From the NCBI GenBank assembly GCA_022560615.1, contig JADFSR010000001.1:124001-188000 (forward strand): DNA of 64,000 nucleotides. Direction: 5' to 3'. How positions within the stretch are numbered: the first letter of the stretch is position 1; every line of letters starts with the position of its first letter. The notes below the pieces were generated by a model. That model was not told the origin of the DNA. It ran no database searches and was given only the letters and a program-made list of their open reading frames with translations. Position numbers and translations under genes: made by a program. Below, one piece after another: positions 1 through 64,000 of the stretch. This DNA is from Gemmatimonadota bacterium (GTDB lineage Bacteria; Gemmatimonadota; Gemmatimonadetes; Longimicrobiales; Gaopeijiaceae).

Positions 1-2
1 TG

Positions 3-2090
3 GAGGGCGGCGAACCGTCCGAGCGTACGGAGGTCTGGGTCGTCTACGACGAGGACAACCTGTACATCGGGGCGATCATCTATGACGACCCGGAAGGCAT
101 CCTCGCCTTTCAGCGCGAGCGTGACGCCTCTCTCGGCACCGACGATCGCTTCATGTGGATCCTCGACACGTTCCGCGACGGGCGCACCGGCTACTTCTTC
201 GAGATCAACGCGGCCGGACTCATGGGTGACGGCCTCATGAGCGGCAGTGGCGGCGGCCGAGGCGGCTTCGGCGGTGGCGGCGGTGGCGGCGGCTTCAGCG
301 GCGGCAGCTCCAGCAAAGCGTGGGACGGCATCTGGGAGGCCCGCACGGCCCGCCGTCCCGACGGATGGTCCGCGGAGATCCGGATCCCGTTCCGGACGCT
401 GAACTTCGACCCCAACTCGGACACGTGGGGCATCAACTTCCAGCGTACCATCCGACGCCGCAACGAGGAGATCCTCTGGCGCGGGTGGCGTCGGAACGAA
501 GGACTTCGCCGACCCGTGTACGCCGGCGAGCTGAGGGGCCTCCATGGCATGTCCCAGGGACTCGGACTCGAGGCCGTGCCGTCCTCGATCGTGGGGTGGC
601 GCGACGTGCCCACGAATGCCACCCCAACGACGTACCCGCGCGACATCAGCCTGGACCTGAACTACAGCGTTACGTCCAGCCTGCGCGCGTCGTTCTCGGT
701 GAACACCGACTTCGCGGAGGTGGAGAGTGACCAGCGGCGCGTGAATCTCACGCGCTTCCCGACGCGTTTCCCGGAGCGGCGCGATTTCTTCCTGGAGGGA
801 TCGGGCGTCTTCTCGTTCGCGCCGCGCAGCGGTCCGCAACCGTTTTTCTCCCGGCAAATCGGGCTCAAATCGGGGCAGCAGATCCCCATCGACTACGGTA
901 CGCGGGTTACTGGCCAGGTGGGGCCGTACGAGGTGGGTTTCTATCAGATCGGGACCGGGGAGGAGACCTACTTCGACGAGCTGGACGGCAACACTCTGGT
1001 GCCCACGGAGCGATTCACGGCCGCCCGCGTGAAGAGGCGCATCTTCGAGCAGTCCGCCATCGGCGCGATCTATACGCGGCGTTCGACGTCGGAGGACGCG
1101 AGCGGGTTCACACCGGAGATCGGGCACACCGCGGGAATCGATCTCCAGATGGCTTCGCGCAGTTTCATGGGCAACAACAACGCCGAGCTCGAGGCGTTCG
1201 CCGTCTGGAACTCGAACCCAGATCCGACCGAGAACCTGTCGCTCGGTGACCTTTCGGCGCGGGGCCTTCGCTTCAACTTCCCAAACGATGTCTGGTCCGG
1301 CCATCTGTCCTATCGAGAGTTCGGCAGCGAATACCGACCTACCCTGGGCTTCGTTACTCGAAGGAATTACCGGCGTGTGGAGCCTCGGATCGGCTACTCT
1401 CCGCGCCCCGAGAGCATCGACTGGATCCGCAGCCTGAGTTTCTCGGCTCAATTCCGGAACCAGACCCAGTTGGGTACAGGGGTACTGGAAGAGCGGGAGT
1501 GGAACTTCACCGTGCTCGGCGTCCGCTTCGAGAGCGGAGACAACGTCAACTTCAGCGTCAAGCGGACCTACGAGTATCTGGATTTCGGGTACGACGTGAG
1601 TGAGGGCATCTCGATCGAACCCGGCGAATACACGAACTGGGAGTACTCGGTTCGAGGCGGGACCGCGGGCCGGCGGCGGGTTTCCGTCTTTGGAGGCATC
1701 AACCGGTCTGGGTTCTGGAACGGTACCCGCACTAACTTCGGAGGCCGGATCACATTCCGGCCAAGACCGGGGGTCAGCATCGGAACCAACCTCCAGATCA
1801 ACAAGGTGGCACTCCCGCAGGGGAGCTTCGACGCGAACCTTTACGAGGTCGAGACCGACTGGAGTCCGACTCCGTGGATCAGCACGACCGGCCAACTCCG
1901 CTACGACGACCAGACCCAACTCGTGGGTCTCTTTGCGCGCCTCCGCTGGATCTTGAAGCCCGGCAACGACCTTTTTCTGGTCTATACCCACAACTGGCAG
2001 AACCTCGGCGCGAATATCCTGGACGACCGCGACCTGATCACGTTGTCGCGCGGCGGGTCGGTGAAGATGAACTACGTGTATAGGTTCTGA
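3..2090 (+). CDS. DUF5916-family outer-membrane protein, 5' end outside the window
   Basis: The reading frame is open from base 3 to the stop at 2088-2090, so the N-terminus lies to the left of the window. The visible start of the frame (EVWVVYDEDNLYIGAIIYDD) resembles the carbohydrate-binding-module-9-like domain that precedes the DUF5916 barrel. A glycine-rich loop (bases about 240-312) interrupts it. The remainder has alternating polar and hydrophobic strands, a conserved FPERRDFFLEG segment, and ends in the aromatic residue F (NYVYRF), as outer-membrane barrels do. The role is not established for the family; it is usually described as surface-associated and is often near peptidases or amidohydrolases, as here. 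Family assignment is firm, function is not. Confidence 0.85.
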   Translation, partial: EGGEPSERTEVWVVYDEDNLYIGAIIYDDPEGILAFQRERDASLGTDDRFMWILDTFRDGRTGYFFEINAAGLMGDGLMSGSGGGRGGFGGGGGGGGFSGGSSSKAWDGIWEARTARRPDGWSAEIRIPFRTLNFDPNSDTWGINFQRTIRRRNEEILWRGWRRNEGLRRPVYAGELRGLHGMSQGLGLEAVPSSIVGWRDVPTNATPTTYPRDISLDLNYSVTSSLRASFSVNTDFAEVESDQRRVNLTRFPTRFPERRDFFLEGSGVFSFAPRSGPQPFFSRQIGLKSGQQIPIDYGTRVTGQVGPYEVGFYQIGTGEETYFDELDGNTLVPTERFTAARVKRRIFEQSAIGAIYTRRSTSEDASGFTPEIGHTAGIDLQMASRSFMGNNNAELEAFAVWNSNPDPTENLSLGDLSARGLRFNFPNDVWSGHLSYREFGSEYRPTLGFVTRRNYRRVEPRIGYSPRPESIDWIRSLSFSAQFRNQTQLGTGVLEEREWNFTVLGVRFESGDNVNFSVKRTYEYLDFGYDVSEGISIEPGEYTNWEYSVRGGTAGRRRVSVFGGINRSGFWNGTRTNFGGRITFRPRPGVSIGTNLQINKVALPQGSFDANLYEVETDWSPTPWISTTGQLRYDDQTQLVGLFARLRWILKPGNDLFLVYTHNWQNLGANILDDRDLITLSRGGSVKMNYVYRF

Positions 2091-2106
2091 GTCGGGTCGC
2101 ACATAC

Positions 2107-3777
2107 TCAGGCTCCCCCGGTTCCTCGCACGGCGCGTCCCGCGAGCTCTCCGGTGTGCTCACCGTCCCGAATCGTCACGACCCCGTTCACGATCACCAGC
2201 GGGATGCCAACGGCGTACTGGTGCGGATCCTCGAAGGTGGCCTGATCCGCCACCGCTCCGGGATCGAACGCGACGAGATCCGCGCATGCCCCCAACCCGA
2301 TCACGCCCCTGTCCTCCAGGCGCAGTTTCCTGGCGGGCATCCCCGTCACCTTGTGGATCGCCGACTCGAGCGAGAGCGCCCTCGTGTCCCGCACGTAGTG
2401 GCCGAGCAGGCGAGCGAACGACCCGTATCCGCGAGGGTGGGGCGAGCCGCCGGAGAGCGGGCCGTACGGCGCGTACGCCCCACCGTCCGAGCAGATCATG
2501 CCGAGCGGGTGCGCCAGAATCTTCGCGGTGTTCTCCTCATCCATGCCGTGACCGATCATGCCGACACGCCCGCCGTTCGCTTCGAGCAACTCGAGCGTCA
2601 GTGCATAGGGCTCCACGCTTCGTTCGCGGGCCAGATCACCGAGGCGGCGGCCGCGCGCCCAGGAAGTCGCGTCGTTCGTGCTCGTGATCTGCACGGAGTT
2701 CCAGTCGCCCAGCAGCGCGACCTTCTCACGACACGCTTTCTCCAGCCGACCCGCCGTTTCCGGATCACGCAGCCGACGCAGAAACGCCGGACTGCCGCCG
2801 CTGCGGAAGGAGCTTGGAAAGAGGTTGGAGAGTCCGGTCGAGTACGCCGTGTATGGGTACCGGTCGAAGTGCACGTCGACGCCGTCCGCACGTGCCTGCT
2901 CGATGAGCCGCAACGCGGCATCGGCCTTCCAGTAGTTGCGCTGACCCTGAGCCTTGAGGTGCGACAGCTGCACCGGCACTCCTGCCAGCCTGCCGACGTG
3001 CAGCGCTTCTTCGATCGCGGCAAGAAGCCGGTCGTCCTCGTTCCTCATGTGGGTCGCGTACGGGTACCCGGTCCCCTCCAGCACCGCGGCCATCTCCACG
3101 AGCTCCGCCGCGTCGGCAAATCCGCTTGGCGTGTACTCGAGTCCCGATGAGAAGCCGACACACCCAAGGTTGATCTGGTCGCGCAACAGTTCCTTCATGC
3201 GGGAGAGTTCCGCGTCCGTCGCCGGCCGGTCCTCGTTCCCGACCACGAGGCCACGGAGTGCGCCATTCCCGACCATCGTCGCGAGGTTGACCGCGGCGCG
3301 TTCCCGGTCCATGCGGTCCAGGAAACCCGCCGGGTCACGGAAGTCGATCTCGACCCCGTACCGCTCGCGGTATTGGTCGCGTGTTTGTTCGAAACCGGCG
3401 TCGGACCAGGGCCCTATCGATGCGCCGTCCTGACCGACGACCTCCAGCGTCACGCCCTGGCGAATCCGGCTCTCCGCGTTGTTGTTGATGAGCAGAGAGA
3501 GGTCGGCATGCGAGTGGATGTCGATGAAGCCCGGTGCCAGCGCCAATCCGCGCAGGTCGATCTCGATGACCCCGGTGCCGACGTTCTTTCCGACATCCGT
3601 GATGCGGTCTCCGGTGAGGCCCACGTCGACTTCGCGCCCCCCTCGCCCGGTGCCGTCGAACACCGTCGCACCGCGCAGCACCAAGTCGGCCCGCCTGCGC
3701 CCAAATGCCAGGCTCGGTGCCAAGAGAGTGCCGGCGCCAGCTACCGCGGCGGCTCGAACGAAGGTGCTGCGTCTCAA
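2107..3777 (-). CDS. D-aminoacylase-like (N-acyl-D-amino-acid deacylase) amidohydrolase, exported
   Basis: This 556-residue protein has an amidohydrolase fold. The metal-binding HSHAD motif (about residue 90) is followed by conserved YATHMRNE, VQLSHLK and IGHGMDEEN segments, as in N-acyl-D-amino-acid deacylases and related dihydroorotase-like enzymes. The N-terminus begins MRRSTFVRAAAVAGAG and ends its hydrophobic stretch at ALAFG, which is a twin-arginine-like export signal, so the enzyme probably acts in the periplasm. The start is a TTG at 3777 with GGAG seven bases upstream. The likely reaction is hydrolysis of N-acyl-D-amino acids, but substrate cannot be read from sequence. It converges on the DUF5916 gene with a 16-base gap. 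Confidence 0.85.
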   Translation of the reverse strand: MRRSTFVRAAAVAGAGTLLAPSLAFGRRRADLVLRGATVFDGTGRGGREVDVGLTGDRITDVGKNVGTGVIEIDLRGLALAPGFIDIHSHADLSLLINNNAESRIRQGVTLEVVGQDGASIGPWSDAGFEQTRDQYRERYGVEIDFRDPAGFLDRMDRERAAVNLATMVGNGALRGLVVGNEDRPATDAELSRMKELLRDQINLGCVGFSSGLEYTPSGFADAAELVEMAAVLEGTGYPYATHMRNEDDRLLAAIEEALHVGRLAGVPVQLSHLKAQGQRNYWKADAALRLIEQARADGVDVHFDRYPYTAYSTGLSNLFPSSFRSGGSPAFLRRLRDPETAGRLEKACREKVALLGDWNSVQITSTNDATSWARGRRLGDLARERSVEPYALTLELLEANGGRVGMIGHGMDEENTAKILAHPLGMICSDGGAYAPYGPLSGGSPHPRGYGSFARLLGHYVRDTRALSLESAIHKVTGMPARKLRLEDRGVIGLGACADLVAFDPGAVADQATFEDPHQYAVGIPLVIVNGVVTIRDGEHTGELAGRAVRGTGGA

Positions 3778-3799
3778 GATCTCACTCCGTGATCGCTGT

Positions 3800-4060
3800 T
3801 CATCCGCCGCGTTTCACTCTGCCGGGCTCGAGGCCGCCGGCGTGTAGGATCTTCTCCTGAAGCCGAGCACCCTCTTCGTCCGTGAAGTCGAGAACGTGTT
3901 TCAGCGACTCAGCCACCTTCTCGTACGTCCCGAGGGGGAAATCGCTCCCCTCAGCCTTTCTTAGTGCTCCCCGGAGAGCATCGAGCTCTCGGCGCGCCTT
4001 CTCGGCGGCTCGGCGCAGCCGGTTCAACGACTTGCGTGCCTCGGATTCTGCAGATGTCAT
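3800..4060 (-). CDS. Small charged helical protein, unknown function
   Basis: An 86-residue protein rich in Arg, Glu and Ala. The first 45 residues (ARKSLNRLRRAAEKARRELD and onward) have the heptad-like pattern of a coiled coil, followed by a segment predicted as a helix (TYEKVAESLKHVLDF). No signal peptide, transmembrane segment or cysteine is present. It ends 22 bases before the start of the amidohydrolase gene and probably shares its transcript. I do not recognise a family. Confidence 0.5.
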   Translation of the reverse strand: MTSAESEARKSLNRLRRAAEKARRELDALRGALRKAEGSDFPLGTYEKVAESLKHVLDFTDEEGARLQEKILHAGGLEPGRVKRGG

Positions 4061-4193
4061 GGCGCACTGGGTGATCGTATGGCCTTACCAGCTCTCGGAG
4101 GTGGCAAAACTGGATGCAGTTGCAGGGGTCGCGCCAGGAGCACTCCACTCGGGCGGGCTGGAACCGCTCAAGCCAAGGGGGTAGTCTGCCCGC

Positions 4194-5201
4194 ATGAACC
4201 AGCGATTCCAACTCATCGTCATCGGTGCAGGCCCGTGTGGCATCGCTGCAGGCGCGGCCGCGAAGAAGGCCGGGGTATCGTGTGTGCTCTTCGACAAAGG
4301 GTGCGTTACGAGCTCGCTCATGGGCTATCCCTACTACATGACCTTCTTCAGCACCGCGGTGATGTTGGAGGTCGGCGGTGTCCCGTTCACCATCCCAAAC
4401 TCGAAGCCGACCCGTCGGGAGGCGCTCGCGTACTATCGTAGGGTCGTCGAGCACTGGGACATCGATGTGCGACAGTACCAGAAGGTCGAAGCGATCCACG
4501 GCGGCGAGGGCGACTTCACGCTCGAAACGAGGAAGGCGGACGGCACGGAGGAGACATACCACGCCGCCGCGGTCGTCGTCGCCACCGGAAGTTTCGACCG
4601 GCCGAACCTGCTCGGCGTGCCGGGAGAGGATCTCGACAGGGTCCACCACTACTACCGCGAGCCCTACGCCTACCACGACCAGGACGTGCTCGTCGTCGGC
4701 GCGGGCAACTCAGCGGTCGAGTCCGCGCTCGACATGTACAGGAACGGCGCGCGGGTCACGATGGTGCACTTCCTCGACAAGATCGATCGAGGCGTAAAGC
4801 CCTGGGTCGTGCCCGACATCACGAATCGCCTGGAGCGAGGCGAGATCGGCGTGCATTGGAATAGCCGCGTCGCCGAGATTCGTTCTTCGTCGGTCGTCGT
4901 CCGTGACGAGGCCACCGGCACCGATACGGAGATTCAGAATGACTTCGTCGTCGCGATGACCGGGTGGCGGGCGGACCACACGCCTCTTCAGACGCTAGGC
5001 GTCGAGATCGACCCGGAGACGGGCATTCCGACGCACGACAAGGCGACCATGCGGACGAACGTGCCCGGTCTCTACATCGCGGGCGTGATCGCGGCAGGAC
5101 ACAACGCCAATAAGATCTTCATCGAGAACGGCCGAGAGCACGGCGACCTCATTGTGGCCGACTTGCTGGCGAGGGCAGCCGGCACGTCGGACGGCAGCTA
5201 G
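4194..5201 (+). CDS. ypdA: YpdA-family FAD/NADPH disulfide reductase (putative bacillithiol disulfide reductase)
   Basis: A 335-residue flavoprotein. The N-terminal VIGAGPCGIAAGAAAKKAGV is the FAD-binding Rossmann motif, and a second nucleotide-binding glycine motif, VVGAGNSAVESALDMYRNG, lies near residue 165. The CVTSSLMGYPYYMTFFST block after the first motif is characteristic of YpdA proteins rather than thioredoxin reductase, and no CxxC redox pair is present. YpdA (Bdr) reduces bacillithiol disulfide in Firmicutes, which suggests that this organism may use bacillithiol or a related thiol. That last step is inference because no bsh gene is in the window. The gene stands alone with a divergent neighbour upstream. 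Confidence 0.85.
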   Translation: MNQRFQLIVIGAGPCGIAAGAAAKKAGVSCVLFDKGCVTSSLMGYPYYMTFFSTAVMLEVGGVPFTIPNSKPTRREALAYYRRVVEHWDIDVRQYQKVEAIHGGEGDFTLETRKADGTEETYHAAAVVVATGSFDRPNLLGVPGEDLDRVHHYYREPYAYHDQDVLVVGAGNSAVESALDMYRNGARVTMVHFLDKIDRGVKPWVVPDITNRLERGEIGVHWNSRVAEIRSSSVVVRDEATGTDTEIQNDFVVAMTGWRADHTPLQTLGVEIDPETGIPTHDKATMRTNVPGLYIAGVIAAGHNANKIFIENGREHGDLIVADLLARAAGTSDGS

Positions 5202-5430
5202 CCACCGGCCTCCTCCTGTAGCCGCCGTTCCCGACGCCCGTCCTGAGCATCCTGGACTCCTCGCGGCGGAGCAACGAACGACCAGAAGTATCGTAGTGAC
5301 GCGCGCTGCCGCATGTTCGTGGTCGTCACAAGCGTCCTGATCGCTCTTTCCCAGGAGGCACGGATCGGTTCCGAGTGCGTAAGCGAAGCGTGATTCCACG
5401 AGAGAATACGAGCCCAATGGGAGTCTCGGA

Positions 5431-5832
5431 GTGAAAGCCGTAAAGCTAATCGCGATCTTGTTCCTCGCTTATGTAGGGATCATCGTCGCGTTCGAGTCCT
5501 TGCTCGGGTATTTCCAGCCCGCAGGCCAAAGTACGCTAGTTATCACCACCTCCGACGAGGATGGCACGACGCACGACCGAGTCCTGGCTCGCCTGGAGAG
5601 CAATGGCCAGCTCTTCGTGGCAGCGAACCACTGGCCCCGAGCTTGGTACAAACGGGCCTTAGAGAATCCGAATGTGCAGGTCGCTCTGGATGGTGTGAAA
5701 GGCGCCTACCTGGCGGTGCCAGTAACCGATGAGGAGCACGATCGCGTTAATGGCGAAAATAGCCTTGGTGTGGTGTTTCGATTCTTGACCGGGTTTCCGC
5801 CGAGATACATTGTTCGGCTAGATCCCCGCTAG
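5431..5832 (+). CDS. Membrane-anchored split-barrel protein resembling deazaflavin-dependent nitroreductases
   Basis: A 133-residue protein with a GTG start. Residues 4-26 form one hydrophobic membrane anchor (KLIAILFLAYVGIIVAF). The rest follows the pattern of the DUF385/deazaflavin-dependent nitroreductase split barrel: a LVITTSDEDGTTHDRVLARL strand pair, an FVAAN strand, then AWYKRALENPNVQVALDG and an ending RYIVRLDPR. The core is shorter than usual and the cofactor is not predictable. The 229-base gap upstream contains no obvious gene. Function is unknown; the fold call is by pattern only. Confidence 0.55.
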   Translation: MKAVKLIAILFLAYVGIIVAFESLLGYFQPAGQSTLVITTSDEDGTTHDRVLARLESNGQLFVAANHWPRAWYKRALENPNVQVALDGVKGAYLAVPVTDEEHDRVNGENSLGVVFRFLTGFPPRYIVRLDPR

Positions 5833-6045
5833 GGATGCGCCACTCGCCAGGTGGGCTCTAGGAGGTTGGCAAGATACTCGACCGCGCCACCGAGGCTGAC
5901 TCGGAAGCGTTCGCGGCAGTTCGAGGATATCATAGCTCGCGTGATCCACCGGATCGACACGGCGGTGATCGAGTCAGGGGACCCACCCCCCACGTAGCCG
6001 CGCCTCACACTCCTCGAGCGCGCCGGCTTTGCATCGAGGTCACAT

Positions 6046-6663
6046 ATGAGCTCCACGAGCGATCCAGGCATGTCGAACGCTCCCGACGTCGCGTACAACT
6101 TTAACCGATCCGTGTGTCTCGGTTGGACCCTGTTTTCCTTGGCATTGGTCGCCGGGGGTATCGTCATCGCGCTGACGGTCCCAGATCAGAGGTTCGCGGC
6201 TGGATTGGTCCCCGGTTGGCTCTTCGGCTCCTTCTGCGCGGCTCTGTTTTCCGGCGCGGGCCTTTCGTGGGCTCGTCGGCTTGCGCACTCTGGCCCCGCG
6301 CTCGTCTTGAGCCATTGGGGGATCACGGCGGACAAGCGTCTTGGAGGAATTACGAACCCAAGTATCAACGGGTTGATCAGTTGGGATGAGGTCGCATCAG
6401 TCTCGCCGGGCGCCTACGGGTCAGTGGTCTTGCGCCTGCGCGATCCAGAGGCCTTTTGGGCCCGTAAGGGCCTATTGGCCCGGATCCTGGCGTGGCACCC
6501 CTCGTTCTGGCGTGGGGACCGCGTAACTTTTGCGAGCCGGGCCTTGGCAGCCGGCCAGGCGGAATTAGTCGCCAGCATCCAGGCGCGATCGGATCGCGCC
6601 AGTCTTGGGAGTATCCGCGATCAACGAGTCCTGCCGGACGCAACCGCACGGGACGAGGCGTGA
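6046..6663 (+). CDS. Two-TM membrane protein with a PH-like (STM3941-type) domain, unknown function
   Basis: A 205-residue protein. Two hydrophobic segments near residues 24-45 and 50-72 form a membrane hairpin. They are followed by a soluble domain, VLSHWGITADKR...ISWDEVASVSPG...SVVLRLRDPE. That order resembles STM3941-like bacterial proteins, in which a PH-like domain follows a transmembrane pair. No catalytic residues are apparent. It lies alone between two unrelated genes. Confidence 0.5.
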   Translation: MSSTSDPGMSNAPDVAYNFNRSVCLGWTLFSLALVAGGIVIALTVPDQRFAAGLVPGWLFGSFCAALFSGAGLSWARRLAHSGPALVLSHWGITADKRLGGITNPSINGLISWDEVASVSPGAYGSVVLRLRDPEAFWARKGLLARILAWHPSFWRGDRVTFASRALAAGQAELVASIQARSDRASLGSIRDQRVLPDATARDEA

Positions 6664-6723
6664 ACTCCGGACGCGCTGGGTGAACGGCTAACCGGCGATC
6701 GCCGCGGTCCCCAGCGGCGCTCG

Positions 6724-9615
6724 CTAGTTCATCCAGTCGTCCTCGAGCACCCGCACGGACGTCGTGTACTCTTCGCCATCCACAGAGAGTGTCACGTTGT
6801 AGACGCCCGGCTGGGCCTGCGGCCCCTGGCGGCCGCCTCGCCCTCCGCCTCGCCCTCCGCCTCGCCCTCCGCCTCGCCCACCACCTCGCCCACCACCTCG
6901 ACCTCCCGGGGGCGGATCGCCTCGCAGGTTCCACTGTACGCGGTTGAGGCCGGCCATCCCCGTGCCCTCCATGGTCCGGAAGACCTCGCCGGTCACGGCG
7001 TTGGCGATAGTGATGCTCACATCGCCCTCGGCCGCCTCGTTGAGCCAATAGTCGATCGCGCTTCCGGTCGGCGCGTTCTCGCCCAGCCAGTTTTTGTCAC
7101 CCGTGACGGCCCGGCTCCGCGTCCGGCGGTTCCTCCACTGGACCGACTCGCGCGGCTCGTAGAGGTGCACATCCTTCGCCATGGTCTCACCGGTGGTGGC
7201 CTGCAACGAAGTGATGTCGTCCATGATGTAGACGCTGCGCCCGTGCGTCGCGAGCACGAGGTCGTTGTCCCTGGGATGGACGAGCACGTCGTCGATCCGC
7301 ACGACCGGCAATCCATTCATGAACCGCGTCCACTCCTGCCCCTCGTCGCGCGAGATGAAGAAGCCGAATTCCGTGCCGACGTACAGGATGTCCTTGTTGC
7401 GAGGGTCCTGACGGACCGTGTTCACGTTCCCGAAGTCGGGCAGGTTCGAGCTGATGCTCTCCCAGGTCTCACCGTAGTCGCGCGTGAGGTAGACATACGG
7501 TCGGAGATCGTCGGAGCGGTGTCCGTCGACAGACACGTACGCGGTCGCCGCATCGTAGTGAGACGCCTCCACCCGCGACACGTAGTACTCCGTCGTGCCA
7601 CCGGGCAGGTTTCGACTTACCTCGGTCCACGTCGCGCCGCCGTCACGACTGACGTTGATGTTGCCGTCGTCGGTCCCCAACCAGAGGACCCCGGGCAGAA
7701 CCGGGGACTCGGCGATCGACACGCCGGTGCTCCACTGGGACACGCCGTCGTTGCGTGAGAGGTTGCAGTCGATGCCGCGGTCGAGCTGTCTACAACGCGG
7801 CACGTCGATCCCCACGCCCATGAGATCGATCCCATCCCGGTCGACGTTCTTGCTGAGGTCGGGGCTCATCGTCCACGTATTGCCGCGGTCGCGTGAGATG
7901 AAAAAGCGGTTCGCCGCCACGTATACCGTGCTCGGGTTGTGGGGCGAAAGCACGATGGGCGTGTTCCAGTTGAAGCGAATCTGAGTCTCTGCGGGAGGTT
8001 CGGGAACGATGTTCGGACCGCGGCCTCCTCCTAAGCCACCGCGGCCGCCGCCACGACCACCGCGGCCGCCCGGACCGCGTGGACGGATGCTCTGCTGGTC
8101 ACCGGTCTCGAGGTCGTACCGGTTCACGTTGCCCCCCTGGGACTCGGAGTAGATGATGTTCGCATCGGTCGGGTCCTGCTGCGTGTAGAAGCCGTCGCCG
8201 CCTCCGACACGGAACCAGTCCTGCGCGAGGATCGGGCCGGACCGGACCGAGCTCGGACCACACCAGGTGCCGTTGTCCTGGAGGCCGGTGCACACGCGGT
8301 AGGGGCGCTGCATGTTCACCGACGCGTGATACGGCTGCCCGATCGCCCAGCTGCGCAGTGACTCCCACGTCTCACCCTGGTCGTAGCTGACATCGATCGA
8401 GCCGTCGTTCCCGATCATCAGGTGATCGTGGTTGTTCGGGTTGATCCAGATGGCGTGCTGGTCAACGTGGCCAAAGCCGTCGAGCGTCTCCCAGCTCTCG
8501 CCGCCATCCCGTGACTTCGCGACCCGCTGATCGACCGTGTACACCAGGTCGGGGTCTTCAGGGGAGACGCGGATCTGACTGAAATACATCGGGCGGCCGT
8601 TCTCGTTGCTGCGAAACTGCCAGCTCTCGCCACCGTCGGTCGAACGCCAGATGCCGTTCCATTGGTGGTCGGGCGGGGGGTCGTCCTCTTCGGCCAGCGC
8701 CTGCCACGCCGCACGATCGTCGTCGCTGAGCGGACGCTCCTTGTCCGCCGCGACCTCGATCTGTGCGTAGATGACGTTGGGGTCCGCCGGTGTCGTGGCG
8801 AGCGCGATCCGACCCATCGTGCCGTTGGGCAGACCATTGCCCTCTAGCCGGTTCCAGTTCTCGCCGCCGTCCGTGGACATCCAGATGCCGCTCCCGGATC
8901 CGCCTCCCACGAAGCAGCATCCGCTCCGACGGCGCTGGTAGGTCGCGGCCAAGAGCTTGCGGGGGTTCGACGGGTCGATGATCAGGTCCGTGGCGCCGGT
9001 GTTGTCATCGACGCGCAGAACGTGGTTCCACGTCCGACCCCCATCGCTCGTCTTGAAGATCCCACGCTCCGCGTTGGGCCCGAAGAGGTGACCGTTGGCC
9101 GCGATCCAGACCGTGTTCGCGTCCGTGGGATGCACGATCACGCGCGCAATCGACTGGGTCTCACGAAGCCCCACGTACGTGAACGAGTCTCCCCCATCCG
9201 TAGACTTGTAGACGCCGGCCCCGAACGAAGAGCTCTGGCGGTTGTTCGATTCCCCCGTGCCGACATAGATCACGTCCGTGTTCGAAGGCGCGATCCCGAT
9301 CGCGCCGATAGAGTGGGTTTCGTATTCGTCGAAGATCGGCTCGAACGTCGTGCCGTTGTTCGTGGTCCTCCACAGCCCGCCGGTGGCGAAGCCCACGTAG
9401 TACCTGAACGGGTTAGTCGGATCGACCGCGATATCGTCGACGCGGCCGCCCTGTCCAACCGGGCCGATCGACCTCCACATGAACGGGCGCAACAGCGGGT
9501 TCGTTGATTGGTTCAGGACCGCCATGTCGCCGTCCTGTGCGACGGAAGCCGCAGGTAGCGACCAGGTCGCAGCGAGTAGCAGCAGGCTCATTCGGAGGAA
9601 GGGCGAACCGGTCAT
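6724..9615 (-). CDS. Secreted VPS10/sortilin-like BNR-repeat protein
   Basis: A 963-residue protein starting at the ATG at 9615, which has GGGAG six bases upstream and is followed directly by a signal peptide ending at ASVAQ. An upstream in-frame methionine at 9720 would bury the signal peptide, so I rejected it. About ten Asp-box (BNR) motifs of the type S-x-DGG-x-x-W are spread along the protein (STDGGDSFTY, TSDGGRTW, STDGGENW, SRDGGATW and others), indicating one or two beta-propellers of the VPS10/sortilin type. Two arginine-glycine-rich tracts occur, one mid-protein and one near the C-terminus. Members are often labelled glycosyl hydrolases, but no catalytic evidence supports that label. 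Confidence 0.85.
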   Translation of the reverse strand: MTGSPFLRMSLLLLAATWSLPAASVAQDGDMAVLNQSTNPLLRPFMWRSIGPVGQGGRVDDIAVDPTNPFRYYVGFATGGLWRTTNNGTTFEPIFDEYETHSIGAIGIAPSNTDVIYVGTGESNNRQSSSFGAGVYKSTDGGDSFTYVGLRETQSIARVIVHPTDANTVWIAANGHLFGPNAERGIFKTSDGGRTWNHVLRVDDNTGATDLIIDPSNPRKLLAATYQRRRSGCCFVGGGSGSGIWMSTDGGENWNRLEGNGLPNGTMGRIALATTPADPNVIYAQIEVAADKERPLSDDDRAAWQALAEEDDPPPDHQWNGIWRSTDGGESWQFRSNENGRPMYFSQIRVSPEDPDLVYTVDQRVAKSRDGGESWETLDGFGHVDQHAIWINPNNHDHLMIGNDGSIDVSYDQGETWESLRSWAIGQPYHASVNMQRPYRVCTGLQDNGTWCGPSSVRSGPILAQDWFRVGGGDGFYTQQDPTDANIIYSESQGGNVNRYDLETGDQQSIRPRGPGGRGGRGGGRGGLGGGRGPNIVPEPPAETQIRFNWNTPIVLSPHNPSTVYVAANRFFISRDRGNTWTMSPDLSKNVDRDGIDLMGVGIDVPRCRQLDRGIDCNLSRNDGVSQWSTGVSIAESPVLPGVLWLGTDDGNINVSRDGGATWTEVSRNLPGGTTEYYVSRVEASHYDAATAYVSVDGHRSDDLRPYVYLTRDYGETWESISSNLPDFGNVNTVRQDPRNKDILYVGTEFGFFISRDEGQEWTRFMNGLPVVRIDDVLVHPRDNDLVLATHGRSVYIMDDITSLQATTGETMAKDVHLYEPRESVQWRNRRTRSRAVTGDKNWLGENAPTGSAIDYWLNEAAEGDVSITIANAVTGEVFRTMEGTGMAGLNRVQWNLRGDPPPGGRGGGRGGGRGGGRGGGRGGGRGGRQGPQAQPGVYNVTLSVDGEEYTTSVRVLEDDWMN
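6836..6906 (-). repeat. Short tandem repeat encoding an RGG tract
   Basis: About five copies of a 12-base unit, close to CGCCCTCCGCCT on the plus strand, lie in tandem inside the BNR-protein gene. On the coding strand they specify repeated GGRGGGRGGG. The last two units carry the variant CGCCCACCACCT. A second, less regular RGG tract is encoded near 8006-8090 of the same gene. Confidence 0.85.
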
Positions 9616-9790
9616 GGTCCACTCCCTTGGATTGTTTTGGAAGAACTGGGGGAACGCCAAGATCGGCCCGAGGCCCGAATCCGTCAAACGCTCGGGGAAC
9701 CGGTGGGAGCACCTTGGCATTCAGCAGGATCCAGGCGTAGAGTGTCAGGATCATGATAGTCCACTTGGACGCACGAGCACGGAGAGCCGG

Positions 9791-10447
9791 ATGCGAAGGC
9801 GATACACGTTGACCCTCGTCGCGGCAGGCGTCGTCGCTTTGCTTGGGTGTGAGGGCGGGGATGAGGCGACGGAACAGGCCACGATGGACGAAGTGAACGA
9901 GGTCGTGTTGGGTCCGGTGGACGGACACGATCTACCACCGACCGACATCGATCGTGTGTTGGCGGGACAGATGGCACCCGACTTCTCAGCGACTTCCCTG
10001 GCGGGCCCCGTTGTCACGCTGTCGCAATTTCGCGGGGAGAAGAACGTCGTGCTGTTCTTCTATCGCGGCCACTGGTGACCCTTCTGCGCCAAGCAGCTCG
10101 GCGAGCTGCAAGACTTCCTGACGCCTGAGCAGCGCGAGACGACCGAGATCCTCGCGCTGTCCTCGGACGACCCCGAACAGCTCCAGATGATGGTCGACCG
10201 CGTGGCCGAGGAGGCCGACGGTTATGTCATCGACTTCACTCTGCTCTCGGATCCCGACGCGGCGATCATCAACCGGTACGGGCTCTTCAACCAAGACGAC
10301 CCGCGTGGACGTGCTATTCCGCACCCCACGGCGTATGTAATCGACAGGGAAGGACGGGTCCATTGGAAGTTCACTGAGGTGAACTACGAGATCCGTCCGG
10401 AGAACGAGGACATCCTGGCTGCCTTGGCGGAGATCGAGGGAATGTGA
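9791..10447 (+). CDS. Selenocysteine-containing lipoprotein peroxiredoxin (AhpC/TSA-like), UGA recoded at codon 96
   Basis: Read with the in-frame UGA at 10076-10078 as selenocysteine, this is a 218-residue peroxiredoxin-like protein. The N-terminus is a lipoprotein signal with lipobox LLGC (Cys20). The thioredoxin-fold domain starts at APDFSATSL and runs to the end. The UGA sits in FFYRGHW-UGA-PFCAKQL, at the position of the first cysteine of the YRGxWCPxC motif of peroxiredoxin-like proteins. It therefore gives a UxxC redox pair (Sec96, Cys99). Translation continues in frame with normal family sequence to 10447. A SECIS-like hairpin follows the UGA and selD is 3 kb downstream. It probably reduces peroxides at a periplasm-facing membrane surface. 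The start is ATG at 9791 with GGAG upstream. Confidence 0.88.
10093..10109 (+). promoter_or_regulatory. SECIS-like hairpin of the selenoprotein peroxiredoxin
   Basis: A seven-base stem GCAGCTC/GAGCTGC closes a three-base loop, GGC, that begins 22 bases after the UGA ends. The small apical loop with G in its first two positions and the distance from the UGA agree with bacterial SECIS elements, which are read by SelB. No folding program was run. Confidence 0.7.
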
Positions 10448-10509
10448 GGGCAGCGACCCGACCTAGTACCTAGTCGCAGACAAGGACGTCCCGAGCGTGT
10501 AGTGCTCCG

Positions 10510-11622
10510 CTAGTCCCCTGCGGCCGGAACCGCGATGACTCTCCCGTCCAGCGTCACGGTTTCCACACCACGTCGGACGTACGCGAGCGCTAGCGTCTCC
10601 CCGTACTTCGGCGATTGCACCGCCGAAGTGATCCACCCCACGACCTTGTCCGAGCCGTCAGCGAGCAGCTCGGTCCCCTTGGTGGGCGTCGGCACGTCCC
10701 CCAACCGCAACTGCCGCAGCTGTCGGTTCACGTGCCCACGGTCGCGGATGCGGATGATGACTTCCTGACCCGTATAGCACCCCTTGTCATAGTCGATCGC
10801 CCGGTCGTGGATTCCGGCCTCGATGGGGATGGTGGTTTCGTCCATGTCGCTGCCGAATGCCGGGCGCCCGCCTTCGACCCGCAGTGTGGACCACACACCG
10901 TGACCTGCCGGACGGACGCCGTCGGCTACGACGGCTTTCCAGAGCGCGGTCACCGACGCCGCGGGTCCTACGACCGAGTACGCTTCCGGCCACACCTCTT
11001 CGGTCTTGATGACCGCGAGGCCATCCACGACCGACGAGCCGGTGAGCCGCCACTCGCCTTCGCGCAACGCCGAGAGCTCGTCGGCACCAACCCGCAGGCC
11101 GAGTGCCAGGCGCGAGAGCACAGTCGCCGACTCGGGGCCCGCCACGGTGATCATCGCCGTGGAGGCGGACACGTCCTCGAGCACGGCGAATCGGGGCGGT
11201 AAGAACTTCGTGAAGTTCTCGAGAAGCGCGGACACACCCGCGACCGGGACGTCGAGCAGGAAGCCCGCCGACTCTTCGTCTCCGCGCAGCATCGCCCACA
11301 GGTCGGAGAGCATCCTCCCTTTGACGGTAAGCACCGCGTGGTACGTCGCTTCGCCACCCAGCACTTCGTCGCCGTGTTCGTCGGGCGCCTCGGGCATGCG
11401 GCCGCTGAGGATTCCGCCGAGCATCTGGCCGGGTGCACGACCCGTGACGGCAAGCCGTGTGCGGTGGCTCCGGTCGAAGACCGCCGCAAGCGACGTGGCC
11501 GCCTCGTACGAACCGGCCGGATCACCGAAGTGGCGCATCAGGCGGCGACCGTGGTAGTCGGCAGGGACGCCGCCGGCCGCTTCCATCGCATCCCAGAGGG
11601 GGCTCACGCGCTCGGCAGTCAC
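10510..11622 (-). CDS. ygfZ: YgfZ/GcvT-like folate-binding protein
   Basis: A 370-residue protein of the aminomethyltransferase-fold family. The signature KGCYTGQEVIIRIRDRGHVNR, with the YgfZ-specific cysteine motif K-G-C-Y-T-G-Q, lies about residue 280. That motif separates YgfZ from glycine cleavage T-protein. YgfZ is known to help maintain iron-sulfur enzymes, probably with tetrahydrofolate. The GTG start (11622) overlaps the stop of the upstream SirB1 gene by four bases (GTGA), so the two are co-translated. It converges on the selenoprotein gene with a 62-base gap. Confidence 0.9.
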   Translation of the reverse strand: MTAERVSPLWDAMEAAGGVPADYHGRRLMRHFGDPAGSYEAATSLAAVFDRSHRTRLAVTGRAPGQMLGGILSGRMPEAPDEHGDEVLGGEATYHAVLTVKGRMLSDLWAMLRGDEESAGFLLDVPVAGVSALLENFTKFLPPRFAVLEDVSASTAMITVAGPESATVLSRLALGLRVGADELSALREGEWRLTGSSVVDGLAVIKTEEVWPEAYSVVGPAASVTALWKAVVADGVRPAGHGVWSTLRVEGGRPAFGSDMDETTIPIEAGIHDRAIDYDKGCYTGQEVIIRIRDRGHVNRQLRQLRLGDVPTPTKGTELLADGSDKVVGWITSAVQSPKYGETLALAYVRRGVETVTLDGRVIAVPAAGD

Positions 11623-12476
11623 ACTCCCTCCAAGTCGTCCGAAGGCATGATCCCGGCGCGCAGATCACGTACGACCTCCTCGACTCGCCGGGCGTCGGCC
11701 GCGGCGGGCGATACCTGCAGGTATTCCTCGAGCTGTTCGGCTGCCTCGTCGTGGCGGCCCATGCGCGCGAGCAGCACTCCGCGGGAACGGTTCTCCACCG
11801 GAGCCATGGGAGTCACGAGCAGGATTCGCTCTACCGCCGCCAGGGCCCGTGCGTGATCCCCAACGTTCAGGTAGATCCCCTTCAGGTTGGTGAGCAGCCG
11901 CACGAGCATGTCGCGGCGGGTGGCCTTGCGCATGAACGCATCCTTCAACTGGACAACGCCCCCGTAGACGCCGTCGAGAAGCTCCTGGGCCTCGTCCTCG
12001 AAGCGGACCTTGCCGCCGTCGAACGGGTCGAGCAAGAGGTCGAGCGCGTCGCCCTTGTAGCGGACGAGAAAGCGGCCGGGGAAACTCACACCCTCGAGCG
12101 GCAGACCGAGCCTCCATCCGACTTCGAGCGTCACGATTCCCAGCGTGAGCGGGATGCCGAGTCCGCGATCGAGCACGTCGTTCAAGAAGGAGTTCCGTGG
12201 GTCGTAGTAAGCCTTCCGGTTCCCCGTGAACTTGCGACGCACGTAGAGCGTGGCGAGCAGCTCGTCGAGGACTACGAGTGGCGCGGTCTCATTCGCGAGC
12301 CGGTCCTTCACTTCCTCCGCGAGCTGGTCCAGGCGGGCCAAGTAGAGCTCGACCGAGAGTTGGGGGTACTCCTCCTTGGCAACGAGCAGCAACGCGCGCG
12401 CGAGGTTCATCTCCCATTCGCTTCGGGCGATCTCGTCCGCGAGGAGTCGGCGGGGGGTGACGGTAGGTATGCTCAC
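11619..12476 (-). CDS. SirB1-family transglutaminase-like/TPR protein
   Basis: A protein of about 285 residues with the SirB1 layout. The first part carries ALLLVAKEEYPQLSVELYLARLDQLA, then RNSFLNDVLDRGLGIPLTLGIVTLEVGWRLGLPLEGVSFPGRFLVRY, the transglutaminase-like core. The C-terminal third holds TPR-like helices (NLKGIYLNVGDHARALAAVERIL). I chose the GTG at 12476; a further ATG at 12542 adds 22 residues with no family similarity and neither has a clear ribosome site. The function of SirB1 is not settled. It is coupled to ygfZ. Confidence 0.8.
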   Translation of the reverse strand: MSIPTVTPRRLLADEIARSEWEMNLARALLLVAKEEYPQLSVELYLARLDQLAEEVKDRLANETAPLVVLDELLATLYVRRKFTGNRKAYYDPRNSFLNDVLDRGLGIPLTLGIVTLEVGWRLGLPLEGVSFPGRFLVRYKGDALDLLLDPFDGGKVRFEDEAQELLDGVYGGVVQLKDAFMRKATRRDMLVRLLTNLKGIYLNVGDHARALAAVERILLVTPMAPVENRSRGVLLARMGRHDEAAEQLEEYLQVSPAAADARRVEEVVRDLRAGIMPSDDLEGV

Positions 12477-12618
12477 GGGTCCGAAACTTGTTCGTCTAAC
12501 GCGACGGTGGATGATGTTGGCCGATCCCAAGGGAGCGGGCACATGAGTACCCTGCGTGGAGTCGTGGTTTCCACTCGAGACTGTTGCCCGCCCTTCCTCC
12601 CGCGGTCATCGTATCCGC

Positions 12619-13287
12619 ATGCCGTGCCGACCCGTGTTCTTCAAGCCAGCCATTCGACTCCCCAAGCCTCTGTGTCTCGCGCTCACGCTCGGTCCCCTGC
12701 TCGGTCTCATAATAGCGCCACCCGCCGCCGCTCAGGGCACCGCCACCTTCGGCGGCTTCGTCGGCCAGGTCGAGTCCCGCCAACTCCATAGCCACGACAT
12801 CGACACGGAGACCCGCACCGACGTCGTTCTCGGAGCGTTCGCCGACTTGACCACGCCGATCTCGTGGCTACACATCGTGCTGGAAGCTTCCCTCGCGCGC
12901 CGAGGCGGAGACTATGAGACCGAGACGAGCGGCGGCCCGGCTACGCAGACCGCCCGAGTCGACTACTTGAGCTTCGCGCTCCTGCCTACCGGAAGACTCG
13001 AACTCGGTCCAGCGGCGCTCTACGCATCGCTTGGATTCGCGCGCGAGTCGGACCTCGGCACACGCTCCACGGCGGAGCTCGCGCCGCTGTTCATTGAGCC
13101 CGCGTCGCAAGTGCTCGCACTCGTAGCCGCAGCCGGCGTCGAGATATCCATCAAGCGAGGGTGGTCTGCACGACTGGAAGTACGCGAACTCAATCAAGTG
13201 TCGCCCGCCTTCAGACCGCCGTCAGGAGACATCCGACACCGGTCGCGCGAGTTTGTCATCAAGGTCGGGATGCGCCCGGGAGGGTGA
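12619..13287 (+). CDS. Secreted beta-barrel-like outer-membrane protein, unknown
   Basis: A 222-residue protein. The ATG at 12619 is followed by a basic segment and a hydrophobic stretch ending at PPAAAQ, a typical signal peptide with cleavage before GTATFGGF. The mature part has alternating amphipathic strands (SWLHIVLEASLARRGG, VDYLSFALLPTGRLELG, GWSARLEVREL) and ends FVIKVGMRPGG. This suggests a small eight-stranded barrel. There are no cysteines in the mature protein. It lies divergently from sirB1 and 73 bases before selD, possibly on the same transcript. Confidence 0.6.
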   Translation: MPCRPVFFKPAIRLPKPLCLALTLGPLLGLIIAPPAAAQGTATFGGFVGQVESRQLHSHDIDTETRTDVVLGAFADLTTPISWLHIVLEASLARRGGDYETETSGGPATQTARVDYLSFALLPTGRLELGPAALYASLGFARESDLGTRSTAELAPLFIEPASQVLALVAAAGVEISIKRGWSARLEVRELNQVSPAFRPPSGDIRHRSREFVIKVGMRPGG

Positions 13288-13360
13288 GCGCCCATCTTGC
13301 CCGCGAACGTGCGCGACCGCAACACTCGATGCTCCATGAACCCCCAACCGCGAGGAGGCC

Positions 13361-14443
13361 ATGACCAACGAGCCCCGGGACCAGAGGCCGAAGATTCGGC
13401 TGTCCCAGCTCAGTCACGGCGCCGGTTGAGCTTGTAAGCTCGGGATGTCCGAACTGACGCAGGTTCTGCGTCACGTCCTGCCGGTGGAAGATCCGAACGT
13501 GCTCGTCGGGCATACGACGGGCGACGATGCTGCCGTGTACCGTCTAGCCGACGACCGTGCCCTGGTCGTGACGGCCGACTTTTTCACGCCCATCGTCGAC
13601 GACCCATATGACTTCGGACGCATCGCCGCGGCCAACGCCTTGTCGGACATTTACGCCATGGGCGCGACGCCGCTCTTCGCGCTGAACCTGGTCGGCTTTC
13701 CAAGGGAGCTCCTCGGGGACGGCATTCTCGACGAGATCCTCCGCGGGGGAAGTGACCTGACCCGATCAGTCGGGATTCCCACTCTGGGCGGCCACTCGAT
13801 CGACGACGCCGAGCCGAAGTACGGCCTAGTGGCGGTCGGTGAAGTGCATCCGGACCACATGGTCACGAATGCCGGGGCCAAGCCGGGTGACGTCCTTGTT
13901 CTCACCAAGCCTCTGGGCTCCGGGGTGATCGCTACGGCGATCAAACAGGGCGCGGCGCCGGACGATGTGATCACAAGAGCCGTCGAGGTCATGGTGACCC
14001 TCAACGCGGGCGCCGCGGAGGCCATGCGAAACGCCGATGTCATCGCCGGAACCGACGTGACCGGATTCGGTCTTCTCGGTCATCTGCACAACATGCTGCG
14101 AGCGTCGGGAGTCGCGGCCACCCTGCGCTCGGCCGACGTCCCCATCATTTCGGGGGCGCGGGAGTTGGTCGAAGCCGGACACGTGCCCGGAGGCACCACG
14201 CGCAACCTGGAAGACCTGGCGGATAGCGTATCGTTCGCCGACTCCGTCGACGACTTCACCCGCACGCTCCTCGGCGACGCGCAGACCTCCGGCGGGTTGC
14301 TGATGTGCGTGTCCCCCGATGCCGTCGAGCCGCTGCTGCTCGACCTGGTGGATGGGCGGAGCCCTGTGGCAGCCGTGATCGGCGAGGTCGTGGAGGGTGT
14401 GGAGGGTGTGGAGGGCGGCGCGGGGCGGATCAGGGTCGAGTAG
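13361..14443 (+). CDS. selD: Selenide, water dikinase SelD containing selenocysteine (UGA at codon 23)
   Basis: SelD makes selenophosphate from selenide and ATP for selenocysteine synthesis. A conventional reading from the ATG at 13445 would lack the active site. From the ATG at 13361, preceded by AGGAGG, the frame reads MTNEPRDQRPKIRLSQL then SHGAG-UGA-ACKLGM, with the UGA at 13427-13429 at the catalytic Cys/Sec position of SelD and the essential lysine two residues after it (ACK). The 360-residue product then shows the GDDAAVY, TADFFTPIVDDPYDFGRIAAANALSDIYAMGA and DVTGFGLLGH blocks of the family. A SECIS-like hairpin follows. The gene overlaps the convergent FkbM gene by 14 bases. Confidence 0.95.
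13455..13473 (+). promoter_or_regulatory. SECIS-like hairpin of selD
   Basis: A perfect eight-base stem TGACGCAG/CTGCGTCA closes a GTT loop, so the top of the hairpin reads G-GTT-C. The loop starts 34 bases after the UGA ends, within the usual bacterial range. The guanine at the start of the loop is the feature normally recognised by SelB. Confidence 0.75.
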
Positions 14444-15293
14444 GCCCCCTCGGCCGCCGTTCCATCACCAGATTCAACTTCGTCTTGAGCAGCGCTCCGT
14501 AACCGTTCCGCTCGAGCAGTTCGCGCAGATCCCGGTGCCGCGCCGTCTCCTTGAACTCGGTGATGATGAGCGTCGGCCAGAGCCCATCAGGCGCTTCACC
14601 GAAGAATGCCTCCATCACCGGAAGCTCCATGCCTTCGATGTCGATCTTGAGGGCGTCGACACAGGTGAGGCCCTCGGCCTGGAGCACCGCCGCGAGAGGT
14701 CGCACAGCGACGGTCTCCGTTCGAACGATGGCCGAGTCAGGCACGTCTGGCCGTTCGAGGCTGCTCTCGCCCAGGTTTCCGGCGCGCACGAACAGCGTGC
14801 CCTCACTCTCCGACACGCCGACAGCCGCACGAACGACGCGCACATTCTCGCACGCGTTCCAGGACAGGTTTGCTTCGAGCCCGGCAACGAGCTGGGGGTC
14901 CGGCTCGATCGCGACGACCGTGACATCGCTACCCAGGACGCTGTGCATCCACAACGAGTATCCCCCGACATTGGCGCCGACGTCGACGAACACGAAGCCG
15001 GCCTTCGCGCGAAGCGCCAACAGCTCCCGCTCCTGCCAGTCCCACTGCTGCGGCATGAACAGGATCCGAGCCTCCGCGAGGTTGCCCGACGGGAATAGCC
15101 GCAGCCTCAGACCCCACACCTCCGTGTCCAGCGGAGTGTCCAGGGCAGCACGGGCCACCCGGCGTAGCAGCAGGGAAGCCCGCTCGCCAGCCCATCTGGG
15201 CGGCATCGACCGACACAGGCGGATGAACCAACCGCGCAGGGGACCTGGCTCGTACCGTCCCCACGGATGCGTCAGTTGCTCGAGCCGATCCAC
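14430..15293 (-). CDS. FkbM-family SAM-dependent methyltransferase
   Basis: A 287-residue protein if started at the GTG at 15293, which lies one base after the lon stop. The S-adenosylmethionine motif VFVDVGANVGGYSLWMHSVLG and the downstream acidic loop VVAIEPDPQLVAGLEANL are clear. The FkbM signature DALKIDIEGMELPVMEAFF follows near residue 225. FkbM proteins O-methylate sugars and other small molecules; the substrate here is unknown. Extending the frame upstream gives only Arg-rich sequence antisense in character to the lon tail, which supports the chosen start. Confidence 0.82.
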   Translation of the reverse strand: MDRLEQLTHPWGRYEPGPLRGWFIRLCRSMPPRWAGERASLLLRRVARAALDTPLDTEVWGLRLRLFPSGNLAEARILFMPQQWDWQERELLALRAKAGFVFVDVGANVGGYSLWMHSVLGSDVTVVAIEPDPQLVAGLEANLSWNACENVRVVRAAVGVSESEGTLFVRAGNLGESSLERPDVPDSAIVRTETVAVRPLAAVLQAEGLTCVDALKIDIEGMELPVMEAFFGEAPDGLWPTLIITEFKETARHRDLRELLERNGYGALLKTKLNLVMERRPRGPTRP

Positions 15294-15294
15294 G

Positions 15295-17874
15295 TCAGCT
15301 AGCGAGGCTGTCCTTCTTGGCCCTCTTTCTAGAGGCGGCCTTCTTCGCCGAGCCCGCCTTCTTCTTCGGGCCCGCCTTCTTCTTCCGAGTCGCCTTTTTC
15401 GTCCCGGATGGCGTCGGCGCAATCGTCTTCGCGGTGCTCTTGCCGCCGACGAGGGCGGTGGAGATCACGTCATCGAGCGTCTCAGCCAGATGGAACGTCG
15501 TCCTCTCGCGCACCTCGTCGGGGATGTCCTCGAGGTCCGCCTCGTTGTCGATCGGGAGGATGACTTCGGTGACGCCCGCACGCACGGCACCGAGCACCTT
15601 CTCCTTCAGGCCGCCGATCGGGAGCACCCGTCCGGTGAGCGTTAGCTCTCCCGTCATCGACACGCCGCGTCGGACCTTTCGGCCCGACACGGCCGAAACG
15701 AGCGCCGTCGCCATCGTTATACCCGCCGACGGACCGTCCTTGGGGATCGCTCCGGCCGGAACGTGGATGTGCACGTCACGGCCCCGCAGCGAGTCCTCCG
15801 CGATCCCGAGCTGCTTCCAGTGCGCTTTCGCGAAGGAGAGTGCCGCGCGACCCGACTCCTTCATCACATCGCCGAGCTGGCCGGTGAGGATGAGACCACC
15901 GTTGCCCTCACCGGGCATGACACTCGCCTCGACGAACATGATGTCACCACCCATGGGTGTGTAGAACATGCCCGTCGCGACACCCACGGTGTCCTCGTCG
16001 GCGATGCGCTCCGGGTGGACCCGGGGCCGGCCGAGTAGCTCCCGAACATCATCCTTGGTCGCTCCGATCTTCTCGAGCTTACCGCCAGCGATCCGGCGCG
16101 CGATCTTGCGTGCGAATCTGCCGAGCTCCCGCTCGAGCTGCCGCACACCGGACTCGCGCGTGTAGCTCTGCACCACGCTGAGAACCGCGTCGTCCTCCAT
16201 CTGCAGCTCGTCCTCGGTGAGGCTGTTCTCCTTTCGCTGACGCGGCAGCAGATAGCGTTTCGCGATCTGGAGCTTCTCGAGCTCGGTGTAGCCGGCGAAG
16301 TCGACACGTTCCATGCGATCAAGCAGCGGACCAGGAATCCGGTCCAGGTAGTTCGCCGTCGCGATGAAGAGCACCTCGGAGAGGTCGAACGGGATGCCGA
16401 GGTAGTGATCGACGAACGACGAGTTCTGAGCCGGATCGAGCACCTCCAGGAGGGCGGAGCTCGGGTCGCCCTGGAACGACACCCCGAGCTTGTCGACCTC
16501 GTCGAGCAAGAAGACCGGGTTCTTGGTCTTGGCCTGTCTCATGCCCTGGATGATGCGGCCCGGCATGGCACCGACGTACGTGCGCCGGTGCCCGCGCACG
16601 TCCGCCTCGTCGCGCGCGCCACCCAGCGAGATCCGCACGTACTTCCGGCCGAGCGCACGTGCGATCGACCGCGCGATCGATGTCTTGCCCACGCCGGGCG
16701 GTCCGACGAAGAGTAGAATGGGCCCACGACCCGTCAGCGTGTCGTCGACGTCGTCCGACTCGACATCGTCCTTTCCGTTCGCGCTCGACGAGCCACTCGC
16801 CTCGGCGTCCGCGTCAGCCTCCTCGGAACCAACTCCGTTGGACCGGTCCATCTTGAGCTTGCGTACGGCGAGGAACTCGAGGATGCGGTCCTTCACGTCG
16901 TCGAGACCGTGGTGATCCTCCTCGAGAATCTTCGTCGCCCGAGCGAGGTTGATCTTCTCTTCGGTCCGCTCGCTCCACGGCAGTTCGGTCACCCACTCCA
17001 GGAAGGTGCGGATCACCTGATACTCCGCGGACTGCGGGCTCGTACGCTCCAGACGCCTCAGCTCGCGATCGACTTCGGAGCGCTGCTCCTCACTCAACTC
17101 GAGCTCCTCGATGCGTTCACGCATCTCTTCGACGTCGTCACGTTCCTCCCCATCGCCGAGCTCTTTTTGGATCGCCTTGAGCTGCTCTCTCAAGAGCATT
17201 TCGCGCTGACGTTCGCCCAGCTCCGACTGCACCTTCGCCTGGATGTCCTCCTGAGCGTCTATGCGCGCGAGTTCGCGCTCCACGGCAAGAAGACAAGCAC
17301 GCATGCGAGCCTCGTCGTCGAGCGTCTCCAGAAGCTCCTGTTTGCTCGGCGTCTCCAGCTCCAGGTAGAACGCGACGAGGTCGGCGAACGGCCCGGGCTC
17401 ATCCACGCCCTGGATGAGTTGGTTCAGCGCCTCCGCGGGCACCCCGCGTCGAGTACCGAGTTCGGCTGCGCGATCCCTCAATTCGCGGTCGAGTGCCTGG
17501 AAGGCGGGATCGTCGGGGTTCTGCGGCTCTTGGTGCACCATCTCGAGAAGCACCGCCTGCAACATCGCCTGCCCCTCATCGTGGTACGTCAGCGCCTGTG
17601 CACGGGCCTCCCCCTGTACCAGAAGCTGGACGCCCCCACGCACCCGGTGCGTCTGAATGATGCGTACTACGGTTCCGATGTTGTACAGGAACTCAGGACG
17701 GGGATCGTCTACGTTTTCTCTCTGGGCAACGGCGAACATGCGACGATCACCGTCCAGGGCTGCCTGGACGGCCTCGACGGTTCCGGGTCTCCCGGCTGAG
17801 ATGGGTACAGCGACCCCCGGATATACGACTGTGTCCCGGAGTGGTAGGACCGGAAGCGTAAATCGCTCGCCCAT
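15295..17874 (-). CDS. lon: ATP-dependent protease Lon (La) with acidic insert and Lys/Ala-rich tail
   Basis: An 859-residue Lon protease. The order is an N-terminal substrate-binding domain (LPVLPLRDTVVYPGVAVPI), a coiled-coil region, an AAA+ module with Walker A GPPGVGKT and Walker B VFLLDEVDK, and a Ser-Lys protease domain with catalytic Ser in PKDGPSAGITMA and Lys in GGLKEKVLGAVRAG. Two features are atypical. An acidic spacer (EEADADAEASGSS, then DDVESDDVDD) sits just before the AAA+ module. A C-terminal tail of about 50 residues is rich in Lys and Ala (repeats of KKAGPKKKAGSAKKAASRK). I started at the ATG at 17874, with AAAGGG upstream, because homology begins there. Confidence 0.95.
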   Translation of the reverse strand: MGERFTLPVLPLRDTVVYPGVAVPISAGRPGTVEAVQAALDGDRRMFAVAQRENVDDPRPEFLYNIGTVVRIIQTHRVRGGVQLLVQGEARAQALTYHDEGQAMLQAVLLEMVHQEPQNPDDPAFQALDRELRDRAAELGTRRGVPAEALNQLIQGVDEPGPFADLVAFYLELETPSKQELLETLDDEARMRACLLAVERELARIDAQEDIQAKVQSELGERQREMLLREQLKAIQKELGDGEERDDVEEMRERIEELELSEEQRSEVDRELRRLERTSPQSAEYQVIRTFLEWVTELPWSERTEEKINLARATKILEEDHHGLDDVKDRILEFLAVRKLKMDRSNGVGSEEADADAEASGSSSANGKDDVESDDVDDTLTGRGPILLFVGPPGVGKTSIARSIARALGRKYVRISLGGARDEADVRGHRRTYVGAMPGRIIQGMRQAKTKNPVFLLDEVDKLGVSFQGDPSSALLEVLDPAQNSSFVDHYLGIPFDLSEVLFIATANYLDRIPGPLLDRMERVDFAGYTELEKLQIAKRYLLPRQRKENSLTEDELQMEDDAVLSVVQSYTRESGVRQLERELGRFARKIARRIAGGKLEKIGATKDDVRELLGRPRVHPERIADEDTVGVATGMFYTPMGGDIMFVEASVMPGEGNGGLILTGQLGDVMKESGRAALSFAKAHWKQLGIAEDSLRGRDVHIHVPAGAIPKDGPSAGITMATALVSAVSGRKVRRGVSMTGELTLTGRVLPIGGLKEKVLGAVRAGVTEVILPIDNEADLEDIPDEVRERTTFHLAETLDDVISTALVGGKSTAKTIAPTPSGTKKATRKKKAGPKKKAGSAKKAASRKRAKKDSLAS

Positions 17875-18156
17875 GGAGTGCCCTTTCTCTTCCTCTTCGC
17901 CCTCGTCCAGCGACGAAGGCAACCCTTTATTGATCAGCATCGACACTTCGACGCCCGACCTGGAGTCGATGCGCGGAAGCGGCGCAAGCGTAGGTGCAGG
18001 ATCCTTGCCACCAGCAACGCACCAATCCGTGCCCCGATCGCATGAAAAGCTGCCAGACTGGCCGCCACCGTCTTCTGTGGCACGCCACTTTTTCACGCCG
18101 GCGGGGGCAGTTAGGTTGGCACCTCGTTCCTCCTTGCGCCACCGCCCGGGATCCAT

Positions 18157-18780
18157 ATGAGCGACAAGCTCAACGGCGTTACCTGGTTCCGTGGCTCTTC
18201 CGTGCGAATACGACGGACGGGCCTGGAGATCCACGTGGATCCGATCCACGTGTCCGACGATTCCACGGCGGACATCGTCCTGCTTACGCATCCCCACTAC
18301 GACAACTTCTCGGAGGACGACATCGCGAGGGTGCGCACTCCTGAGACGTTGATCATCGCCCCCGTGACGATGAAGAAGCAGCTCGGTGACGCCGACCATT
18401 TCATGCGACCGGGCGACATGCTTCAGCTCGAAGGCTTCGACGTGCTCGCGGTGCCGGCCCACAACGTGGAGAAGAAGTTCCACACTCCCGCCGACGGCTG
18501 GCTCGGCTACGTTTTCAGCGTCGGAGACACCACGTTCTACCACGCCGGGGACACCGACTTCCTTCCCTCGATGTTCGGGATCCGATGCGACGTCGCTTTC
18601 CTACCGTGCGGCGGCCACTACACGATGGGCGTAGACGACGCCGCTCGAGCAGCGGAGGCGTGCGGAGCCGAAACGATCATCCCGATTCATTGGGGCGAGC
18701 CGCACGGAGAGCGACGGGACGTCGAACGCCTCAACGATCTCTTCTCCGGCGAGGTCATAATCCTGGACAGAGTGGGCTGA
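18157..18780 (+). CDS. MBL-fold metal-dependent hydrolase (UPF0173-like)
   Basis: A 207-residue metallo-beta-lactamase-fold protein. Metal ligand motifs are visible as THPHYDN (residues about 46-52), the histidine in VPAHN, HAGDTD and IPIHWGE. The usual HxHxDH motif reads HPHYDN here, so the last histidine is replaced by Asn. The fold and remaining ligands fit the small L-ascorbate-6-phosphate-lactonase/UPF0173-like group whose substrates are mostly unknown. It is divergent from lon across a 283-base region and is followed at once by the gamma-glutamyltransferase gene. Confidence 0.78.
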   Translation: MSDKLNGVTWFRGSSVRIRRTGLEIHVDPIHVSDDSTADIVLLTHPHYDNFSEDDIARVRTPETLIIAPVTMKKQLGDADHFMRPGDMLQLEGFDVLAVPAHNVEKKFHTPADGWLGYVFSVGDTTFYHAGDTDFLPSMFGIRCDVAFLPCGGHYTMGVDDAARAAEACGAETIIPIHWGEPHGERRDVERLNDLFSGEVIILDRVG

Positions 18781-20366
18781 CGAGTCCGGCGACGAGCTCG
18801 GGACGCTCGACCGTGTACTCGCCGCGCGGGACCGCAGCCACCAGCCACCCGCTGGCGACAGGAGCCGCGCTCAATATCCTCGAGGCAGGCGGCAACGCGA
18901 TCGACGCGGCGGTGGCCGCGGCTGCGGTGCTGAACGTGGTCGAGCCGCACATGACTGGGATGGGCGGCGACATGTTCGCGATCCTCTGGCATGCCGACGA
19001 ACGCCGCCTCGTCGGGCTCGACGCAACCGGCAAGTCGGGCTCGAAGATCGACGTCCAGCAACTGATCGCTGAGGGCGCGGAGGGTGTACCCGGCAACGGC
19101 GCGCGCTCGGTGACGGTGCCCGGCGCGCTCTCCGGTTGGAACGCGCTCCTCGAGAGCTACGGCACCACGACGGTCGCGGAAGCGCTTCAGCCCGCGATAC
19201 GCCTTGCGGACGAAGGCTTCCCTGTCAGCCCGATCATCGCGCACGACTGGGCGGGCTCGGTTGACGGGCTACGCGGAGACACCGGTGCCGCATCCGCTTT
19301 TCTGATCGACGATGAAGCGCCCGAGGCCGGACAGTGGTTCAAGAACCCCGACCTCGCACGCACGTTCACGCGCGTCGCAGAGAACGGCATCGAGACCTTC
19401 TACGGTGGTGAGCTCGGACAACAGATTGTCGCCGGCCTGGACGAGCTCGGCGGGTTCCTCACCGTCGAGGACCTGCGCCGCCACGACTACCGCTGGGTCG
19501 AGCCGATGAGCATCGACTACAAGGGGTATACGCTGTACGAGCTGCCGCCCGCCGGTCAGGGCATCGCCGCGCTCCAGATGTTGAAGATGCTGGAGGGGTA
19601 CGACCTGCAGGCGATGGGCCACAACTCCGCCAACTACCTGCACACAGTGATCGAGGCGAAGAAGCTCGCTCACGCCGATCTCGCCCGCTACATCGCCGAC
19701 CCCGACCACATGGAAGTGCAGCCCGAGTCGCTGCTCGACGTCGGTTACCTTGCGGGTCGAGCACGTCTTATCGACTCCACGGCCGCGGCAGACCGTCCGG
19801 ACGCTGGTCGTCTCGTTACGGATTCCGAGACGATCTACCTGACCGTGGCGGACCAGTACGGCAACGTGATCTCGTTCATCAACTCGCTGTACGGACACTT
19901 CGGCTCGCTAGTCGTCGTGCCGGGTACTGGACTCGTCCTACAGAACCGCGGATCGGGCTTCACGATGGAGGACGGTCATCCCAACCAGATCGCGCCGAAC
20001 AAGCGACCCTTCCACACGATCATCCCGGCGTTCGCGACCAAGGACGGCGCACCCTGGCTCTCCTTCGGTGTCATGGGTGGTTCCATGCAGCCCCAGGGCC
20101 ACGTTCAGGTCATGCTCAACATGGTCGAGTTCGGCATGGACCCCCAGGAAGCGATCGATGCCGCGCGTTTCCGTCACCTCAGCGGCACCACGGTCGCGAT
20201 CGAGAACCTCGACCCCGAGGTCGCGGCAGCCCTCCAAGCGCTCGGCCACGAACTATGCGATCCTGACGGTGTCGCGTTCGGCGGTGGCCAAGCGATCCTC
20301 AAGCTCGCCGAGGGATGGGCGGCCGGTTCGGACCCGAGAAAAGATGGGATGGCCGCGGGGCACTAG
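18777..20366 (+). CDS. ggt: Gamma-glutamyltransferase family protein
   Basis: An N-terminal-nucleophile hydrolase of about 529 residues that transfers or hydrolyses gamma-glutamyl groups, for example of glutathione. Conserved blocks are GGNAIDAAVAAAAVLNVVEPHMTGMGGD, then the processing site region ETIYLTVADQYGNVISFINSLYGHFGS, where the Thr in SET aligns with the catalytic Thr of the family, and NKRPFHTIIPAF. No signal peptide is visible, so it may be cytoplasmic. The start is uncertain: a CTG at 18777 gives a four-base CTGA overlap with the MBL gene and keeps the conserved RSTVYSPRG segment, whereas the first GTG (18813) cuts into it. Confidence 0.85.
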   Translation: MTSPATSSGRSTVYSPRGTAATSHPLATGAALNILEAGGNAIDAAVAAAAVLNVVEPHMTGMGGDMFAILWHADERRLVGLDATGKSGSKIDVQQLIAEGAEGVPGNGARSVTVPGALSGWNALLESYGTTTVAEALQPAIRLADEGFPVSPIIAHDWAGSVDGLRGDTGAASAFLIDDEAPEAGQWFKNPDLARTFTRVAENGIETFYGGELGQQIVAGLDELGGFLTVEDLRRHDYRWVEPMSIDYKGYTLYELPPAGQGIAALQMLKMLEGYDLQAMGHNSANYLHTVIEAKKLAHADLARYIADPDHMEVQPESLLDVGYLAGRARLIDSTAAADRPDAGRLVTDSETIYLTVADQYGNVISFINSLYGHFGSLVVVPGTGLVLQNRGSGFTMEDGHPNQIAPNKRPFHTIIPAFATKDGAPWLSFGVMGGSMQPQGHVQVMLNMVEFGMDPQEAIDAARFRHLSGTTVAIENLDPEVAAALQALGHELCDPDGVAFGGGQAILKLAEGWAAGSDPRKDGMAAGH

Positions 20367-21249
20367 CGCTGACGGCCGTCCCGGAAGGATCGGCCGCGTT
20401 CTGCGTTCTGCGCGCCTTTGGGCGCCAATCTGGTGGGCGCCGATCTGGCTCGCGCTTGCGTGCAATGGAGAGGCAGTCGCGCCTCCCCGGATCTTCGTGC
20501 CGGGAGAGGACACACTCGGACCCCGGGCTCCCTGCATCGGTCCGTACTGCCGCGAATCGCTGCTCGGCATATACGACATGCACGAGTTCTATCGGAAGAT
20601 CATCGTCACCAACCAGGTCGCGATCGTAGGCTCACATCAGGTGCAGGACCGAGCGCTCGAACTCGCGGTCGAGGTGGTGGAAGAGATGATCGCCGCCCGG
20701 ATCGACATCTGGCCGCTCTTGGTCGAGGCCGAGGCCTTTGTGGCGGTGATGGCCGGAAACGAAGTGACGACGGACATCCCCGAGCACCGCTTCCTGCAGG
20801 ACGATCCCGACATCGATTGGAATACGCGCGCGCGGGGCCTCGCAGCGACTCCGGAGAATCCGATCACCACGATCGGAGAGGAGAACCTGCTCTGTGGTGA
20901 AAGTGACCGGTACGCGGGTGAGAGCATTCTCGTGCACGAGTTCGCGCACAGCCTGCACGCGCTCGCGATCAATATCATCGACCCGGGTTTCGACGCCGAG
21001 CTCGATTCGCTTTTTCTTCTCGCTCGAGCGGAAGGTCTTTGGGTCGACACCTTCGCGCATATCAGTCGGCAGGAGTACTGGGCCGAAGGCGTGCAGTCGT
21101 GGTTCAACGCGAACCAGGGCCCCCAGGACGGGATCCACAACCACGTCGACACCCGGGACGAGCTGCTCGAGTACGATCCCAGGCTGCACGAGGTGATCTC
21201 ACGCTACTTCGCGGCGACGGACTGGTCACCTTCATGCCCTTCGAGCTGA
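20344..21249 (+). CDS. Lipoprotein with HExxH zinc-metallopeptidase motif
   Basis: A 301-residue protein whose start (ATG 20344) lies inside the end of ggt. A short hydrophobic Trp-rich stretch ends in LALAC, a lipobox, so it is probably a lipoprotein. Near residue 205 the motif LVHEFAHSLHAL (HExxH) supplies two zinc histidines and the catalytic Glu, and EYWAEGVQSWFN about 50 residues later offers a third Glu ligand, the gluzincin arrangement seen in anthrax lethal-factor-like peptidases. Four cysteines (APCIGPYC near residue 55, LLCGE, and the terminal SCPSS) may form disulfides. Substrate unknown. Confidence 0.65.
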   Translation: MGWPRGTSADGRPGRIGRVLRSARLWAPIWWAPIWLALACNGEAVAPPRIFVPGEDTLGPRAPCIGPYCRESLLGIYDMHEFYRKIIVTNQVAIVGSHQVQDRALELAVEVVEEMIAARIDIWPLLVEAEAFVAVMAGNEVTTDIPEHRFLQDDPDIDWNTRARGLAATPENPITTIGEENLLCGESDRYAGESILVHEFAHSLHALAINIIDPGFDAELDSLFLLARAEGLWVDTFAHISRQEYWAEGVQSWFNANQGPQDGIHNHVDTRDELLEYDPRLHEVISRYFAATDWSPSCPSS

Positions 21250-21342
21250 GGTTACCGCATCGCTCACGAGAATCCGCCCGACCAGCCGGTCGAGCCCCGA
21301 CCCGCCGCCACAATCGTTCTCCTGCGCGACGCAGACGCCGGC

Positions 21343-22062
21343 GTGGAGGTCCTTCTCCTGCGCAGAAATCGGAGCGCCGGTTTCGTCCCGGGAGCCTATG
21401 TATTCCCCGGCGGGGGAGTCGACGGAACTGACGCCGCGGACGAAACCTTGGCGTTCCTGGACGGACTGACCCCGGACGGGGCCGCGCACCGCCTAGGGCT
21501 ATTCGACGGGGACCCACCCGCAATCGCCTACTACCTGGCGGCACTCCGCGAGGCGTTCGAGGAGACCGGCATCCTGGTGGGACGAGACGTGCGCGGCATG
21601 GAGCCCGCGACCGCGGCAGAAGACGAACAAGTCGATGCCACGAGGGACGACCTCATGGAGGATCGGATCTCGTTCCCACAGGCGCTCGAACGGCTCGAAT
21701 GCCGTATCGACGGCGCCTCGGTCGAGTACCTCGCACATTGGATCACGCCGGAGCCGGAACCGCGCCGGTACGACACGCGCTTCTTCGCCGCCAAAGTTCG
21801 TGAGGGCGCCACCCCGATCGTGGATCCTCGGGAAATGACCGACGCCGTTTGGATCACACCGGACGCAGCCCTCGCTCGCAGCGACGAGGGGACGCTGCCG
21901 ATGATCTTCCCAACCATCAAGACGCTCGAACAGCTGCGCGACTACGGGACCACCGAAGAAGCGCTCGCGTCGCTCGCCGGTCGGTCCGTGCGCACGGTCC
22001 TGCCGACGCTGGTGATCACCGAGACCGGGATCAGATTGGAGCTCGAGGAGGGCGAGGTGTGA
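21343..22062 (+). CDS. Nudix hydrolase (NUDT19-like), true start probably upstream of the first GTG
   Basis: The Nudix box is split as in NUDT19/CoA-diphosphatase-like enzymes: GAYVFPGGGVDG, an insert of about 35 residues, then AYYLAALREAFEETGILVG. These enzymes cleave nucleoside-diphosphate-linked compounds. The GTG at 21343 begins within the first beta-strand. The preceding in-frame codons from 21250 encode family-like sequence (PRPAATIVLLRDADAGVEVLLLRR), but no ATG, GTG or TTG occurs between the TGA at 21247 and 21343. A rare ATC start at 21259, seven bases after a GAGG, would fit. Confidence 0.8.
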   Translation: MEVLLLRRNRSAGFVPGAYVFPGGGVDGTDAADETLAFLDGLTPDGAAHRLGLFDGDPPAIAYYLAALREAFEETGILVGRDVRGMEPATAAEDEQVDATRDDLMEDRISFPQALERLECRIDGASVEYLAHWITPEPEPRRYDTRFFAAKVREGATPIVDPREMTDAVWITPDAALARSDEGTLPMIFPTIKTLEQLRDYGTTEEALASLAGRSVRTVLPTLVITETGIRLELEEGEV

Positions 22063-22065
22063 GCC

Positions 22066-23229
22066 CTAACCCATCAGCTCGTACAGTCCGCGCGTGCTCT
22101 CGGAGCCCGGGAACACCCGATCCGCTTGGGACGCGGTGAGATCGAAAACCCCCGCGATCACACCCTTGAGCACCGAGCGGGTGTCGAGGGTCGGGCGCAG
22201 GTCACGGCTCTCGAAGAGCGAACGCTCCGCGAGGCCCGGCCAGTCGGAGATCACTGCGCTCCTGGCGACGTTCGGCCCGATCACGAAGCCCGCGCCTGCG
22301 GTCCCATGGTCGGTACCCCGCGTCCCGTTCGGTCGGGCGGTGCGCCCGAACTCCGTCATGATGACCACCGTGGTGTTGGCCCACTCGTCGCCCATCTCTT
22401 CGCGGAAGGTCAGGACTCCACGCGCCAATTCGCCGAGCAATCGGTCGAGCCGACCCCCGATCAGACCCTGATTGGCGTGCGTGTCCCAGCCGCTGAACTC
22501 GAGCGCCGCGACGTTCGGGCCTCCGGGTTCGCGCAAGAACTTCGCGGCGGCGCTCATGATCGGCGCCATTTGTCCGCGTGGGCCGCGGCCAGGCGTCCCC
22601 CCCATGTCGGGTGCCAAGTCCTTCATCTGTAGCGCGGCCTCGAATCGCTCGTGCAGGTCGGGATCCGATCGGTACAACAGACTCAGCCTCTCGACGTAGG
22701 CATCGTCCACGGCGCCCAACTCTGCGGGTGACCATGAGGTCACCTGGTGCTCCCCCGAGAGCGAGCGCGGCATGCCGGCCGCTACCGCTATGCCCGAACG
22801 CTCTCCGTCCATGATCTGTAGTAGTCGGTTCAGCCAGCCGTCCGATGCACCGTCAGGACGGTCGAGCCCCGTCTCCAGAATCGCCTGGCCATCGAAGTGG
22901 GACCGAGTACGATAGGGGATCGCCATCGCGTGCAACGCCACGAGCTCCTGGTCGTCCCACAGCGCCCGCAACGGCGCGAGGCCGGGGGCGAGCCCGAACT
23001 CGTCGCCGATCTTGACGAGGTCGGAGGGGCCGAACGCCATATGGCCTCGGACGTTTGCGTAGTCGGGGTCCCCGATCGGGACCAGCGCGGCGAGACCATC
23101 GAAGCCGCCCCGCAGCAGGACGAACACCATCTTGCCCCGCCCAGGCACCTGAGCGAAGCGGACCATGGGAAGCGTGAAGGTCGCGATGCCCCCGTAGCAC
23201 ATCCCCCGAATGAACGTCTTGCGATCCAT
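22066..23229 (-). CDS. DUF1501-family exported protein
   Basis: A 387-residue protein of the DUF1501 (sulfatase/alkaline-phosphatase-like) family. The ATG at 23229 has an almost perfect ribosome site (GGAGGTGATC) that overlaps the end of the upstream DUF1800 gene. Conserved segments are MVFVLLRGGFDGLAALVPIGD near residue 35, VALEFSGWDTHANQG, VVIMTEFGRTARPNGTRGTDHGTAGAGFVIG, and GVFDLTASQADRVFPGS. DUF1501 and DUF1800 genes are nearly always paired and are exported together; the biochemical role is unknown. Confidence 0.9.
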   Translation of the reverse strand: MDRKTFIRGMCYGGIATFTLPMVRFAQVPGRGKMVFVLLRGGFDGLAALVPIGDPDYANVRGHMAFGPSDLVKIGDEFGLAPGLAPLRALWDDQELVALHAMAIPYRTRSHFDGQAILETGLDRPDGASDGWLNRLLQIMDGERSGIAVAAGMPRSLSGEHQVTSWSPAELGAVDDAYVERLSLLYRSDPDLHERFEAALQMKDLAPDMGGTPGRGPRGQMAPIMSAAAKFLREPGGPNVAALEFSGWDTHANQGLIGGRLDRLLGELARGVLTFREEMGDEWANTTVVIMTEFGRTARPNGTRGTDHGTAGAGFVIGPNVARSAVISDWPGLAERSLFESRDLRPTLDTRSVLKGVIAGVFDLTASQADRVFPGSESTRGLYELMG

Positions 23230-23231
23230 GA

Positions 23232-24581
23232 TCACCTCCATTGGAAAGCTGGGCCGCCTACGGCGAGCGCGAGGCGCTCAGGCACCGGAATGTCACGATC
23301 CGCCAGCAACGTCCTGAGCGGGTCGCCCGGAGGCACGTCGACCACCTCGAGCAGTCGGCTCGGGTCGAGCCCGCGTCTGCCCCAACGGCGCGCCAGACTG
23401 CGCGCGAGTTCGGCCCTGTTCATGAGGGAGTCGGGATCCGCCCACTCACGCTCCATATCGCCGTATCCCTTCGGAGCGGCTGGAGCCCAGGGCGCGTGTC
23501 TGAGCTGGCGTAGCAGCTGCCCCATCGGCTCAGGGGCTTCCTGCGCGCGGAACGCCCGGAAGACCGCCACGAGCCAGTCCTGGGGCGTCCTGAACTTCTT
23601 CGACTTCGGGCTCCACGCCTCCTCGAGGTCTATGAGCGCGAGGGATACCGCTCCCAGGTCGCCGCCGGTGTCGCGGAAGACCCCCGCGATCTCGTCCACG
23701 GCACGGGGCGGCGGCGCGTCCGCCACGAAGTGCTGGACGAGCTTTCCCGCCACGAAGCTCGCCGTGGACGGGTGGGCACACAGATCACGGATCGCCTGCT
23801 CGCCTTCACGGATTCCGCCCGGCTGATAGCGCTTGCCCAGTACCGTCTTCGCCCCTGGCTCGTGTACGAACGGCCGAAAGATGAAGCCGAGCGGCTCGTC
23901 GCTTCGGGACCCCGGTCCGGCGCCGGTCGTGGTCCAGCCAGTCAGGATACGCGCGAGCTGTTCCACGTCCTGCTGACTGTATCCACCTCCGACCCCCACG
24001 GTGTGCAGCTCCAGCAGTTCGCGGGCGTAGTTCTCGTTGAGCCCACGGGCCCGTCTACCGCGCGCGCTTCGTCGGCCCGCACCGGACTCCGGTCCGATCG
24101 ATTGTACGTTGTCGAGATAGAAGAGCATCGCCGGGTGCTGCGCCGACGCCATCACCATGTCGGCGAAGTTGCCGAGCACGTGCGGCCGGATGGCAGTTCG
24201 CTCGTAGTGCCCCGCGAGCGCGGCGACCTGCCGCGAGGCCATCACCGAAACACACAGGTGGTTCGACCAGAACGCAACCAGGCGCTCGACATACGGCGTG
24301 TCCGAGGTGACGCGGGCGGACAGCATCGTGCTCATCTCACCTCTCTGGATCTCACGGACCCGCCGCTGCATTGCCATGAGCTGTTCGCGGTCCTGCGCGC
24401 GCTGCGCCTCCCGCAGCTTCCGGATCACCGAGGCGATCTCGGCCAGTTCCGCACCCGCGAGCGTGGGTTGGGGCCGCTCCAGCTGGGCGCGAAGCCACTG
24501 TCTACCGTCCCCGACGCTCTCAGGCTCCCCGATCCGGGCGCCGAGCCCGAAGCGCGTAAGTGCTCTGATGGTCGTATCCAC
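23232..24581 (-). CDS. DUF1800-family protein
   Basis: A 449-residue protein of DUF1800, the usual partner of DUF1501. Characteristic blocks are RLVAFWSNHLCVS, LGNFADMVMASAQHPAMLFYLDN, GLNENYARELLELHTVGVGGGYSQQDVEQLARILTGWT, and FVAGKLVQHFVAD. The GTG at 24581 with AGAGAGG six bases upstream is a better start than a TTG at 24611. The two-base gap to the DUF1501 start indicates translational coupling. Confidence 0.9.
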   Translation of the reverse strand: MDTTIRALTRFGLGARIGEPESVGDGRQWLRAQLERPQPTLAGAELAEIASVIRKLREAQRAQDREQLMAMQRRVREIQRGEMSTMLSARVTSDTPYVERLVAFWSNHLCVSVMASRQVAALAGHYERTAIRPHVLGNFADMVMASAQHPAMLFYLDNVQSIGPESGAGRRSARGRRARGLNENYARELLELHTVGVGGGYSQQDVEQLARILTGWTTTGAGPGSRSDEPLGFIFRPFVHEPGAKTVLGKRYQPGGIREGEQAIRDLCAHPSTASFVAGKLVQHFVADAPPPRAVDEIAGVFRDTGGDLGAVSLALIDLEEAWSPKSKKFRTPQDWLVAVFRAFRAQEAPEPMGQLLRQLRHAPWAPAAPKGYGDMEREWADPDSLMNRAELARSLARRWGRRGLDPSRLLEVVDVPPGDPLRTLLADRDIPVPERLALAVGGPAFQWR

Positions 24582-24682
24582 CGCGTGCCTCTCTTGGCCT
24601 GTGTACGGCAATAGAGCCTACTGGGGGTGGCAGCGTTAGATTTTCCGAGGGCCGTCCTGGGACCATCGCCACGCGGAACGTC

Positions 24683-25222
24683 ATGATCAGAGCCACATTC
24701 TTAGCGCTCGCGGTGCTACTCGGGACGCTGTCCTGTGGCGCGCCGAGTGCCGACCCGTCCGGATCGTCAGAAGCCGAGCTCACGATTCAGTTGCTGACCA
24801 CCGCGATCGCGACCGCAGACACCGCGGTGATTCTCGAGCTCTTCTGGCCCGAGGCCACCTATGACGACTTCGCCGGCCAGCAGACGTACCAGGGCATTCA
24901 AGAGATCGTCGCGTACCTGACCGCCGTGCACGAGTGGGGCGACGACGTCTACATGAACCTCGGTCGCGTTCACACGAGCTCGACCGGGGCCATCGGCGAA
25001 TGGATCTTCTCCGCAATCCAGAGCCGCCCCATCGGAGATCGTTTCCCGGTCGCCTCGGGCAATGAGGTGGTGCTCAACGGCGTGACCATTATCGAGATGG
25101 AGGGAGGCCGAATCATCCGGGCCGCGGACTACGTGGACGGCGTCCCGCTGATCCTCCAGTTGGGTGGTCGCATCGAGCTCCCGGGAGGTGGAGTCTGGGA
25201 GCAGGAAGAAGATGGCCGCTGA
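24683..25222 (+). CDS. Lipoprotein with a SnoaL/NTF2-like domain
   Basis: A 179-residue protein. The signal peptide ends in the lipobox TLSCG (Cys18). The mature part follows the cystatin-like alpha+beta pattern of SnoaL/NTF2-like proteins: an initial helix (LTIQLLTTAIATADTAVILELFWPEATYDDF), a second helix at QEIVAYLTAVHEW, then three or four strands ending GGRIIRAADYVDG. This domain often binds small hydrophobic ligands. It is divergent from the DUF1800 gene. Confidence 0.7.
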   Translation: MIRATFLALAVLLGTLSCGAPSADPSGSSEAELTIQLLTTAIATADTAVILELFWPEATYDDFAGQQTYQGIQEIVAYLTAVHEWGDDVYMNLGRVHTSSTGAIGEWIFSAIQSRPIGDRFPVASGNEVVLNGVTIIEMEGGRIIRAADYVDGVPLILQLGGRIELPGGGVWEQEEDGR

Positions 25223-25388
25223 AGCGCTGGCTCATCCTCGGGGCCGGGTGGAGGTCGCGGCCCAGGCTTCTGCGGAAGATCGCGGCTGAGCCTCACGTGA
25301 GGTTATACCTCTTGAAGAGTCGCGGAGCCGCACGTCTCGTGATCGGCATGCCCGTGCGCGTCCCCCAGCTGCCCCGTATTGTCGCCAC

Positions 25389-26984
25389 ATGGGTGAAACC
25401 CGCGTAAACCTGGCGCACCTCCTCGGGGACCTCCGCGACGCGTACCCCGGTTCCCTGGAGGAGACGATCGTCACCGAGATGGTGGCGAACGCGCTCGACT
25501 CGGGCGCGCGCCAAATCGCCCTCTCGACCGACCCCGTGGCTGGCACAGTCACGGTGACGGACGACGGCAAGGGCATGAGCCGCTCGGCCATGTCGCGCTA
25601 TCACGATTTGGCGTCTACGAGCAAGCGGCGTGGGCGGAGCATCGGATTCGCCGGGGTCGGCATCAAGCTGGGGCTCTTGATCTCGGACGACGTCGTCACG
25701 GAGAGCCGCAACAAGCGGACCCATCTCGCCACCTCGTGGCGGCTGACGTCGAAGAACCGGGCGCCATGGCGTTGGATTGACCCACAAGGGATCCTCCACG
25801 GCGGGGGCGACGACGGCCAGGGTCCGACCCCGGGCACCGCGTTGCGACTCTACTTGACGAACCCGCTGTCGCCGCTTCTCGACCTCGGCTTCATCGAGGG
25901 TGTGCTGCTGGACCATTTTCGACCGCTCCTGGATCCGCACTTCGACCAGATCCTCGCGTCCGTCTACCCACACGGGATCCGCTTTCTCGTGAACGGCAGG
26001 GAGATGCCGCGCACGGCGCCGGAGCCCGGCAGAACGACCATCCGCATCCGCCTCGGGAGGCAGCGGAAACCGTCCGGCATAGGCTACGTCCTGAAGGATC
26101 CCGACGTCGCGGACCACGAGAGGGGCATCGCGATCAGCACCTTGGGCAAGGTCATCAAGCGAGGCTGGGACTGGCTGGGGCTCGCTCCGGGCGAGGCCGC
26201 GTCCGTTACGGGCCTGATTGAGGTGCCCGCGCTCGCGGAAGTCCTGACGCTGAACAAGGCCGACTTCATTCGTACCGGCCAGCAGGGCGCGATATTCCTG
26301 GCGTATCGTAAGGCGATTCAGGAGCCGGTGGCGCAGCTGCTGGTCGAATGGGGGAATGCCCCCCGCCCGTCGGCCTCGCGCCGGCCCCGGACACGGTCGC
26401 TGGAGCGGGACCTGGGGTCCGTCCTTGCAGATCTCTCGGGAGACTTTCCGCTGATCGCCACGCTCGTCGAGCGCCGCCCGGGCGGTCAACGTCGTCTCGC
26501 ACTGGGTGAACCGGGATCGCCCGGCAAGGGTGTCAGTCCCGCACTCAAGGCAGACCGCGGCGCAGCCACGCCGTCGGCCGAGGGCACATCGCCGACCCCC
26601 GACGAGGCACTCGGCCACGAGGCCGGCGCGCCGGAACGAGGGCACGAGACCACTGAGGCTGACCGTACGGGGGACGCCTCGCTGCCTGGAAGCAAGACGC
26701 GGAAAAAGCCGGCAACATACAGCCTTTCGCTCCGGTTCGAGAGCCGCCCCGACGATCCGGCACTGGGCCGACTCGTGGAGTCGACCGTGTGGGTCAACGA
26801 AGCCCACCCCGCGTACGAGCGTGCTCTCGCCTCGCGGTCGGAAGGGTACCACGTCGCATTGACAGTGGCGCTCACGCTGGCGCCTCTCACGGTCGAGCCC
26901 GCTCGAGTCCAGGAATTCGTGTCGACGTTCCTGGCTCGTTGGGGTGAGGCCGGTACGGATGATGGCCGAAAGAAGGGGTCGTGA
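25389..26984 (+). CDS. GHKL-type ATPase (HSP90/MORC-like ATP-binding protein)
   Basis: A 531-residue protein. The N-terminal 170 residues carry the GHKL ATP-binding motifs in order: N-box EMVANALDSGA, G1-box DDGKGM and G2-box GFAGVGIKLG. The middle domain (LTLNKADFIRTGQQGAIFLAYR) resembles the transducer region of MORC, HSP90 or MutL proteins. A low-complexity linker near residues 380-440 joins a C-terminal domain of about 90 residues (SLSLRFESRPDDPALGRLVESTVWVNEAHPAYERALA). No kinase phospho-acceptor domain is present, so it is not a sensor kinase. It may be a stand-alone MORC-like ATPase acting on DNA or protein. Confidence 0.8.
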   Translation: MGETRVNLAHLLGDLRDAYPGSLEETIVTEMVANALDSGARQIALSTDPVAGTVTVTDDGKGMSRSAMSRYHDLASTSKRRGRSIGFAGVGIKLGLLISDDVVTESRNKRTHLATSWRLTSKNRAPWRWIDPQGILHGGGDDGQGPTPGTALRLYLTNPLSPLLDLGFIEGVLLDHFRPLLDPHFDQILASVYPHGIRFLVNGREMPRTAPEPGRTTIRIRLGRQRKPSGIGYVLKDPDVADHERGIAISTLGKVIKRGWDWLGLAPGEAASVTGLIEVPALAEVLTLNKADFIRTGQQGAIFLAYRKAIQEPVAQLLVEWGNAPRPSASRRPRTRSLERDLGSVLADLSGDFPLIATLVERRPGGQRRLALGEPGSPGKGVSPALKADRGAATPSAEGTSPTPDEALGHEAGAPERGHETTEADRTGDASLPGSKTRKKPATYSLSLRFESRPDDPALGRLVESTVWVNEAHPAYERALASRSEGYHVALTVALTLAPLTVEPARVQEFVSTFLARWGEAGTDDGRKKGS

Positions 26985-27340
26985 GCCAGTCCGACCTTGA
27001 CCTAACCGGGTTCGTGAATTCGAACGAGACGGAGTTCCACTTCGTCGCCCACACGATGCAGCCCGATCAGGACAACTTCCCGCCACACACCGCGTGGATC
27101 CATCTGCACTTCTCCAACGTCAGGGTTCTCGAGAAGCCCGATTGCGTACAGATGGGCTGGCCACACCCGTGGCCCGCTCCCGGACGACGAACGTATTCAT
27201 CACGACGCGCCTGGTCTGGTAGTTCAACTTCAACCTCACTGCCGTGCAAGAGTGGACGCTGCTTCCACTTCTTGAAGCTCGTTGCATACTCCGTATGGGG
27301 TCATCCCGAATCACCGCAACGCCGTCGCATCCTGTCATGA
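26981..27340 (+). CDS. Doubtful 119-residue ORF coupled to the GHKL ATPase gene
   Basis: A GTG start overlaps the stop of the GHKL gene (GTGA). The first 60 residues (NSNETEFHFVAHTMQPDQDN and onward) look like ordinary protein, whereas the rest is Ser/Arg-rich and resembles an out-of-frame reading. A one-base shift near 27160 would give an ending ARSRTTNVFITTRLVW at a stop near 27216. It could be a frameshifted gene or a chance frame. Little weight should be put on it. Confidence 0.25.
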   Translation: MSQSDLDLTGFVNSNETEFHFVAHTMQPDQDNFPPHTAWIHLHFSNVRVLEKPDCVQMGWPHPWPAPGRRTYSSRRAWSGSSTSTSLPCKSGRCFHFLKLVAYSVWGHPESPQRRRILS

Positions 27341-27813
27341 CCGAGCCGTTCCACAGCCACGCCTTCACGATTGCCGAAGCCAACCGACTCCTCCCTGAGA
27401 TGGAAGATGTCATGGCGGAGGTCGAGCGCCTCCGACGGGAGCTCGAGGAACACGAACAGCAGCTCCAGATCCTCGACGCGCTCTGGGGACCGAAGGTCCT
27501 GGAGGAAGGGAACCCAGACCATGCAGAGCTCCTGCGGCACCGGGCGGCCATCGACGCGATCACGAAGCGCATCGAGGAGGTGGTCAACGACGAGATCCTA
27601 GCCCGAGGCATTCGCTTCCCGTCCGGGGGCCTCGAGCACGGTCTGTTGGACTTCCCGACGACCCTGGACGGCCGCTGGGTCTACCTCTGCTGGATGAGGG
27701 CAGAGCCGACCGTAGCCCACTGGCACGAGATCACCGCGGGATTCGCCGGTCGTCGGCCCGTGACGCCCGAAGACAGCCGGCGCATGGGCCTCGAGCCGCT
27801 CGACCCCCATTGA
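27337..27813 (+). CDS. DUF2203-family protein
   Basis: A 158-residue protein of DUF2203. It starts at the ATG at 27337 with HAFTIAEANRLLPEMEDVMAEVERLRRELEEHEQQLQ, an antiparallel-helical front typical of the family. The ending GLLDFPTTLDGRWVYLCWMRAEPTVAHWHEITAGFAGRR is the conserved DUF2203 C-terminal block. Function is unknown. It is followed 14 bases later by a phosphoesterase gene on the same strand. Confidence 0.85.
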   Translation: MTEPFHSHAFTIAEANRLLPEMEDVMAEVERLRRELEEHEQQLQILDALWGPKVLEEGNPDHAELLRHRAAIDAITKRIEEVVNDEILARGIRFPSGGLEHGLLDFPTTLDGRWVYLCWMRAEPTVAHWHEITAGFAGRRPVTPEDSRRMGLEPLDPH

Positions 27814-27827
27814 CAGGCAAGGTCCGC

Positions 27828-28424
27828 ATGCGGCTCCTCCTCTTCAGCGACATTCACCGCGATGCCGACGCAGCCCGTAGCGTCGTCGAGTGCTCTGCAG
27901 ATGCCGATGTCCTCGTCTGCGCGGGGGACCTGGCGGTGATGCGGGAGGGTCTCCAGAAGCCGGTGGACATCCTGGCTGCAGCGGCACCGCCCACGGTGCT
28001 GGTAGCGGGAAACGGGGAGTCCGACGAGGAACTCGCCGCCGCCTGCGCCGGATGGGCGAACGCGCACGTTCTTCACGGCTCCGGGTGCGAGATCGACGGC
28101 GTGTCGTTCTGGGGCCTGGGCGGCGGCGTCCCCGTGACCCCCTTCGGCTCGTGGAGCTTCGACCTCGGTGAGGACGACGCCAGGATGCTGCTCAGCGGGT
28201 GCCCTGAGGGCGCGATCCTGGTCACGCACTCGCCACCCTTGGGTCACGTCGACGAGACAGGCGGGCGCCACCTCGGCAGCCGTGCAGTCCTGGAAACGAT
28301 CGAGCGCGCACGGCCACGCCTGGTCGTGTGCGGCCACATCCACTCGTGCTGGACCAAGGAGTCCTGGGTCGGCGACACACGTATCGTGAACGCCGGCCCT
28401 GCCGGCGTCTGGGTGGAGCTGTAG
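27828..28424 (+). CDS. Calcineurin-like metallophosphoesterase (YfcE-like)
   Basis: A 198-residue protein. Metallophosphoesterase motifs are seen in order: LLLFSDIHRDADA (D-x-H), VCAGDL (GD), VAGNGES (GN-x-E in place of GNHE/D), VTHSPPLGHVD and CGHIHSCW (GH-x-H). It therefore hydrolyses a phosphoester in the cytoplasm; the substrate is unknown. The ATG at 27828 has AAGG upstream. It is convergent with the frameshifted porin gene. Confidence 0.8.
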   Translation: MRLLLFSDIHRDADAARSVVECSADADVLVCAGDLAVMREGLQKPVDILAAAAPPTVLVAGNGESDEELAAACAGWANAHVLHGSGCEIDGVSFWGLGGGVPVTPFGSWSFDLGEDDARMLLSGCPEGAILVTHSPPLGHVDETGGRHLGSRAVLETIERARPRLVVCGHIHSCWTKESWVGDTRIVNAGPAGVWVEL

Positions 28425-28436
28425 ACCGCCGAGTTG

Positions 28437-29629
28437 TCAGAAAACGACACTCGTCATCAGATAGGTGAAGGTGTGCCGCCCGGCGTTTCGGCCGATCTCG
28501 CCCAGGCCGAGGCGTTCCCACACGTGCGAGAATCCGGCGGTCAACCGCAGCGAGGAGTTGACTCCATAGCCAAGCGTGACATCGACCTCCTCGGCAAACC
28601 TCGCCGTCCCGAGCCCCTTCGCCTCCGCCAATCGGAAGGCGTGGAGATCTACCCCGATGCTCGTCCCGGCCGGACCAGCGAGCTTCCACTTCAGCGCCAG
28701 GTCCCGCAGGCCCCTGCCCCCTGTGTCCCGAGGGATGTTCAGGAACAGGTCGGCGAAGCCGTAGAACTTGTGGTTCGTGGCGAAGAGAGTCTCGAAGGTC
28801 CGCACGGTGCCATCATCAGGGGCGGCGTCGCCGGACAGGTGGTCGTACCAGAGTGACACATCGCCGAGCGGCTTCGGCAGCCCACGTCCCAGGCGCACCC
28901 CGAGCATCCAACCGCGCACGCGCGCGCCGGATCGCCGACCGAGCTGTGCCGCGCCTTCGAAGCGATACGCCAACAGCCCGAGCAGCCCGTGGGCACGCAG
29001 GCCGGAAGTCCACTGCCGCAGATCAGCCGCAGGCGACCGCTCCAAGAAAGCGAACACATCCAAGTTGTGGCTTCTCCTGGATGCCACCGCGTAGATCCCG
29101 AGCAGAGCCGAGTCCTCCCCCGCGTCGACGGCTTCTTCGGTCAGTTGGGCTCGGAATACATCGACGGTGAGATCAGGGATCTGAAGCGTAGTGCGGACCG
29201 CATCGAAAGAGCGGCCCTGCTGGGTCCAATCCACCGCACCCATCAGCCGCTCACCACCGAAGGAGATCTCCTGCCGTCCGATGCGCGCCGACCATTGCTC
29301 GCTCAGGGTCACGTCGAAGAACCCCTGATGGAGGTCGAGGTTGTCGGCGCTGTAGTCGGTCAGAGTGCTCCGCTCCTCCCCCCACGTCCGCACGTCCTGC
29401 AGCTCGGCGACGATCCTTACAGTGGACTCGGGTTCCGCTACGACCCTGATCCGCAGGCGCATCGTCGTCAGTTCGTTCGAAGGCCGCGCCGGTGCAGTGT
29501 GCAGCTCGAGACGCGGCCGGAGCTGACCGCGACCTCTTGACCCGACATCCCGGATGGGAGGCCGAGCAGGAGGCCCAGCAGCGAAGCTCGCCACAACGAC
29601 GCCGGCATACGCCTCTTCAGGATCCCCAT
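28437..29629 (-). CDS. AlgE-like alginate-export family porin, apparent one-base frameshift near 29526
   Basis: The barrel part follows the alginate-export porin pattern: QLRPRLELHTAPARPSNELT, TMRLRIRVVAEPESTVRIVA, AELQDVRTWGEE and the GRQEISFGGERLMGAVDWTQQGRSFDAVR block, ending TYLMTSVVF. A signal peptide (MGILKRRMPASLW through GLPSGMSGQ) lies just upstream in a different frame, with its ATG at 29629 overlapping the hemH stop (TGATG). The two parts join cleanly (QEVAV-QLRPRLEL) if one base is restored near 29525-29527. This is either a true frameshift or a sequence error. It is the last gene of the heme operon, about 397 residues when repaired. Confidence 0.75.
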
Positions 29630-30747
29630 CAGTCGCTCCCTTCTAGAGGACGGCGCACGTACCCGGCGACCGGGTTGAGCACACGGCGACACTCGGGGTT
29701 CTCACAGCCCGGACATCGGAAGCCGTACTGCTTCGTGCAGGCCTCGCCGCGCTGGAGGTGCTCGTGAACGATCTCGGCGAGTGCGTCGAGGAAGACTGCA
29801 TCGTCGTTCAGCGCGGGCGCGCGCTTGAAGTTCGTAATGCCGACCTTCCGGCCGAGGTCACGGTATTCGATGTCGATCTCCGACAGGGTCTCGATGTGGT
29901 CCGTGGTGAACGCGACGCCGACCGCAAGCACATTCTTCCGTCCCTTCTGGCCCAACATGCGGATGACTTTTGCGGTGCTCGCGCCCAACCAGGCTACGGG
30001 ACCGACCTCGGATTGGTACGAGAGCAGGTATTCGTGCGAGAAGCCCAGGCGCGTCATGACCTCGTGGACGGTGGCGCCGATCTCCTGCGGGTACGGATCT
30101 CCCCGATTGATCACCTTCATGGGGAGCGAGTGCGCGCTGAACACGATCACGACGTCGTCCCGCTCGTGCGGGTCGAAGGCCGCTAGGCCCGCACGCACGG
30201 TTTGGGTCATCGCTTCGACGAAAGTGGGGTGCGTCGGCCAGCGATCGATGACGCTCCACCCGAACTCGTCTTCGAGCCCCAACCGCTCGGCCGCACGCCA
30301 GAGCTCATTGAGGCTCGAACCTGTGGTCGCACACGAGAACTGGGGATACTGCGTGAACGCCACTGCACGGCGCACCCCGTCCGCCTTCATCCGCAGCAGC
30401 GCAGTCTCGCTGAGCGGCTCGATGTAGCGAAAGGCGACGTAGAAGCGGTGAGGGGCGGTCTCGGGCGACATGCGATCGAGGCGCGCGACCATCGCACGGC
30501 CCTGAAGCTCCGTCCACTCGAGAATCGGAGAGCCGCCACCGATCTCCTCGTAGAGCTTCTGGACGGACGGTGTCCGTCGCTTGGCGATGAAGGGACCCAG
30601 GAAGTTCTGGACGGGCAGCTGGATGATTTCCCGGTCCTCGAAGAGCTTCATCAAGAACGGCCCGACATCGTCGAGAGTCTTAGGCCCTCCGAGGTTCATC
30701 ATCACGATGCCGGTGGGCCCTCCGCGGTTGGTCTGGGGCGTGGTCAT
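29629..30747 (-). CDS. hemH: Ferrochelatase with four cysteines of a [2Fe-2S]-type enzyme
   Basis: HemH inserts ferrous iron into porphyrin, the final heme step of the protoporphyrin route. The 372 residues include GIVMMNLGGPKTLDDV near the start, the catalytic VVIVFSAHSLPMKVI and a conserved SYQSEVGPVAWLGAST. Near the C-terminus RCPGCENPEC supplies three Cys with C-x2-C-x4-C spacing, and a fourth Cys sits in YPQFSCATTGSSLN, the same four positions that hold the [2Fe-2S] cluster in animal ferrochelatase. It overlaps hemY by four bases (ATGA) and is coupled to the downstream porin. Confidence 0.93.
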   Translation of the reverse strand: MTTPQTNRGGPTGIVMMNLGGPKTLDDVGPFLMKLFEDREIIQLPVQNFLGPFIAKRRTPSVQKLYEEIGGGSPILEWTELQGRAMVARLDRMSPETAPHRFYVAFRYIEPLSETALLRMKADGVRRAVAFTQYPQFSCATTGSSLNELWRAAERLGLEDEFGWSVIDRWPTHPTFVEAMTQTVRAGLAAFDPHERDDVVIVFSAHSLPMKVINRGDPYPQEIGATVHEVMTRLGFSHEYLLSYQSEVGPVAWLGASTAKVIRMLGQKGRKNVLAVGVAFTTDHIETLSEIDIEYRDLGRKVGITNFKRAPALNDDAVFLDALAEIVHEHLQRGEACTKQYGFRCPGCENPECRRVLNPVAGYVRRPLEGSD

Positions 30748-32183
30748 CCTACGAGATCGGGTTCGCGGCTTGGTATATCTGCGCCCTCGACCGGGGCCGA
30801 GACGAGGTGGTCGACGACGGCTTCTGCATCGACGCCCGCACGCTCGATGCAGGAGTTCATGCTCACACCCATGTACGAGCTTCCCGCCACCGTCAAGCCG
30901 GGATGCGTGTCGAGCGCGTTGCGTATCCTCCTTACCCGCTTCTCATGGCCGAGCGTGTATTGACTGATGCCCAGAGGATGTCTGATCACGCGCGTCAGCA
31001 GGGGGCTGGCCCTCACCCCCAGGGTCGTGTCCAACTCACGGCGCACCACGGCCTCGAGCTCCTCGTCCGTGAGCTCGATCGCCCCGGGATCGAGCGCCCC
31101 GCCGACCATGACACGCAGCAGCACCTTCCCCTCGGGCGCTCGACCGGGGAAGATTGTCGAGTCGCGCAAACACCCGAGCATCCGGATTCCCTCGCAGCGC
31201 GGCACGAGAAAGCCGAATCCGTCGGGCGCCCCGGCCAAGTCCGACTCTCGATACGCCAGCGCCACGACCACGACGGCCGCGGTCGGCATGCGACCCAGTA
31301 CTTCAGCCAGCTCGGGGTCGAGGTGCGCCGTCATCGCGGCAGCAGCGGGTGCGGGAACAGCCAGCACGACGTGGTCGGCCACGACGCGCTCATGTTCGGA
31401 TAGGGTGAGCGTCCATCGGCCGGTATCCGCGCGTCGCACTCTTCGTACCCGCGTGCTCAGCCGTAGCCGGGCACCGAAGTGCTCGTGCAGGGCGCGCGGC
31501 AGGGTCTCCATGCCGCCGCGGAACGATGTCAGCGTCCCTCCCGGCCCGGCAGGGCCTCCACCACTCCGGCTCCGCTTCCTCGCGATCATGGCCCTGACCA
31601 AGCTTCCGTGCTCCACCTCCATGGCCCGCATCTTCGGGAACGCGCTCGGAAGACTGAGCTTCTTCGCATCACCGGCGAAGGTCCCCGACACCATCGCGTC
31701 GAGGAGCACATGCGCCGCCTCGGTGCCGATGCGGCGCACACCGAACGCGTGGACCGACTCGTCTTCCGTGATCGGTCCTCGCGGTTGGAACGGTTCGAGC
31801 AGGACGCGAAGGCGTCCGCGTAGGCTCAAAACCGGACTCCTCACGAAGGCCAACGCACCGCCCGGAAGCTCGTGCAGAGAGCCGGCACGCCACAGGTACC
31901 GCGTGGCCGCCTTCGAGTCCGCTCTTTGGACTTCGTCCCGCAGTCCCAGGTCGTGTGCCAACTCGAGCGTGGCATCGACGTTGTCGAGGAACCCGTTGGG
32001 ACCCCACTCCACGGTGAATCCCTCGACCGACTCCGACCGGATGTTGCCGCCCGCGCGGGACGCCGCTTCCAGCACGGTCACCGACCCCCCGATCCGCCTT
32101 CGGGCGAGGGCCCTCTCGACCCGGAACGCGGTAGCGAGGCCTGCGATCCCGGCTCCGACGACGACGACGTGGGGCTCGCTCAC
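30744..32183 (-). CDS. hemY: Oxygen-dependent protoporphyrinogen/coproporphyrinogen oxidase (HemY type)
   Basis: A 479-residue FAD enzyme. VVVVGAGIAGLATAFRVERAL at the N-terminus is the dinucleotide-binding motif. EAASRAGGNIRSESVEGFTVEWGPNGFLD and DAMVSGTFAGDAKKLSLPSAFPKM are family blocks. The end, HPGLTVAGSSYMGVSMNSCIERAG, is the C-terminal FAD-binding segment of PPOX. It oxidises protoporphyrinogen IX (or coproporphyrinogen III) before HemH. Its start follows the hemN stop by one base. The pairing of an O2-using HemY with O2-independent HemN is notable but not rare. Confidence 0.9.
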   Translation of the reverse strand: MSEPHVVVVGAGIAGLATAFRVERALARRRIGGSVTVLEAASRAGGNIRSESVEGFTVEWGPNGFLDNVDATLELAHDLGLRDEVQRADSKAATRYLWRAGSLHELPGGALAFVRSPVLSLRGRLRVLLEPFQPRGPITEDESVHAFGVRRIGTEAAHVLLDAMVSGTFAGDAKKLSLPSAFPKMRAMEVEHGSLVRAMIARKRSRSGGGPAGPGGTLTSFRGGMETLPRALHEHFGARLRLSTRVRRVRRADTGRWTLTLSEHERVVADHVVLAVPAPAAAAMTAHLDPELAEVLGRMPTAAVVVVALAYRESDLAGAPDGFGFLVPRCEGIRMLGCLRDSTIFPGRAPEGKVLLRVMVGGALDPGAIELTDEELEAVVRRELDTTLGVRASPLLTRVIRHPLGISQYTLGHEKRVRRIRNALDTHPGLTVAGSSYMGVSMNSCIERAGVDAEAVVDHLVSAPVEGADIPSREPDLVG

Positions 32184-32184
32184 G

Positions 32185-33585
32185 TCAGACCGTCCTCGAG
32201 AAGACGGGCGCTTCGGCCTTCGGGCGTTTGAGGTACCGGTCGAACTCCATGCACGCGTTCCTCACGAAAAGGCGTCCGGGTGAGGTCACGCGCACGTCCG
32301 TGTCGGTCACCGAGACGAATCCGGCGTCCTCGAGCGGGCGCAGGGCGTCCAGTTCCGAGGCGAAGTAGTCCGCGAAGTCGATGGAGAAGACGCGTTCGAC
32401 CTCAAGCCGGTCCACGCGGAAGTTGCACATCAGCTCGCGAATCACGTGCTGGCGGATCCGGTCGTCCTCGTCCAGCGCGTATCCTCGCGCGACGGGAAGG
32501 CGGCCGGCGTCCAGGTCGGCGTAGTACGTGGAGAGCTTTTTACGGTTCTGAAAGAAGCCGTGCCCCACCTCACCGATGCCGGAGATGCCGGTCGCGATCA
32601 TGTCCGGAGCGGGCATGACCGAGTAGCCCATGAAGTTCCTGTGGAGCCGCCCGGCTTCCGCTGCGCGGGCGAGCTCGTCGTCCGGGAGCGCGAAGTGGTC
32701 CATCCCGATGGGGACGTACCCGGCGTCCAGGAATCTCCTCATGCCCTCGAGGTAGAGCTGCACCTTGACGTCGGCGGGCGGCAGCAGCTTCGGGTCGATC
32801 TTCTTCTGGTGTCCCTTGATCCAGGGCACGTACGCGAACGAGTAGAGTGCGATGCGGTCCGGACGGAGCGAGATCACGCGTTCGATGCTCTCGCCGAAGG
32901 AAGCGAGTTCCTGTCTCGGTAGACCGTAGATCAGGTCGACGTTGATGCCCTCGGAGAAGCCGTGCCCTCGCGCGTCCTCAATGAGCTGCTCGGTCTGCTC
33001 GAACGTCTGATTGCGCGTGATCGCGGCCTGGACCTCGGGTGTGAGGTCCTGGACCCCCAGGCTCAAGCGGTTGAACCCCAGCTCCGACAGCGTCGCGAGT
33101 TGCTCTTCGTCGGTGACACGTGGGTCGACCTCGATGGCGATCTCCGCACCCTGCGAGAAGTCGAAGTTCTCACGGATCTTCCCGAACAACGTCGAGAGGT
33201 CTTCGGCGTCATAGTACGTGGGGGTACCTCCCCCCCAGTGCATCTGCACGATCTCGCGGCGATTTGGGAGACGCTCGGCAACCAGGTCGATCTCCCGCAG
33301 CAAGTACTCGAGGTACTTCTTCGCCACCGGCATGTGCGGCGTGATGACGACATGGCATCCGCAGAAGAGGCACCGGTGCTCGCAGAACGGGAGGTGCGAA
33401 TAGAAGCTCAGCGGCTCTTCTGCCCGCTCGACGTCGGCGCGGGCGAGCGCAGCCCCGTACTCCTCACACCCAACGCCTTCGTGGAACTCGACTGCGGTGG
33501 GATAGGAGGTGTAGCGCGGTCCCGGGCGATCGAAGCGGGCGAGATCCTCGAGGACCTGCCCCCAGTCATGGGTCGATGCGGTCAC
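32185..33585 (-). CDS. hemN: Oxygen-independent coproporphyrinogen III oxidase HemN (radical SAM)
   Basis: A 466-residue radical SAM enzyme. The cluster motif SHLPFCEHRCLFCGCH (C-x3-C-x2-C-x-C) near residue 60 is that of genuine HemN rather than HemW. The N-terminal RPGPRYTSYPTAVEFHEG and LPRQELASFGESIERVISLRPDRIALYSFAYVPW also match HemN. It decarboxylates coproporphyrinogen III without oxygen. The start is a GTG at 33585. It is 15 bases after the CBS gene and the first of three heme genes, so heme synthesis here is probably induced together with the stress proteins. Confidence 0.93.
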   Translation of the reverse strand: MTASTHDWGQVLEDLARFDRPGPRYTSYPTAVEFHEGVGCEEYGAALARADVERAEEPLSFYSHLPFCEHRCLFCGCHVVITPHMPVAKKYLEYLLREIDLVAERLPNRREIVQMHWGGGTPTYYDAEDLSTLFGKIRENFDFSQGAEIAIEVDPRVTDEEQLATLSELGFNRLSLGVQDLTPEVQAAITRNQTFEQTEQLIEDARGHGFSEGINVDLIYGLPRQELASFGESIERVISLRPDRIALYSFAYVPWIKGHQKKIDPKLLPPADVKVQLYLEGMRRFLDAGYVPIGMDHFALPDDELARAAEAGRLHRNFMGYSVMPAPDMIATGISGIGEVGHGFFQNRKKLSTYYADLDAGRLPVARGYALDEDDRIRQHVIRELMCNFRVDRLEVERVFSIDFADYFASELDALRPLEDAGFVSVTDTDVRVTSPGRLFVRNACMEFDRYLKRPKAEAPVFSRTV

Positions 33586-33600
33586 GATTCCACGCGGGGG

Positions 33601-34143
33601 CTACACCTCCACCCCGTGTTCTGCGACCGCTCGGAGCACATCTACCGACGTTACGATTCCCAGGAGCTGTCCTTTCTCGACGACCACGGCCCGGTGGATT
33701 CGTCCACGCACCAGGAGCTCACACAGTTCGGATAGCGGCATCTCCGGTTCCACGGAGAACGGCACGGGGGTCATGATGTCGCGGACCAGAACCGTGTCGA
33801 AGTCACTCTCGGGGAGTTGATCGAGGAAGCGCCGGCCGTCGAACAGCCAATCCTCCCGGAGAAAGAACCCGTGCGGATGGGCTTCGACCTCGTCCGCGTC
33901 CGGATCGTGAATGCGCTCGACCTCGGTGCGCAGGACAGACGCGGTGAGCTGGACGCACGAGTCCTCCGCGGCCAGGCGCACCAGGTCGGTCGACGAGACC
34001 ACGCCCGCCAGGTGCCCGCTCCCGTCGAGCACCGGGACTCCGCTGATCTCCTCGTCCGAGAGGAGACGCGCCAGGTCCCGAGCTGTTGTGTACGTCGTCA
34101 CGGTTACGACGTCCGTCTGCATGATATCGCACACCGCGAGCAC
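33601..34143 (-). CDS. CBS-domain-pair protein
   Basis: A 180-residue protein made of two CBS motifs: CDIMQTDVVTVTTYTTARDLARLL through AGVVSSTDLVRLA, then VRDIMTPVPFSVEPEMPLSELCELL through GIVTSVDVLRAVAEH. They are separated by an acidic, His-containing insert (DPDADEVEAHPHGFF). CBS pairs usually bind adenine nucleotides. I preferred the GTG at 34143, five bases after GGAAGG, over the GTG at 34149. It sits between the usp gene and hemN. Confidence 0.85.
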   Translation of the reverse strand: MLAVCDIMQTDVVTVTTYTTARDLARLLSDEEISGVPVLDGSGHLAGVVSSTDLVRLAAEDSCVQLTASVLRTEVERIHDPDADEVEAHPHGFFLREDWLFDGRRFLDQLPESDFDTVLVRDIMTPVPFSVEPEMPLSELCELLVRGRIHRAVVVEKGQLLGIVTSVDVLRAVAEHGVEV

Positions 34144-34166
34144 GATCACCTTCCTTTCTTCATCCC

Positions 34167-35084
34167 TCAGGCGGGAATCTTGGTGGGTCGATAGAGCAGC
34201 AGTGGGAGATGCGTGCCGCGAAGGACCTTGTCCGCTGCGCTCCCGAGAAGGAGTCGGCGGACGCCGGTACGTCCGTGCGTCGCCATGGCGATGGAGTCGC
34301 AGCCCACGGCTTCCGCCTCGGTGAGAATGCCGTGCCCGGCCTGGACATCGACGGCAACGGACGTCGTGACGCGGAGGCCGCGTCGACGCATACGCTCGGC
34401 GTGTCCCTCCAGGTATTCTGCCGAGTCCGCCTTCGCCTCGCCCAAAACGTCCTGGTTCGTTCGCACGGTGTGGGGCCGGTACGGCGAAGCGATGTCGTGG
34501 GGGTAGGAGACCACCCGGGTCAGATGGTACGCCGAGCCGAAGAGCTCTCCTAACTCCATCGCGTGAGCAAGCGCGGACTCGGACAGCTCAGAGCCGTCGA
34601 GCGGAACCAGCAGAGTCTCGAAGCCGTCTGCCGGCGTTGCCGGGGGATGCTCGCCCTCCTTTGGCCGTATGAGGAGGACAGGCCTGTCCGCGTGATGCAA
34701 GAACCCGTCGGCGACCGACCCGAGCCACGCCCGCGAAAGCGCGCCGCGGCCATGCGTCGCCATGACGACGACATCGGCTTCACGGGCTTGGGTTTCGGTG
34801 AGGAGCGTCTCTACGACGTGGCCCGTGGGGAGCGCCGTGGTCACCGCTCCACCGGCGTGCGCGGAGATGCGCTCGCTGACGGCAGATAGATACTCCCCAC
34901 TCCACTCCTTCGCCGTCGGCTCCCACTCCGCGTACACGTCCGCGTACACGAACGTCCGAAGCGGTTCGATGACGGTCACCAGGTGGAGCCTCGCTCCCGT
35001 CCTCCTCGACAGGGCCAGAGCGAGAGGGAGAGCGGCCTCGGCGAACGTCGATCCGTCGAGAGGCACCACGATCTGTCTGTACAT
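34167..35084 (-). CDS. Tandem-domain universal stress protein
   Basis: A 305-residue protein with two UspA domains. Each starts with a VVPLDGS/LVPLDGSELSESAL strand-loop and ends with the ATP-binding G-x2-G-x9-GS segment (ATHGRGALSRAWLGSVADGFLHHA and ATHGRTGVRRLLLGSAADKVLRG). Both binding loops look intact, so both domains probably bind ATP. It is the first gene of the usp-CBS-hemNYH-porin operon and has paired palindromic sites upstream. Confidence 0.9.
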   Translation of the reverse strand: MYRQIVVPLDGSTFAEAALPLALALSRRTGARLHLVTVIEPLRTFVYADVYAEWEPTAKEWSGEYLSAVSERISAHAGGAVTTALPTGHVVETLLTETQAREADVVVMATHGRGALSRAWLGSVADGFLHHADRPVLLIRPKEGEHPPATPADGFETLLVPLDGSELSESALAHAMELGELFGSAYHLTRVVSYPHDIASPYRPHTVRTNQDVLGEAKADSAEYLEGHAERMRRRGLRVTTSVAVDVQAGHGILTEAEAVGCDSIAMATHGRTGVRRLLLGSAADKVLRGTHLPLLLYRPTKIPA

Positions 35085-35156
35085 TGTTCCTCCCAGTCGC
35101 CTCCATTCTTGCCCATCGGGACCAAGCCCGATGTCGGGGAGTCCGCCTCAGCGCAA

Positions 35157-35191
35157 GTGGGGGATACGCCGACGAACCTGTGGGAGATTCC
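35157..35191. promoter_or_regulatory. Putative operator pair upstream of the usp-heme operon
   Basis: Two related sequences, GTGGGGGATACGCC (from 35157) and GTGGGAGATTCC (from 35180), start 23 bases apart and lie 70-110 bases upstream of the usp start. They are degenerate members of the GTGGGGAAATCCCC palindrome family found across 35-42 kb. The regulator is unknown. Confidence 0.5.
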
Positions 35192-35270
35192 TTTACATCC
35201 AAGAGATCCAGGAGCCCTTAGCAGCCAGCTCCATGGTGAATATGGACGGCTCGATTCGACTCGATGTCTG

Positions 35271-35426
35271 TCATGGCCAGACCTTTTCGGTCTCTTGTCT
35301 GTCTCCAGCCGTCTTGTGGTAGACGATGCAGCCGACTACGACGAGGACGGCCACCGCGCCGATGAGGACTCCGGTGGCCAGCATCATATTCGTAAACATT
35401 TCGGCTGTGCTTTGAGCGTCGGTCAC
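35271..35426 (-). CDS. Small single-pass membrane protein, 51 residues
   Basis: The frame starts at a GTG at 35426 and encodes VTDAQSTAEMFTNMMLATG followed by a hydrophobic helix VLIGAVAVLVVVGCIVYH and a charged tail ending EKVWP. The pattern of a short polar head, one transmembrane helix and a charged tail is that of small respiratory or regulatory subunits. No clear ribosome site is seen; the ATG ten codons in is an alternative start. Palindromic operator-like sites lie 60-100 bases upstream. I do not recognise a family. Confidence 0.5.
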   Translation of the reverse strand: MTDAQSTAEMFTNMMLATGVLIGAVAVLVVVGCIVYHKTAGDRQETEKVWP

Positions 35427-35485
35427 TGCGGGGCGGGACCGGAGTCAATATCGGAGCAACCTTCACAGCGCCACGCGCGCGCGCT

Positions 35486-35526
35486 GTAGGGATCAATCCG
35501 CGGGCACCCGTGGGAGAATCCCCGAC
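35486..35526. promoter_or_regulatory. Putative operator pair upstream of the small membrane protein
   Basis: GTAGGGATCAATCC (from 35486) and GTGGGAGAATCCCC (from 35510) start 24 bases apart, matching the pair spacing seen upstream of usp. The second is a good match to the local palindrome consensus. Confidence 0.55.
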
Positions 35527-35533
35527 AACGACA

Positions 35534-35562
35534 AGAGCGCCGCCCGGTCAGGACGGCGCTCT
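35534..35562 (-). terminator. Probable terminator of the rrf2-nirK-sulfocyanin operon
   Basis: A perfect nine-base inverted repeat AGAGCGCCG/CGGCGCTCT with an 11-base loop lies 9 bases after the sulfocyanin stop. On the minus strand it is followed by TTGTCGTTG, which is T-rich for this genome. Confidence 0.65.
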
Positions 35563-35571
35563 CTCCCCGCA

Positions 35572-36174
35572 CTACAGGCCGCCCTGAACTCCAGCCTTCC
35601 CACTCCCCGACACGTTGAAATACAGCCACATGCCGATGGTCGTGTGCCCTGCGATGTAACAGACCAGCGAGTACTCGCCTGCGGTGTCTGCCACGAACTG
35701 GATCGTGTCCGTCTCACCGGGCATGGTCGCGTCGATCATCGACTGCGCGTCTTCCGTGATGGCACCTGCGAAGACAGGCTCGGGCGCTGGGGGCGTCGCG
35801 AAGTTGGCGAGCTCAGGCGAAATGCCGAGGCTGTGCGCCATTATGGGGTCCTCGTTCACGAGGGCGATCGTGACCGTGTATCCTTCGGGAACCGTGATCG
35901 CCAGCTCGCCATTGATGTAGCCGTTGAAGTTCCAGTAGTTGTTGTCGGGAACCGCGCCGGCGGTGACGGTCAAGTGCACGGTCCTGGCGGTGTGGTCGAC
36001 GCCGTACCAGTCGGGCATCGTCATCGGGCCGGTGGGCGCGGCGTGCGCCGCGGGGCGAGCGACAACCGGCTGAGACACCGCGCCGGCGTCCGCAGCGCCG
36101 GCGTCGCCGGCGTCTCCGCCGCCACACGCGGCGAAAGTGATCGCGACCGCCGGAATGAGCAGATAGTTCTTCAT
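35572..36174 (-). CDS. Sulfocyanin-like blue copper lipoprotein
   Basis: A 200-residue protein starting at the ATG at 36174. The signal peptide ends in the lipobox ITFAACG, followed by a Gly/Ala/Asp-rich linker. The cupredoxin domain has its copper ligands in IMAHSLGIS (His) and SLVCYIAGHTTIGMWLYF (Cys, His, Met), the sulfocyanin/SoxE pattern. It probably shuttles electrons in the periplasm. Its place 37 bases after nirK suggests that it donates electrons to the nitrite reductase; this is inference. Confidence 0.85.
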   Translation of the reverse strand: MKNYLLIPAVAITFAACGGGDAGDAGAADAGAVSQPVVARPAAHAAPTGPMTMPDWYGVDHTARTVHLTVTAGAVPDNNYWNFNGYINGELAITVPEGYTVTIALVNEDPIMAHSLGISPELANFATPPAPEPVFAGAITEDAQSMIDATMPGETDTIQFVADTAGEYSLVCYIAGHTTIGMWLYFNVSGSGKAGVQGGL

Positions 36175-36211
36175 GTTCCTGTTGATTCTCTTGAGGTTGG
36201 CTTCCTGGAGC

Positions 36212-37294
36212 TCAGTGGCTCTGGGCCGGGGAGTCGGCGCCATCGGTGAAGATCGGGGTCGTGCTTCCCGTCACTTCGATCATCCCGAGCGCACCCTTGT
36301 CGAACGCACGGAAGATCGAGTGATCGACCATGATGTAGGTGCCTGGAACGTCGGCGCGGAACTCGGCGATCGCTGCGCCACCGGCCGGGATGAGGGTGGT
36401 CTGAACATTATTGCTCACCGTGGTCCCGCCCCCGGCATAGACGTTGTCGAAGATCTCCCCGATGACGTGGAACGACGACACGAGGTTCGGCCCGCCGTTT
36501 CCGACGAACAGGCGGATCCGCTCGCCTTGTCGGGCCTGAAGAGCCTTGTCACCGACCATCGATCCCAGTGACCCGTTGAACAGCACGTAGTCGGGGATCT
36601 CGGTGAGGGCCTCGGCGTAGTCGAAGGCGTGGTGGCCTGCCTCACCCGTCTTGCCTTCGGTGTAGAACTCGCCCTGCATCACGTAGAACTCACGGTCGAC
36701 CTCGGGCAGTCCCTCTTTGGGCTCGACCAGGATGAGGCCGTACATGCCGTTCCCGATGTGCATGCCGACCGGTGCGACCGCGCAGTGATAGACGTACAGA
36801 CCCGGGTTGATGGCGCGGAACGTGAAGGACGTCTCCTGACCGGGAACCGTGAAGGTCGCCTTGGCTCCTCCGCCCGGCCCCGTCACGGCATGCAGGTCGA
36901 TGTTGTGCGCCGCGACGCTCGTGGGGTGGTTGCTCAGGTGGAACTCGACCTCGTCGCCCTCGCGGACTCGGATGAATTTGCCCGGGACAGAGCCGCCAAA
37001 CGTCCAGAACGTGTACTCCACGCCGGGCGCGATCTCTTTCTTCACCTCCACGGTTTCCAGCTTGACCACGACCCTGGTGGCGTAGTCCCGAGTGATGGGA
37101 GGCGGTACGAGCGGGGCGTCGGTGAGAAAAGCGGTCTCCGAGCCTCGGAGAGACGGGAGGTTCGGCGCGTCCAGGGAAAATGCGGTGCCCGCCGGCTCCT
37201 CACCCCGCGCAAAGCTCAGAAGCAGTACGGACAGAGTAGTCAGTCCGACGAGAAGCGTCCAGAACGACCCGGAGCGCTTGGTTTTTTTCGTCAT
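36212..37294 (-). CDS. nirK: Copper-containing nitrite reductase NirK
   Basis: A 360-residue two-domain multicopper enzyme that reduces nitrite to nitric oxide. All copper residues are visible: HNIDLHA (type 1 His, active-site Asp, type 2 His), [18 protein letters not shown] (type 2 His, type 1 Cys, His and Met), the second-domain [14 protein letters not shown] (catalytic His) and [12 protein letters not shown] (type 2 His). A signal anchor ([21 protein letters not shown]) exports it. The ATG at 37294 has GAGGTGAT upstream and overlaps the rrf2 stop by four bases. Confidence 0.95.
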
Positions 37295-37797
37295 GGTGAT
37301 ATCACCTCGAGAGGCTGTTCGGCCTCGGGTTTTTCGTTGGGGGCGGCCTCGAATTCGCCGCCCAGGAGGTCGGCCACGGAAGTCTCTTCCATGGGCCGGA
37401 GGACCTGCTCGACGAGCGTGATCCACCGGACGTGCACTTCGCATGGATCGCTCGGATCGCAGGGGTGATCGCCGAGCAGGCACGTCGGCGATGATTGCAC
37501 CGACTCGCCTACGGCTTCGAGCACCCTGGAGGCGGGAAGGGACGCTGGGTGAACGAGTAGCTCGAAACCGCCCTTGGGTCCGCGCGCACTCCTAAGTAGC
37601 CCTCGCTGAACGAGACGCCGCAACGTCTTGCTCAGGTAGTTCTTTGGTGCGCCGAGTGCTCGAGCGATCTCGCTCGCCGCCACCAGCCCTTTGGCTCTGT
37701 GTCGGGCCAGGTAAAGGACCGCCCTCAGCGCGTGCTCAGCGGTCTGAGACAGCAGCGGAAGCCGTGGCGGATCGGATTGTGCATTTCGCATGTACAT
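37291..37797 (-). CDS. Rrf2-family transcriptional regulator with cysteine cluster
   Basis: A 168-residue regulator. The N-terminal winged helix ([50 protein letters not shown]) is Rrf2-like. Three cysteines in [14 protein letters not shown] (C-x6-C-x5-C) are placed like the iron-sulfur ligands of NsrR and IscR. An NsrR-type NO sensor would make sense because the gene is coupled to nirK by a four-base overlap. Whether it binds a cluster and which sites it binds are not known from sequence. Confidence 0.88.
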
Positions 37798-37849
37798 ATC
37801 CTAAATCCTGGAAGGGGTTCGGTCCGTCGGGCCATTTCCGGTGCGATCC

Positions 37850-37864
37850 GTGGGGAATTCCCCC
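37850..37864. promoter_or_regulatory. Perfect GGGGAATTCCCC palindrome between rrf2 and tetR
   Basis: The sequence GTGGGGAATTCCCCC contains a perfect 12-base palindrome in the 129-base divergent region between the rrf2-nirK operon and tetR-ric. It is the most symmetrical copy of the local operator family and could control both directions. Confidence 0.6.
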
Positions 37865-37898
37865 TCAAGACGGGCGGGTCCCACAGGGGATCTTGTTA

Positions 37899-37916
37899 TA
37901 AGTAAATAGTTACTTA
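37899..37916. promoter_or_regulatory. Inverted repeat just upstream of tetR, probable TetR operator
   Basis: TAAGTAAATAGTTACTTA is a perfect seven-base inverted repeat with a four-base spacer, ending 10 bases before the tetR start. It is AT-rich in a GC-rich genome and overlaps a TATAAG hexamer, so binding would block transcription. The design fits TetR autoregulation. Confidence 0.65.
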
Positions 37917-37926
37917 CATTGCATCG

Positions 37927-38526
37927 ATGCGGACACAAGTGAGAAAGCCGTCAGCCCAACGGCGAGTAGAGATCGCCGAGGCGATCCTCCGAATCATCGG
38001 GGAACGGGGACTCCCATCGGTCACGATGAACGTGATCGCATCGGAGGTCGGTCTGACGTCCGGCGGACTCTTTCGACACTTCTCGTCACGGGAAGAAATG
38101 CTGGAGGCCGCGGTGCGTCTGGGGTTGGCCAGGATCGAGGCGACCTACCCCGACGACTCCACGCCACCGGTGGAACGACTGCTGCAACTGGCCAAGCGGA
38201 GAATCCGACTCCTCGGGTCCGACCCGGGTCTGGCCTGGCTGTTGCGCTCGGAGGAGGCGCTGCTGACGCTGCCGCCTGCGGCGGTGTCCGCGATTCGCGC
38301 GGTGGTAGCCCGATCTAAAGGCTACATCCTGGAGGCGCTGCGTGAGGCCGCGGCCGAGGGGAGCATCCGCAACGACATCGAACCACAAATCCTGTTGGTC
38401 CCGTTCGTCGGGACGGTGCATGTGCTCATTGGGGCCCGTGGCGCGCAGCGGTTCGCGACGGAAGACATGGAGGCCGCATCGGATCGTGTACTACGAGCGC
38501 TCATGACGCTGTTCAAGAGACACTAA
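37927..38526 (+). CDS. TetR-family transcriptional regulator
   Basis: A 199-residue regulator. The N-terminal helix-turn-helix (RRVEIAEAILRIIGERGLPSVTMNVIASEVGLTSGGLFRHFSSREEMLEAAV) is typical TetR. The C-terminal helical domain would bind a ligand that cannot be deduced. It starts a transcript with ric 17 bases downstream and has a likely self-operator at 37899-37916. Control of NO-damage repair by a TetR protein is plausible from position only. Confidence 0.9.
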   Translation: MRTQVRKPSAQRRVEIAEAILRIIGERGLPSVTMNVIASEVGLTSGGLFRHFSSREEMLEAAVRLGLARIEATYPDDSTPPVERLLQLAKRRIRLLGSDPGLAWLLRSEEALLTLPPAAVSAIRAVVARSKGYILEALREAAAEGSIRNDIEPQILLVPFVGTVHVLIGARGAQRFATEDMEAASDRVLRALMTLFKRH

Positions 38527-38543
38527 AAATTATGGAGCCACAT

Positions 38544-39215
38544 ATGCTGATCACAAACGAGACCAAGGTCGGGCAAATCGCCGCCGAACATCCCATGGCC
38601 ACGCGAGTCTTTGCGCGCCACGGCATCGACTTCTGCTGCGGCGGAGGCAGGCCGCTTCAGGACGTCTGCGAACGCAAGGGCCTCGATGTCGAGTCGATCC
38701 TGTATGAGATCCGGGCCGAGCTGACCGAAGACCCTAGCTGCTCAGTGCGTTGGGACCGCGCGGAGCTGGGCGACCTCATCGACCATATCATCACCGCGTA
38801 TCACCGTCCCCTGAGCGAGGAACTCCCCCGGCTCGAGCTCATGGCACGGAAGGTGAATCGCGCTCACGGCGACAAGATGCCCGACGTGCTGCCCGAGCTC
38901 CTCTCGACGTTCGTCGAACTGAAGGCGGAGCTGGACGCCCACATGATGAAGGAGGAACAGATCCTCTTCCCGCTCATCCGGAGCGGGCAGGGAGCGCGTA
39001 GTTCGGCTCCGATGTCGGTGATGGAGCATGAGCACGAGTCGGCGGGTCGGGCACTCGAACGGCTGCGACACTTGACCAACGACTACACTGCTCCCGAAGG
39101 CGCCTGCAACACGTGGCGCGCGCTCTGGGTGGGCCTCGAGCAGTTCGAGACCGACATGCACGAGCACATCCACCTCGAGAACAACATCCTCTTTCCGAGA
39201 GCACGGATGGACTGA
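38544..39215 (+). CDS. ric: Iron-sulfur cluster repair di-iron protein (RIC/YtfE/ScdA)
   Basis: A 223-residue protein that repairs iron-sulfur centres damaged by NO or peroxide. The N-terminal ScdA domain has KVGQIAAEHPMATRVFARHGIDFCCGGGRPLQ with its CC pair. The hemerythrin-like domain contributes His and Glu ligands in LIDHIITAYHRPLSEELPRLE, LDAHMMKEEQILFP, MEHEHESAG and DMHEHIHLENNILFP. I took the ATG at 38544, preceded by GGAG, over the ATG at 38532. It shares a transcript with tetR in the nirK neighbourhood. Confidence 0.92.
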   Translation: MLITNETKVGQIAAEHPMATRVFARHGIDFCCGGGRPLQDVCERKGLDVESILYEIRAELTEDPSCSVRWDRAELGDLIDHIITAYHRPLSEELPRLELMARKVNRAHGDKMPDVLPELLSTFVELKAELDAHMMKEEQILFPLIRSGQGARSSAPMSVMEHEHESAGRALERLRHLTNDYTAPEGACNTWRALWVGLEQFETDMHEHIHLENNILFPRARMD

Positions 39216-39285
39216 TGGTCCGGTAGCCGCACAGGCCTGTCGACCAGGGCACGCTCGATGTGGTCAACTCGTCGGCGAGGGCCGT

Positions 39286-39299
39286 GTGGGGAAATCCCC
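39286..39299. promoter_or_regulatory. Putative operator upstream of the secreted Ig-like protein gene
   Basis: GTGGGGAAATCCCC, an almost perfect palindrome, lies 115 bases upstream of the next gene in the 199-base gap after ric. The rest of that gap shows no gene. Confidence 0.6.
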
Positions 39300-39414
39300 T
39301 ACAGCCCGACGCGTAGACTTCCCGACTCCCGGACCTCACGGTCCCAGAGCATTTTCGCGTCTCTTACTGTTTCTTCTTCCCGAAGGACCGTAATTCGCGA
39401 TAAGGAGTCGGGCA

Positions 39415-40227
39415 ATGAACAAGGGACGCATCGCGGGGGTTTTGGTCCTGGCAGTCGCTCTCGGCGCGGGAGAATCGCTCCAGGCGCAGCAGAACCCCGC
39501 CGCTCGTCTGCAGCCGAAGGGTCTCGGAGTCAGTCCTACATTCGAGGGCTGGTACGAGAACCCGGATGGTACGTACACGCTGTCGTGGGGCTTCATGAAC
39601 CGGAATACGGAGCAGATCCTCACCATCCCCGCCGGTTCCAACAACTCCGTCTCACCAGGCACCTTCGACCAGGGACAGCCCACGCACTTCATCCCGCGCC
39701 GCACTTACGGCCTGTTCACGGTCACCGTGCCCGCCGACTTCGGCACGGAGGAGCGTGTCACGTGGACCCTCGAAGCCAACGGCGAACGGTACGGGATCCC
39801 CGGCGGGCTCATCTCGAGCTACGAGACCGATAACCTCTACGCCCGTGGAACGGACCGGTATCCTCCGGTCGTCGTTCTCGAGGAGGGAGGGAAGGAGTCG
39901 AGGGGACCCAACGGAGTGTGGATCGGGCCGCTCGCCGCCAGAGTCGGTCAGCCGTTGTCGCTCACCGTCACGGCATGGGATGAGGATGAGAGGGAGGTCA
40001 ACCTGCGCTGGTTCAAGTACGACGGTCCGGGCGAGGTGACATTCGAGGAACAGGAGATGGCCATCGCAGAGGGGAGCGTCGAGGCAACGACCACCGCCTC
40101 GTTCAGCGAGCCGGGGAACTACGTCGTGTTCGTGCGGGCCGGTCATACCGATACGAGGGTGGCTTCCGCAGGCATGGAGCAGTGCTGTTGGACCAACGGC
40201 TACGTTCGCGTCACCGTCGCGCGTTAA
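39415..40227 (+). CDS. Secreted Ig-like-domain protein, unknown
   Basis: A 270-residue protein with AAGGAG upstream and a signal peptide ending SLQAQ. The mature part contains repeated beta-strand segments; its second half (GQPLSLTVTAWDEDEREVNLRWFKYDGPGEVTFEEQE, then ASFSEPGNYVVFVRAGH) has the look of an Ig or PKD-like fold. A CC pair (EQCCWTNGYVRVTVAR) closes it. It is cotranscribed with the downstream cytochrome c/copper protein, 29 bases away, and may be its partner. I do not recognise a named family. Confidence 0.65.
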   Translation: MNKGRIAGVLVLAVALGAGESLQAQQNPAARLQPKGLGVSPTFEGWYENPDGTYTLSWGFMNRNTEQILTIPAGSNNSVSPGTFDQGQPTHFIPRRTYGLFTVTVPADFGTEERVTWTLEANGERYGIPGGLISSYETDNLYARGTDRYPPVVVLEEGGKESRGPNGVWIGPLAARVGQPLSLTVTAWDEDEREVNLRWFKYDGPGEVTFEEQEMAIAEGSVEATTTASFSEPGNYVVFVRAGHTDTRVASAGMEQCCWTNGYVRVTVAR

Positions 40228-40256
40228 CTCGGTACCATCGCAAGAGGAGAAGCATC

Positions 40257-41594
40257 ATGAACGGAGTGAACACAAACGACGAATCCCGCATGCGGTGGAG
40301 TCGGTGGCTGGCGATGCCATTCCTGGCCGCCGTCGCGCTGCTCTCATTCCAGGGCGACGTCCTGGCTCAGGAGGGCGGTGAGGTCACGTTCTCGAGGGAC
40401 GTCGCCCCAATCCTGCAGGAGAACTGCCAGCAGTGCCACCAGGAGGGTGCCATCGGTCCGATGTCGCTGATGACGCATTCAGACGCTCGGCGCTATGCAC
40501 GGCGCATCCGCGACAAAGTGTCCCAGCGGCTCATGCCGCCCTGGCACGTGAACCCGCACATCGGCATCCAGGACTTCAAGAATGACGGGTCGTTGACCGA
40601 GGAGGAGATCGCGACCATCGTGCAGTGGGTAGACGCAGGCGCCCCGGAGGGTGATCCGGCCGACCTGCCGGCACCGGTCGAGTGGCCCACGGGCGAGCAC
40701 TTCCTGATGCTCCCGAAGCTCGGGCCGCCCGATCTCGTGATCAAGACCGACCCGTTCGACGTCCCCTCCCACGGAAACGACCAGTGGTGGCGACCTACTG
40801 CCGAGACGGGGCTGAAGACCGACCGCTGGGTCCGAGCGGTGGAGGTACTGCCCTCCTATCCGCTGGGGCGTGGGGTCACGCACCACTTCCTGGCGACCGC
40901 GGTGCAGGAGGAGAGCATTGGCGGACTGCTGACCGAGTGGGCGCTCGGCAAGGTGGGTGAGGAATATCAAGAGGGGACCGGGAAGCTGCTGCAGGCCAAC
41001 GGGAAGATCCGCTTCGAGGTCCACTACTACCCCAACGGCACGGCGGCCCCGGCCGACCAAGTGTCTCTGGGAATCTGGCTTTACCCCGAGGGCTATGAGC
41101 CGGAGTTCCCGACGGTGCTGAGGATGTTCAACGTCGCCCCACAGCGCACTCTGGAGATCCCTCCGCACTCGACGCCGATGTACGAGAACGAGTGGGTCAT
41201 GCAGGACCCCGTTCGCATCCAGAGCTTCCAAGCCCACTTCCACCTGAGGGGGAAGGGGGCGTCGATGGAGGCGATCTACCCGGACGGACGGAAGGAGCTG
41301 TTCAGCGTCATCGACAACTTCCAGTTCAACTGGCACACCAACTACATCTACGCGGACCATGTCGCGCCGCTTCTGCCGAAGGGCACGGTCCTCAAGTTCA
41401 ACATGTGGTACGACAACACTGCGGACAATCCGACGAACCCCCATCCCGATGATTTCGTGACGTGGGGCGACCGGGCGGCGGACGAGATGGGACACATGTG
41501 GATCGGTGTCACGACCCTCACGCAAGAGGCCTACGACAGGCTCGTGCTGGAGAGAACAGCCCGCGTAGCGGCTGATGAAGGAGAGAACAACTAA
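40257..41594 (+). CDS. Cytochrome c fused to a PHM-like copper monooxygenase domain
   Basis: A 445-residue exported protein (signal ending DVLAQ). The N-terminal domain has one heme c site, CQQCH, with a candidate axial Met in PMSLM or RLMPPW. The rest resembles the two copper domains of peptidylglycine alpha-hydroxylating monooxygenase. THHFL supplies the paired His of the first copper, and FQAHFHLRGKG (H-x-H) plus ADEMGHMWIG supply the second. Such cytochrome/ascorbate-dependent-monooxygenase-like fusions occur in several environmental phyla; substrates are unknown. The ATG at 40257 has AGAGGAGA upstream. Confidence 0.75.
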   Translation: MNGVNTNDESRMRWSRWLAMPFLAAVALLSFQGDVLAQEGGEVTFSRDVAPILQENCQQCHQEGAIGPMSLMTHSDARRYARRIRDKVSQRLMPPWHVNPHIGIQDFKNDGSLTEEEIATIVQWVDAGAPEGDPADLPAPVEWPTGEHFLMLPKLGPPDLVIKTDPFDVPSHGNDQWWRPTAETGLKTDRWVRAVEVLPSYPLGRGVTHHFLATAVQEESIGGLLTEWALGKVGEEYQEGTGKLLQANGKIRFEVHYYPNGTAAPADQVSLGIWLYPEGYEPEFPTVLRMFNVAPQRTLEIPPHSTPMYENEWVMQDPVRIQSFQAHFHLRGKGASMEAIYPDGRKELFSVIDNFQFNWHTNYIYADHVAPLLPKGTVLKFNMWYDNTADNPTNPHPDDFVTWGDRAADEMGHMWIGVTTLTQEAYDRLVLERTARVAADEGENN

Positions 41595-41624
41595 GTAAGG
41601 GGCATCCTCCAACACGATGCGAGA

Positions 41625-41654
41625 GGATGGGTGCACCGATCGGTGCACCCATCC
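41625..41654. terminator. Perfect 30-base palindrome, probable bidirectional terminator
   Basis: Thirteen bases (GGATGGGTGCACC) pair perfectly with GGTGCACCCATCC around a central GATC, 31 bases after the cytochrome/PHM gene stop. It is followed by a run of nine C residues rather than T, so it is a strong hairpin but not a classical intrinsic terminator. It may also be a protein-binding palindrome. Confidence 0.55.
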
Positions 41655-41717
41655 GGCCCCCCCCCGAGTTGACGCATCCCGCGTCCGTGCGTAGAGCTAC
41701 TTCGTCGGAACAAACTG

Positions 41718-41749
41718 CGGCCCGGCAAGGCTTTCGCCTCACCGGGCCG
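41718..41749. terminator. Hairpin in the gap after the cytochrome/PHM gene
   Basis: CGGCCCGG pairs with CCGGGCCG, and an inner stem AGGC-TTTC-GCCT sits in the loop. The two-part hairpin could terminate transcription or be a small structured RNA; nothing decides between them. Confidence 0.4.
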
Positions 41750-41840
41750 ATTGGGTGCCTGCGACCCTCCCGCCAACAGGCAACCCAGAGCCGACCTTGC
41801 GATCGGTCAGTCAGGATAGACGAGGCGCGTCGCCGACGCT

Positions 41841-41965
41841 GTGGGGAAACACCGGTGCACGGCTGTGGGGGAAATCCCGACGGATGACGGTTGGGCATCC
41901 GCAGGGGAAATTCCCCACACGGGCCCGCGGGAGATTCCCGAGATCGTGCCGTGAAGGGAATTGGT
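41841..41965. promoter_or_regulatory. Array of five palindromic operator-like sites
   Basis: Five related motifs occur in 125 bases: GTGGGGAAACACC (41841), GTGGGGGAAATCCCG (41865), AGGGGAAATTCCCCACA (41903), CGGGAGATTCCCG (41928) and the weaker GTGAAGGGAATTGG (41951). Their GGGGAAA cores are spaced 25, 36, 25 and 26 bases apart. The array lies 120-245 bases upstream of the secreted protein gene at 42085 and contains the densest set of these sites in the window. Confidence 0.65.
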
Positions 41966-42084
41966 AGCGTTCCATTGTCGAGCGCCGGCATGCGGCGATT
42001 CCGGGCCGGTGCACGACCAGCCGTTCACTGCTCCGGCTGAGGGCAGCCGAAGCAGTCATGCTACTGCTATTGGAGGGCAACGGA

Positions 42085-42603
42085 ATGAGACCCCTACACC
42101 GACTCGGCGCCTGGACACTCCCCGTTTGCGGTCTGGCGATGCTCATGGCTCAGGGAGTAGCCGGTCAGGATGTCGACCAGCAGGCCACCAGATGGTATCC
42201 CTACCTCGACCGCCAGCACGACGCGGCCATGGCCCACTACACTCCCTCCAAGGGGGGTCTGGAAGAGGCCGCCTGGAGACATGGCCTCGTCTCGCTGCTG
42301 CGTACAGAGGACGACGCGCGGCGCTTTGAATGCCTGCTCCAACAAGCCCAAATACTCCATGCGTTGGGCCATGCCGACGCATCCCGGGCATACCTGGAGG
42401 AAGCGGCTCAGCAAGCTGAGGCAACGGGTGATACGTACGGCGCGGCCATGACCTTCGTCGACGCGGCGATCGTGGCGCAGGAGACAGGAGACGGTTGGTC
42501 GGCTCGCGAACTCGCCGGGAAGGCAAGGGCTTTGGTCTCCTCCCCCAACCTGGACATCAATCAGCGAGCGGCAGTTCTGAGGCGGTTGGATCCAGGCTGG
42601 TAA
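42085..42603 (+). CDS. Small secreted helical (TPR-like) protein, unknown
   Basis: A 172-residue protein starting at the ATG at 42085 with GGAGG upstream. The signal peptide ends GVAGQ. The mature part is helical with a repeat-like alternation (ECLLQQAQILHALGHADASRAYLEEAAQQAEATGDTYGAAMTFVDAAIVAQ) reminiscent of TPR units. No family is recognised. Its promoter region carries the five-site operator array, so it is probably strongly regulated with the NO/anaerobic genes. Confidence 0.6.
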   Translation: MRPLHRLGAWTLPVCGLAMLMAQGVAGQDVDQQATRWYPYLDRQHDAAMAHYTPSKGGLEEAAWRHGLVSLLRTEDDARRFECLLQQAQILHALGHADASRAYLEEAAQQAEATGDTYGAAMTFVDAAIVAQETGDGWSARELAGKARALVSSPNLDINQRAAVLRRLDPGW

Positions 42604-42621
42604 ACGTTCACTGGAGCCCGT

Positions 42622-42646
42622 GTGGCGGGTCCGGCGGAACCGCCAC
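42622..42646. terminator. Hairpin after the small secreted protein gene
   Basis: GTGGCGG pairs with CCGCCAC around a GC-rich loop, 19 bases after the stop codon. It probably marks the end of that transcript. Confidence 0.45.
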
Positions 42647-42669
42647 GCCGAGGCAAAAAGGGCAGACTG

Positions 42670-42701
42670 GGCGTTGGTGCAGTGGTTCATGCACCAACGC
42701 C
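42670..42701. promoter_or_regulatory. Long inverted repeat upstream of the benzoyl-CoA operon
   Basis: A perfect 12-base inverted repeat GGCGTTGGTGCA/TGCACCAACGCC with an eight-base spacer lies 101 bases upstream of the first gene of the operon. It could be a terminator, an operator for an aromatic-acid regulator, or an RNA hairpin. The central GGTGCA/TGCACC is shared with the 30-base palindrome at 41625. Confidence 0.5.
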
Positions 42702-42801
42702 ATCGCTCGAATGACCTGTATGTCACTTTTGCACTGAGGCGTGACCGCTCCCGAAGCGCCTTCGAACACCAGGTCGGCGCCCGCCGACGACGGAGGACAG
42801 G

Positions 42802-43872
42802 ATGGGACTCTTCGACACCCGCCCGGCTGATGACTTCGCTTTTGAGAATATCCTCTACGACAAGCGCGATTGGGTCGCGCGAATCACGCTCAACCGACCG
42901 CACAACTACAACGCGTATTCGACACCGGCGTTAGAGGAGCTGGCCACTGCGTTCCGGGACGCGTCCTTCGACGACGAGGTGGGCGTCATCGTTTACACCG
43001 GAGCCGGCGACCGCGCTTTTTGCACAGGCGGCGACGTGAAGGAGTACGAGGCCCTCTACACGACGAAGCCTCGCGACTACTGGAAGTACATGGGGCTCTT
43101 CCAGGCGTACATCGAGAGCATCGTGAACTCGGGCAAGCCTGTGATCGCGCGCCTGAACGGGATGGCGGTCGGCGGCGGGAACGAGTCTCAGATGGCGTGC
43201 GACCTGGCCGTGATGGCTGAGCACGCCTGGATCGGTCAGGTAGGCACTCGGGTCGGCAGCGTCGCAGCAGGCGGCGCGACCCAGTGGCTGCCGATCATGA
43301 TTGGCGACCGACGGGCCCGTGAGATGTTGTTCTTCAACGGCCAGATCCCCGCGCGGCAGTGCTTGGAGTGGGGTCTGGTCAACCGGGTCGTGCCGTCGGT
43401 CACAAAGGACGGCGACTTCGTCGAGGGTGCCACGGAAGCGGAGATCGAGAAGGCGCGCAAGGGCCAGGACGGCTACGCCATCAACCTGGATCGACTCGAC
43501 CAGACCGTAAGCGAGCTCGTAGAGAAGCTTCTACTTCAGTTCCCCGAGTGCGTCCGCTATACAAAACAACAGGTGAACTTCTGGAAGGATCTTGCCTGGC
43601 ACGGGACCATCGGCCACGCCCGCGACTGGCTCTCGACGCACTACACGAGCCGGGAGCCTTGGGAGGGTATGCGGGCCTTCGTGCAAAAGCGGCCGCCGCG
43701 GTACATGGAGATCCGGCAGGACGCCGCGGAGCGCGGTTCGAGCGAGTTCCTGTGGGGGCCTCCCGCGGCTTGTTGCCCCGCCTGCGGAGCCGAGGGGCTC
43801 CCGGCCGGCTTCCAGTTCTGTGGAGCGTGTGGTGAAGCTCTGGCACCGGTCGGGGTCGAGGCCGGACCATGA
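42802..43872 (+). CDS. oah: 6-oxocyclohex-1-ene-1-carbonyl-CoA hydrolase (Oah/BamA) with C-terminal zinc ribbon
   Basis: A 356-residue crotonase-fold hydrolase that opens the ring in the benzoyl-CoA pathway. Family blocks are YDKRDWVARITLNRPHNYNAYST, DRAFCTGGDVKEYEALYTTKPRDYWKYMGLFQ, NGMAVGGGNESQMACDLAVMAEHAWIGQVGTRVGSVAAGGATQWLP and GDRRAREMLFF, as in Oah/BamA and unlike ordinary enoyl-CoA hydratases. An added C-terminal tail, CCPACGAEGLP...FCGACGEAL, contains two CxxC pairs resembling a zinc ribbon. The ATG at 42802 has GGAGG upstream. It is the first gene of the operon and overlaps dch by four bases. Confidence 0.9.
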   Translation: MGLFDTRPADDFAFENILYDKRDWVARITLNRPHNYNAYSTPALEELATAFRDASFDDEVGVIVYTGAGDRAFCTGGDVKEYEALYTTKPRDYWKYMGLFQAYIESIVNSGKPVIARLNGMAVGGGNESQMACDLAVMAEHAWIGQVGTRVGSVAAGGATQWLPIMIGDRRAREMLFFNGQIPARQCLEWGLVNRVVPSVTKDGDFVEGATEAEIEKARKGQDGYAINLDRLDQTVSELVEKLLLQFPECVRYTKQQVNFWKDLAWHGTIGHARDWLSTHYTSREPWEGMRAFVQKRPPRYMEIRQDAAERGSSEFLWGPPAACCPACGAEGLPAGFQFCGACGEALAPVGVEAGP

Positions 43873-44660
43873 CCGCCGAGGTGGACGGTGGGCGCACCTT
43901 CCAACACATGCGACTCGAAGAGGACGGCGCCCTCCGGGTACTCTTTCTGGATCGGCCACCGCTCAACGTCCTGGACATCGTGATGCTCCAGGAATTCGCT
44001 AGCGCGGTCTCCGACGTCGGCCGGGACCCCAACGCGGCCGTGTTGCTCATCACCGGCGAGGGGAAGGCGTTTTGTGCCGGCGTGGATGTCGCGGACCATG
44101 CCGCGGACCGGGTGGATCAGATGATCGCCGTTCTTCACCACGCGCTGACGGGGCTCATGGAGCTCGACGTCCCAGTCATCGCCGCGCTCAACGGAGCCGC
44201 GTTGGGTGGAGGGCTCGAGCTCGCGCTCGCATGTGACGTGATCGTCGCTCGGGAGGACGCAAAGCTCGGTCAGCCCGAGATCCGCTTGGGTGTCTTTCCT
44301 CCCTTCGCCGCAGCTGTATTGCCCCGCCTGCTGGGTCGGGCGCGCGCGCTCGACCTCTGCCTCACCGGTCGGACCTTCACGGGGAGGGACGGGCTCGGTC
44401 TGGGCCTCGTGCAGCACGTCTACCCGGAAGAGGGATTCTTCGAGGCCGCGCGCACATACGCACATCAGCTGGCCGATCTCAGTCCCCCCGTTCTTCGGCT
44501 GACCAAGCGTGCCATGGTAGAGGGGCTCGAGGTGTCGCTGGCGGAGGCTCTCCGAAATGCCAACCGCCTCTATCTCGACGACCTCATGCGCCTCGACGAC
44601 GCGCATGAGGGCCTCGCGGCCTTCACGGAGAAGCGTCCGCCCGTGTGGAAAGGGGCGTGA
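43869..44660 (+). CDS. dch: Cyclohexa-1,5-diene-1-carbonyl-CoA hydratase (dienoyl-CoA hydratase)
   Basis: A 263-residue crotonase. LDRPPLNVLDIVMLQEF, GEGKAFCAGVDVADH (first oxyanion-hole strand) and ALNGAALGGGLELALACDVIVA (second) are clear. The sequence resembles Dch/BamR, which adds water to the product of benzoyl-CoA reductase. Context supports this: it sits between oah and bcrC with overlapping ends (ATGA before, TGATG after). An ordinary enoyl-CoA hydratase cannot be excluded by sequence alone. Confidence 0.85.
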   Translation: MTAEVDGGRTFQHMRLEEDGALRVLFLDRPPLNVLDIVMLQEFASAVSDVGRDPNAAVLLITGEGKAFCAGVDVADHAADRVDQMIAVLHHALTGLMELDVPVIAALNGAALGGGLELALACDVIVAREDAKLGQPEIRLGVFPPFAAAVLPRLLGRARALDLCLTGRTFTGRDGLGLGLVQHVYPEEGFFEAARTYAHQLADLSPPVLRLTKRAMVEGLEVSLAEALRNANRLYLDDLMRLDDAHEGLAAFTEKRPPVWKGA

Positions 44661-45859
44661 TGAAGCAGGCACCTCAACCTAGAGATGGCCGCGCTTTCGT
44701 TCAGCTACTCGACCTTCCGTTCGAGGCGGGCCTCGACGAAGTCCTACACGAGTGTCGCGAGGTCTTGGAGGACTACGACTTCCCGACGGTCCGTCGGTGG
44801 CGTGAGAACGGCGGCAAGGTGCTCGGTCACTTCCAGGTGTATTTCCCCGAAGAGCTCGCGCACGCCGCCGGTGCTCTGCCGGTGAAGATCCGGGGGGCGC
44901 CCGTGGAGCGGGAGTTGGCCGACTCGCGCTTCGGCTCATACCTGTGCTCCATCCTCCGGAGCTCCCTCGAGATCGCCATGTCGGGTCGTCTCGAGATGGA
45001 CATGTTCATCACCCATCCGATCTGCGACGGCGCCCGGAACCTGGCGGGCATTTGGAGCCGGAACCGGCCCGAACCAGCGCGGATCCTGTACCTACCGCAG
45101 AACCCGAATTCCGCGTTCTCCGCGACGTGGCTGACGGGGGAGTACCATCGTGTGCTCACCGAGCTCGAGCAGGTCACGGGTCACGGCGTCACCGGCGAGG
45201 AGCTCCGCAACTCCCTCGACGTCTTCAACGAGAACCGGCGCCTCCTGCGCGAGCTGTACCAGGTCAAGAGAGAGACCCCGTGGCTTCTCCCGATGCACGA
45301 GGCGTACGTGCTTGTGGCTTTGGCCGGGTTGATCACACGTGAGGAGCACAACGAGTTGCTGTCGTGGGTGTTGCCGCGGATCCGTAGGCGGGACCGCCAC
45401 CGGCAAGACAAGATCCGCGTCGTCTTCGAAGGCGGATTCTGTGAGCAGCCACCGCTCGATCTCCTGCGGGAAATCGCGCAGTTCTGCTACGTGGTCGACG
45501 ACGACTTCATGATCGGATTCCGCTGGATCCTGTCCGACGTGCCCACCGAGGGAGACCCGGTCGCGAACCTCGCGACAGCCTATCTGGACGACTCGTCATA
45601 CAGCCCAGTCCAGCACGATCTCCGGAAGCCCAAGGAAAAGATGCTGCTGGAGCGGATCCGCAACGCGGATGCCGAGGCCGCGATCGTGTCCGCCGCGAAG
45701 ATGTGCGAACCCGGTCTCGACGAGCAGGTCGCCTACTCCCAAATGCTCGACGAGGTGGACATACCGCACTTCGTCACCGAGTTCGAAGAGCGCATGAGCT
45801 CGTTCGATCACTTGCAGATCCAACTCGAGACCTTCGTCGAGAATCTTCTATTCGAATGA
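44660..45859 (+). CDS. bcrC: ATP-dependent benzoyl-CoA reductase, subunit C (BcrC/BzdN type)
   Basis: A 399-residue protein of the HgdB/BcrBC family, one of the two catalytic-module subunits of class I benzoyl-CoA reductase. Typical segments are WRENGGKVLGHFQVYFPEELAHAAGALPVKI near residue 60, SILRSSLEIAMSGRLEMDMFITHPICDGARNL, and PWLLPMHEAYVLVALAGLI. The subunit helps bind a [4Fe-4S] cluster and benzoyl-CoA. The ATG at 44660 overlaps the dch stop by one base (TGATG), and the end overlaps bcrB. Confidence 0.92.
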   Translation: MKQAPQPRDGRAFVQLLDLPFEAGLDEVLHECREVLEDYDFPTVRRWRENGGKVLGHFQVYFPEELAHAAGALPVKIRGAPVERELADSRFGSYLCSILRSSLEIAMSGRLEMDMFITHPICDGARNLAGIWSRNRPEPARILYLPQNPNSAFSATWLTGEYHRVLTELEQVTGHGVTGEELRNSLDVFNENRRLLRELYQVKRETPWLLPMHEAYVLVALAGLITREEHNELLSWVLPRIRRRDRHRQDKIRVVFEGGFCEQPPLDLLREIAQFCYVVDDDFMIGFRWILSDVPTEGDPVANLATAYLDDSSYSPVQHDLRKPKEKMLLERIRNADAEAAIVSAAKMCEPGLDEQVAYSQMLDEVDIPHFVTEFEERMSSFDHLQIQLETFVENLLFE

Positions 45860-47211
45860 CAATGAACGCGACTCCATCGAACGAACTCCTCGGGCGTGGG
45901 GCCCGAGACGGCGGCATTCTCTTCCGCGACTGGTACGACCAGCTCACTGCCGCCGCCGCCAACGGCGAGCAAGCCGCGTACGTCTTCGTCATGGGGAGTT
46001 TGGCGGAAATCCTGCGGACCTTCGACCTGCACACGGTCTTCCCGGAGATCAACTCGCTCCAGACCGCGGTCCGCCGCTGCTCCGACGAGTACCTGAGCCT
46101 CGCCGAAGACCACGGATTCAGCCCCGACGTGTGTGGATACCTGAAAGCCGACTACGCGCTGCAACTGCGGCATGGTGAGCACCCCATGGGCACGATCCCA
46201 CCGCCTTCGATCGCGGTGCTCACCAACGCCTGCAACACCTACCTCAAGTGGGGCGAAATCTGGGAGCGCATGTACCACATCCCGATCGTGACCGTGGACG
46301 TGCCCGGGAGCCGCTCAGCCCAGCGAGCCGGTTCTCCCGATCCGGAGGAGGCACGCCGGGACGGACAGTACGTCGCGTATCAGATCACGGAGTTGATCGG
46401 TCACCTGGAAGAGTTGACGGGCAAGGCGTTCGATGTCGACCGGCTACGCGAGGTCCTCGACTACACCAATCGCATGGGCCGCGCCTGGCGGCGTGTCCTG
46501 GAATTGAATCGCAGCCGACCCGCTGTCTTCGACTCGATGATGGAAGGAACGATCTTCCTAGGTGTCGCCAACGCGCTCCGGGGCACGGAAGAAGGCGCGG
46601 TCTACTTCGAGAATCTCGTGGAGGAGATGAGCTACAAGGCGAAGCACGGGATCAGCCCGCTCGTGGGTCGAGCACACCAGCACCGGCTGATCTTCGTCGG
46701 TGTACCGTGCTATCCGATCTTCCGGCGCTTCTACCAGATGTTCAGCGAGTGGGGGGGAGTCTTCGTCAGCTCCACGTATACGTGGTTCGCCTCCGGAGGA
46801 CTCAACCTGGACTTCGAGTACGACCTCGATCACCCGTTGGAGAGCCTCGCCGAGGGAGTGCTTCTGAGCGTGCAGCGGGCGGGCGACTCCATGCTCTTCC
46901 ACGATCGCTTCCTGCTCGAGTCGATCGACGACTTCGCGGCCGACGGCGTCGTATACCACCCCGTCAAGAGCTGCCGAACGGTCTCCACCGGCTTGGCCGA
47001 TAGCCGTCGCGTCGTTCTCGCCGCACGTGACGTGCTCTGCCTCTACATCGAGTCGGACATGATGGACAAGCGGGTCGTGTCCGAGGCTCAGCTCAAGAAC
47101 CGCATCGACGCGTTCTTCGAGGGACTCGAGTCCCGCCGCATCCGCAAAGCGTCCGGGACCCCCGTCGCGGGAGCCGCGAAACCCGCCCCGGCCGCTCGAG
47201 GAGGACGCTGA
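45856..47211 (+). CDS. bcrB: ATP-dependent benzoyl-CoA reductase, subunit B (BcrB/BzdO type)
   Basis: A 451-residue partner of BcrC in the catalytic module. Blocks include [81 protein letters not shown] and [15 protein letters not shown], with cysteines placed for cluster ligation. The C-terminus has an Ala/Pro-rich tail. It starts four bases inside bcrC (ATGA) and its last base is shared with the bcrA start. Confidence 0.93.
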
Positions 47212-48029
47212 TGTCCTATGCCGCTGGAGTGGATGTCGGATCCACGCAGACCAAGGCAGTCGTGATCGACGAAGCGCAGGCCATCATCGGACGCGCGCTC
47301 CTACCCACAGGCGCCAACGTCGTGCAGGTCGCAGAGCATGCCTTTCAGGAAGCCCTGGCTTCCGGCGGCGTTCACGAAGAGGACGTGGGTTTCGTGATCG
47401 GTACGGGGTACGGTCGCTATCGCGTGGAGTTCGGTGACGCGCAGATCACCGAAATCGTCTGCCATGCCCGGGGAGCCGCACACATGTTCCCCGAGACCGA
47501 GACGGTGCTCGACATGGGAGGCCAGGACACGAAGGCGATCCGCATCCAGAAGGGTGGCGACGTGATCGACTTCTGCATGAACGACAAGTGCGCGGCCGGC
47601 ACTGGACGATTCCTGCAGTCGGCTGCCGCCGCGCTCGAGCTCGAACTCGATGATCTCGGACCCATGACACTCCGGGGCCAGCGGCCCGTGAAGATCAGTA
47701 CCACATGCACCGTTTTCGCGGAGTCCGAGGTGCTCTCATGGCTCGCGCGCGGCAAGAAAATGGAGGACATCCTGCTCGGCGTGCATCGCTCGATCTCGTC
47801 ACGTTCGATCGCGCTGCTACGCCGCGTCGGCATTGAAGGCGAAATCACGTTCACAGGCGGGGTGACCAAGAACGAAGCCATGGTCGCCGTGCTCGAAGAT
47901 ATGCTCCACACGCGACTGAACGTGAGCGACGAATCGCACTTCATCGGAGCGCTGGGGGCCGCGCTTCTCGCGCTGGAGCGGCTCGAGGCTGCTCAGGTTG
48001 ACGCTCTCACCGGGGAGGTCGTCACTTGA
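47211..48029 (+). CDS. bcrA: Benzoyl-CoA reductase activator/ATPase subunit (BcrA/BzdP type)
   Basis: A 272-residue ASKHA-fold ATPase of the BadFG/BcrAD family. [16 protein letters not shown] is the phosphate-1 motif, [14 protein letters not shown] the phosphate-2 motif, and [13 protein letters not shown] and [14 protein letters not shown] hold the two Cys that share one [4Fe-4S] with the sister subunit. It hydrolyses ATP to drive low-potential electrons into BcrBC. At 272 residues it is much shorter than Thauera BcrA and closer in size to the Azoarcus BzdP/BzdQ type. Confidence 0.92.
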
Positions 48030-48823
48030 AGTACTACGCTGGGATCGATGTCGGATCGACCTACACGAAGGCGGTGTTGATCGGGGAGTCCGGGGGGCTG
48101 GCAGCAACCGGGATTCTCGCGACAGGCTTCAAGCTCGACGATGCGGCTCGGGCTGCGTTGCAGCTCGCGCTGGAGGAAGCCGGAGGCAGGCGCAGTGACG
48201 TACGATTCGTCGCGAGCACCGGGTACGGGCGCACCCAGGTCTCGTTTCGAGACGTGCAGGCGACCGACCTCACCGCGCAGGCGTGGGGCACGCGCTACCT
48301 CTTCGCACGTACGCGCACTGTACTCGACGTGGGCGGTCAGACCATGAAGGCGATCCGGCTGGACGACAGGGGGCGGGTCCGCTCCTTCCGGCTGAACGAC
48401 AAGTGCGCGGCGGGGACCGGCGCCTTTCTCGAAAAGACGGCCCACTACCTCGGATACAGCATCGAGGAGATCGGCCCGCTCGTGGAGTATGCGAAGCATC
48501 CAGTCCCGATCTCCGGCGTGTGTGCGGTCTTCGCCGAGTCGGAGGTGATCAACCACTTGAGCAACGGTGTCCAGCCTGCCGACATCATGCACGGTGCGAT
48601 GGAGTCCCTCGTCGAACGCTCGGTTCGGCTCATGAAGCGTGTGCAGATGGAGCCGCAGTTCACGCTGGTAGGCGGCATCATGCGCTTCTCGACTATGGTG
48701 CGCGTCATGGAGGAGCGGCTGGGAGATCAGGTCAACGTACCCTCCGAGAGGCTGGTGCAGTTCACCGGAGCCCTTGGAGCGGCCATCCTGGCGCAGCGCC
48801 GTTCGGAGAAGCTGGCGGCATGA
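48026..48823 (+). CDS. bcrD: Benzoyl-CoA reductase activator/ATPase subunit (BcrD/BzdQ type)
   Basis: A 265-residue second ATPase subunit. The same motifs recur as [46 protein letters not shown] and [14 protein letters not shown]. It would dimerise with BcrA through the shared cluster. It starts four bases inside bcrA and overlaps the next small gene by four bases. The gene order C-B-A-D matches known class I clusters. Confidence 0.92.
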
Positions 48824-49119
48824 GCGAGATGGGGCCGATGACCCCCGCGGTCGGCATGCCGGACGCGGAGGTTTCGGAGGTGCGACGTGCGCGGGACGCC
48901 GAACTCGCCAACGCCGGATGGGCTCGGCGCTTTACGGGCTCGCCGCCTCGACTCGCGGAGATGAAGCAACTCTATGAGTTCATTGGCCAGGAGGTGCTGC
49001 TCGACGATGTGCTCCCTGGTGAATTGGCGCGGGAGTGCGAGGGGTGCGCCCTCGCGCTGGCGTTGTTCAAGGTCATCTACACACGGCGCTCCGATGCCGC
49101 GCACGGGAGTCGCACGTGA
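48820..49119 (+). CDS. 99-residue operon protein of unknown function
   Basis: It starts at an ATG overlapping the bcrD stop (ATGA) and ends overlapping the had start (GTGA), so it is fixed inside the operon. The sequence has a helical middle (PPRLAEMKQLYEFIGQEVLLDDVLP) and a CxxC in ARECEGCALALALFKVIYTRR. That placement of two Cys next to a hydrophobic helix could bind metal or a cluster. I do not recognise a family. A small chaperone or electron-transfer partner of the reductase is a possibility, not a demonstrated role. Confidence 0.75.
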   Translation: MSEMGPMTPAVGMPDAEVSEVRRARDAELANAGWARRFTGSPPRLAEMKQLYEFIGQEVLLDDVLPGELARECEGCALALALFKVIYTRRSDAAHGSRT

Positions 49120-50138
49120 GGGCCGCTGTCTTCCACGGTCCCGACCGGCCGATGAGGGTCGAGGAGATCCCCACACCCTCTCCGGGTCCTGGCGAAGTGC
49201 TCATCCGCGTTGCGGGATGCGGTGTGTGCCACACCGATCTGCACTACATCGATCATGGCACGCCGACGTTCAAAAAGCCGCCCCTGGTGCTCGGTCACGA
49301 GATCTCGGGAACGGTCGAAGAGGTCGCGGCGGACGTGACCCGGCACGGGGTCGGCGATCGCGTCCTGCTCGCTGCCGTGACCAGCTGCGGGGCCTGTGAT
49401 GCCTGCCGTGAGGGACGCGAGAACATTTGCGCGAATGCCCAGATGCTGGGCAACAACGTCGACGGTGGATACGCGGAGTACGTGGTCGCGCCGGCGAAGG
49501 ACACGTTCGCTCTGCCCGAACAGATCCCTCTCGAGGAGGGCTCGATCATTGCCGACGCGATCACCACTCCCTATCACGCGGTGGTCAACCGCGGGCGGGT
49601 GCGTCAGGGCGACGCAGTCGTGGTCTTCGGATGTGGAGGAGTGGGCCTCAACGTCGTGCAGATGGCCGCCGCGATGGGGGCTCGCGTCATCGCCGTGGAC
49701 ATAGCGGCCGACAAGCTCGCCTGGGCCGAGAAGCTGGGAGCGGAGGCGATTCTGGATCCGTCGAGCGTGGACCAGGTCGACAAGGCGCTCCGGAGTCTCA
49801 CCGGAGGCGGGGCCGATGTCGCGTTCGAGGTTGTCGGGAAGCCCAGCACGCAGGAGCAGGCGCTGGCGTCGTTGAAAACCGGTGGTCGTGCGGTCTTCGT
49901 CGGATACAGCGCCGACGCCATGACGCTCAACGCCGGTCGCGTGATGTTCCGAGAATTGGAGGTCGTGGGTTCTCTGGGCTGCCGACCCGTCGACTACCCA
50001 CGGGTCATTGAGATGGTACGTCAGGGCCGCATTCAGCTCACCCCGCTCGTCACTCACCGCTTCCCGCTCGAACAGATCGAAGCGGCACTCCAGACCCTTC
50101 GCTCCGGGGACGCGATCCGCGTGGTCGTGACGCCGTGA
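49116..50138 (+). CDS. had: 6-hydroxycyclohex-1-ene-1-carbonyl-CoA dehydrogenase (zinc alcohol dehydrogenase family)
   Basis: A 340-residue medium-chain dehydrogenase. The catalytic zinc ligands are in AGCGVCHTDLHYIDHG and LVLGHEISG; the structural zinc site is CGACDACREGRENIC; the NAD-binding motif is VVVFGCGGVGLNVVQMAAAMGA. In this operon it should oxidise the hydroxyl made by Dch, giving the 6-oxo substrate of Oah. The GTG at 49116 overlaps the preceding stop. The assignment to Had rests on family plus context. Confidence 0.87.
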   Translation: MRAAVFHGPDRPMRVEEIPTPSPGPGEVLIRVAGCGVCHTDLHYIDHGTPTFKKPPLVLGHEISGTVEEVAADVTRHGVGDRVLLAAVTSCGACDACREGRENICANAQMLGNNVDGGYAEYVVAPAKDTFALPEQIPLEEGSIIADAITTPYHAVVNRGRVRQGDAVVVFGCGGVGLNVVQMAAAMGARVIAVDIAADKLAWAEKLGAEAILDPSSVDQVDKALRSLTGGGADVAFEVVGKPSTQEQALASLKTGGRAVFVGYSADAMTLNAGRVMFRELEVVGSLGCRPVDYPRVIEMVRQGRIQLTPLVTHRFPLEQIEAALQTLRSGDAIRVVVTP

Positions 50139-51118
50139 GCCCAGCATCACGTGCTGTGGCAGCGGCGCCGCTGTGGGCGGCCGCACAGTGGATCGGTCTA
50201 GCACTCACGCCAGTGCTGCTCGTCGCGCTGGTATTCTGGCCCCGTCCGGCGCTCGAACTCCTGTGGTACGTCGTGATTCCGGTTCTTCCTGCCACGTTCC
50301 TGGTGAGTGCTCAGATCTGGAGGAATGTCTGTCCCCTCGCGACGCTGAACACCCTTACTGGAAATCGAATCGGCTCACGCCGCCTCGACGCCTTGTGGAT
50401 GCGTAGCATGGGTGGAGCGGGGGTTTTGCTCCTGACTGTGATGGTTCCGGCGCGGCGTTTCGTCTTCAATACGGACGGACCCGTGCTCGCGCTTACTGTC
50501 CTGGCGGTCGCGCTACTCGCGCTGATCGGCGGCATCTTCTTCGACAAGAAAGGTGGGTTCTGCAACGCTGTCTGCCCGGTGCTTCCCGTAGAGCGCCTCT
50601 ACGGACAGCGGCCCCTGCTGCGTGTCCCAAACACGCGGTGCCAGCCGTGCAGCTCGTGCACGCGCATCGGCTGCCTGGATCTCGCACCCCAGAGGTCCGT
50701 CTTGCGCATGCTGGGTGAGGCGTACATGAGCAGGCGCTGGGTTGTAACCGCCTACGGTGCGTTCGCTCTCGCGTTCCCGGGCTTCGTGGCGGCGTACTAC
50801 CTGCTCGAGGACGGACCGCCGTCGACTGCACTCCAGGTGTACGGATCGGTCCTGATCTGGTCGGCCGGGAGTTGGCTCGCGCTCTCGACTGTCTTCCTCC
50901 TGCTGCGGGTGCCGTCAGCGCGCGCGTTGCTCCTCTGCGCGGCGTTGGCGGTGGGTCTCTACTACTGGTTTGTGCCGGCGGGCATCGCCGGCACCTTCGG
51001 GCTGCCGATGAGCTTCACTTGGGGTGTTCGAGCCCTGACGTTGACGCTGGTCGGCTTCTGGCTCAGCCGGGCGTTGGTCGACCCGCCGCGCGCCCGGCAG
51101 TACCCCCCATCACGGTGA
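50135..51118 (+). CDS. Membrane iron-sulfur protein (NosR/NapH-like polyferredoxin relative)
   Basis: A 327-residue protein with about seven or eight hydrophobic segments. Cysteine groups lie on the loops: WRNVCPLATLN, GGFCNAVCPVLPVERLYGQ and RCQPCSSCTRIGC, resembling the CP motifs and degenerate 4Fe-4S sites of NosR/NapH/YccM proteins. It starts with a GTG overlapping the had stop, so it belongs to the benzoyl-CoA operon. I infer that it may move electrons between the membrane and the reductase in place of the soluble ferredoxin of other clusters. Confidence 0.75.
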   Translation: MSPASRAVAAAPLWAAAQWIGLALTPVLLVALVFWPRPALELLWYVVIPVLPATFLVSAQIWRNVCPLATLNTLTGNRIGSRRLDALWMRSMGGAGVLLLTVMVPARRFVFNTDGPVLALTVLAVALLALIGGIFFDKKGGFCNAVCPVLPVERLYGQRPLLRVPNTRCQPCSSCTRIGCLDLAPQRSVLRMLGEAYMSRRWVVTAYGAFALAFPGFVAAYYLLEDGPPSTALQVYGSVLIWSAGSWLALSTVFLLLRVPSARALLLCAALAVGLYYWFVPAGIAGTFGLPMSFTWGVRALTLTLVGFWLSRALVDPPRARQYPPSR

Positions 51119-51124
51119 TCTGAC

Positions 51125-52513
51125 GTGACTCGAATCATCGAGCCGTTCCGCATCAAGGTCGTAGAGCCGATCCGGATGACGACCGCGGCCGAGCGCCGGT
51201 CTCACCTCAAGGAAGCTGGCTACAACGTGTTCAAGCTGAGGGCCGAGCACGTACTCATCGACTTGCTCACCGACTCGGGCACCGGGGCCATGAGCGCCGA
51301 GCAGTGGTCTGCGATGATGCGCGGTGACGAGTCCTACGCCGGCAGCACTTCGTGGTATCGCTTCGAGAAGTCCGTCCGAGACATCTTAGGGTTTCGGCAC
51401 GTGATTCCGACGCATCAAGGTAGGGCCGCGGAGAGGATCCTGTTCTGTACGATCTGTCGAAGCGGCCACGTCGTCCCGAATAACACGCACTTCGACACGA
51501 CCCGTGCGAACATCGAGGCCACGGGAGCGGAGGCCCTCGACCTCCCGGTGGCTGAAGGCCTGGTCCCCGCGGAGTCGATCCCGTTCAAGGGCAACATGGA
51601 CGTCGCGGCTCTGGAAGCTCTGATCGAGGAGCGAGGCGCCTGTCAGATCCCGATTTGCATGATCACGGTCACCAACAACACCGGCGGCGGCCAGCCGGTT
51701 TCGATGGCCAACATCCGCGCGGTGAGCGAGACCTGCCGCGCGCACGGCATCCCACTCTACCTGGACGCGTGCCGCTTCGCCGAGAACGCGTTCTTCATCA
51801 AGACTCGTGAGGACGGCTACGCGGACGCCTCCGTACGCGAGATCGCTCAGGAGATGTTCTCCTACGCCGACGGCTGCACCATGTCCGCGAAGAAGGATGG
51901 ACTGGCCAACATCGGCGGATTCCTCGCGACCAACGACGAGGTTCTGGCCAAGCAGGAGCAGAACCTGCTGATCCTGACCGAGGGCTTTCCGACGTACGGC
52001 GGCCTCGCCGGGAGGGACCTGGAAGCGATCGCGGTGGGCCTCGAGGAGGTGTTGGACGAGGACTACCTGAGGTACCGCATCGAGGTGACACGTTATCTCG
52101 GGGATCACCTGACGGAGGGCGACGTCCCCATCGTGCAGCCGCCGGGTGGGCACGCCGTGTACATCGACGCTGCGGCGTTCCTACCGCATGTGCCGCCCAA
52201 GGATCTGCCGGGTCAGTCTGTCGTGTGCGAGCTCTACATCGAGGGTGGTGTGCGGACGGTGGAGATCGGGACCGTGATGTTCGGGCACCCCGACCCGAAG
52301 ACCGGCGAAGAGGTGCCCTCGAAGCTGGAGTTGGTCCGCCTCGCGATTCCGAGACGCGTCTATACGAAGAGCCAAATCGATTACGTCATCGACGTGACGT
52401 TGGCGGTATGGGCGCGCAGGGACTCCATCGGCGGCTTCCGTTTCGTGGAGCAAGCAGCCGTGCTACGGCACTTCACCGCCCGATTCGAGCCTCTCTACCG
52501 GATGGACTCCTGA
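51125..52513 (+). CDS. tnaA: Tryptophanase (beta-eliminating lyase)
   Basis: A 462-residue PLP enzyme. EPFRIKVVEPIRMTT and LIDLLTDSGTGAMSAEQWSAMMRGDESYAGS open it; SAKKDGLANIGGF contains the PLP lysine. Two residues separate tryptophanase from tyrosine phenol-lyase. Asp in THFDTTR and His in VLRHFTARF are both of the tryptophanase type (the lyase has Thr and Phe). It would cleave tryptophan to indole, pyruvate and ammonia. The GTG start is six bases after the membrane protein gene. Some other aromatic substrate is not excluded. Confidence 0.85.
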   Translation: MTRIIEPFRIKVVEPIRMTTAAERRSHLKEAGYNVFKLRAEHVLIDLLTDSGTGAMSAEQWSAMMRGDESYAGSTSWYRFEKSVRDILGFRHVIPTHQGRAAERILFCTICRSGHVVPNNTHFDTTRANIEATGAEALDLPVAEGLVPAESIPFKGNMDVAALEALIEERGACQIPICMITVTNNTGGGQPVSMANIRAVSETCRAHGIPLYLDACRFAENAFFIKTREDGYADASVREIAQEMFSYADGCTMSAKKDGLANIGGFLATNDEVLAKQEQNLLILTEGFPTYGGLAGRDLEAIAVGLEEVLDEDYLRYRIEVTRYLGDHLTEGDVPIVQPPGGHAVYIDAAAFLPHVPPKDLPGQSVVCELYIEGGVRTVEIGTVMFGHPDPKTGEEVPSKLELVRLAIPRRVYTKSQIDYVIDVTLAVWARRDSIGGFRFVEQAAVLRHFTARFEPLYRMDS

Positions 52514-52582
52514 TCTGACAGTTGCCGAAACTCGACGCAGCAGAGCATACACGAACTGCTGTGTGGCCCCTGACGGGGTCGT

Positions 52583-52918
52583 ATGGTCTTCGCTCCCGGA
52601 CCCGACAAGACACACTCCGTCGCCCAGCTCCCTCGCGACATCCTCGGCCGAGCACCGAAGGACGTCCAGGCCGCTGCACCGGTGCGGCCCATTGGGCCCA
52701 AACGTAGCGACGATGACGTGGCCGCCCTCAGGGACCGACCGGTAGAGCGAGTCCCGATACAGAACGCGATCCGCAGGATCAACGAGGAAATGGAAAACCG
52801 CGCGATCGTGCCAGAGATCCCTGGTACCAGCTCAGTTCGTCTGGCCGGTGTCGCGCGTAGACCTCTTCCCAGTGTTCCCTCCTGCTCACCTGCCGCCCCC
52901 GGAGCAACTGATCCATGA
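52583..52918 (+). CDS. Doubtful 111-residue ORF in the gap after tnaA
   Basis: The 460-base gap between tnaA and the convergent gene at 52974 holds this frame. Part of it (RDRPVERVPIQNAIRRINEEMENRAIVPEIP) reads like protein, but it has no ribosome site or recognised domain and may be a remnant. Otherwise I see nothing in the gap. Confidence 0.25.
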   Translation: MVFAPGPDKTHSVAQLPRDILGRAPKDVQAAAPVRPIGPKRSDDDVAALRDRPVERVPIQNAIRRINEEMENRAIVPEIPGTSSVRLAGVARRPLPSVPSCSPAAPGATDP

Positions 52919-52973
52919 ACCGCCTTCTCGGTCCCACGGCTGTCCCACGCCGGTCCCCTCTACCTGTAACGCT

Positions 52974-53702
52974 CTACCTCCAGGTCACTTCCATTGCGAA
53001 GAAATGATCGAAGACCGCCCGCGTGGGGTTGTTTCTGTCGTCCCCCTCGGGGCTGCGAATGAAGAAGTCGAGTTGGATCATCGCGGGATTCACGGCGCCC
53101 GCCGCGGAGCTCTTGTTCAGGAGCGGATAGTTCACCTCCAGGGTTTCCCGGTCGCGCATGCCCTGCGTCACCATGAAATGTATCTCATAGTCCTCATAGA
53201 GCGTCGCGCCGTTCAGGGTCGCGTGACCAAACCCCCAGCCCGCCACATACAGAAGTGTCTTGGGCCAGTTGGTATCACCGCAGCCTGAGTCGCCGTGCTC
53301 GAAGATGAAGGCGGCGATTCCTCCGTCCTGACAGGGGCTGAATTCATTGAATCGATCCATTTCAATGGACAACTCTCCCTCCGGGACCTCCAGCCGCGCC
53401 ACGAACCGCCCGGTGTTGCCGATCTCGTTCACGTCGATCTCGACCGTGCCACCGACGGGGTGCACGCCCGCTCCGTCGTTGCCCATGTGATCCCACCCAG
53501 CCGCGTCTCGGAGACTTCCGACCTGGTATACACGGCCGGCGGAGAGCACCCAGCGGCCGTCGTAGAGATCGTGCTGTTCGGGCGTGTACAAGGTCATGGC
53601 AGCGCCCGGCTGCCTCCGCGGCGTGGCCTCCTGGCCCTCGGCAACCCCGCCAAAGAGGGCCCCAACGGTCCCGAGGAGCATGAGAGCAGCTGTGCCTTTC
53701 AT
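52974..53702 (-). CDS. Secreted protein of unknown function
   Basis: A 242-residue protein with a signal peptide ending VAEGQ. The mature part looks like a beta-sandwich with several Gly, Asp and Trp positions (GGTVEIDVNEIGNTGRFVARLEVPEGELSIEMDRF, then FIFEHGDSGCGDTNWPKTLLYVAGWGFGHATL). Three Cys (PCQDGG, GCGD region) may form a disulfide. It lies 27 bases after the cupredoxin-like gene on the same strand and probably belongs to the sensor kinase operon. Confidence 0.6.
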   Translation of the reverse strand: MKGTAALMLLGTVGALFGGVAEGQEATPRRQPGAAMTLYTPEQHDLYDGRWVLSAGRVYQVGSLRDAAGWDHMGNDGAGVHPVGGTVEIDVNEIGNTGRFVARLEVPEGELSIEMDRFNEFSPCQDGGIAAFIFEHGDSGCGDTNWPKTLLYVAGWGFGHATLNGATLYEDYEIHFMVTQGMRDRETLEVNYPLLNKSSAAGAVNPAMIQLDFFIRSPEGDDRNNPTRAVFDHFFAMEVTWR

Positions 53703-53729
53703 GGCGCGCCTCCAGCCTTTCGTTCGAGT

Positions 53730-54494
53730 CTAGGGTCGAGAAGGTGTGGGTTCGTACTCGATGTCGAGCCGCACCGTCTCGTTCGATCGAATCTCAACCT
53801 GAACCTGCTTTGTGCCCAGCGTTTCATGCCACAGCTCCAGTGTATAGCTCCCCGGCGGGATTCCGGAGATCCGGACGAAGCCGAGCTCGTCGGAAACCGC
53901 ATGAAAGGGGTGGACATCCACTCGAATGTAGGCTCGCATCCAGCCATGGACATCACACAACACCACGATCATGCCCGGACGCCGGAACACTCGGGAGACG
54001 GTCATTCCTTCCACCGGCAGCGCTATGTTGGACCTGAGGGGACCGTAGTAGTGAGTGTTGTGCATGACCGGGTCACTGTTCTTCGCCACGATCGTGTCCC
54101 CCACTCTCGCTACCGCCACATGGGGAGCGAACCGACATTCGCGGTTGTCGATCGCGAGCCGCTGCGGAGGTCCGGCAGGAATCCGATCCTCGGGGACGTC
54201 GAGCAACGCCGCGATCACATGCTGAACGCCTCGAGAGTCCGCCGACAGCACCAAGTCCTCGAGGGTGTGTTCGAGACCGCATGCCTCTGGATCTGTCGTG
54301 TTCCTTATACCCGTCGGTGCCGGCCGGGACTCACCTGCTAGACGCACATAAACTTCCAGCGCACCCGTAGGGGCGACCTGCGGCTGTCCACTCCGGGCAG
54401 CGAAGCCCGGCTGCTGGGCGGCACTCATCGGAGGCAGCGTGGCCAAAGTGGCCAGAACGGCAGGCGCTGTGAGCGCGATGTACCGAGCCTTCAT
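53730..54494 (-). CDS. Exported cupredoxin-like protein with carboxypeptidase-regulatory-like domain
   Basis: A 254-residue protein with a signal peptide ending MSAAQ. Copper ligands of a blue-copper fold are visible in SDPVMHNTHYYG (His) and VVLCDVHGWMRAYI (Cys, His, Met). The remaining C-terminal 70 residues (GFVRISGIPPGSYTLELWHETLG) form a small beta-sandwich of the carboxypeptidase-regulatory type. Similar proteins are found beside methylamine and copper redox systems. It follows the sigma-54 activator gene by 42 bases. Confidence 0.72.
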   Translation of the reverse strand: MKARYIALTAPAVLATLATLPPMSAAQQPGFAARSGQPQVAPTGALEVYVRLAGESRPAPTGIRNTTDPEACGLEHTLEDLVLSADSRGVQHVIAALLDVPEDRIPAGPPQRLAIDNRECRFAPHVAVARVGDTIVAKNSDPVMHNTHYYGPLRSNIALPVEGMTVSRVFRRPGMIVVLCDVHGWMRAYIRVDVHPFHAVSDELGFVRISGIPPGSYTLELWHETLGTKQVQVEIRSNETVRLDIEYEPTPSRP

Positions 54495-54536
54495 TCTTCG
54501 TGACCTCCCGATCAGGGGCCTCGCATCCCCTGTCCT

Positions 54537-55931
54537 TCAATCGCTGTCCGGCCTCTCCAGAGCCAATTCGTGCTTGTCCGCCCGATACCGGAACGTGTCT
54601 CGACTCATCCCCAACAGGCGCGCCGCGCCAGACTTGTTGCCGCCGGTACGTTCGAGGGCCTGACGGATCAGATCACGCTCCACCGCATCGAGGTCCACCC
54701 CCTCCGCGGGCAGAACGAACACCCCCGACTCTTCGGCTCCAGCGGCACCGGTCCCTCGGATCTCCGGTGGAAGACTGGCGACTTCGATGGTCTCACCGTC
54801 CTCAAGCAGCAGAATACGCTCCAGGACGTTGCGTAGTTGCCGCGAGTTTCCCGGCCAGGCATGAGACTCCAGGGCACGCAGCGCATCCGGGACCAGCAGT
54901 CGGGTTTCCAGCCGCATCTCGGTGCAGAGAGTATCGATGAAATGCAGGGCGAGCGGCGCGATGTCCTCGGGACGATCGCGAAGCGGTGGGATTTCGATCG
55001 GGATCACGTTCAGGCGGTAGAAGAGATCTTCCCGAAAGTCGCCGTCCGCCACCGCTTGCTCGAGGTCACGATTGGTCGCGGTGATCACGTGCACGTCGAT
55101 CTCGATGTCTTTCACCCCACCCACACGCCGTAGCTTATGGTTTTCCAATACTTGCAGGAGCTTGGCTTGCGCCGCCTTCGGCATGTCCCCGATCTCGTCG
55201 AGAAAGAGCGTGCCCCCAGTCGCCAGTTCGAACAGACCGGTCTTTGCCTCCCGGGCATCGGTGAAGGCACCCGCCTCGTGGCCGAACAGCTCGCTCTCCA
55301 CGAGGGCCTCGGGGAGCGCCGTGCAGTTCACGTTGATAAAAGGCCGGTCCCGGCGTGGTCCGCGGGCATGGATCGCACGCGCGATCACATCCTTGCCCGT
55401 ACCACTCTCCCCGCGAATGAGTACGTTCGCGGGACTCCCGCGGAGCGCGAGGCGCGTGATGAGCTCGACGACCCTGCGCATCGCGAACGAACGGCCGACC
55501 AACGTGACGTCCCGGAAGCGCCACGCGCTGCCCTCGCGGTATCGTCCGACTTCGCCGGCCAGCCGGTACTTTTCAAGCGCTTGATCGATGAGAAGCAACA
55601 GTTCCGGTAGCTCGATCGGCTTCTCGAGAAAGTGGTAGGCGCCGGCCCGGACCGCCTTCACCGCGACTTCGACCTCGCCGTAGGCACTCATCATGATGAC
55701 CGAAATCGTCGGATCCAGCTCACGAATCTTCGTGAGCACGTCGAGTCCCGAGCCATCGGGCAGACGCAGATCCAGCAGGACCAAGTCCGCCCGGTCACTG
55801 ACCAGGCCCTCGAGCAGATCCGTGCCCTGTTCATACGTCCGTACCTCGAACCCCTCGTCCTCGAGGTGCTCTTCCAGCCAAAGGCGGATGAGCATCTCAT
55901 CGTCGCAAACCGCGATCGCTGCTCGACTCAT
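54537..55931 (-). CDS. Sigma-54-dependent response regulator (NtrC family)
   Basis: A 464-residue activator. The receiver domain has its phospho-acceptor Asp in LVLLDLRLPDG. The AAA+ module has Walker A GESGTGKD and GGTLFLDEIGDMP. The sigma-54-contact loop reads HEAGAFTDA, where the usual motif is GAFTGA. A Fis-type helix-turn-helix (GGNKSGAARLLGMSRDTFRYRADKH) ends it. The ATG at 55931 overlaps the kinase stop by four bases. A sigma-54 promoter 2 kb away (58012) is a candidate target. Confidence 0.93.
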   Translation of the reverse strand: MSRAAIAVCDDEMLIRLWLEEHLEDEGFEVRTYEQGTDLLEGLVSDRADLVLLDLRLPDGSGLDVLTKIRELDPTISVIMMSAYGEVEVAVKAVRAGAYHFLEKPIELPELLLLIDQALEKYRLAGEVGRYREGSAWRFRDVTLVGRSFAMRRVVELITRLALRGSPANVLIRGESGTGKDVIARAIHARGPRRDRPFINVNCTALPEALVESELFGHEAGAFTDAREAKTGLFELATGGTLFLDEIGDMPKAAQAKLLQVLENHKLRRVGGVKDIEIDVHVITATNRDLEQAVADGDFREDLFYRLNVIPIEIPPLRDRPEDIAPLALHFIDTLCTEMRLETRLLVPDALRALESHAWPGNSRQLRNVLERILLLEDGETIEVASLPPEIRGTGAAGAEESGVFVLPAEGVDLDAVERDLIRQALERTGGNKSGAARLLGMSRDTFRYRADKHELALERPDSD

Positions 55932-57733
55932 GAGGGCACCTCCGCCGACCGGGCGTCGAGAGGCAGTACGATCGTGAAGCAACTTCCCTCGCCGACGGTG
56001 GAGTCGACGTCGATCCGGCCCTGGTGCTGTTCGGCGATCCCTCTCGTGATCGACAGGCCCAGACCGGTGCCGCTGTGTCGCGTCGTATAGAACGGCTTGA
56101 AGAGCGCTGCTAGGTTCTTCTGCTCAATGCCGGGGCCCCGGTCTGCCACGCGAATTCCCAACTCGCCGCTGGACACGAAGGTCTGCACGTCGATGGGGCT
56201 GCCTTCGCCAGAGAACTGGATGGCGTTGAGGACCAGATTGACGACGGCCTGGCCGAGCAGCTCGGCATCCGCCCACACGTGCGGGAGGTCCTGCCCGAGA
56301 TCTACGCGAATCGGGATTCCACTCTTCCGCGCCCCCGCCTCCACGAGCGCGAGCGCCCTCCTCACGACCTCGTTCACGTCGGTCGACTCCAGCTTCGGCT
56401 CCCTGGGGCGCGCGAACGCCAAGAGGTCGCGAACGGCGCGCTCGATCCGGTGAAGCTGACGCTTCATCTCCGTGGTGATCGGCGTGAGATCCGGCTGGTC
56501 TTCCACGTGTCTGAGTACCAGGTCGAGTCCGTTCGAGATTCCCACGACGGGGTTCTTGATCTCGTGTGCGATGCCGCTGGCCAGCTCTCCGACCGTTGCC
56601 AACTGCTCGGCGCGCTCGATCTCTCTCCGGTGGAGTCGTTGGATCCTCTCCTGGTTTGCCGCCAATTCCGTGGCCATCTGATTGAAGGCCTCGCTCAGTT
56701 CGCCGATCTCGTCTCCGCCTCCCTCGGGAACCCGTACCGCCAGGTCACCGTCCGCAAGTTTGCGCGTTGCGGCGAGGAGCCTGCGGACTGGCGCCGCGAT
56801 CCCACCCGCCAGACCCCAGCCCGCCAGCACCACCATCAGCGAAAACACCCCACCGAGCACCCACGAGAGACTTCGGAGACCACGAAGCTCGCCCAGTGCA
56901 TCCGCCTCGGGGACCTCGGTGACGAAGAGCCAGGAGTAACGAGGCAGGGCGGCCGACGCCCCAATGACGTCGACGCCCCCTCTGTCGATGTAACGATCCG
57001 TGCGCCCGGGTGGCGCGCCGACGAGGGGGCTGTCCAGCGGGCGGTCATACCGGAGAGGACCATGGGGATGCGAGACGAATACAGGGAGTCCCCGATCATC
57101 GACGATAAACGACTCGATCGCGCCCGCGACGTGCTCGGGGATGTCCAGAAACCCCTCCCCGCGGCCGAGCAGCACTGTGCCCGCGAGATAAGCCGCAGTC
57201 GCACCACCGGCGTCCGTGACCGGAACGACGAACCTCAGCATGGGCGGGGAGTCCGGCCCGGTGGAAACCAGCCCGAACGGCGCGGCTCCATGGGGAGACC
57301 ACTGCTCGACGGGATGCCCAGCACTCGATGAGGCGTACGCCACTCCATCCGGCTCGAACAGCGCAAATGCGTCGAAGTGCCCGGATTCCTCGAGCTTGCG
57401 CTGCAGGTATTCGGTCGTCGCCTCAGGGCTGGCGGCTGTGCTCATGCCGGGATTGGCAGCGGACGTGGCGCGCTCCGCCGCGGCCTGGAGGAAGCGGTTG
57501 CCGCTCGCGACGGCCTCCAGATAAAGACGCTGCTGCTCGATCCGCTCCTGAACATGCGACGCCTGGAGGTCCGCGACGCCGGCCACGTACCGTTCGACCA
57601 GGCCTCCCACAATGTCCCGCGAGCGAAGGAAGCCCATGGCGTTCGATCCGAACAACGGCACCAGGGAAACCGCCAGGAAGGCCGCGAGAAGCCGCCTCCT
57701 GAGCACACCTTCTCTCGCAGGTACGTTCTTCAT
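55928..57733 (-). CDS. Membrane sensor histidine kinase
   Basis: A 601-residue kinase. A transmembrane helix at about 15-32 precedes a periplasmic domain of about 250 residues that looks like a Cache fold. A second helix (VLGGVFSLMVVLAGWGLAG) leads into a HAMP domain, then HisKA with ELASGIAHEIKNPVVGISNG, and an ATPase domain with NLVLNAIQF (N-box), VADRGPGIEQ (G1) and GTGLGLSI (G2). It forms a two-component system with the sigma-54 activator it overlaps. Its signal is unknown; copper is suggested only by the neighbours. Confidence 0.93.
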   Translation of the reverse strand: MKNVPAREGVLRRRLLAAFLAVSLVPLFGSNAMGFLRSRDIVGGLVERYVAGVADLQASHVQERIEQQRLYLEAVASGNRFLQAAAERATSAANPGMSTAASPEATTEYLQRKLEESGHFDAFALFEPDGVAYASSSAGHPVEQWSPHGAAPFGLVSTGPDSPPMLRFVVPVTDAGGATAAYLAGTVLLGRGEGFLDIPEHVAGAIESFIVDDRGLPVFVSHPHGPLRYDRPLDSPLVGAPPGRTDRYIDRGGVDVIGASAALPRYSWLFVTEVPEADALGELRGLRSLSWVLGGVFSLMVVLAGWGLAGGIAAPVRRLLAATRKLADGDLAVRVPEGGGDEIGELSEAFNQMATELAANQERIQRLHRREIERAEQLATVGELASGIAHEIKNPVVGISNGLDLVLRHVEDQPDLTPITTEMKRQLHRIERAVRDLLAFARPREPKLESTDVNEVVRRALALVEAGARKSGIPIRVDLGQDLPHVWADAELLGQAVVNLVLNAIQFSGEGSPIDVQTFVSSGELGIRVADRGPGIEQKNLAALFKPFYTTRHSGTGLGLSITRGIAEQHQGRIDVDSTVGEGSCFTIVLPLDARSAEVPS

Positions 57734-58011
57734 CCGTGCGCAAAGTCGTTCTGGGAGCCCGTATCAACGAATCCGAGTATGCGTCCGAGCCCACGCAAGC
57801 ACTGGGCCGAGCGCCCCGGGTTGTCCTCTTGTCCTTCTCCCTCCAGGAGGATCAAGCTCTGGACCGTATATCATAGTGGGTTAAATCACCCTACGCCATC
57901 CGGAATTGACTCGGTAGTTGGGGCAAATGGCCCGCCATGGCGCTCTATCTGGGAGCGTCATATCCTCCTAAGACGGTAGACAACAACAGGTTAGGGGCTA
58001 TACCCACGCCC

Positions 58012-58025
58012 GGCACGCAGGTTGC
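58012..58025 (+). promoter_or_regulatory. Sigma-54 (-24/-12) promoter upstream of the cupredoxin gene
   Basis: The sequence GGCACGCAGGTTGC has GG and GC dinucleotides separated by ten bases and closely matches the RpoN consensus (TGGCACG, N4, TTGC). The cupredoxin start codon is 56 bases downstream. The divergent operon encodes a sigma-54 activator, so a regulatory link is likely. The rest of the 348-base divergent region shows no gene. Confidence 0.8.
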
Positions 58026-58038
58026 ACCTCTCGAAGGC

Positions 58039-58056
58039 GTCACTGATTTGAGTGAC
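58039..58056. promoter_or_regulatory. Inverted repeat in the leader of the cupredoxin gene
   Basis: GTCACT and AGTGAC flank a six-base spacer, starting about 13 bases after the -12 element, close to the expected transcription start. It could be an operator or a leader hairpin. Confidence 0.4.
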
Positions 58057-58081
58057 ACCACTCGAGAAAGGGAACCGCACG

Positions 58082-58495
58082 ATGACTCGCATGATCGCCC
58101 TCGCCGTAACCTTGGTACTCGTGGCCTGGGCCCCACCCGGACAGAAGGAAGCACCCGACGTCGGGGACGACCCGCCCCGGGTGATCACGGTCCAGATGGT
58201 GGACAAGGGAAGCACGCAGTGGCGCTTCGAGCCCTCGGAGATCCAGGTGCGCCTCGGAGACGTGGTGCGCTTCGTACAAGCCGACGTCGCTCCCCACAAC
58301 GTGCAATTCAAGGACGTCCCCGCGGACGCCCAACTGGGCGTCGCGATCATGGGTCCGTTCTTGATCCAGAAGGGCGATGTCTACGAAGTGGAAATAGACG
58401 AGCGCTTCGTGCCAGGACTCTACAAGTACGTGTGCACGCCACACGAGCCCTTGGGGATGGTGGCGCAAATCGAAGTCGTTCCGGGCGACCGGTAA
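58082..58495 (+). CDS. Plastocyanin/azurin-like cupredoxin
   Basis: A 137-residue exported blue copper protein. A signal peptide ends near VAWAPPG. Copper ligands are in VAPHNVQF (His) and YKYVCTPHEPLGM (Cys, His, Met). It is probably a periplasmic electron carrier or copper buffer. The ATG at 58082 has AAAGGGAA upstream and a sigma-54 promoter ahead of it. Its 3' end is duplicated downstream around an insertion-element remnant. Confidence 0.85.
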   Translation: MTRMIALAVTLVLVAWAPPGQKEAPDVGDDPPRVITVQMVDKGSTQWRFEPSEIQVRLGDVVRFVQADVAPHNVQFKDVPADAQLGVAIMGPFLIQKGDVYEVEIDERFVPGLYKYVCTPHEPLGMVAQIEVVPGDR

Positions 58496-58537
58496 TCACA
58501 TAGGAGACCAGAGATGATGACAACGTTCAGAAGGGGG
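58445..58537 (+). repeat. Imperfect direct repeat, copy 1 (cupredoxin 3' end plus next-gene 5' end)
   Basis: Ninety-three bases covering the last codons of the cupredoxin gene, the spacer with its ribosome site and the first codons of an MMTTFRRG reading frame. It matches copy 2 at about 10 differences and one gap. Confidence 0.85.
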
Positions 58538-58690
58538 ATTCCGCTCCATTCCGGCCAGCTATTCCGACTGATTCCGGTCACCTATTCCGACCGATTCCGG
58601 CCACCCGTTCTGACACAGAGGTTCTCCATGCGCAAGATCAAGCCCCTGGCCATGGTGGCACAAATCAAAGTCGTTCCGGGCGACCGGTAA
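58514..58690 (+). pseudogene. Chimeric 58-codon ORF made of two gene ends and an IS terminus
   Basis: It begins MMTTFRRG, matching the start of the lipoprotein at 58708. It then runs through the insertion-element end and finishes PLAMVAQIKVVPGDR, nearly identical to the cupredoxin C-terminus. It is the product of rearrangement and is unlikely to be functional. Confidence 0.7.
58538..58639 (+). mobile_element. Remnant terminus of an IS21-like element with the start of istA
   Basis: The segment has three tandem imperfect copies of a 23-base unit (ATTCCGGCCAGCTATTCCGACTG and variants), like the multiple terminal repeats of IS21-family elements. They are followed by GTTCTGACAC and then by ATGCGCAAGATC (MRKI) at 58628, the usual opening of IstA transposase. 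Nothing else of istA or istB follows. The family call is by pattern from memory. Confidence 0.6.
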
Positions 58691-58731
58691 CCCATAGGAG
58701 ACTAGAGATGACGACAACGTTCAGAAGGGGG
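58640..58731 (+). repeat. Imperfect direct repeat, copy 2
   Basis: Ninety-two bases matching copy 1 across the same gene junction. This copy leads into the intact lipoprotein gene at 58708, whereas copy 1 ends at the IS remnant. Confidence 0.85.
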
Positions 58732-59457
58732 CTGCCAGTCCTGGCCCTGCTGACGGGGGCCGCATGCGTGGACAATCCCGTCCTCGCCCCCCACGACGAT
58801 CACGGGGAGGAGCTCGACGTCGCGCTGACTTTCTCCGAGCAGCATCTGGCGACGCTGACCGAGCTCGAGATCGAGGTCGAGATTACGGGTCACGACGGGG
58901 CATCAGACACCGATTTCATGGCCGTCGCCGTCGAGTTCAAGCTCGAGGGTGAGGAGATTTGGGTGGCGCGAGAGCTGGAGCTCCACGGCAGCCACTTCAG
59001 CGCCGAACACACGTTCTACTCGAGTGGCGAGTACGAGGCACGGGTCGTGGCGCAGCGGCACGGTGCGGACCACTCCGAGACCATCTTCGAGCGAGACGGC
59101 CACCTCGAGGTCGAGCGCATCCACAAGGAGGTGGGCGAGTTTCGGATCGAGATGGAGACTTTCCCTGGCCACCTACACGAGGGTGTCGAGGCGGAGGTGA
59201 AGTTCTGGATTCTGGAGGCCTCGGACGGACACGGGAGCGGTCACTCGATTGGCGGGTTGACCGCGGACATCCACCTCTCGCACATCGATAGTGGCGATTC
59301 CATGTCCCATCGCGCCGAGGAGCACACGACCGGTGTGTACGAGGCGCACCACGTGTTCGCCGAACATGGGGAAAACGAGGTTATGATCGAGTTCGAGGAT
59401 GAGCACGGTGCACACCACACAGCCGCGTTCCGTGTCCATGTCGACGACAGCCACTAG
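58708..59457 (+). CDS. Histidine-rich lipoprotein, YtkA/FixH-like beta-sandwich
   Basis: A 249-residue protein with AGGAG upstream and a lipobox near TGAACVDN (Cys20). The mature protein is very rich in His, Glu and Asp, with two repeats of a beta-sandwich domain of roughly 90-100 residues (VALTFSEQHLATLTELEIEVEITGHDGASDTDFMAV and FRIEMETFPGHLHEGVEAEVKFWILEASDGHGSG). The pattern resembles YtkA-like domains. The many His suggest metal binding, consistent with copper neighbours. It is transcribed with the porin 11 bases downstream. Confidence 0.75.
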   Translation: MTTTFRRGLPVLALLTGAACVDNPVLAPHDDHGEELDVALTFSEQHLATLTELEIEVEITGHDGASDTDFMAVAVEFKLEGEEIWVARELELHGSHFSAEHTFYSSGEYEARVVAQRHGADHSETIFERDGHLEVERIHKEVGEFRIEMETFPGHLHEGVEAEVKFWILEASDGHGSGHSIGGLTADIHLSHIDSGDSMSHRAEEHTTGVYEAHHVFAEHGENEVMIEFEDEHGAHHTAAFRVHVDDSH

Positions 59458-59468
59458 AGGAGGCGACC

Positions 59469-60608
59469 ATGCGATTCCAGACGATTCGAGTGGCGATCCT
59501 GGCCGCGTGTCTCAGCGGCCTGCCATTCACTTCTCTCGCGGGACAGGGTCAGAGCATCTTCGTCCTGAGCGGATACGGAGACGCTACGTACGAAGCGGCC
59601 GCGACCAGCGACTACCCCAACGATTTCTCAGCTTCCGTGAGCCCCATCTTTCTGTACACGATGGGCGGGAACATCCTCTTCGAGGCCGAACTGGAGTTCG
59701 GGCTCTCGGGGGCTGCTACGACCACCGGGCTCGGGTACGCCCAGATCGATTACCTCGGCTTCGAGAGCGTGCAGATCATCGCCGGTAAGTTCCTGCTGCC
59801 GTTCGGGATCTTCGGCGAACGCCAGCACCCCACGTGGATCAACAAGTTGCCCACGGCACCGGTGCTGTACGGGCACGCGCATGGCGGCGTCGCCGAGGGT
59901 GCGCTCCTCCCCATCATGTCGGACGCCGGAGTGATGATGCGGTGGGCAAAGCCCTTCGCCTCGAAGTGGGCGCTCGACTTCTCGGCTTACGTGACACAAG
60001 GCCCACGGATCGCGACCGAGGAAGCGGCCGGAGACGACGGGCACGATGATGTTCACGCCTCCCCCCAGGTCTCACTCCTTTCATCGGAGCCGGAACACGG
60101 CGACGCGGTTCCGGCACCGCCCGTGGCCTTTGGCACGTCGTTCGCCGACAACAACAAGAACAAGATGCTCGGGGCGCGCATCGGACTGGTTAAAGGTCCG
60201 TCGTTCGAGGTGTACGCGTCCGGCTTCCACGCGATGTACGACGAAGGGAACTTCCTCGACTTCAAGGGCGGGGCGCTCTCCCTGGAGTGGAGGCGGGGCG
60301 GATTCGAGTTCCGAACCGAAGGCGTCATCACGCGTCAGGAATTCGAGGGCGATGATCACTTCGAGACCCTGAACCGCGGGGGATTCTACGCGCAGGCGTC
60401 GAAGAAGGTCGGCCAGTGGGAGCCGGTCGTCCGGTGGGGTCGGTTGGTGGACAGCACCGTGGACGGCGTCGAGGTGATCGAGGGCCACAACGAAGTGGCC
60501 TTCGGCTTGAACTTTTGGCTCGAACCCACCGTGCCGGTGAAGTTCGCGTACGAGTTCCACCAGGGTCGCGACGACCGCCTGTACATCCAGTGGGCGTACG
60601 GATTCTAA
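59469..60608 (+). CDS. Outer-membrane porin-like protein
   Basis: A 379-residue protein with a strong ribosome site (GAGGAGG) and a signal peptide ending SLAGQ. The mature chain has repeated amphipathic strands (QSIFVLSGYGDATYEAAATS, FEAELEFGLSGAATTTGLGYAQIDY, FEFRTEGVITRQEFEGD) and ends LYIQWAYGF with a terminal F, as in outer-membrane barrels. The IIAGKFLLPFGIFGERQHPTWINKLP block recalls carboxylate or phosphate-selective porins. A loop near residue 200 is rich in Asp and His. It may pass metal or substrate for the cluster. Confidence 0.8.
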   Translation: MRFQTIRVAILAACLSGLPFTSLAGQGQSIFVLSGYGDATYEAAATSDYPNDFSASVSPIFLYTMGGNILFEAELEFGLSGAATTTGLGYAQIDYLGFESVQIIAGKFLLPFGIFGERQHPTWINKLPTAPVLYGHAHGGVAEGALLPIMSDAGVMMRWAKPFASKWALDFSAYVTQGPRIATEEAAGDDGHDDVHASPQVSLLSSEPEHGDAVPAPPVAFGTSFADNNKNKMLGARIGLVKGPSFEVYASGFHAMYDEGNFLDFKGGALSLEWRRGGFEFRTEGVITRQEFEGDDHFETLNRGGFYAQASKKVGQWEPVVRWGRLVDSTVDGVEVIEGHNEVAFGLNFWLEPTVPVKFAYEFHQGRDDRLYIQWAYGF

Positions 60609-60628
60609 AGCAAACGGAGAACAGAACG

Positions 60629-61045
60629 ATGACGAAGAGAGCATTCGCGTGGGCTGCCGCGCTGGTCTTGCTCCTGCCGGTCTCCGCGGAGGCCCAGCAG
60701 GATCCGGCGAAGATCGGTGAGGGAGCCCTGGTCTACGCGGCAAACTGTTCGCGCTGCCATAGCCCGCGATCCGGGACCGAGCGTACCGACGACGAGTGGG
60801 TGGCGATCATCGCCCACATGAGGGCACGGGGGAACCTGACCAAGAGCCAGGCCGGCGCCGTGCTGGCGTTTCTTCAGGCGACCAACCTGCCGGAAGGAGG
60901 AGCGCCGCGGGGGACGGCGTCCGCGTCGGTCATTCCAACGAACTCAGTGATGCCGTTGGAGCTTCGAGCACTCCTGATGCGCTGGCAAGCGTCCCAGGCT
61001 ACGAAGAAGCCGGCTTCGCCGATCGGGAGTGGCCCGGGACGCTAG
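60629..61045 (+). CDS. Small c-type cytochrome
   Basis: A 138-residue exported protein (signal ending VSAEAQ) with one heme c site, CSRCH, near residue 40 and an axial Met candidate in MRARGNLT or SVMPLEL. It is a periplasmic electron carrier. It lies 20 bases after the porin gene, completing a cupredoxin-lipoprotein-porin-cytochrome unit. Confidence 0.85.
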   Translation: MTKRAFAWAAALVLLLPVSAEAQQDPAKIGEGALVYAANCSRCHSPRSGTERTDDEWVAIIAHMRARGNLTKSQAGAVLAFLQATNLPEGGAPRGTASASVIPTNSVMPLELRALLMRWQASQATKKPASPIGSGPGR

Positions 61046-61060
61046 AGCCGGGACGGACGT

Positions 61061-61459
61061 TCACCGGATCGCGGCGGCCACCCGGGTCAGCCGCTGCTTC
61101 GCCTCCTTGGCGACCTCCTGCATCGCCGGCAGCTCGCCGAACGACGCCTGCCCCATGATCAGAGCGGGGTCGATGAATCGAACCAACGACGACGACGGGC
61201 CGGCTTCTTCCACGGTGACGTTGCAGGGAAGGAAGAGACCCACCTCCGGACTCGCGTTGAGAGCCTTGAACGCGAGCGCCGGATTGCAGGCACCGAGAAT
61301 CGTGTACTTCCGGAATGACACACCGAGCTTCTCGGCGAAGGCATCGTGAAGGTCGGCTCGTGTTAGCACGCCGAAGCCCTCTGCCATCAGTGCGTCGGTG
61401 ACACGGTCCAGCGCCTCCGCATAGGGAAGCGAAAGCTCGACGAAAACGGAATCGCCCAT
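61061..61459 (-). CDS. DUF302-family protein
   Basis: A 132-residue protein starting at the ATG at 61459 with CGGAGG upstream. It has the DUF302 layout: VELSLPYAEALDRVTDALMAEGFGVLTRADLHDAF, ILGACNPALAFKALNASPEVGLFLPCNVTVEE, and SLVRFIDPALIMG. DUF302 proteins are often beside copper and sulfur genes; the function is unknown. It follows cusA on the same strand by 48 bases. Confidence 0.85.
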   Translation of the reverse strand: MGDSVFVELSLPYAEALDRVTDALMAEGFGVLTRADLHDAFAEKLGVSFRKYTILGACNPALAFKALNASPEVGLFLPCNVTVEEAGPSSSLVRFIDPALIMGQASFGELPAMQEVAKEAKQRLTRVAAAIR

Positions 61460-61507
61460 GGAAACCTCCGTAGTTGGGATGTGACCGGCGACGCTTCGCA
61501 CCCTGTG

Positions 61508-64000
61508 CTAATCGGCACCCGAAGGCAACGGCTCAAGAGTCACGAGCTCGCGCGACGACGCGCGGGCCTCCGCTCGGAGCACGGCCTCCTGCCAAAGTGA
61601 GTAGATCGCTGGAATCACGAGGAGGGTCAGGACCGTGGCCGAAATCATGCCACCGACCATCGGCGCCGCAATTCGGCGCATGACGGTCGCTCCGGCGCCG
61701 TGGCCCCAGAATATCGGCAGCAGACCGCCCACGATCGCCGTGACCGTCATGATGATGGGACGGACGCGGAGCACCGCCCCCTGCATGATGGCTTCCCGCA
61801 GGGAGGCGACGCTCGGCTCCCTCCGCTTGTGTTCGCGCCATGCATTGCCGAGGTAGAGCAGCATGATCACCCCGATCTCCGCCGCGACACCGTTGAGAGC
61901 GATGAAGCCCACTCCCGTGGCAACGGACCAGTTGAAGCCGAGGACGGCCAGAATCAGCACGCCGCCCACGAGGCTGAACGGGAGAGTGAGCATCACGATC
62001 AGCGTCTCGCCCAAGGCCCCGAAGTTGATGTAGAGGAGGAGGAAGATGATGAGCAGTGTCGCCGGGACCACGACCTTCAGCTTCTCCTGGGCCCGCTGCA
62101 TGTACTCGTATTGCCCGGACCAGGTGAGCGTGTAGCCCGGCGGGAGCTCCACCATCTGGGACACCACCTCCTGAGCGGCCGCGACGTAGGAGCCCAGGTC
62201 GCTCTGCTCGACGTCCACGAATACCCACGCCGTGGGGACCGCCTGTTCGGTTTTCACCACCATGGGGCCATCCACGATGCGGATCTCAGCGACCTGCCCG
62301 AGTGGGATCTGCGCGACCCCCATGGCACTACTCCCGCCCATCGAGGCGGTCGGCGCCATCCCGTCGATCCCGGCCATCGTGGCCGGTGTGACCATGTCAT
62401 CCATGCCGGTGCTCCGGGATCCGACCGGAATCAGAATCTCCGCCAGCTTCTCGGGCTGGTCCCGAAGCTCCTGGGGATAGCGCACGCGCACGGAGTAGCG
62501 CTCTCTCCCCTCGACCGTCCGCGTGATGCTCATGCCACCCACCGCCGATGCGATCACCATCTGAATCGTCGCGACGCTGATCCCGTATCGGGCCGCCGCG
62601 TCGCGATCGATGTCGATGTCCAGATACGACCCGGAAACGACCCGCTCTCCGACGGCCGACCGAGTGCCCGGAACGGTCCGCACCGCCGCCTCCACCTCGG
62701 TCGCGAGTCTCTCGAGCACGGCCAGCTCCGGACCGAAGATCTTCACGCCCACCGGGGTTCGGATTCCGGTCGCGAGCATGTCGATGCGTCCCTTGATGGG
62801 CATCGTCCAGGAATTGGTCACACCGGCCATGCGAAGCTCGGCGTCCATCTCCTCGATCAGCGTCTCCTGCGTCATCCCCGGGCGCCATTCCTCCTCTGGC
62901 TTCAGCACGATGGTCGTCTCGATCATCGAGAGGGGAGCTGGATCCGTGGCCGTCGTGGCTCGGCCGGCCTTGCCGAAAACGCTCTCGACTTCGGGGAACG
63001 TCGCGAGAATCGAGTCTTGAACCCGCAGTATGTCTTGGACCTTCGCAACGCTGACCCCGGGAAGGGTGGTCGGCATGAAGAGGATGGTGCCTTCGTTGAG
63101 GGGCGGCATGAACTCCGAACCCAGGCGACGAAGCGGTAATACCGTCAGCACGAGCACCGCCACCGCCACCGCGATGACCGGCCAGCGGTAGTTGAGCACG
63201 GTCTCCAGAATCGGACGGTACAGCGACATGAGGACCCGGTTGACCGGATTCTTGTGCTCCCTATGGATCCGTCCCTGGATGAACAGCCCCATCGTCACGG
63301 GAACCAGGGTCAGGGAGAGCAAGCTCGCACTCGCCATCGCGAGCGTCTTGGTCCACGCCAGCGGCTTGAAGAGTCGACCTTCCTGGGCCTCCAGGCTGAA
63401 GACGGGGAGGAACGACACGGTGATGATGAGCAGGGAGAAGAAGAGCGCAGGACCCACTTCCTTGGAGGACCGCACGACCACCTCCCAGCGCTCCTTCGAC
63501 GTCAACAACCGGGTGTGGAGGTAATCTCCTCCTTCATCGCCGGGAATCGAGACGCCCAGCTCCTTCGCTCGTCGTCGCTTCTCGTCGATGGCGCGCTCCA
63601 GGTGCTTGTGCATGTTCTCGACCATCACGATCGCGGCGTCGATCATCGCACCGATGGCGATGGCGATACCACCGAGGCTCATGATGTCGGCTCCCAGGCC
63701 GAGCCCGCGCATCGCGATGAACGCCATCAGGATGCCGAGAGGCAGCGTGAGGATCACGACGAGCGCGCTGCGCACGTGGACCAGGAAGATCACGGTGACC
63801 AGCGCCACCACGAGCGACTCCTCGAGGAGCTTTTCCTTGAGGGTGTCGACGGCCCTGTGGATCAGATCCGAGCGGTCGTACACCGGCCTGATGACCAGCC
63901 CTTCCGGGAATCCCGACTCGATCGCCGCGAGCTTGGCCTTCACGCGGTCGATCGTGGCCAGCGCGTTCTCACCGTAGCGCATGATGACGATACCGCCAAC
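61508..64000 (-). CDS. cusA: CusA/CzcA-type heavy-metal RND efflux pump, N-terminal part outside the window
   Basis: The frame is open to the window end; 830 residues are present, so roughly the first 200 are missing. GGIAIAIGAMIDAAIVMVENMHKHLE is the proton-relay membrane helix of heavy-metal RND pumps, and RIDMLATGIRTPVGVKIFG matches the CusA periplasmic block that holds a copper-binding Met. A Met-rich insert (about 62320-62412) sits between GSRSTG and IPLGQVAEIRI. It would export Cu(I) or Ag(I) with a CusB/CusC pair expected upstream, to the right of the window. Confidence 0.92.
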   Translation of the reverse strand, partial: VGGIVIMRYGENALATIDRVKAKLAAIESGFPEGLVIRPVYDRSDLIHRAVDTLKEKLLEESLVVALVTVIFLVHVRSALVVILTLPLGILMAFIAMRGLGLGADIMSLGGIAIAIGAMIDAAIVMVENMHKHLERAIDEKRRRAKELGVSIPGDEGGDYLHTRLLTSKERWEVVVRSSKEVGPALFFSLLIITVSFLPVFSLEAQEGRLFKPLAWTKTLAMASASLLSLTLVPVTMGLFIQGRIHREHKNPVNRVLMSLYRPILETVLNYRWPVIAVAVAVLVLTVLPLRRLGSEFMPPLNEGTILFMPTTLPGVSVAKVQDILRVQDSILATFPEVESVFGKAGRATTATDPAPLSMIETTIVLKPEEEWRPGMTQETLIEEMDAELRMAGVTNSWTMPIKGRIDMLATGIRTPVGVKIFGPELAVLERLATEVEAAVRTVPGTRSAVGERVVSGSYLDIDIDRDAAARYGISVATIQMVIASAVGGMSITRTVEGRERYSVRVRYPQELRDQPEKLAEILIPVGSRSTGMDDMVTPATMAGIDGMAPTASMGGSSAMGVAQIPLGQVAEIRIVDGPMVVKTEQAVPTAWVFVDVEQSDLGSYVAAAQEVVSQMVELPPGYTLTWSGQYEYMQRAQEKLKVVVPATLLIIFLLLYINFGALGETLIVMLTLPFSLVGGVLILAVLGFNWSVATGVGFIALNGVAAEIGVIMLLYLGNAWREHKRREPSVASLREAIMQGAVLRVRPIIMTVTAIVGGLLPIFWGHGAGATVMRRIAAPMVGGMISATVLTLLVIPAIYSLWQEAVLRAEARASSRELVTLEPLPSGAD

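Follow-up and report, generated by a model that had tools for sequence, protein, structure and literature searches.

The window analysed here, a 64,000-nucleotide stretch of a Gemmatimonadota genome, carries a gene (positions 9791–10447, forward strand) in which an in-frame UGA is very probably, indeed close to certainly, decoded as selenocysteine (Sec). The product appears to be exported and to combine a UxxC motif with a peroxiredoxin (Prx)-like fold. The whole is best explained, with a probability of roughly 0.85, as an envelope Prx-like thiol/selenol oxidoreductase with a protective or repair duty.

An in-frame UGA within a Prx-like gene

The features of the gene used below are the following.
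9791–10447, forward strand: predicted selenoprotein gene, 218 residues with Sec96; PF00578 Prx-like domain from residue 59
9781–9786, forward strand: GGAGAG, likely ribosome-binding site from sequence reading, 4 bases 5′ of the ATG at 9791
10076–10078, forward strand: UGA, assigned by sequence comparison as the Sec96 codon, first position of UxxC
10085–10087, forward strand: Cys99, second position of UxxC, aligning with the peroxidatic Cys of AhpE/PrxQ

The frame opens with the ATG, ends on a terminal UGA (10445–10447) and contains one internal stop, the UGA at codon 96, which sits in a YRGHW-U-PFC motif. With this UGA read through, the product contains a complete AhpC-TSA domain (PF00578, 99.7 bits against a cut-off of 26, E = 1.5e-28). 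Each half also matches the profile separately, the part before the UGA over profile positions 2–38 (E = 1.6e-7) and the part after it over positions 39–123 (E = 9.4e-14). The first-pass annotation had described a frame running on to a proper end, which standard gene calling would report as a truncated protein and a separate fragment; both descriptions are borne out, ordinary calling giving 9479–10078 and 10187–10447. No NCBIfam model exceeds its own cut-off for the selenoprotein, so ordinary annotation is expected to split the gene in two wherever it is present.

Comparative evidence for selenocysteine

In an alignment of 24 Gemmatimonadota orthologues (52–100% identity over the match; the named relatives are metagenome-assembled genomes), the UGA occupies the identical codon of YRGxWUPxC in all 24, with WUIYC in L054, and the UxxC motif is likewise present throughout. 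Judged from their substitution pattern, the 122 codons after the UGA are under purifying selection: they evolve as protein, with pN/pS values against the window gene of 0.14–0.76 (median 0.41) and a median of 0.47 over all pairs. Cys replaces Sec as TGC in L115–L117 and as TGC/TGT in L128/L129, and the remaining orthologues and homologues have UGA. Sinorhizobium and Alicycliphilus have plasmid-borne 'peroxiredoxin-like family proteins' that also have Cys at the Sec site, in FYRGGWCP[FY]C. The UGA had been proposed to fall on the first Cys of a YRGxWCPxC motif, and alignment of the joined translation to homologues, the check suggested for it, confirms Cys at that site. Relatives keep the sequence after the UGA, rather than having a stop with no conservation downstream.

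The gene was found in 86 of 395 Gemmatimonadota genomes, nearly every full-length match having one in-frame TGA. SelA is present in all 82 genomes with the UGA form versus 205 of the 309 without the gene (Fisher p = 3e-13, uncorrected for relatedness). In G346 the SelA match is weak and partial; one UGA-form genome (G163) has SelA and SelB with no tRNA-Sec match over the cut-off, perhaps owing to an assembly gap. The three Cys-form genomes (G092, G122 and G298) belong to one genus and have TGC at the site, within YRG[FYS]WCPYC. SelA was found in none of these three, and SelB is below the cut-off in each. Since the Cys clade is nested within the Sec clade in the tree (support 98/87), Cys most likely replaced Sec in this clade.

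A conserved hairpin downstream of the UGA

10093–10109, forward strand: putative SECIS hairpin, stem 10093–10099 / 10103–10109, loop GGC 10100–10102

The hairpin (GCAGCUC-GGC-GAGCUGC) has a 7-bp stem and a GGN loop, and begins 14 bases 3′ of the UGA. Alone it is weak evidence, because by the same rule a stem of at least 7 pairs lies at the same distance after 102 of the 1568 UGA triplets in the window (6.5%). An Rfam search over the 64-kb window at gathering scores returned no match. Folding the hairpin, as had been suggested, gave a divided answer: the single-sequence test is not significant, a 60-mer folding no better than its shuffles (z = +1.15), but the pairing is kept across relatives. 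Across all 36 distinct Sec sequences, five stem pairs show no change at all, even though the Gln CAG and Leu CTG codons in which they fall would be free to vary. The outer pair, which joins codons of variable residues, covaries (GC in 18, UA in 16, AU in 1 and unpaired in 1), and 97.6% of cells in the hairpin alignment are paired; since the 36 sequences are related, these counts do not represent independent events. None of the three Cys forms retains an intact hairpin; in L117 the changes that disrupt it are synonymous and leave the peptide QLGEL as it was. Synonymous breakage in a Cys form, together with invariant and covarying pairs in the Sec forms, indicates that selection acts on the hairpin RNA and is tied to the UGA. 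It is this conservation and covariation that make the hairpin evidence strong, and the SECIS-like hairpin with a G-starting loop noted in the first pass is upheld.

Selenocysteine machinery

13361–14443, forward strand: selD (TIGR00476, 392.5 bits), with its own UGA for Sec at 13427–13429 (HGAGUACKLG, catalytic loop)

The genome from which the window comes contains selA (contig C36), selB (C38) and a tRNA-Sec with anticodon UCA (C15). Locating selA, selB and selC had been suggested as a check on the Sec reading, and none of them is absent. The tRNA-Sec model also gives matches above the cut-off in 5 of 14 control genomes; for this reason, presence and absence were scored by SelA and SelB. The UGA of selD is also present in the SelD loci of all 11 relatives read. 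The open reading frame listing begins selD late, at 13445.

SelA was found in 287 of the 395 Gemmatimonadota genomes searched, and Sec use looks common in the phylum. The first pass had called a membrane-anchored selenoperoxiredoxin notable in this kind of bacterium; Sec use as such is not rare there.

In the same genome, UGA takes the place of the Cys codon in two further Prx-like genes, one at C7:41265 (FFRGRWUPYC) and one at C2:3240-3674 (FSRGYYUPKD), the latter lacking the second Cys. A relative in the same order has a different Prx-like gene with FYRGRWUSHC (L072, G037:C37:18502-18906), likely a further Sec family member; it forms a very long branch in the tree and was left out of the orthologue count.

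Taken together, the shared UGA, the conservation after it, the hairpin, the Sec machinery, the co-occurrence with SelA and the Cys forms make Sec decoding of the UGA very probable, about as firmly as sequence allows. The reading of the UGA as a true stop, in which the locus would be a pseudogene, carry a sequencing error or yield a secreted fragment of 95 residues, agrees with the standard code and with a hairpin that alone is within chance, but is extremely improbable: more than 80 genomes share the UGA, the half after it is conserved, homologues have Cys, and the co-occurrence with SelA is perfect. Equally improbable is recoding in which a suppressor or an altered code would insert Cys or Trp at the UGA: Cys is indeed the residue in relatives without SelA, but the genome has a full Sec system including tRNA-Sec(UCA), genes here and in relatives also terminate in UGA, and decay of the hairpin coincides exactly with the change from UGA to TGC.

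Fold and active site

10322–10330, forward strand: His-Pro-Thr, cis-Pro-like motif replacing the Prx catalytic Arg; HP[TA] in aligned orthologues

Among solved structures, the AhpE and BCP/PrxQ peroxiredoxins are nearest, both in sequence and in predicted fold. The AlphaFold model, built on 219 letters of which the last is the true stop entered as C, is closest to AhpE (TM 0.82–0.88 on target). In the alignment to AhpE, Sec96 occupies the position of Thr and Cys99 that of the peroxidatic Cys; Arg stands in for the motif Pro, and Pro179 for catalytic Arg116. When TlpA-like relatives are aligned, the first Cys of their WCGPC corresponds to Sec96. The predicted model thus has the peroxiredoxin fold, and in place of the classical PxxxTxxC/U motif and catalytic Arg the protein has RGHWUPFC and Pro. 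The UxxC motif and Pro loop correspond, as read from these alignments, to the arrangement of a thiol-disulfide oxidoreductase on a Prx frame.

Because Sec lies at the Thr of PxxxTxxC and Pro replaces the catalytic Arg, the protein appears better named a Prx-like UxxC thiol/selenol oxidoreductase than a classical Sec-peroxiredoxin. It had been called a peroxiredoxin at first, a description that fits the fold, which is nearest to AhpE, and fails at the active site, with its Sec on Thr, Pro for Arg and thioredoxin-like UxxC. A classical Sec peroxiredoxin, in which Sec96 or Cys99 would be the peroxidatic residue of PxxxTxx(C/U) and the enzyme chiefly an H2O2 scavenger, would fit the fold, the nearest structures AhpE and PrxQ/BCP and the alignment of Cys99 with the peroxidatic Cys. 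We consider it unlikely, in view of RGHWU in place of PxxxT, Pro179 aligned with the catalytic Arg, and the TxxU motif of known Sec-Prx (PMC13188914).

Glutathione peroxidase was rejected as a candidate, with no GSHPx Pfam match and the motif UPFC rather than UGxT. A search of a viral collection gave no match.

Prx-like UXXC selenoproteins of this kind have been reported since 2005, when a family was described in Sargasso Sea data (PMC1088965). The GOS survey has 'Prx-like 1' selenoproteins in its Table 2 (PMC2398784), and Table 1 of a 2026 review names 'Prx-like thiol:disulfide oxidoreductase' selenoproteins (PMC13188914). These UxxC/UxxU proteins, whose listed representative is WP_010940744.1, share with the window protein PF00578 and Sec first in UxxC. 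The window protein is exported, has a GPxDG linker and is Gemmatimonadota-wide, traits that may set it apart from the known members. Two NCBI 'peroxiredoxin-like family proteins' (WP_246452637.1 and WP_013521175.1) share the motif, an xPA loop and 27–29% identity, and differ in having Cys for Sec and in that a hydrophobic N-terminal segment and GPxDG were not found in them. AhpE of Mycobacterium tuberculosis, a 1-Cys peroxiredoxin, has a Thr/Cys/Arg active site where the window protein has Sec/Cys/Pro. The Sec peroxiredoxin PrxU also has Sec in a peroxiredoxin fold, but at the peroxidatic position (TxxU), and the window protein scores 36 bits against the PrxU model (cut-off 270). The TlpA/ResA oxidoreductases share WCxxC at the same site, the Pro loop and an envelope location, although the domain overall is closer to AhpE/BCP.

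Export and likely membrane anchoring

9791–9850, forward strand: predicted signal sequence ending LLGC (Cys20), likely lipobox; hydrophobic stretch and Cys, in near orthologues too
9911–9925, forward strand: GPVDG motif, linker between signal and redox domain

Export is a well-supported trait of the family, to judge from a hydrophobic N-terminal segment in all 49 Gemmatimonadota orthologues read. The GPxDG motif is also found in all 49, whereas two proteobacterial Cys homologues lack it. Signal types were assigned by visual inspection and simple rules. Many orthologues have a lipobox-like Cys (LVGC, VAGC and LAAC in near relatives); the others, without this Cys, have a membrane helix or a cleavable signal ending like AxA. 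The LLGC of the window protein is slightly off the textbook lipobox [LVI][ASTVI][GAS]C. The initial designation as a lipoprotein is likely right for the window species, with a lipid anchor on Cys20, but does not extend to the family, only part of which would be anchored in this way.

Gene neighbourhood

4194–5201, forward strand: putative bacillithiol disulfide reductase of the YpdA family, possible partner (TIGR04018, 418.4 bits, cut-off 339.9)

The order selenoprotein, YgfZ, SirB1-like and selD is kept in nearer relatives and lost in the distant relatives read. Between the YpdA gene and the selenoprotein gene, positions 6724–9648 on the reverse strand encode a BNR repeat protein of the Sortilin/Vps10 type, which has a low-complexity stretch rich in Gly and Arg (GRGGGRGGGRGG) close to the C-terminus.

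The protein could instead work with YpdA in a bacillithiol circuit. The window YpdA exceeds the NCBIfam cut-off, and in L029, L031 and L032 the selenoprotein gene is immediately preceded by a YpdA-type gene, which is on the same strand and ends about 100 bases or less away; such a gene is near in L028, L030 and L078. However, export of the selenoprotein is not matched by YpdA, which begins with a Rossmann motif and has no signal; the two genes are 4.6 kb apart in the window, and the pairing is absent from the more distant relatives read. Such a circuit is thus improbable, and a functional tie to YpdA is a lead only.

Proposed mechanism

For an envelope Prx-like thiol/selenol oxidoreductase, we propose the following scheme. 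SelB and Sec-tRNA(UCA) would read the UGA at 10076–10078 as Sec, directed by the hairpin 14 bases downstream. The product would be exported and, in the window species, probably tethered to the membrane through a lipidated Cys20. Its peroxiredoxin-fold domain would present a thioredoxin-like active site, Sec96-Pro-Phe-Cys99, with the His-Pro-Thr loop. Most likely, Sec96 would attack an oxidised substrate, either a hydroperoxide or a disulfide in some other protein of the envelope, and Cys99 would resolve the intermediate by forming an Se-S bond, the order of steps being taken from the family. An envelope thiol relay may then reduce the Se-S bond. We suggest the name 'exported Prx-like UxxC selenoprotein'.

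Implications

The open literature we searched holds almost nothing on selenoproteins of Gemmatimonadota. The gene described here probably adds an exported branch, spread over one phylum, to the already known Prx-like selenoproteins. It also offers a natural experiment, in that one clade lost SelA and SelB, its UGA became TGC and its hairpin decayed. More tentatively, and with the odds somewhat against it, Gemmatimonadota may have an old exported Sec redox system, in which a membrane-held Prx-like UxxC envelope selenoenzyme with its own electron supply would persist while the Sec machinery does, and would become a Cys enzyme once that machinery is lost.

Follow-up and report, generated by a model that had tools for sequence, protein, structure and literature searches.

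A relic of an IS21-family left end between two copies of a cupredoxin-lipoprotein gene junction in a Gemmatimonadota bacterium

Insertion sequences of the IS21 family encode IstA and IstB, carry multiple repeats with 23-bp spacing at their ends as well as TG...CA tips, and make a target duplication of ~5 bp. One published account describes IS21 ends as having multiple direct repeats 23 bp apart and a terminal CA dinucleotide, and IS21 insertions as bordered by 5-bp direct repeats (PMC10122671).

The locus described here also resembles the products of homology-facilitated illegitimate recombination and of template-switch insertion: a short foreign segment lies between duplicated host DNA, and the relic junctions have minimal homology. 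Template-switch insertion in bacteria is a known idea. Unlike in those systems, the process here is deduced from structure only, and the copies are already ~10% diverged. A search of the literature on similar cases found nothing close.

We analyzed a 64-kb stretch of DNA (64,000 nucleotides; the window). We found that the junction between a cupredoxin gene and a lipoprotein-like gene occurs twice (Table 1), in copies of 92 and 91 nt that differ at 9 positions (8 substitutions and 1 single-base indel). The first half of copy 1 is the final 50 bases of the cupredoxin gene. The cupredoxin gene ends normally in copy 1, and the lipoprotein gene starts normally in copy 2. When the whole window was scanned for direct repeats (minimum length 45 nt, distance up to 5 kb), the junction pair was the top repeat and supplied two of the three families found. 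An assembly artefact is an unlikely source of the doubling, given the number of positions at which the copies differ. The remaining family is a 47-nt direct repeat (47222-47268 and 48037-48083; 77% identity, 815-bp spacing) that could be related genes or domain copies.

The cupredoxin matches Pfam PF00127 with E=1.8e-15 on a longer reading of the gene (58052-58492); the start in Table 1 is our choice. The lipoprotein-like protein had no Pfam or NCBIfam match, and its name is the label given in an earlier sequence-only reading of this DNA. The surrounding region (54537-63982) resembles a metal-handling cluster. It contains, on the minus strand, an NtrC-type response regulator, a sensor kinase and a CusA/CzcA family RND transporter (811.8 bits vs a cut-off of 701.45), together with the cupredoxin, the lipoprotein, the outer-membrane-like protein and a weak cytochrome c match.

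Table 1. Features of the doubled junction and its neighbours (window coordinates)
Feature	Position	Strand	Basis
Cupredoxin gene, intact, plastocyanin/azurin type	58082..58495	+	ORF; Pfam PF00127
Junction copy 1: 3' end of cupredoxin, Shine-Dalgarno between the genes, first lipoprotein-copy codons	58446..58537	+	Repeat and alignment
Chimeric ORF of 58 codons, joining lipoprotein start, IS end, istA start and cupredoxin end	58514..58690	+	ORF listing
IS21-family left-end repeats, three, 23-bp spacing, TGCRN tip absent	58538..58610	+	L042 match, 88% over 65 nt
istA codons R F S M R K I K	58617..58642	+	24/26 identical to L092 istA start; istA-start alignment
Junction copy 2: remnant of the cupredoxin 3' end, Shine-Dalgarno, true lipoprotein start	58641..58731	+	Repeat and alignment
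Lipoprotein-like gene, intact	58708..59457	+	ORF; homologues in G019, G007, G042
Outer-membrane-like protein gene, conserved neighbour	59469..60608	+	Name inferred, no family match

The spacer between the two junction copies is 103 bases long (58538-58640) and consists of IS sequence except for ~6 bases. It contains about 2.5-3 copies of a 23-bp tandem repeat of the ATTCCGGCCAC type; the three repeats are spaced by 23 and 23 bp, as are the multiple terminal direct repeats of IS21 elements. After the tandem repeat the spacer reads AGAGGTTCTCCATGCGCAAGATCAAG, with an istA-like start, ATGCGCAAGATCAAG, at 58628 and AGAGGTTCTCC just before it. The last two bases of this stretch, which are also the final two of the istA codons, are common to the right junction and copy 2. 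As in the IS21 family, the istA N-terminal codons follow the left-end repeats in the correct order and orientation. The spacer retains nothing of a second cupredoxin body. These measurements agree with the sequence-only reading, which had described a doubled junction with about 10 differences in 93 bases and a separation of 102 bases holding three 23-base tandem repeats and the first codons of an istA-like gene.

The spacer and the first bases of copy 2 (58538-58645) resemble the ends of IS21-type elements. The best match to the repeats was L042, a contig of 3.1 kb from a deltaproteobacterial MAG. It has an IstA-type ORF (515 aa) and an IstB-type ORF (246 aa), and it carries the same repeats, inverted relative to each other, at its two ends. 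The best match found to the istA start (AGAGGTTGTCCATGCGTAAGATCAAG) was in L092, an IS21 element with the target duplication CTCAGC in a genome of the window's own family (G023); its IstA is an IS21 family transposase by NCBIfam NF033546 (291 bits vs a cut-off of 160). We know of no element that matches both parts of the relic. A second element from the same family, L064 (G220), has istA and istB, tips TGCGGATTCCG and TGCGCATTCCG, and the target duplication GGGGA; its ends and those of L063 also match the window repeats. Scans of viral contigs gave 4 loci with the repeat pattern, which added nothing, and no loci with the istA-start pattern.

We compared both parts of the spacer, the repeats and the istA start, with eight IS21 left ends. 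In 500 dinucleotide shuffles the observed score was never reached, a control that is partly circular, since the insert itself supplied the queries that found seven of the eight left ends. Against the independent comparator L072, which was found by its IstB, the istA part scored 27 (shuffle maximum 26) and the repeat part scored 26 (shuffle maximum 30), the latter not above chance.

The chimeric 58-codon ORF noted in the sequence-only reading is present. When the insert was shuffled at the same length, 2932 of 5000 shuffles kept the frame open, and therefore the ORF needs no function. It had no match in a Pfam search. We rejected a functional 58-aa peptide on the basis of the shuffles, and we judge the ORF fortuitous and easily a product of chance. 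It is very improbable that the 23-bp repeats are regulatory or coding and resemble IS21 by chance. The frame open across 58 codons would fit a coding role, but the same shuffles count against it, as do the dinucleotide shuffles against a chance likeness. We found no promoter-like site in 57800-59500, which speaks against regulatory repeats; for the same reason (no sigma-70-like site, though the host's promoters may differ) we rejected a promoter supplied by the IS end. Above all, this reading is contradicted by complete elements that share the same ends plus istA.

Because complete IS21 elements with matching ends or a matching istA start exist, the IS21 identity stands, and we are highly confident that the spacer is a relic of this family. 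The sequence-only reading, which had called it an IS21-like terminus, took the lack of any IS with such ends as the finding that would speak against it; L042, L064 and L092 are complete or near-complete. With only ~8 istA codons left and no istB, the spacer is derived from the IS21 family and is not itself an element. Unlike members of the family, it has no tip, leader, istB or right end and lacks most of istA, and it is not mobile.

No other copies of the IS end were found in the organism's own draft genome (105 contigs), and neither was a template for the fragment. We therefore rejected a small mobile derivative (MITE). The complete IS with these exact ends, which the sequence-only reading proposed to look for, was not found in this draft genome. 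Only L072 is present there, a diverged IS21-type element on contig C97 (260-2872) with tips TGCGTATTCCG at both ends, no matching target duplication, and a frameshifted istA that is spread over two frames.

The left junction lacks a clean transposon terminus. The target duplications of L064 and L092 fix the element tip consensus as TGCRNATTCCG, and the pattern common to the elements, TGC[AG]NATTCC[GA], was found in 11 loci. (Of the four elements with both tips and both flanks, L064, L072, L091 and L092, two show a target duplication and two none.) At the locus, AGAAGGGGG directly abuts ATTCCG; TGCRN is absent, there is no match to TGCRNATTCCG anywhere in the window, and the relic does not have the terminal TG (CA). 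The distance from the tip to the ATGCG of istA was 179-275 in all eight elements measured (for L062, L067 and L050 the search pattern gave no distance within 400 bp) and would be 95 in the window. Thus about 84-180 bp of leader between the repeats and istA has been lost, unless the parent's leader was unusually short. The missing tip and missing leader speak against simple transposition. GGGGG is present in both junction copies, within the 92-bp repeat, and the right end is absent from the relic.

We found a single junction in all three relatives that have the syntenic trio of cupredoxin, lipoprotein and outer-membrane-like protein genes in the same order (G019, G007 and G042), the comparison that the sequence-only reading had suggested. 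The lipoprotein occurs (E<=1e-12) in only 5 of 121 genomes of the family, including the window's own, which makes the distribution of the trio sporadic. G001, a genome of the same genus, does not have the lipoprotein. Weaker lipoprotein matches in G330, G030, G123 and G320 (L080-L083; that in G030 partial only) had no adjacent cupredoxin hit and were left out of the single-junction count. Since the trio relatives have one junction, the 195-bp unit with the doubled junction is most simply taken as a derived state that arose in the lineage of the window.

These results bear on the history proposed in the sequence-only reading: tandem duplication of the cupredoxin-lipoprotein unit, insertion of IS21 into the first lipoprotein copy, and then deletions, the main one starting at istA codon 5 and reaching almost to the end of the second cupredoxin, and small ones affecting the tip and leader. 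That history explains the direction of the IS, the position of its end within the first lipoprotein copy, and divergence before the IS arrived. GGGGG could be a target of 5 bp, in which case loss of TGCGG (5 bp) would give the observed left junction, and IS remnants commonly decay through multiple deletions. However, it takes at least five events (the duplication, the insertion and at least three deletions), none of the three trio relatives has two units, the second cupredoxin and first lipoprotein have left no remnant beyond the duplicated 92 bp, and the tip is missing. We consider this history unlikely. Its order of duplication, insertion and deletion was not established, given the missing tip and leader, the lack of unit remnants and an alternative with fewer steps.

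The divergence between the junction copies bears on another possibility. With a single outgroup of ~73% identity (G019), most of the differences that can be polarized are in the half of a copy that is redundant: the cupredoxin end in copy 2 has changed from GGG to GCC, and the lipoprotein start in copy 1 differs at TCACAT and the second ATG. Differences at 58451 and 58509 point the opposite way, and the rest cannot be polarized. Nine differences in 92 bp imply that the event is old or that the copies come from different alleles. Two diverged alleles could have been mixed by homology-facilitated illegitimate recombination, in which DNA of a related strain, with an IS relic beside the junction, was joined by homology at the lipoprotein end and illegitimately at the opposite end, or by recombination between two IS copies that had inserted in different alleles at sites 92 bp apart. 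Mixing of alleles would best explain the ~10% divergence, and one-sided integration of this kind is described in work on homology-facilitated illegitimate recombination (PMC3240628). On the other side, the donor allele was not found among the other 120 genomes of the family, where lipoprotein relatives (three near-full-length and the partial one in G030) are far more diverged, with 31-60% protein identity. We regard allele mixing as rather unlikely.

We favour, with about even confidence in the whole history, a single illegitimate repair or template-switch event that made both the duplication and the IS21 fragment and was followed by drift. DNA synthesis would have left the lipoprotein gene after AGAAGGGGG, at about codon 8-9, would then have copied the left end of an IS21 located elsewhere, a sequence that was already degraded, and would have returned to a point 92 bp upstream, within the 3' end of the cupredoxin gene. 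The duplicated junction would leave both genes complete with their own ribosome-binding sites, so that the scar could be tolerated and the redundant halves could drift. The single-copy ancestral site that is expected of a one-step insertion is what all three trio relatives have, and a single event is the fewest steps for insertion plus duplication. The bases shared at each junction are at most two, not beyond chance. A one-step event within the genome needs a close repeat to have persisted for a long time, and deletion of the leader adds a step in every model. We infer the one-step origin, the source of the template and the neutrality of the scar; the order of events is not proven, and the weights given to the three histories are our judgement and were not computed.

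The observation is real, IS21-derived and ordinary in kind, and its history is uncertain. The relic looks like an ordinary IS scar, old and harmless, a further example of IS decay that leaves views of IS21 and of the cupredoxin locus unchanged. An IS relic can sit between genes and leave them unbroken, here because the boundary between the genes was copied as well. It is a tentative possibility that IS21 ends were captured as filler by template switching, with ~92 bp of target duplicated and both flanking genes left intact. If true, short IS relics would have a way into operons that does not require transposition.
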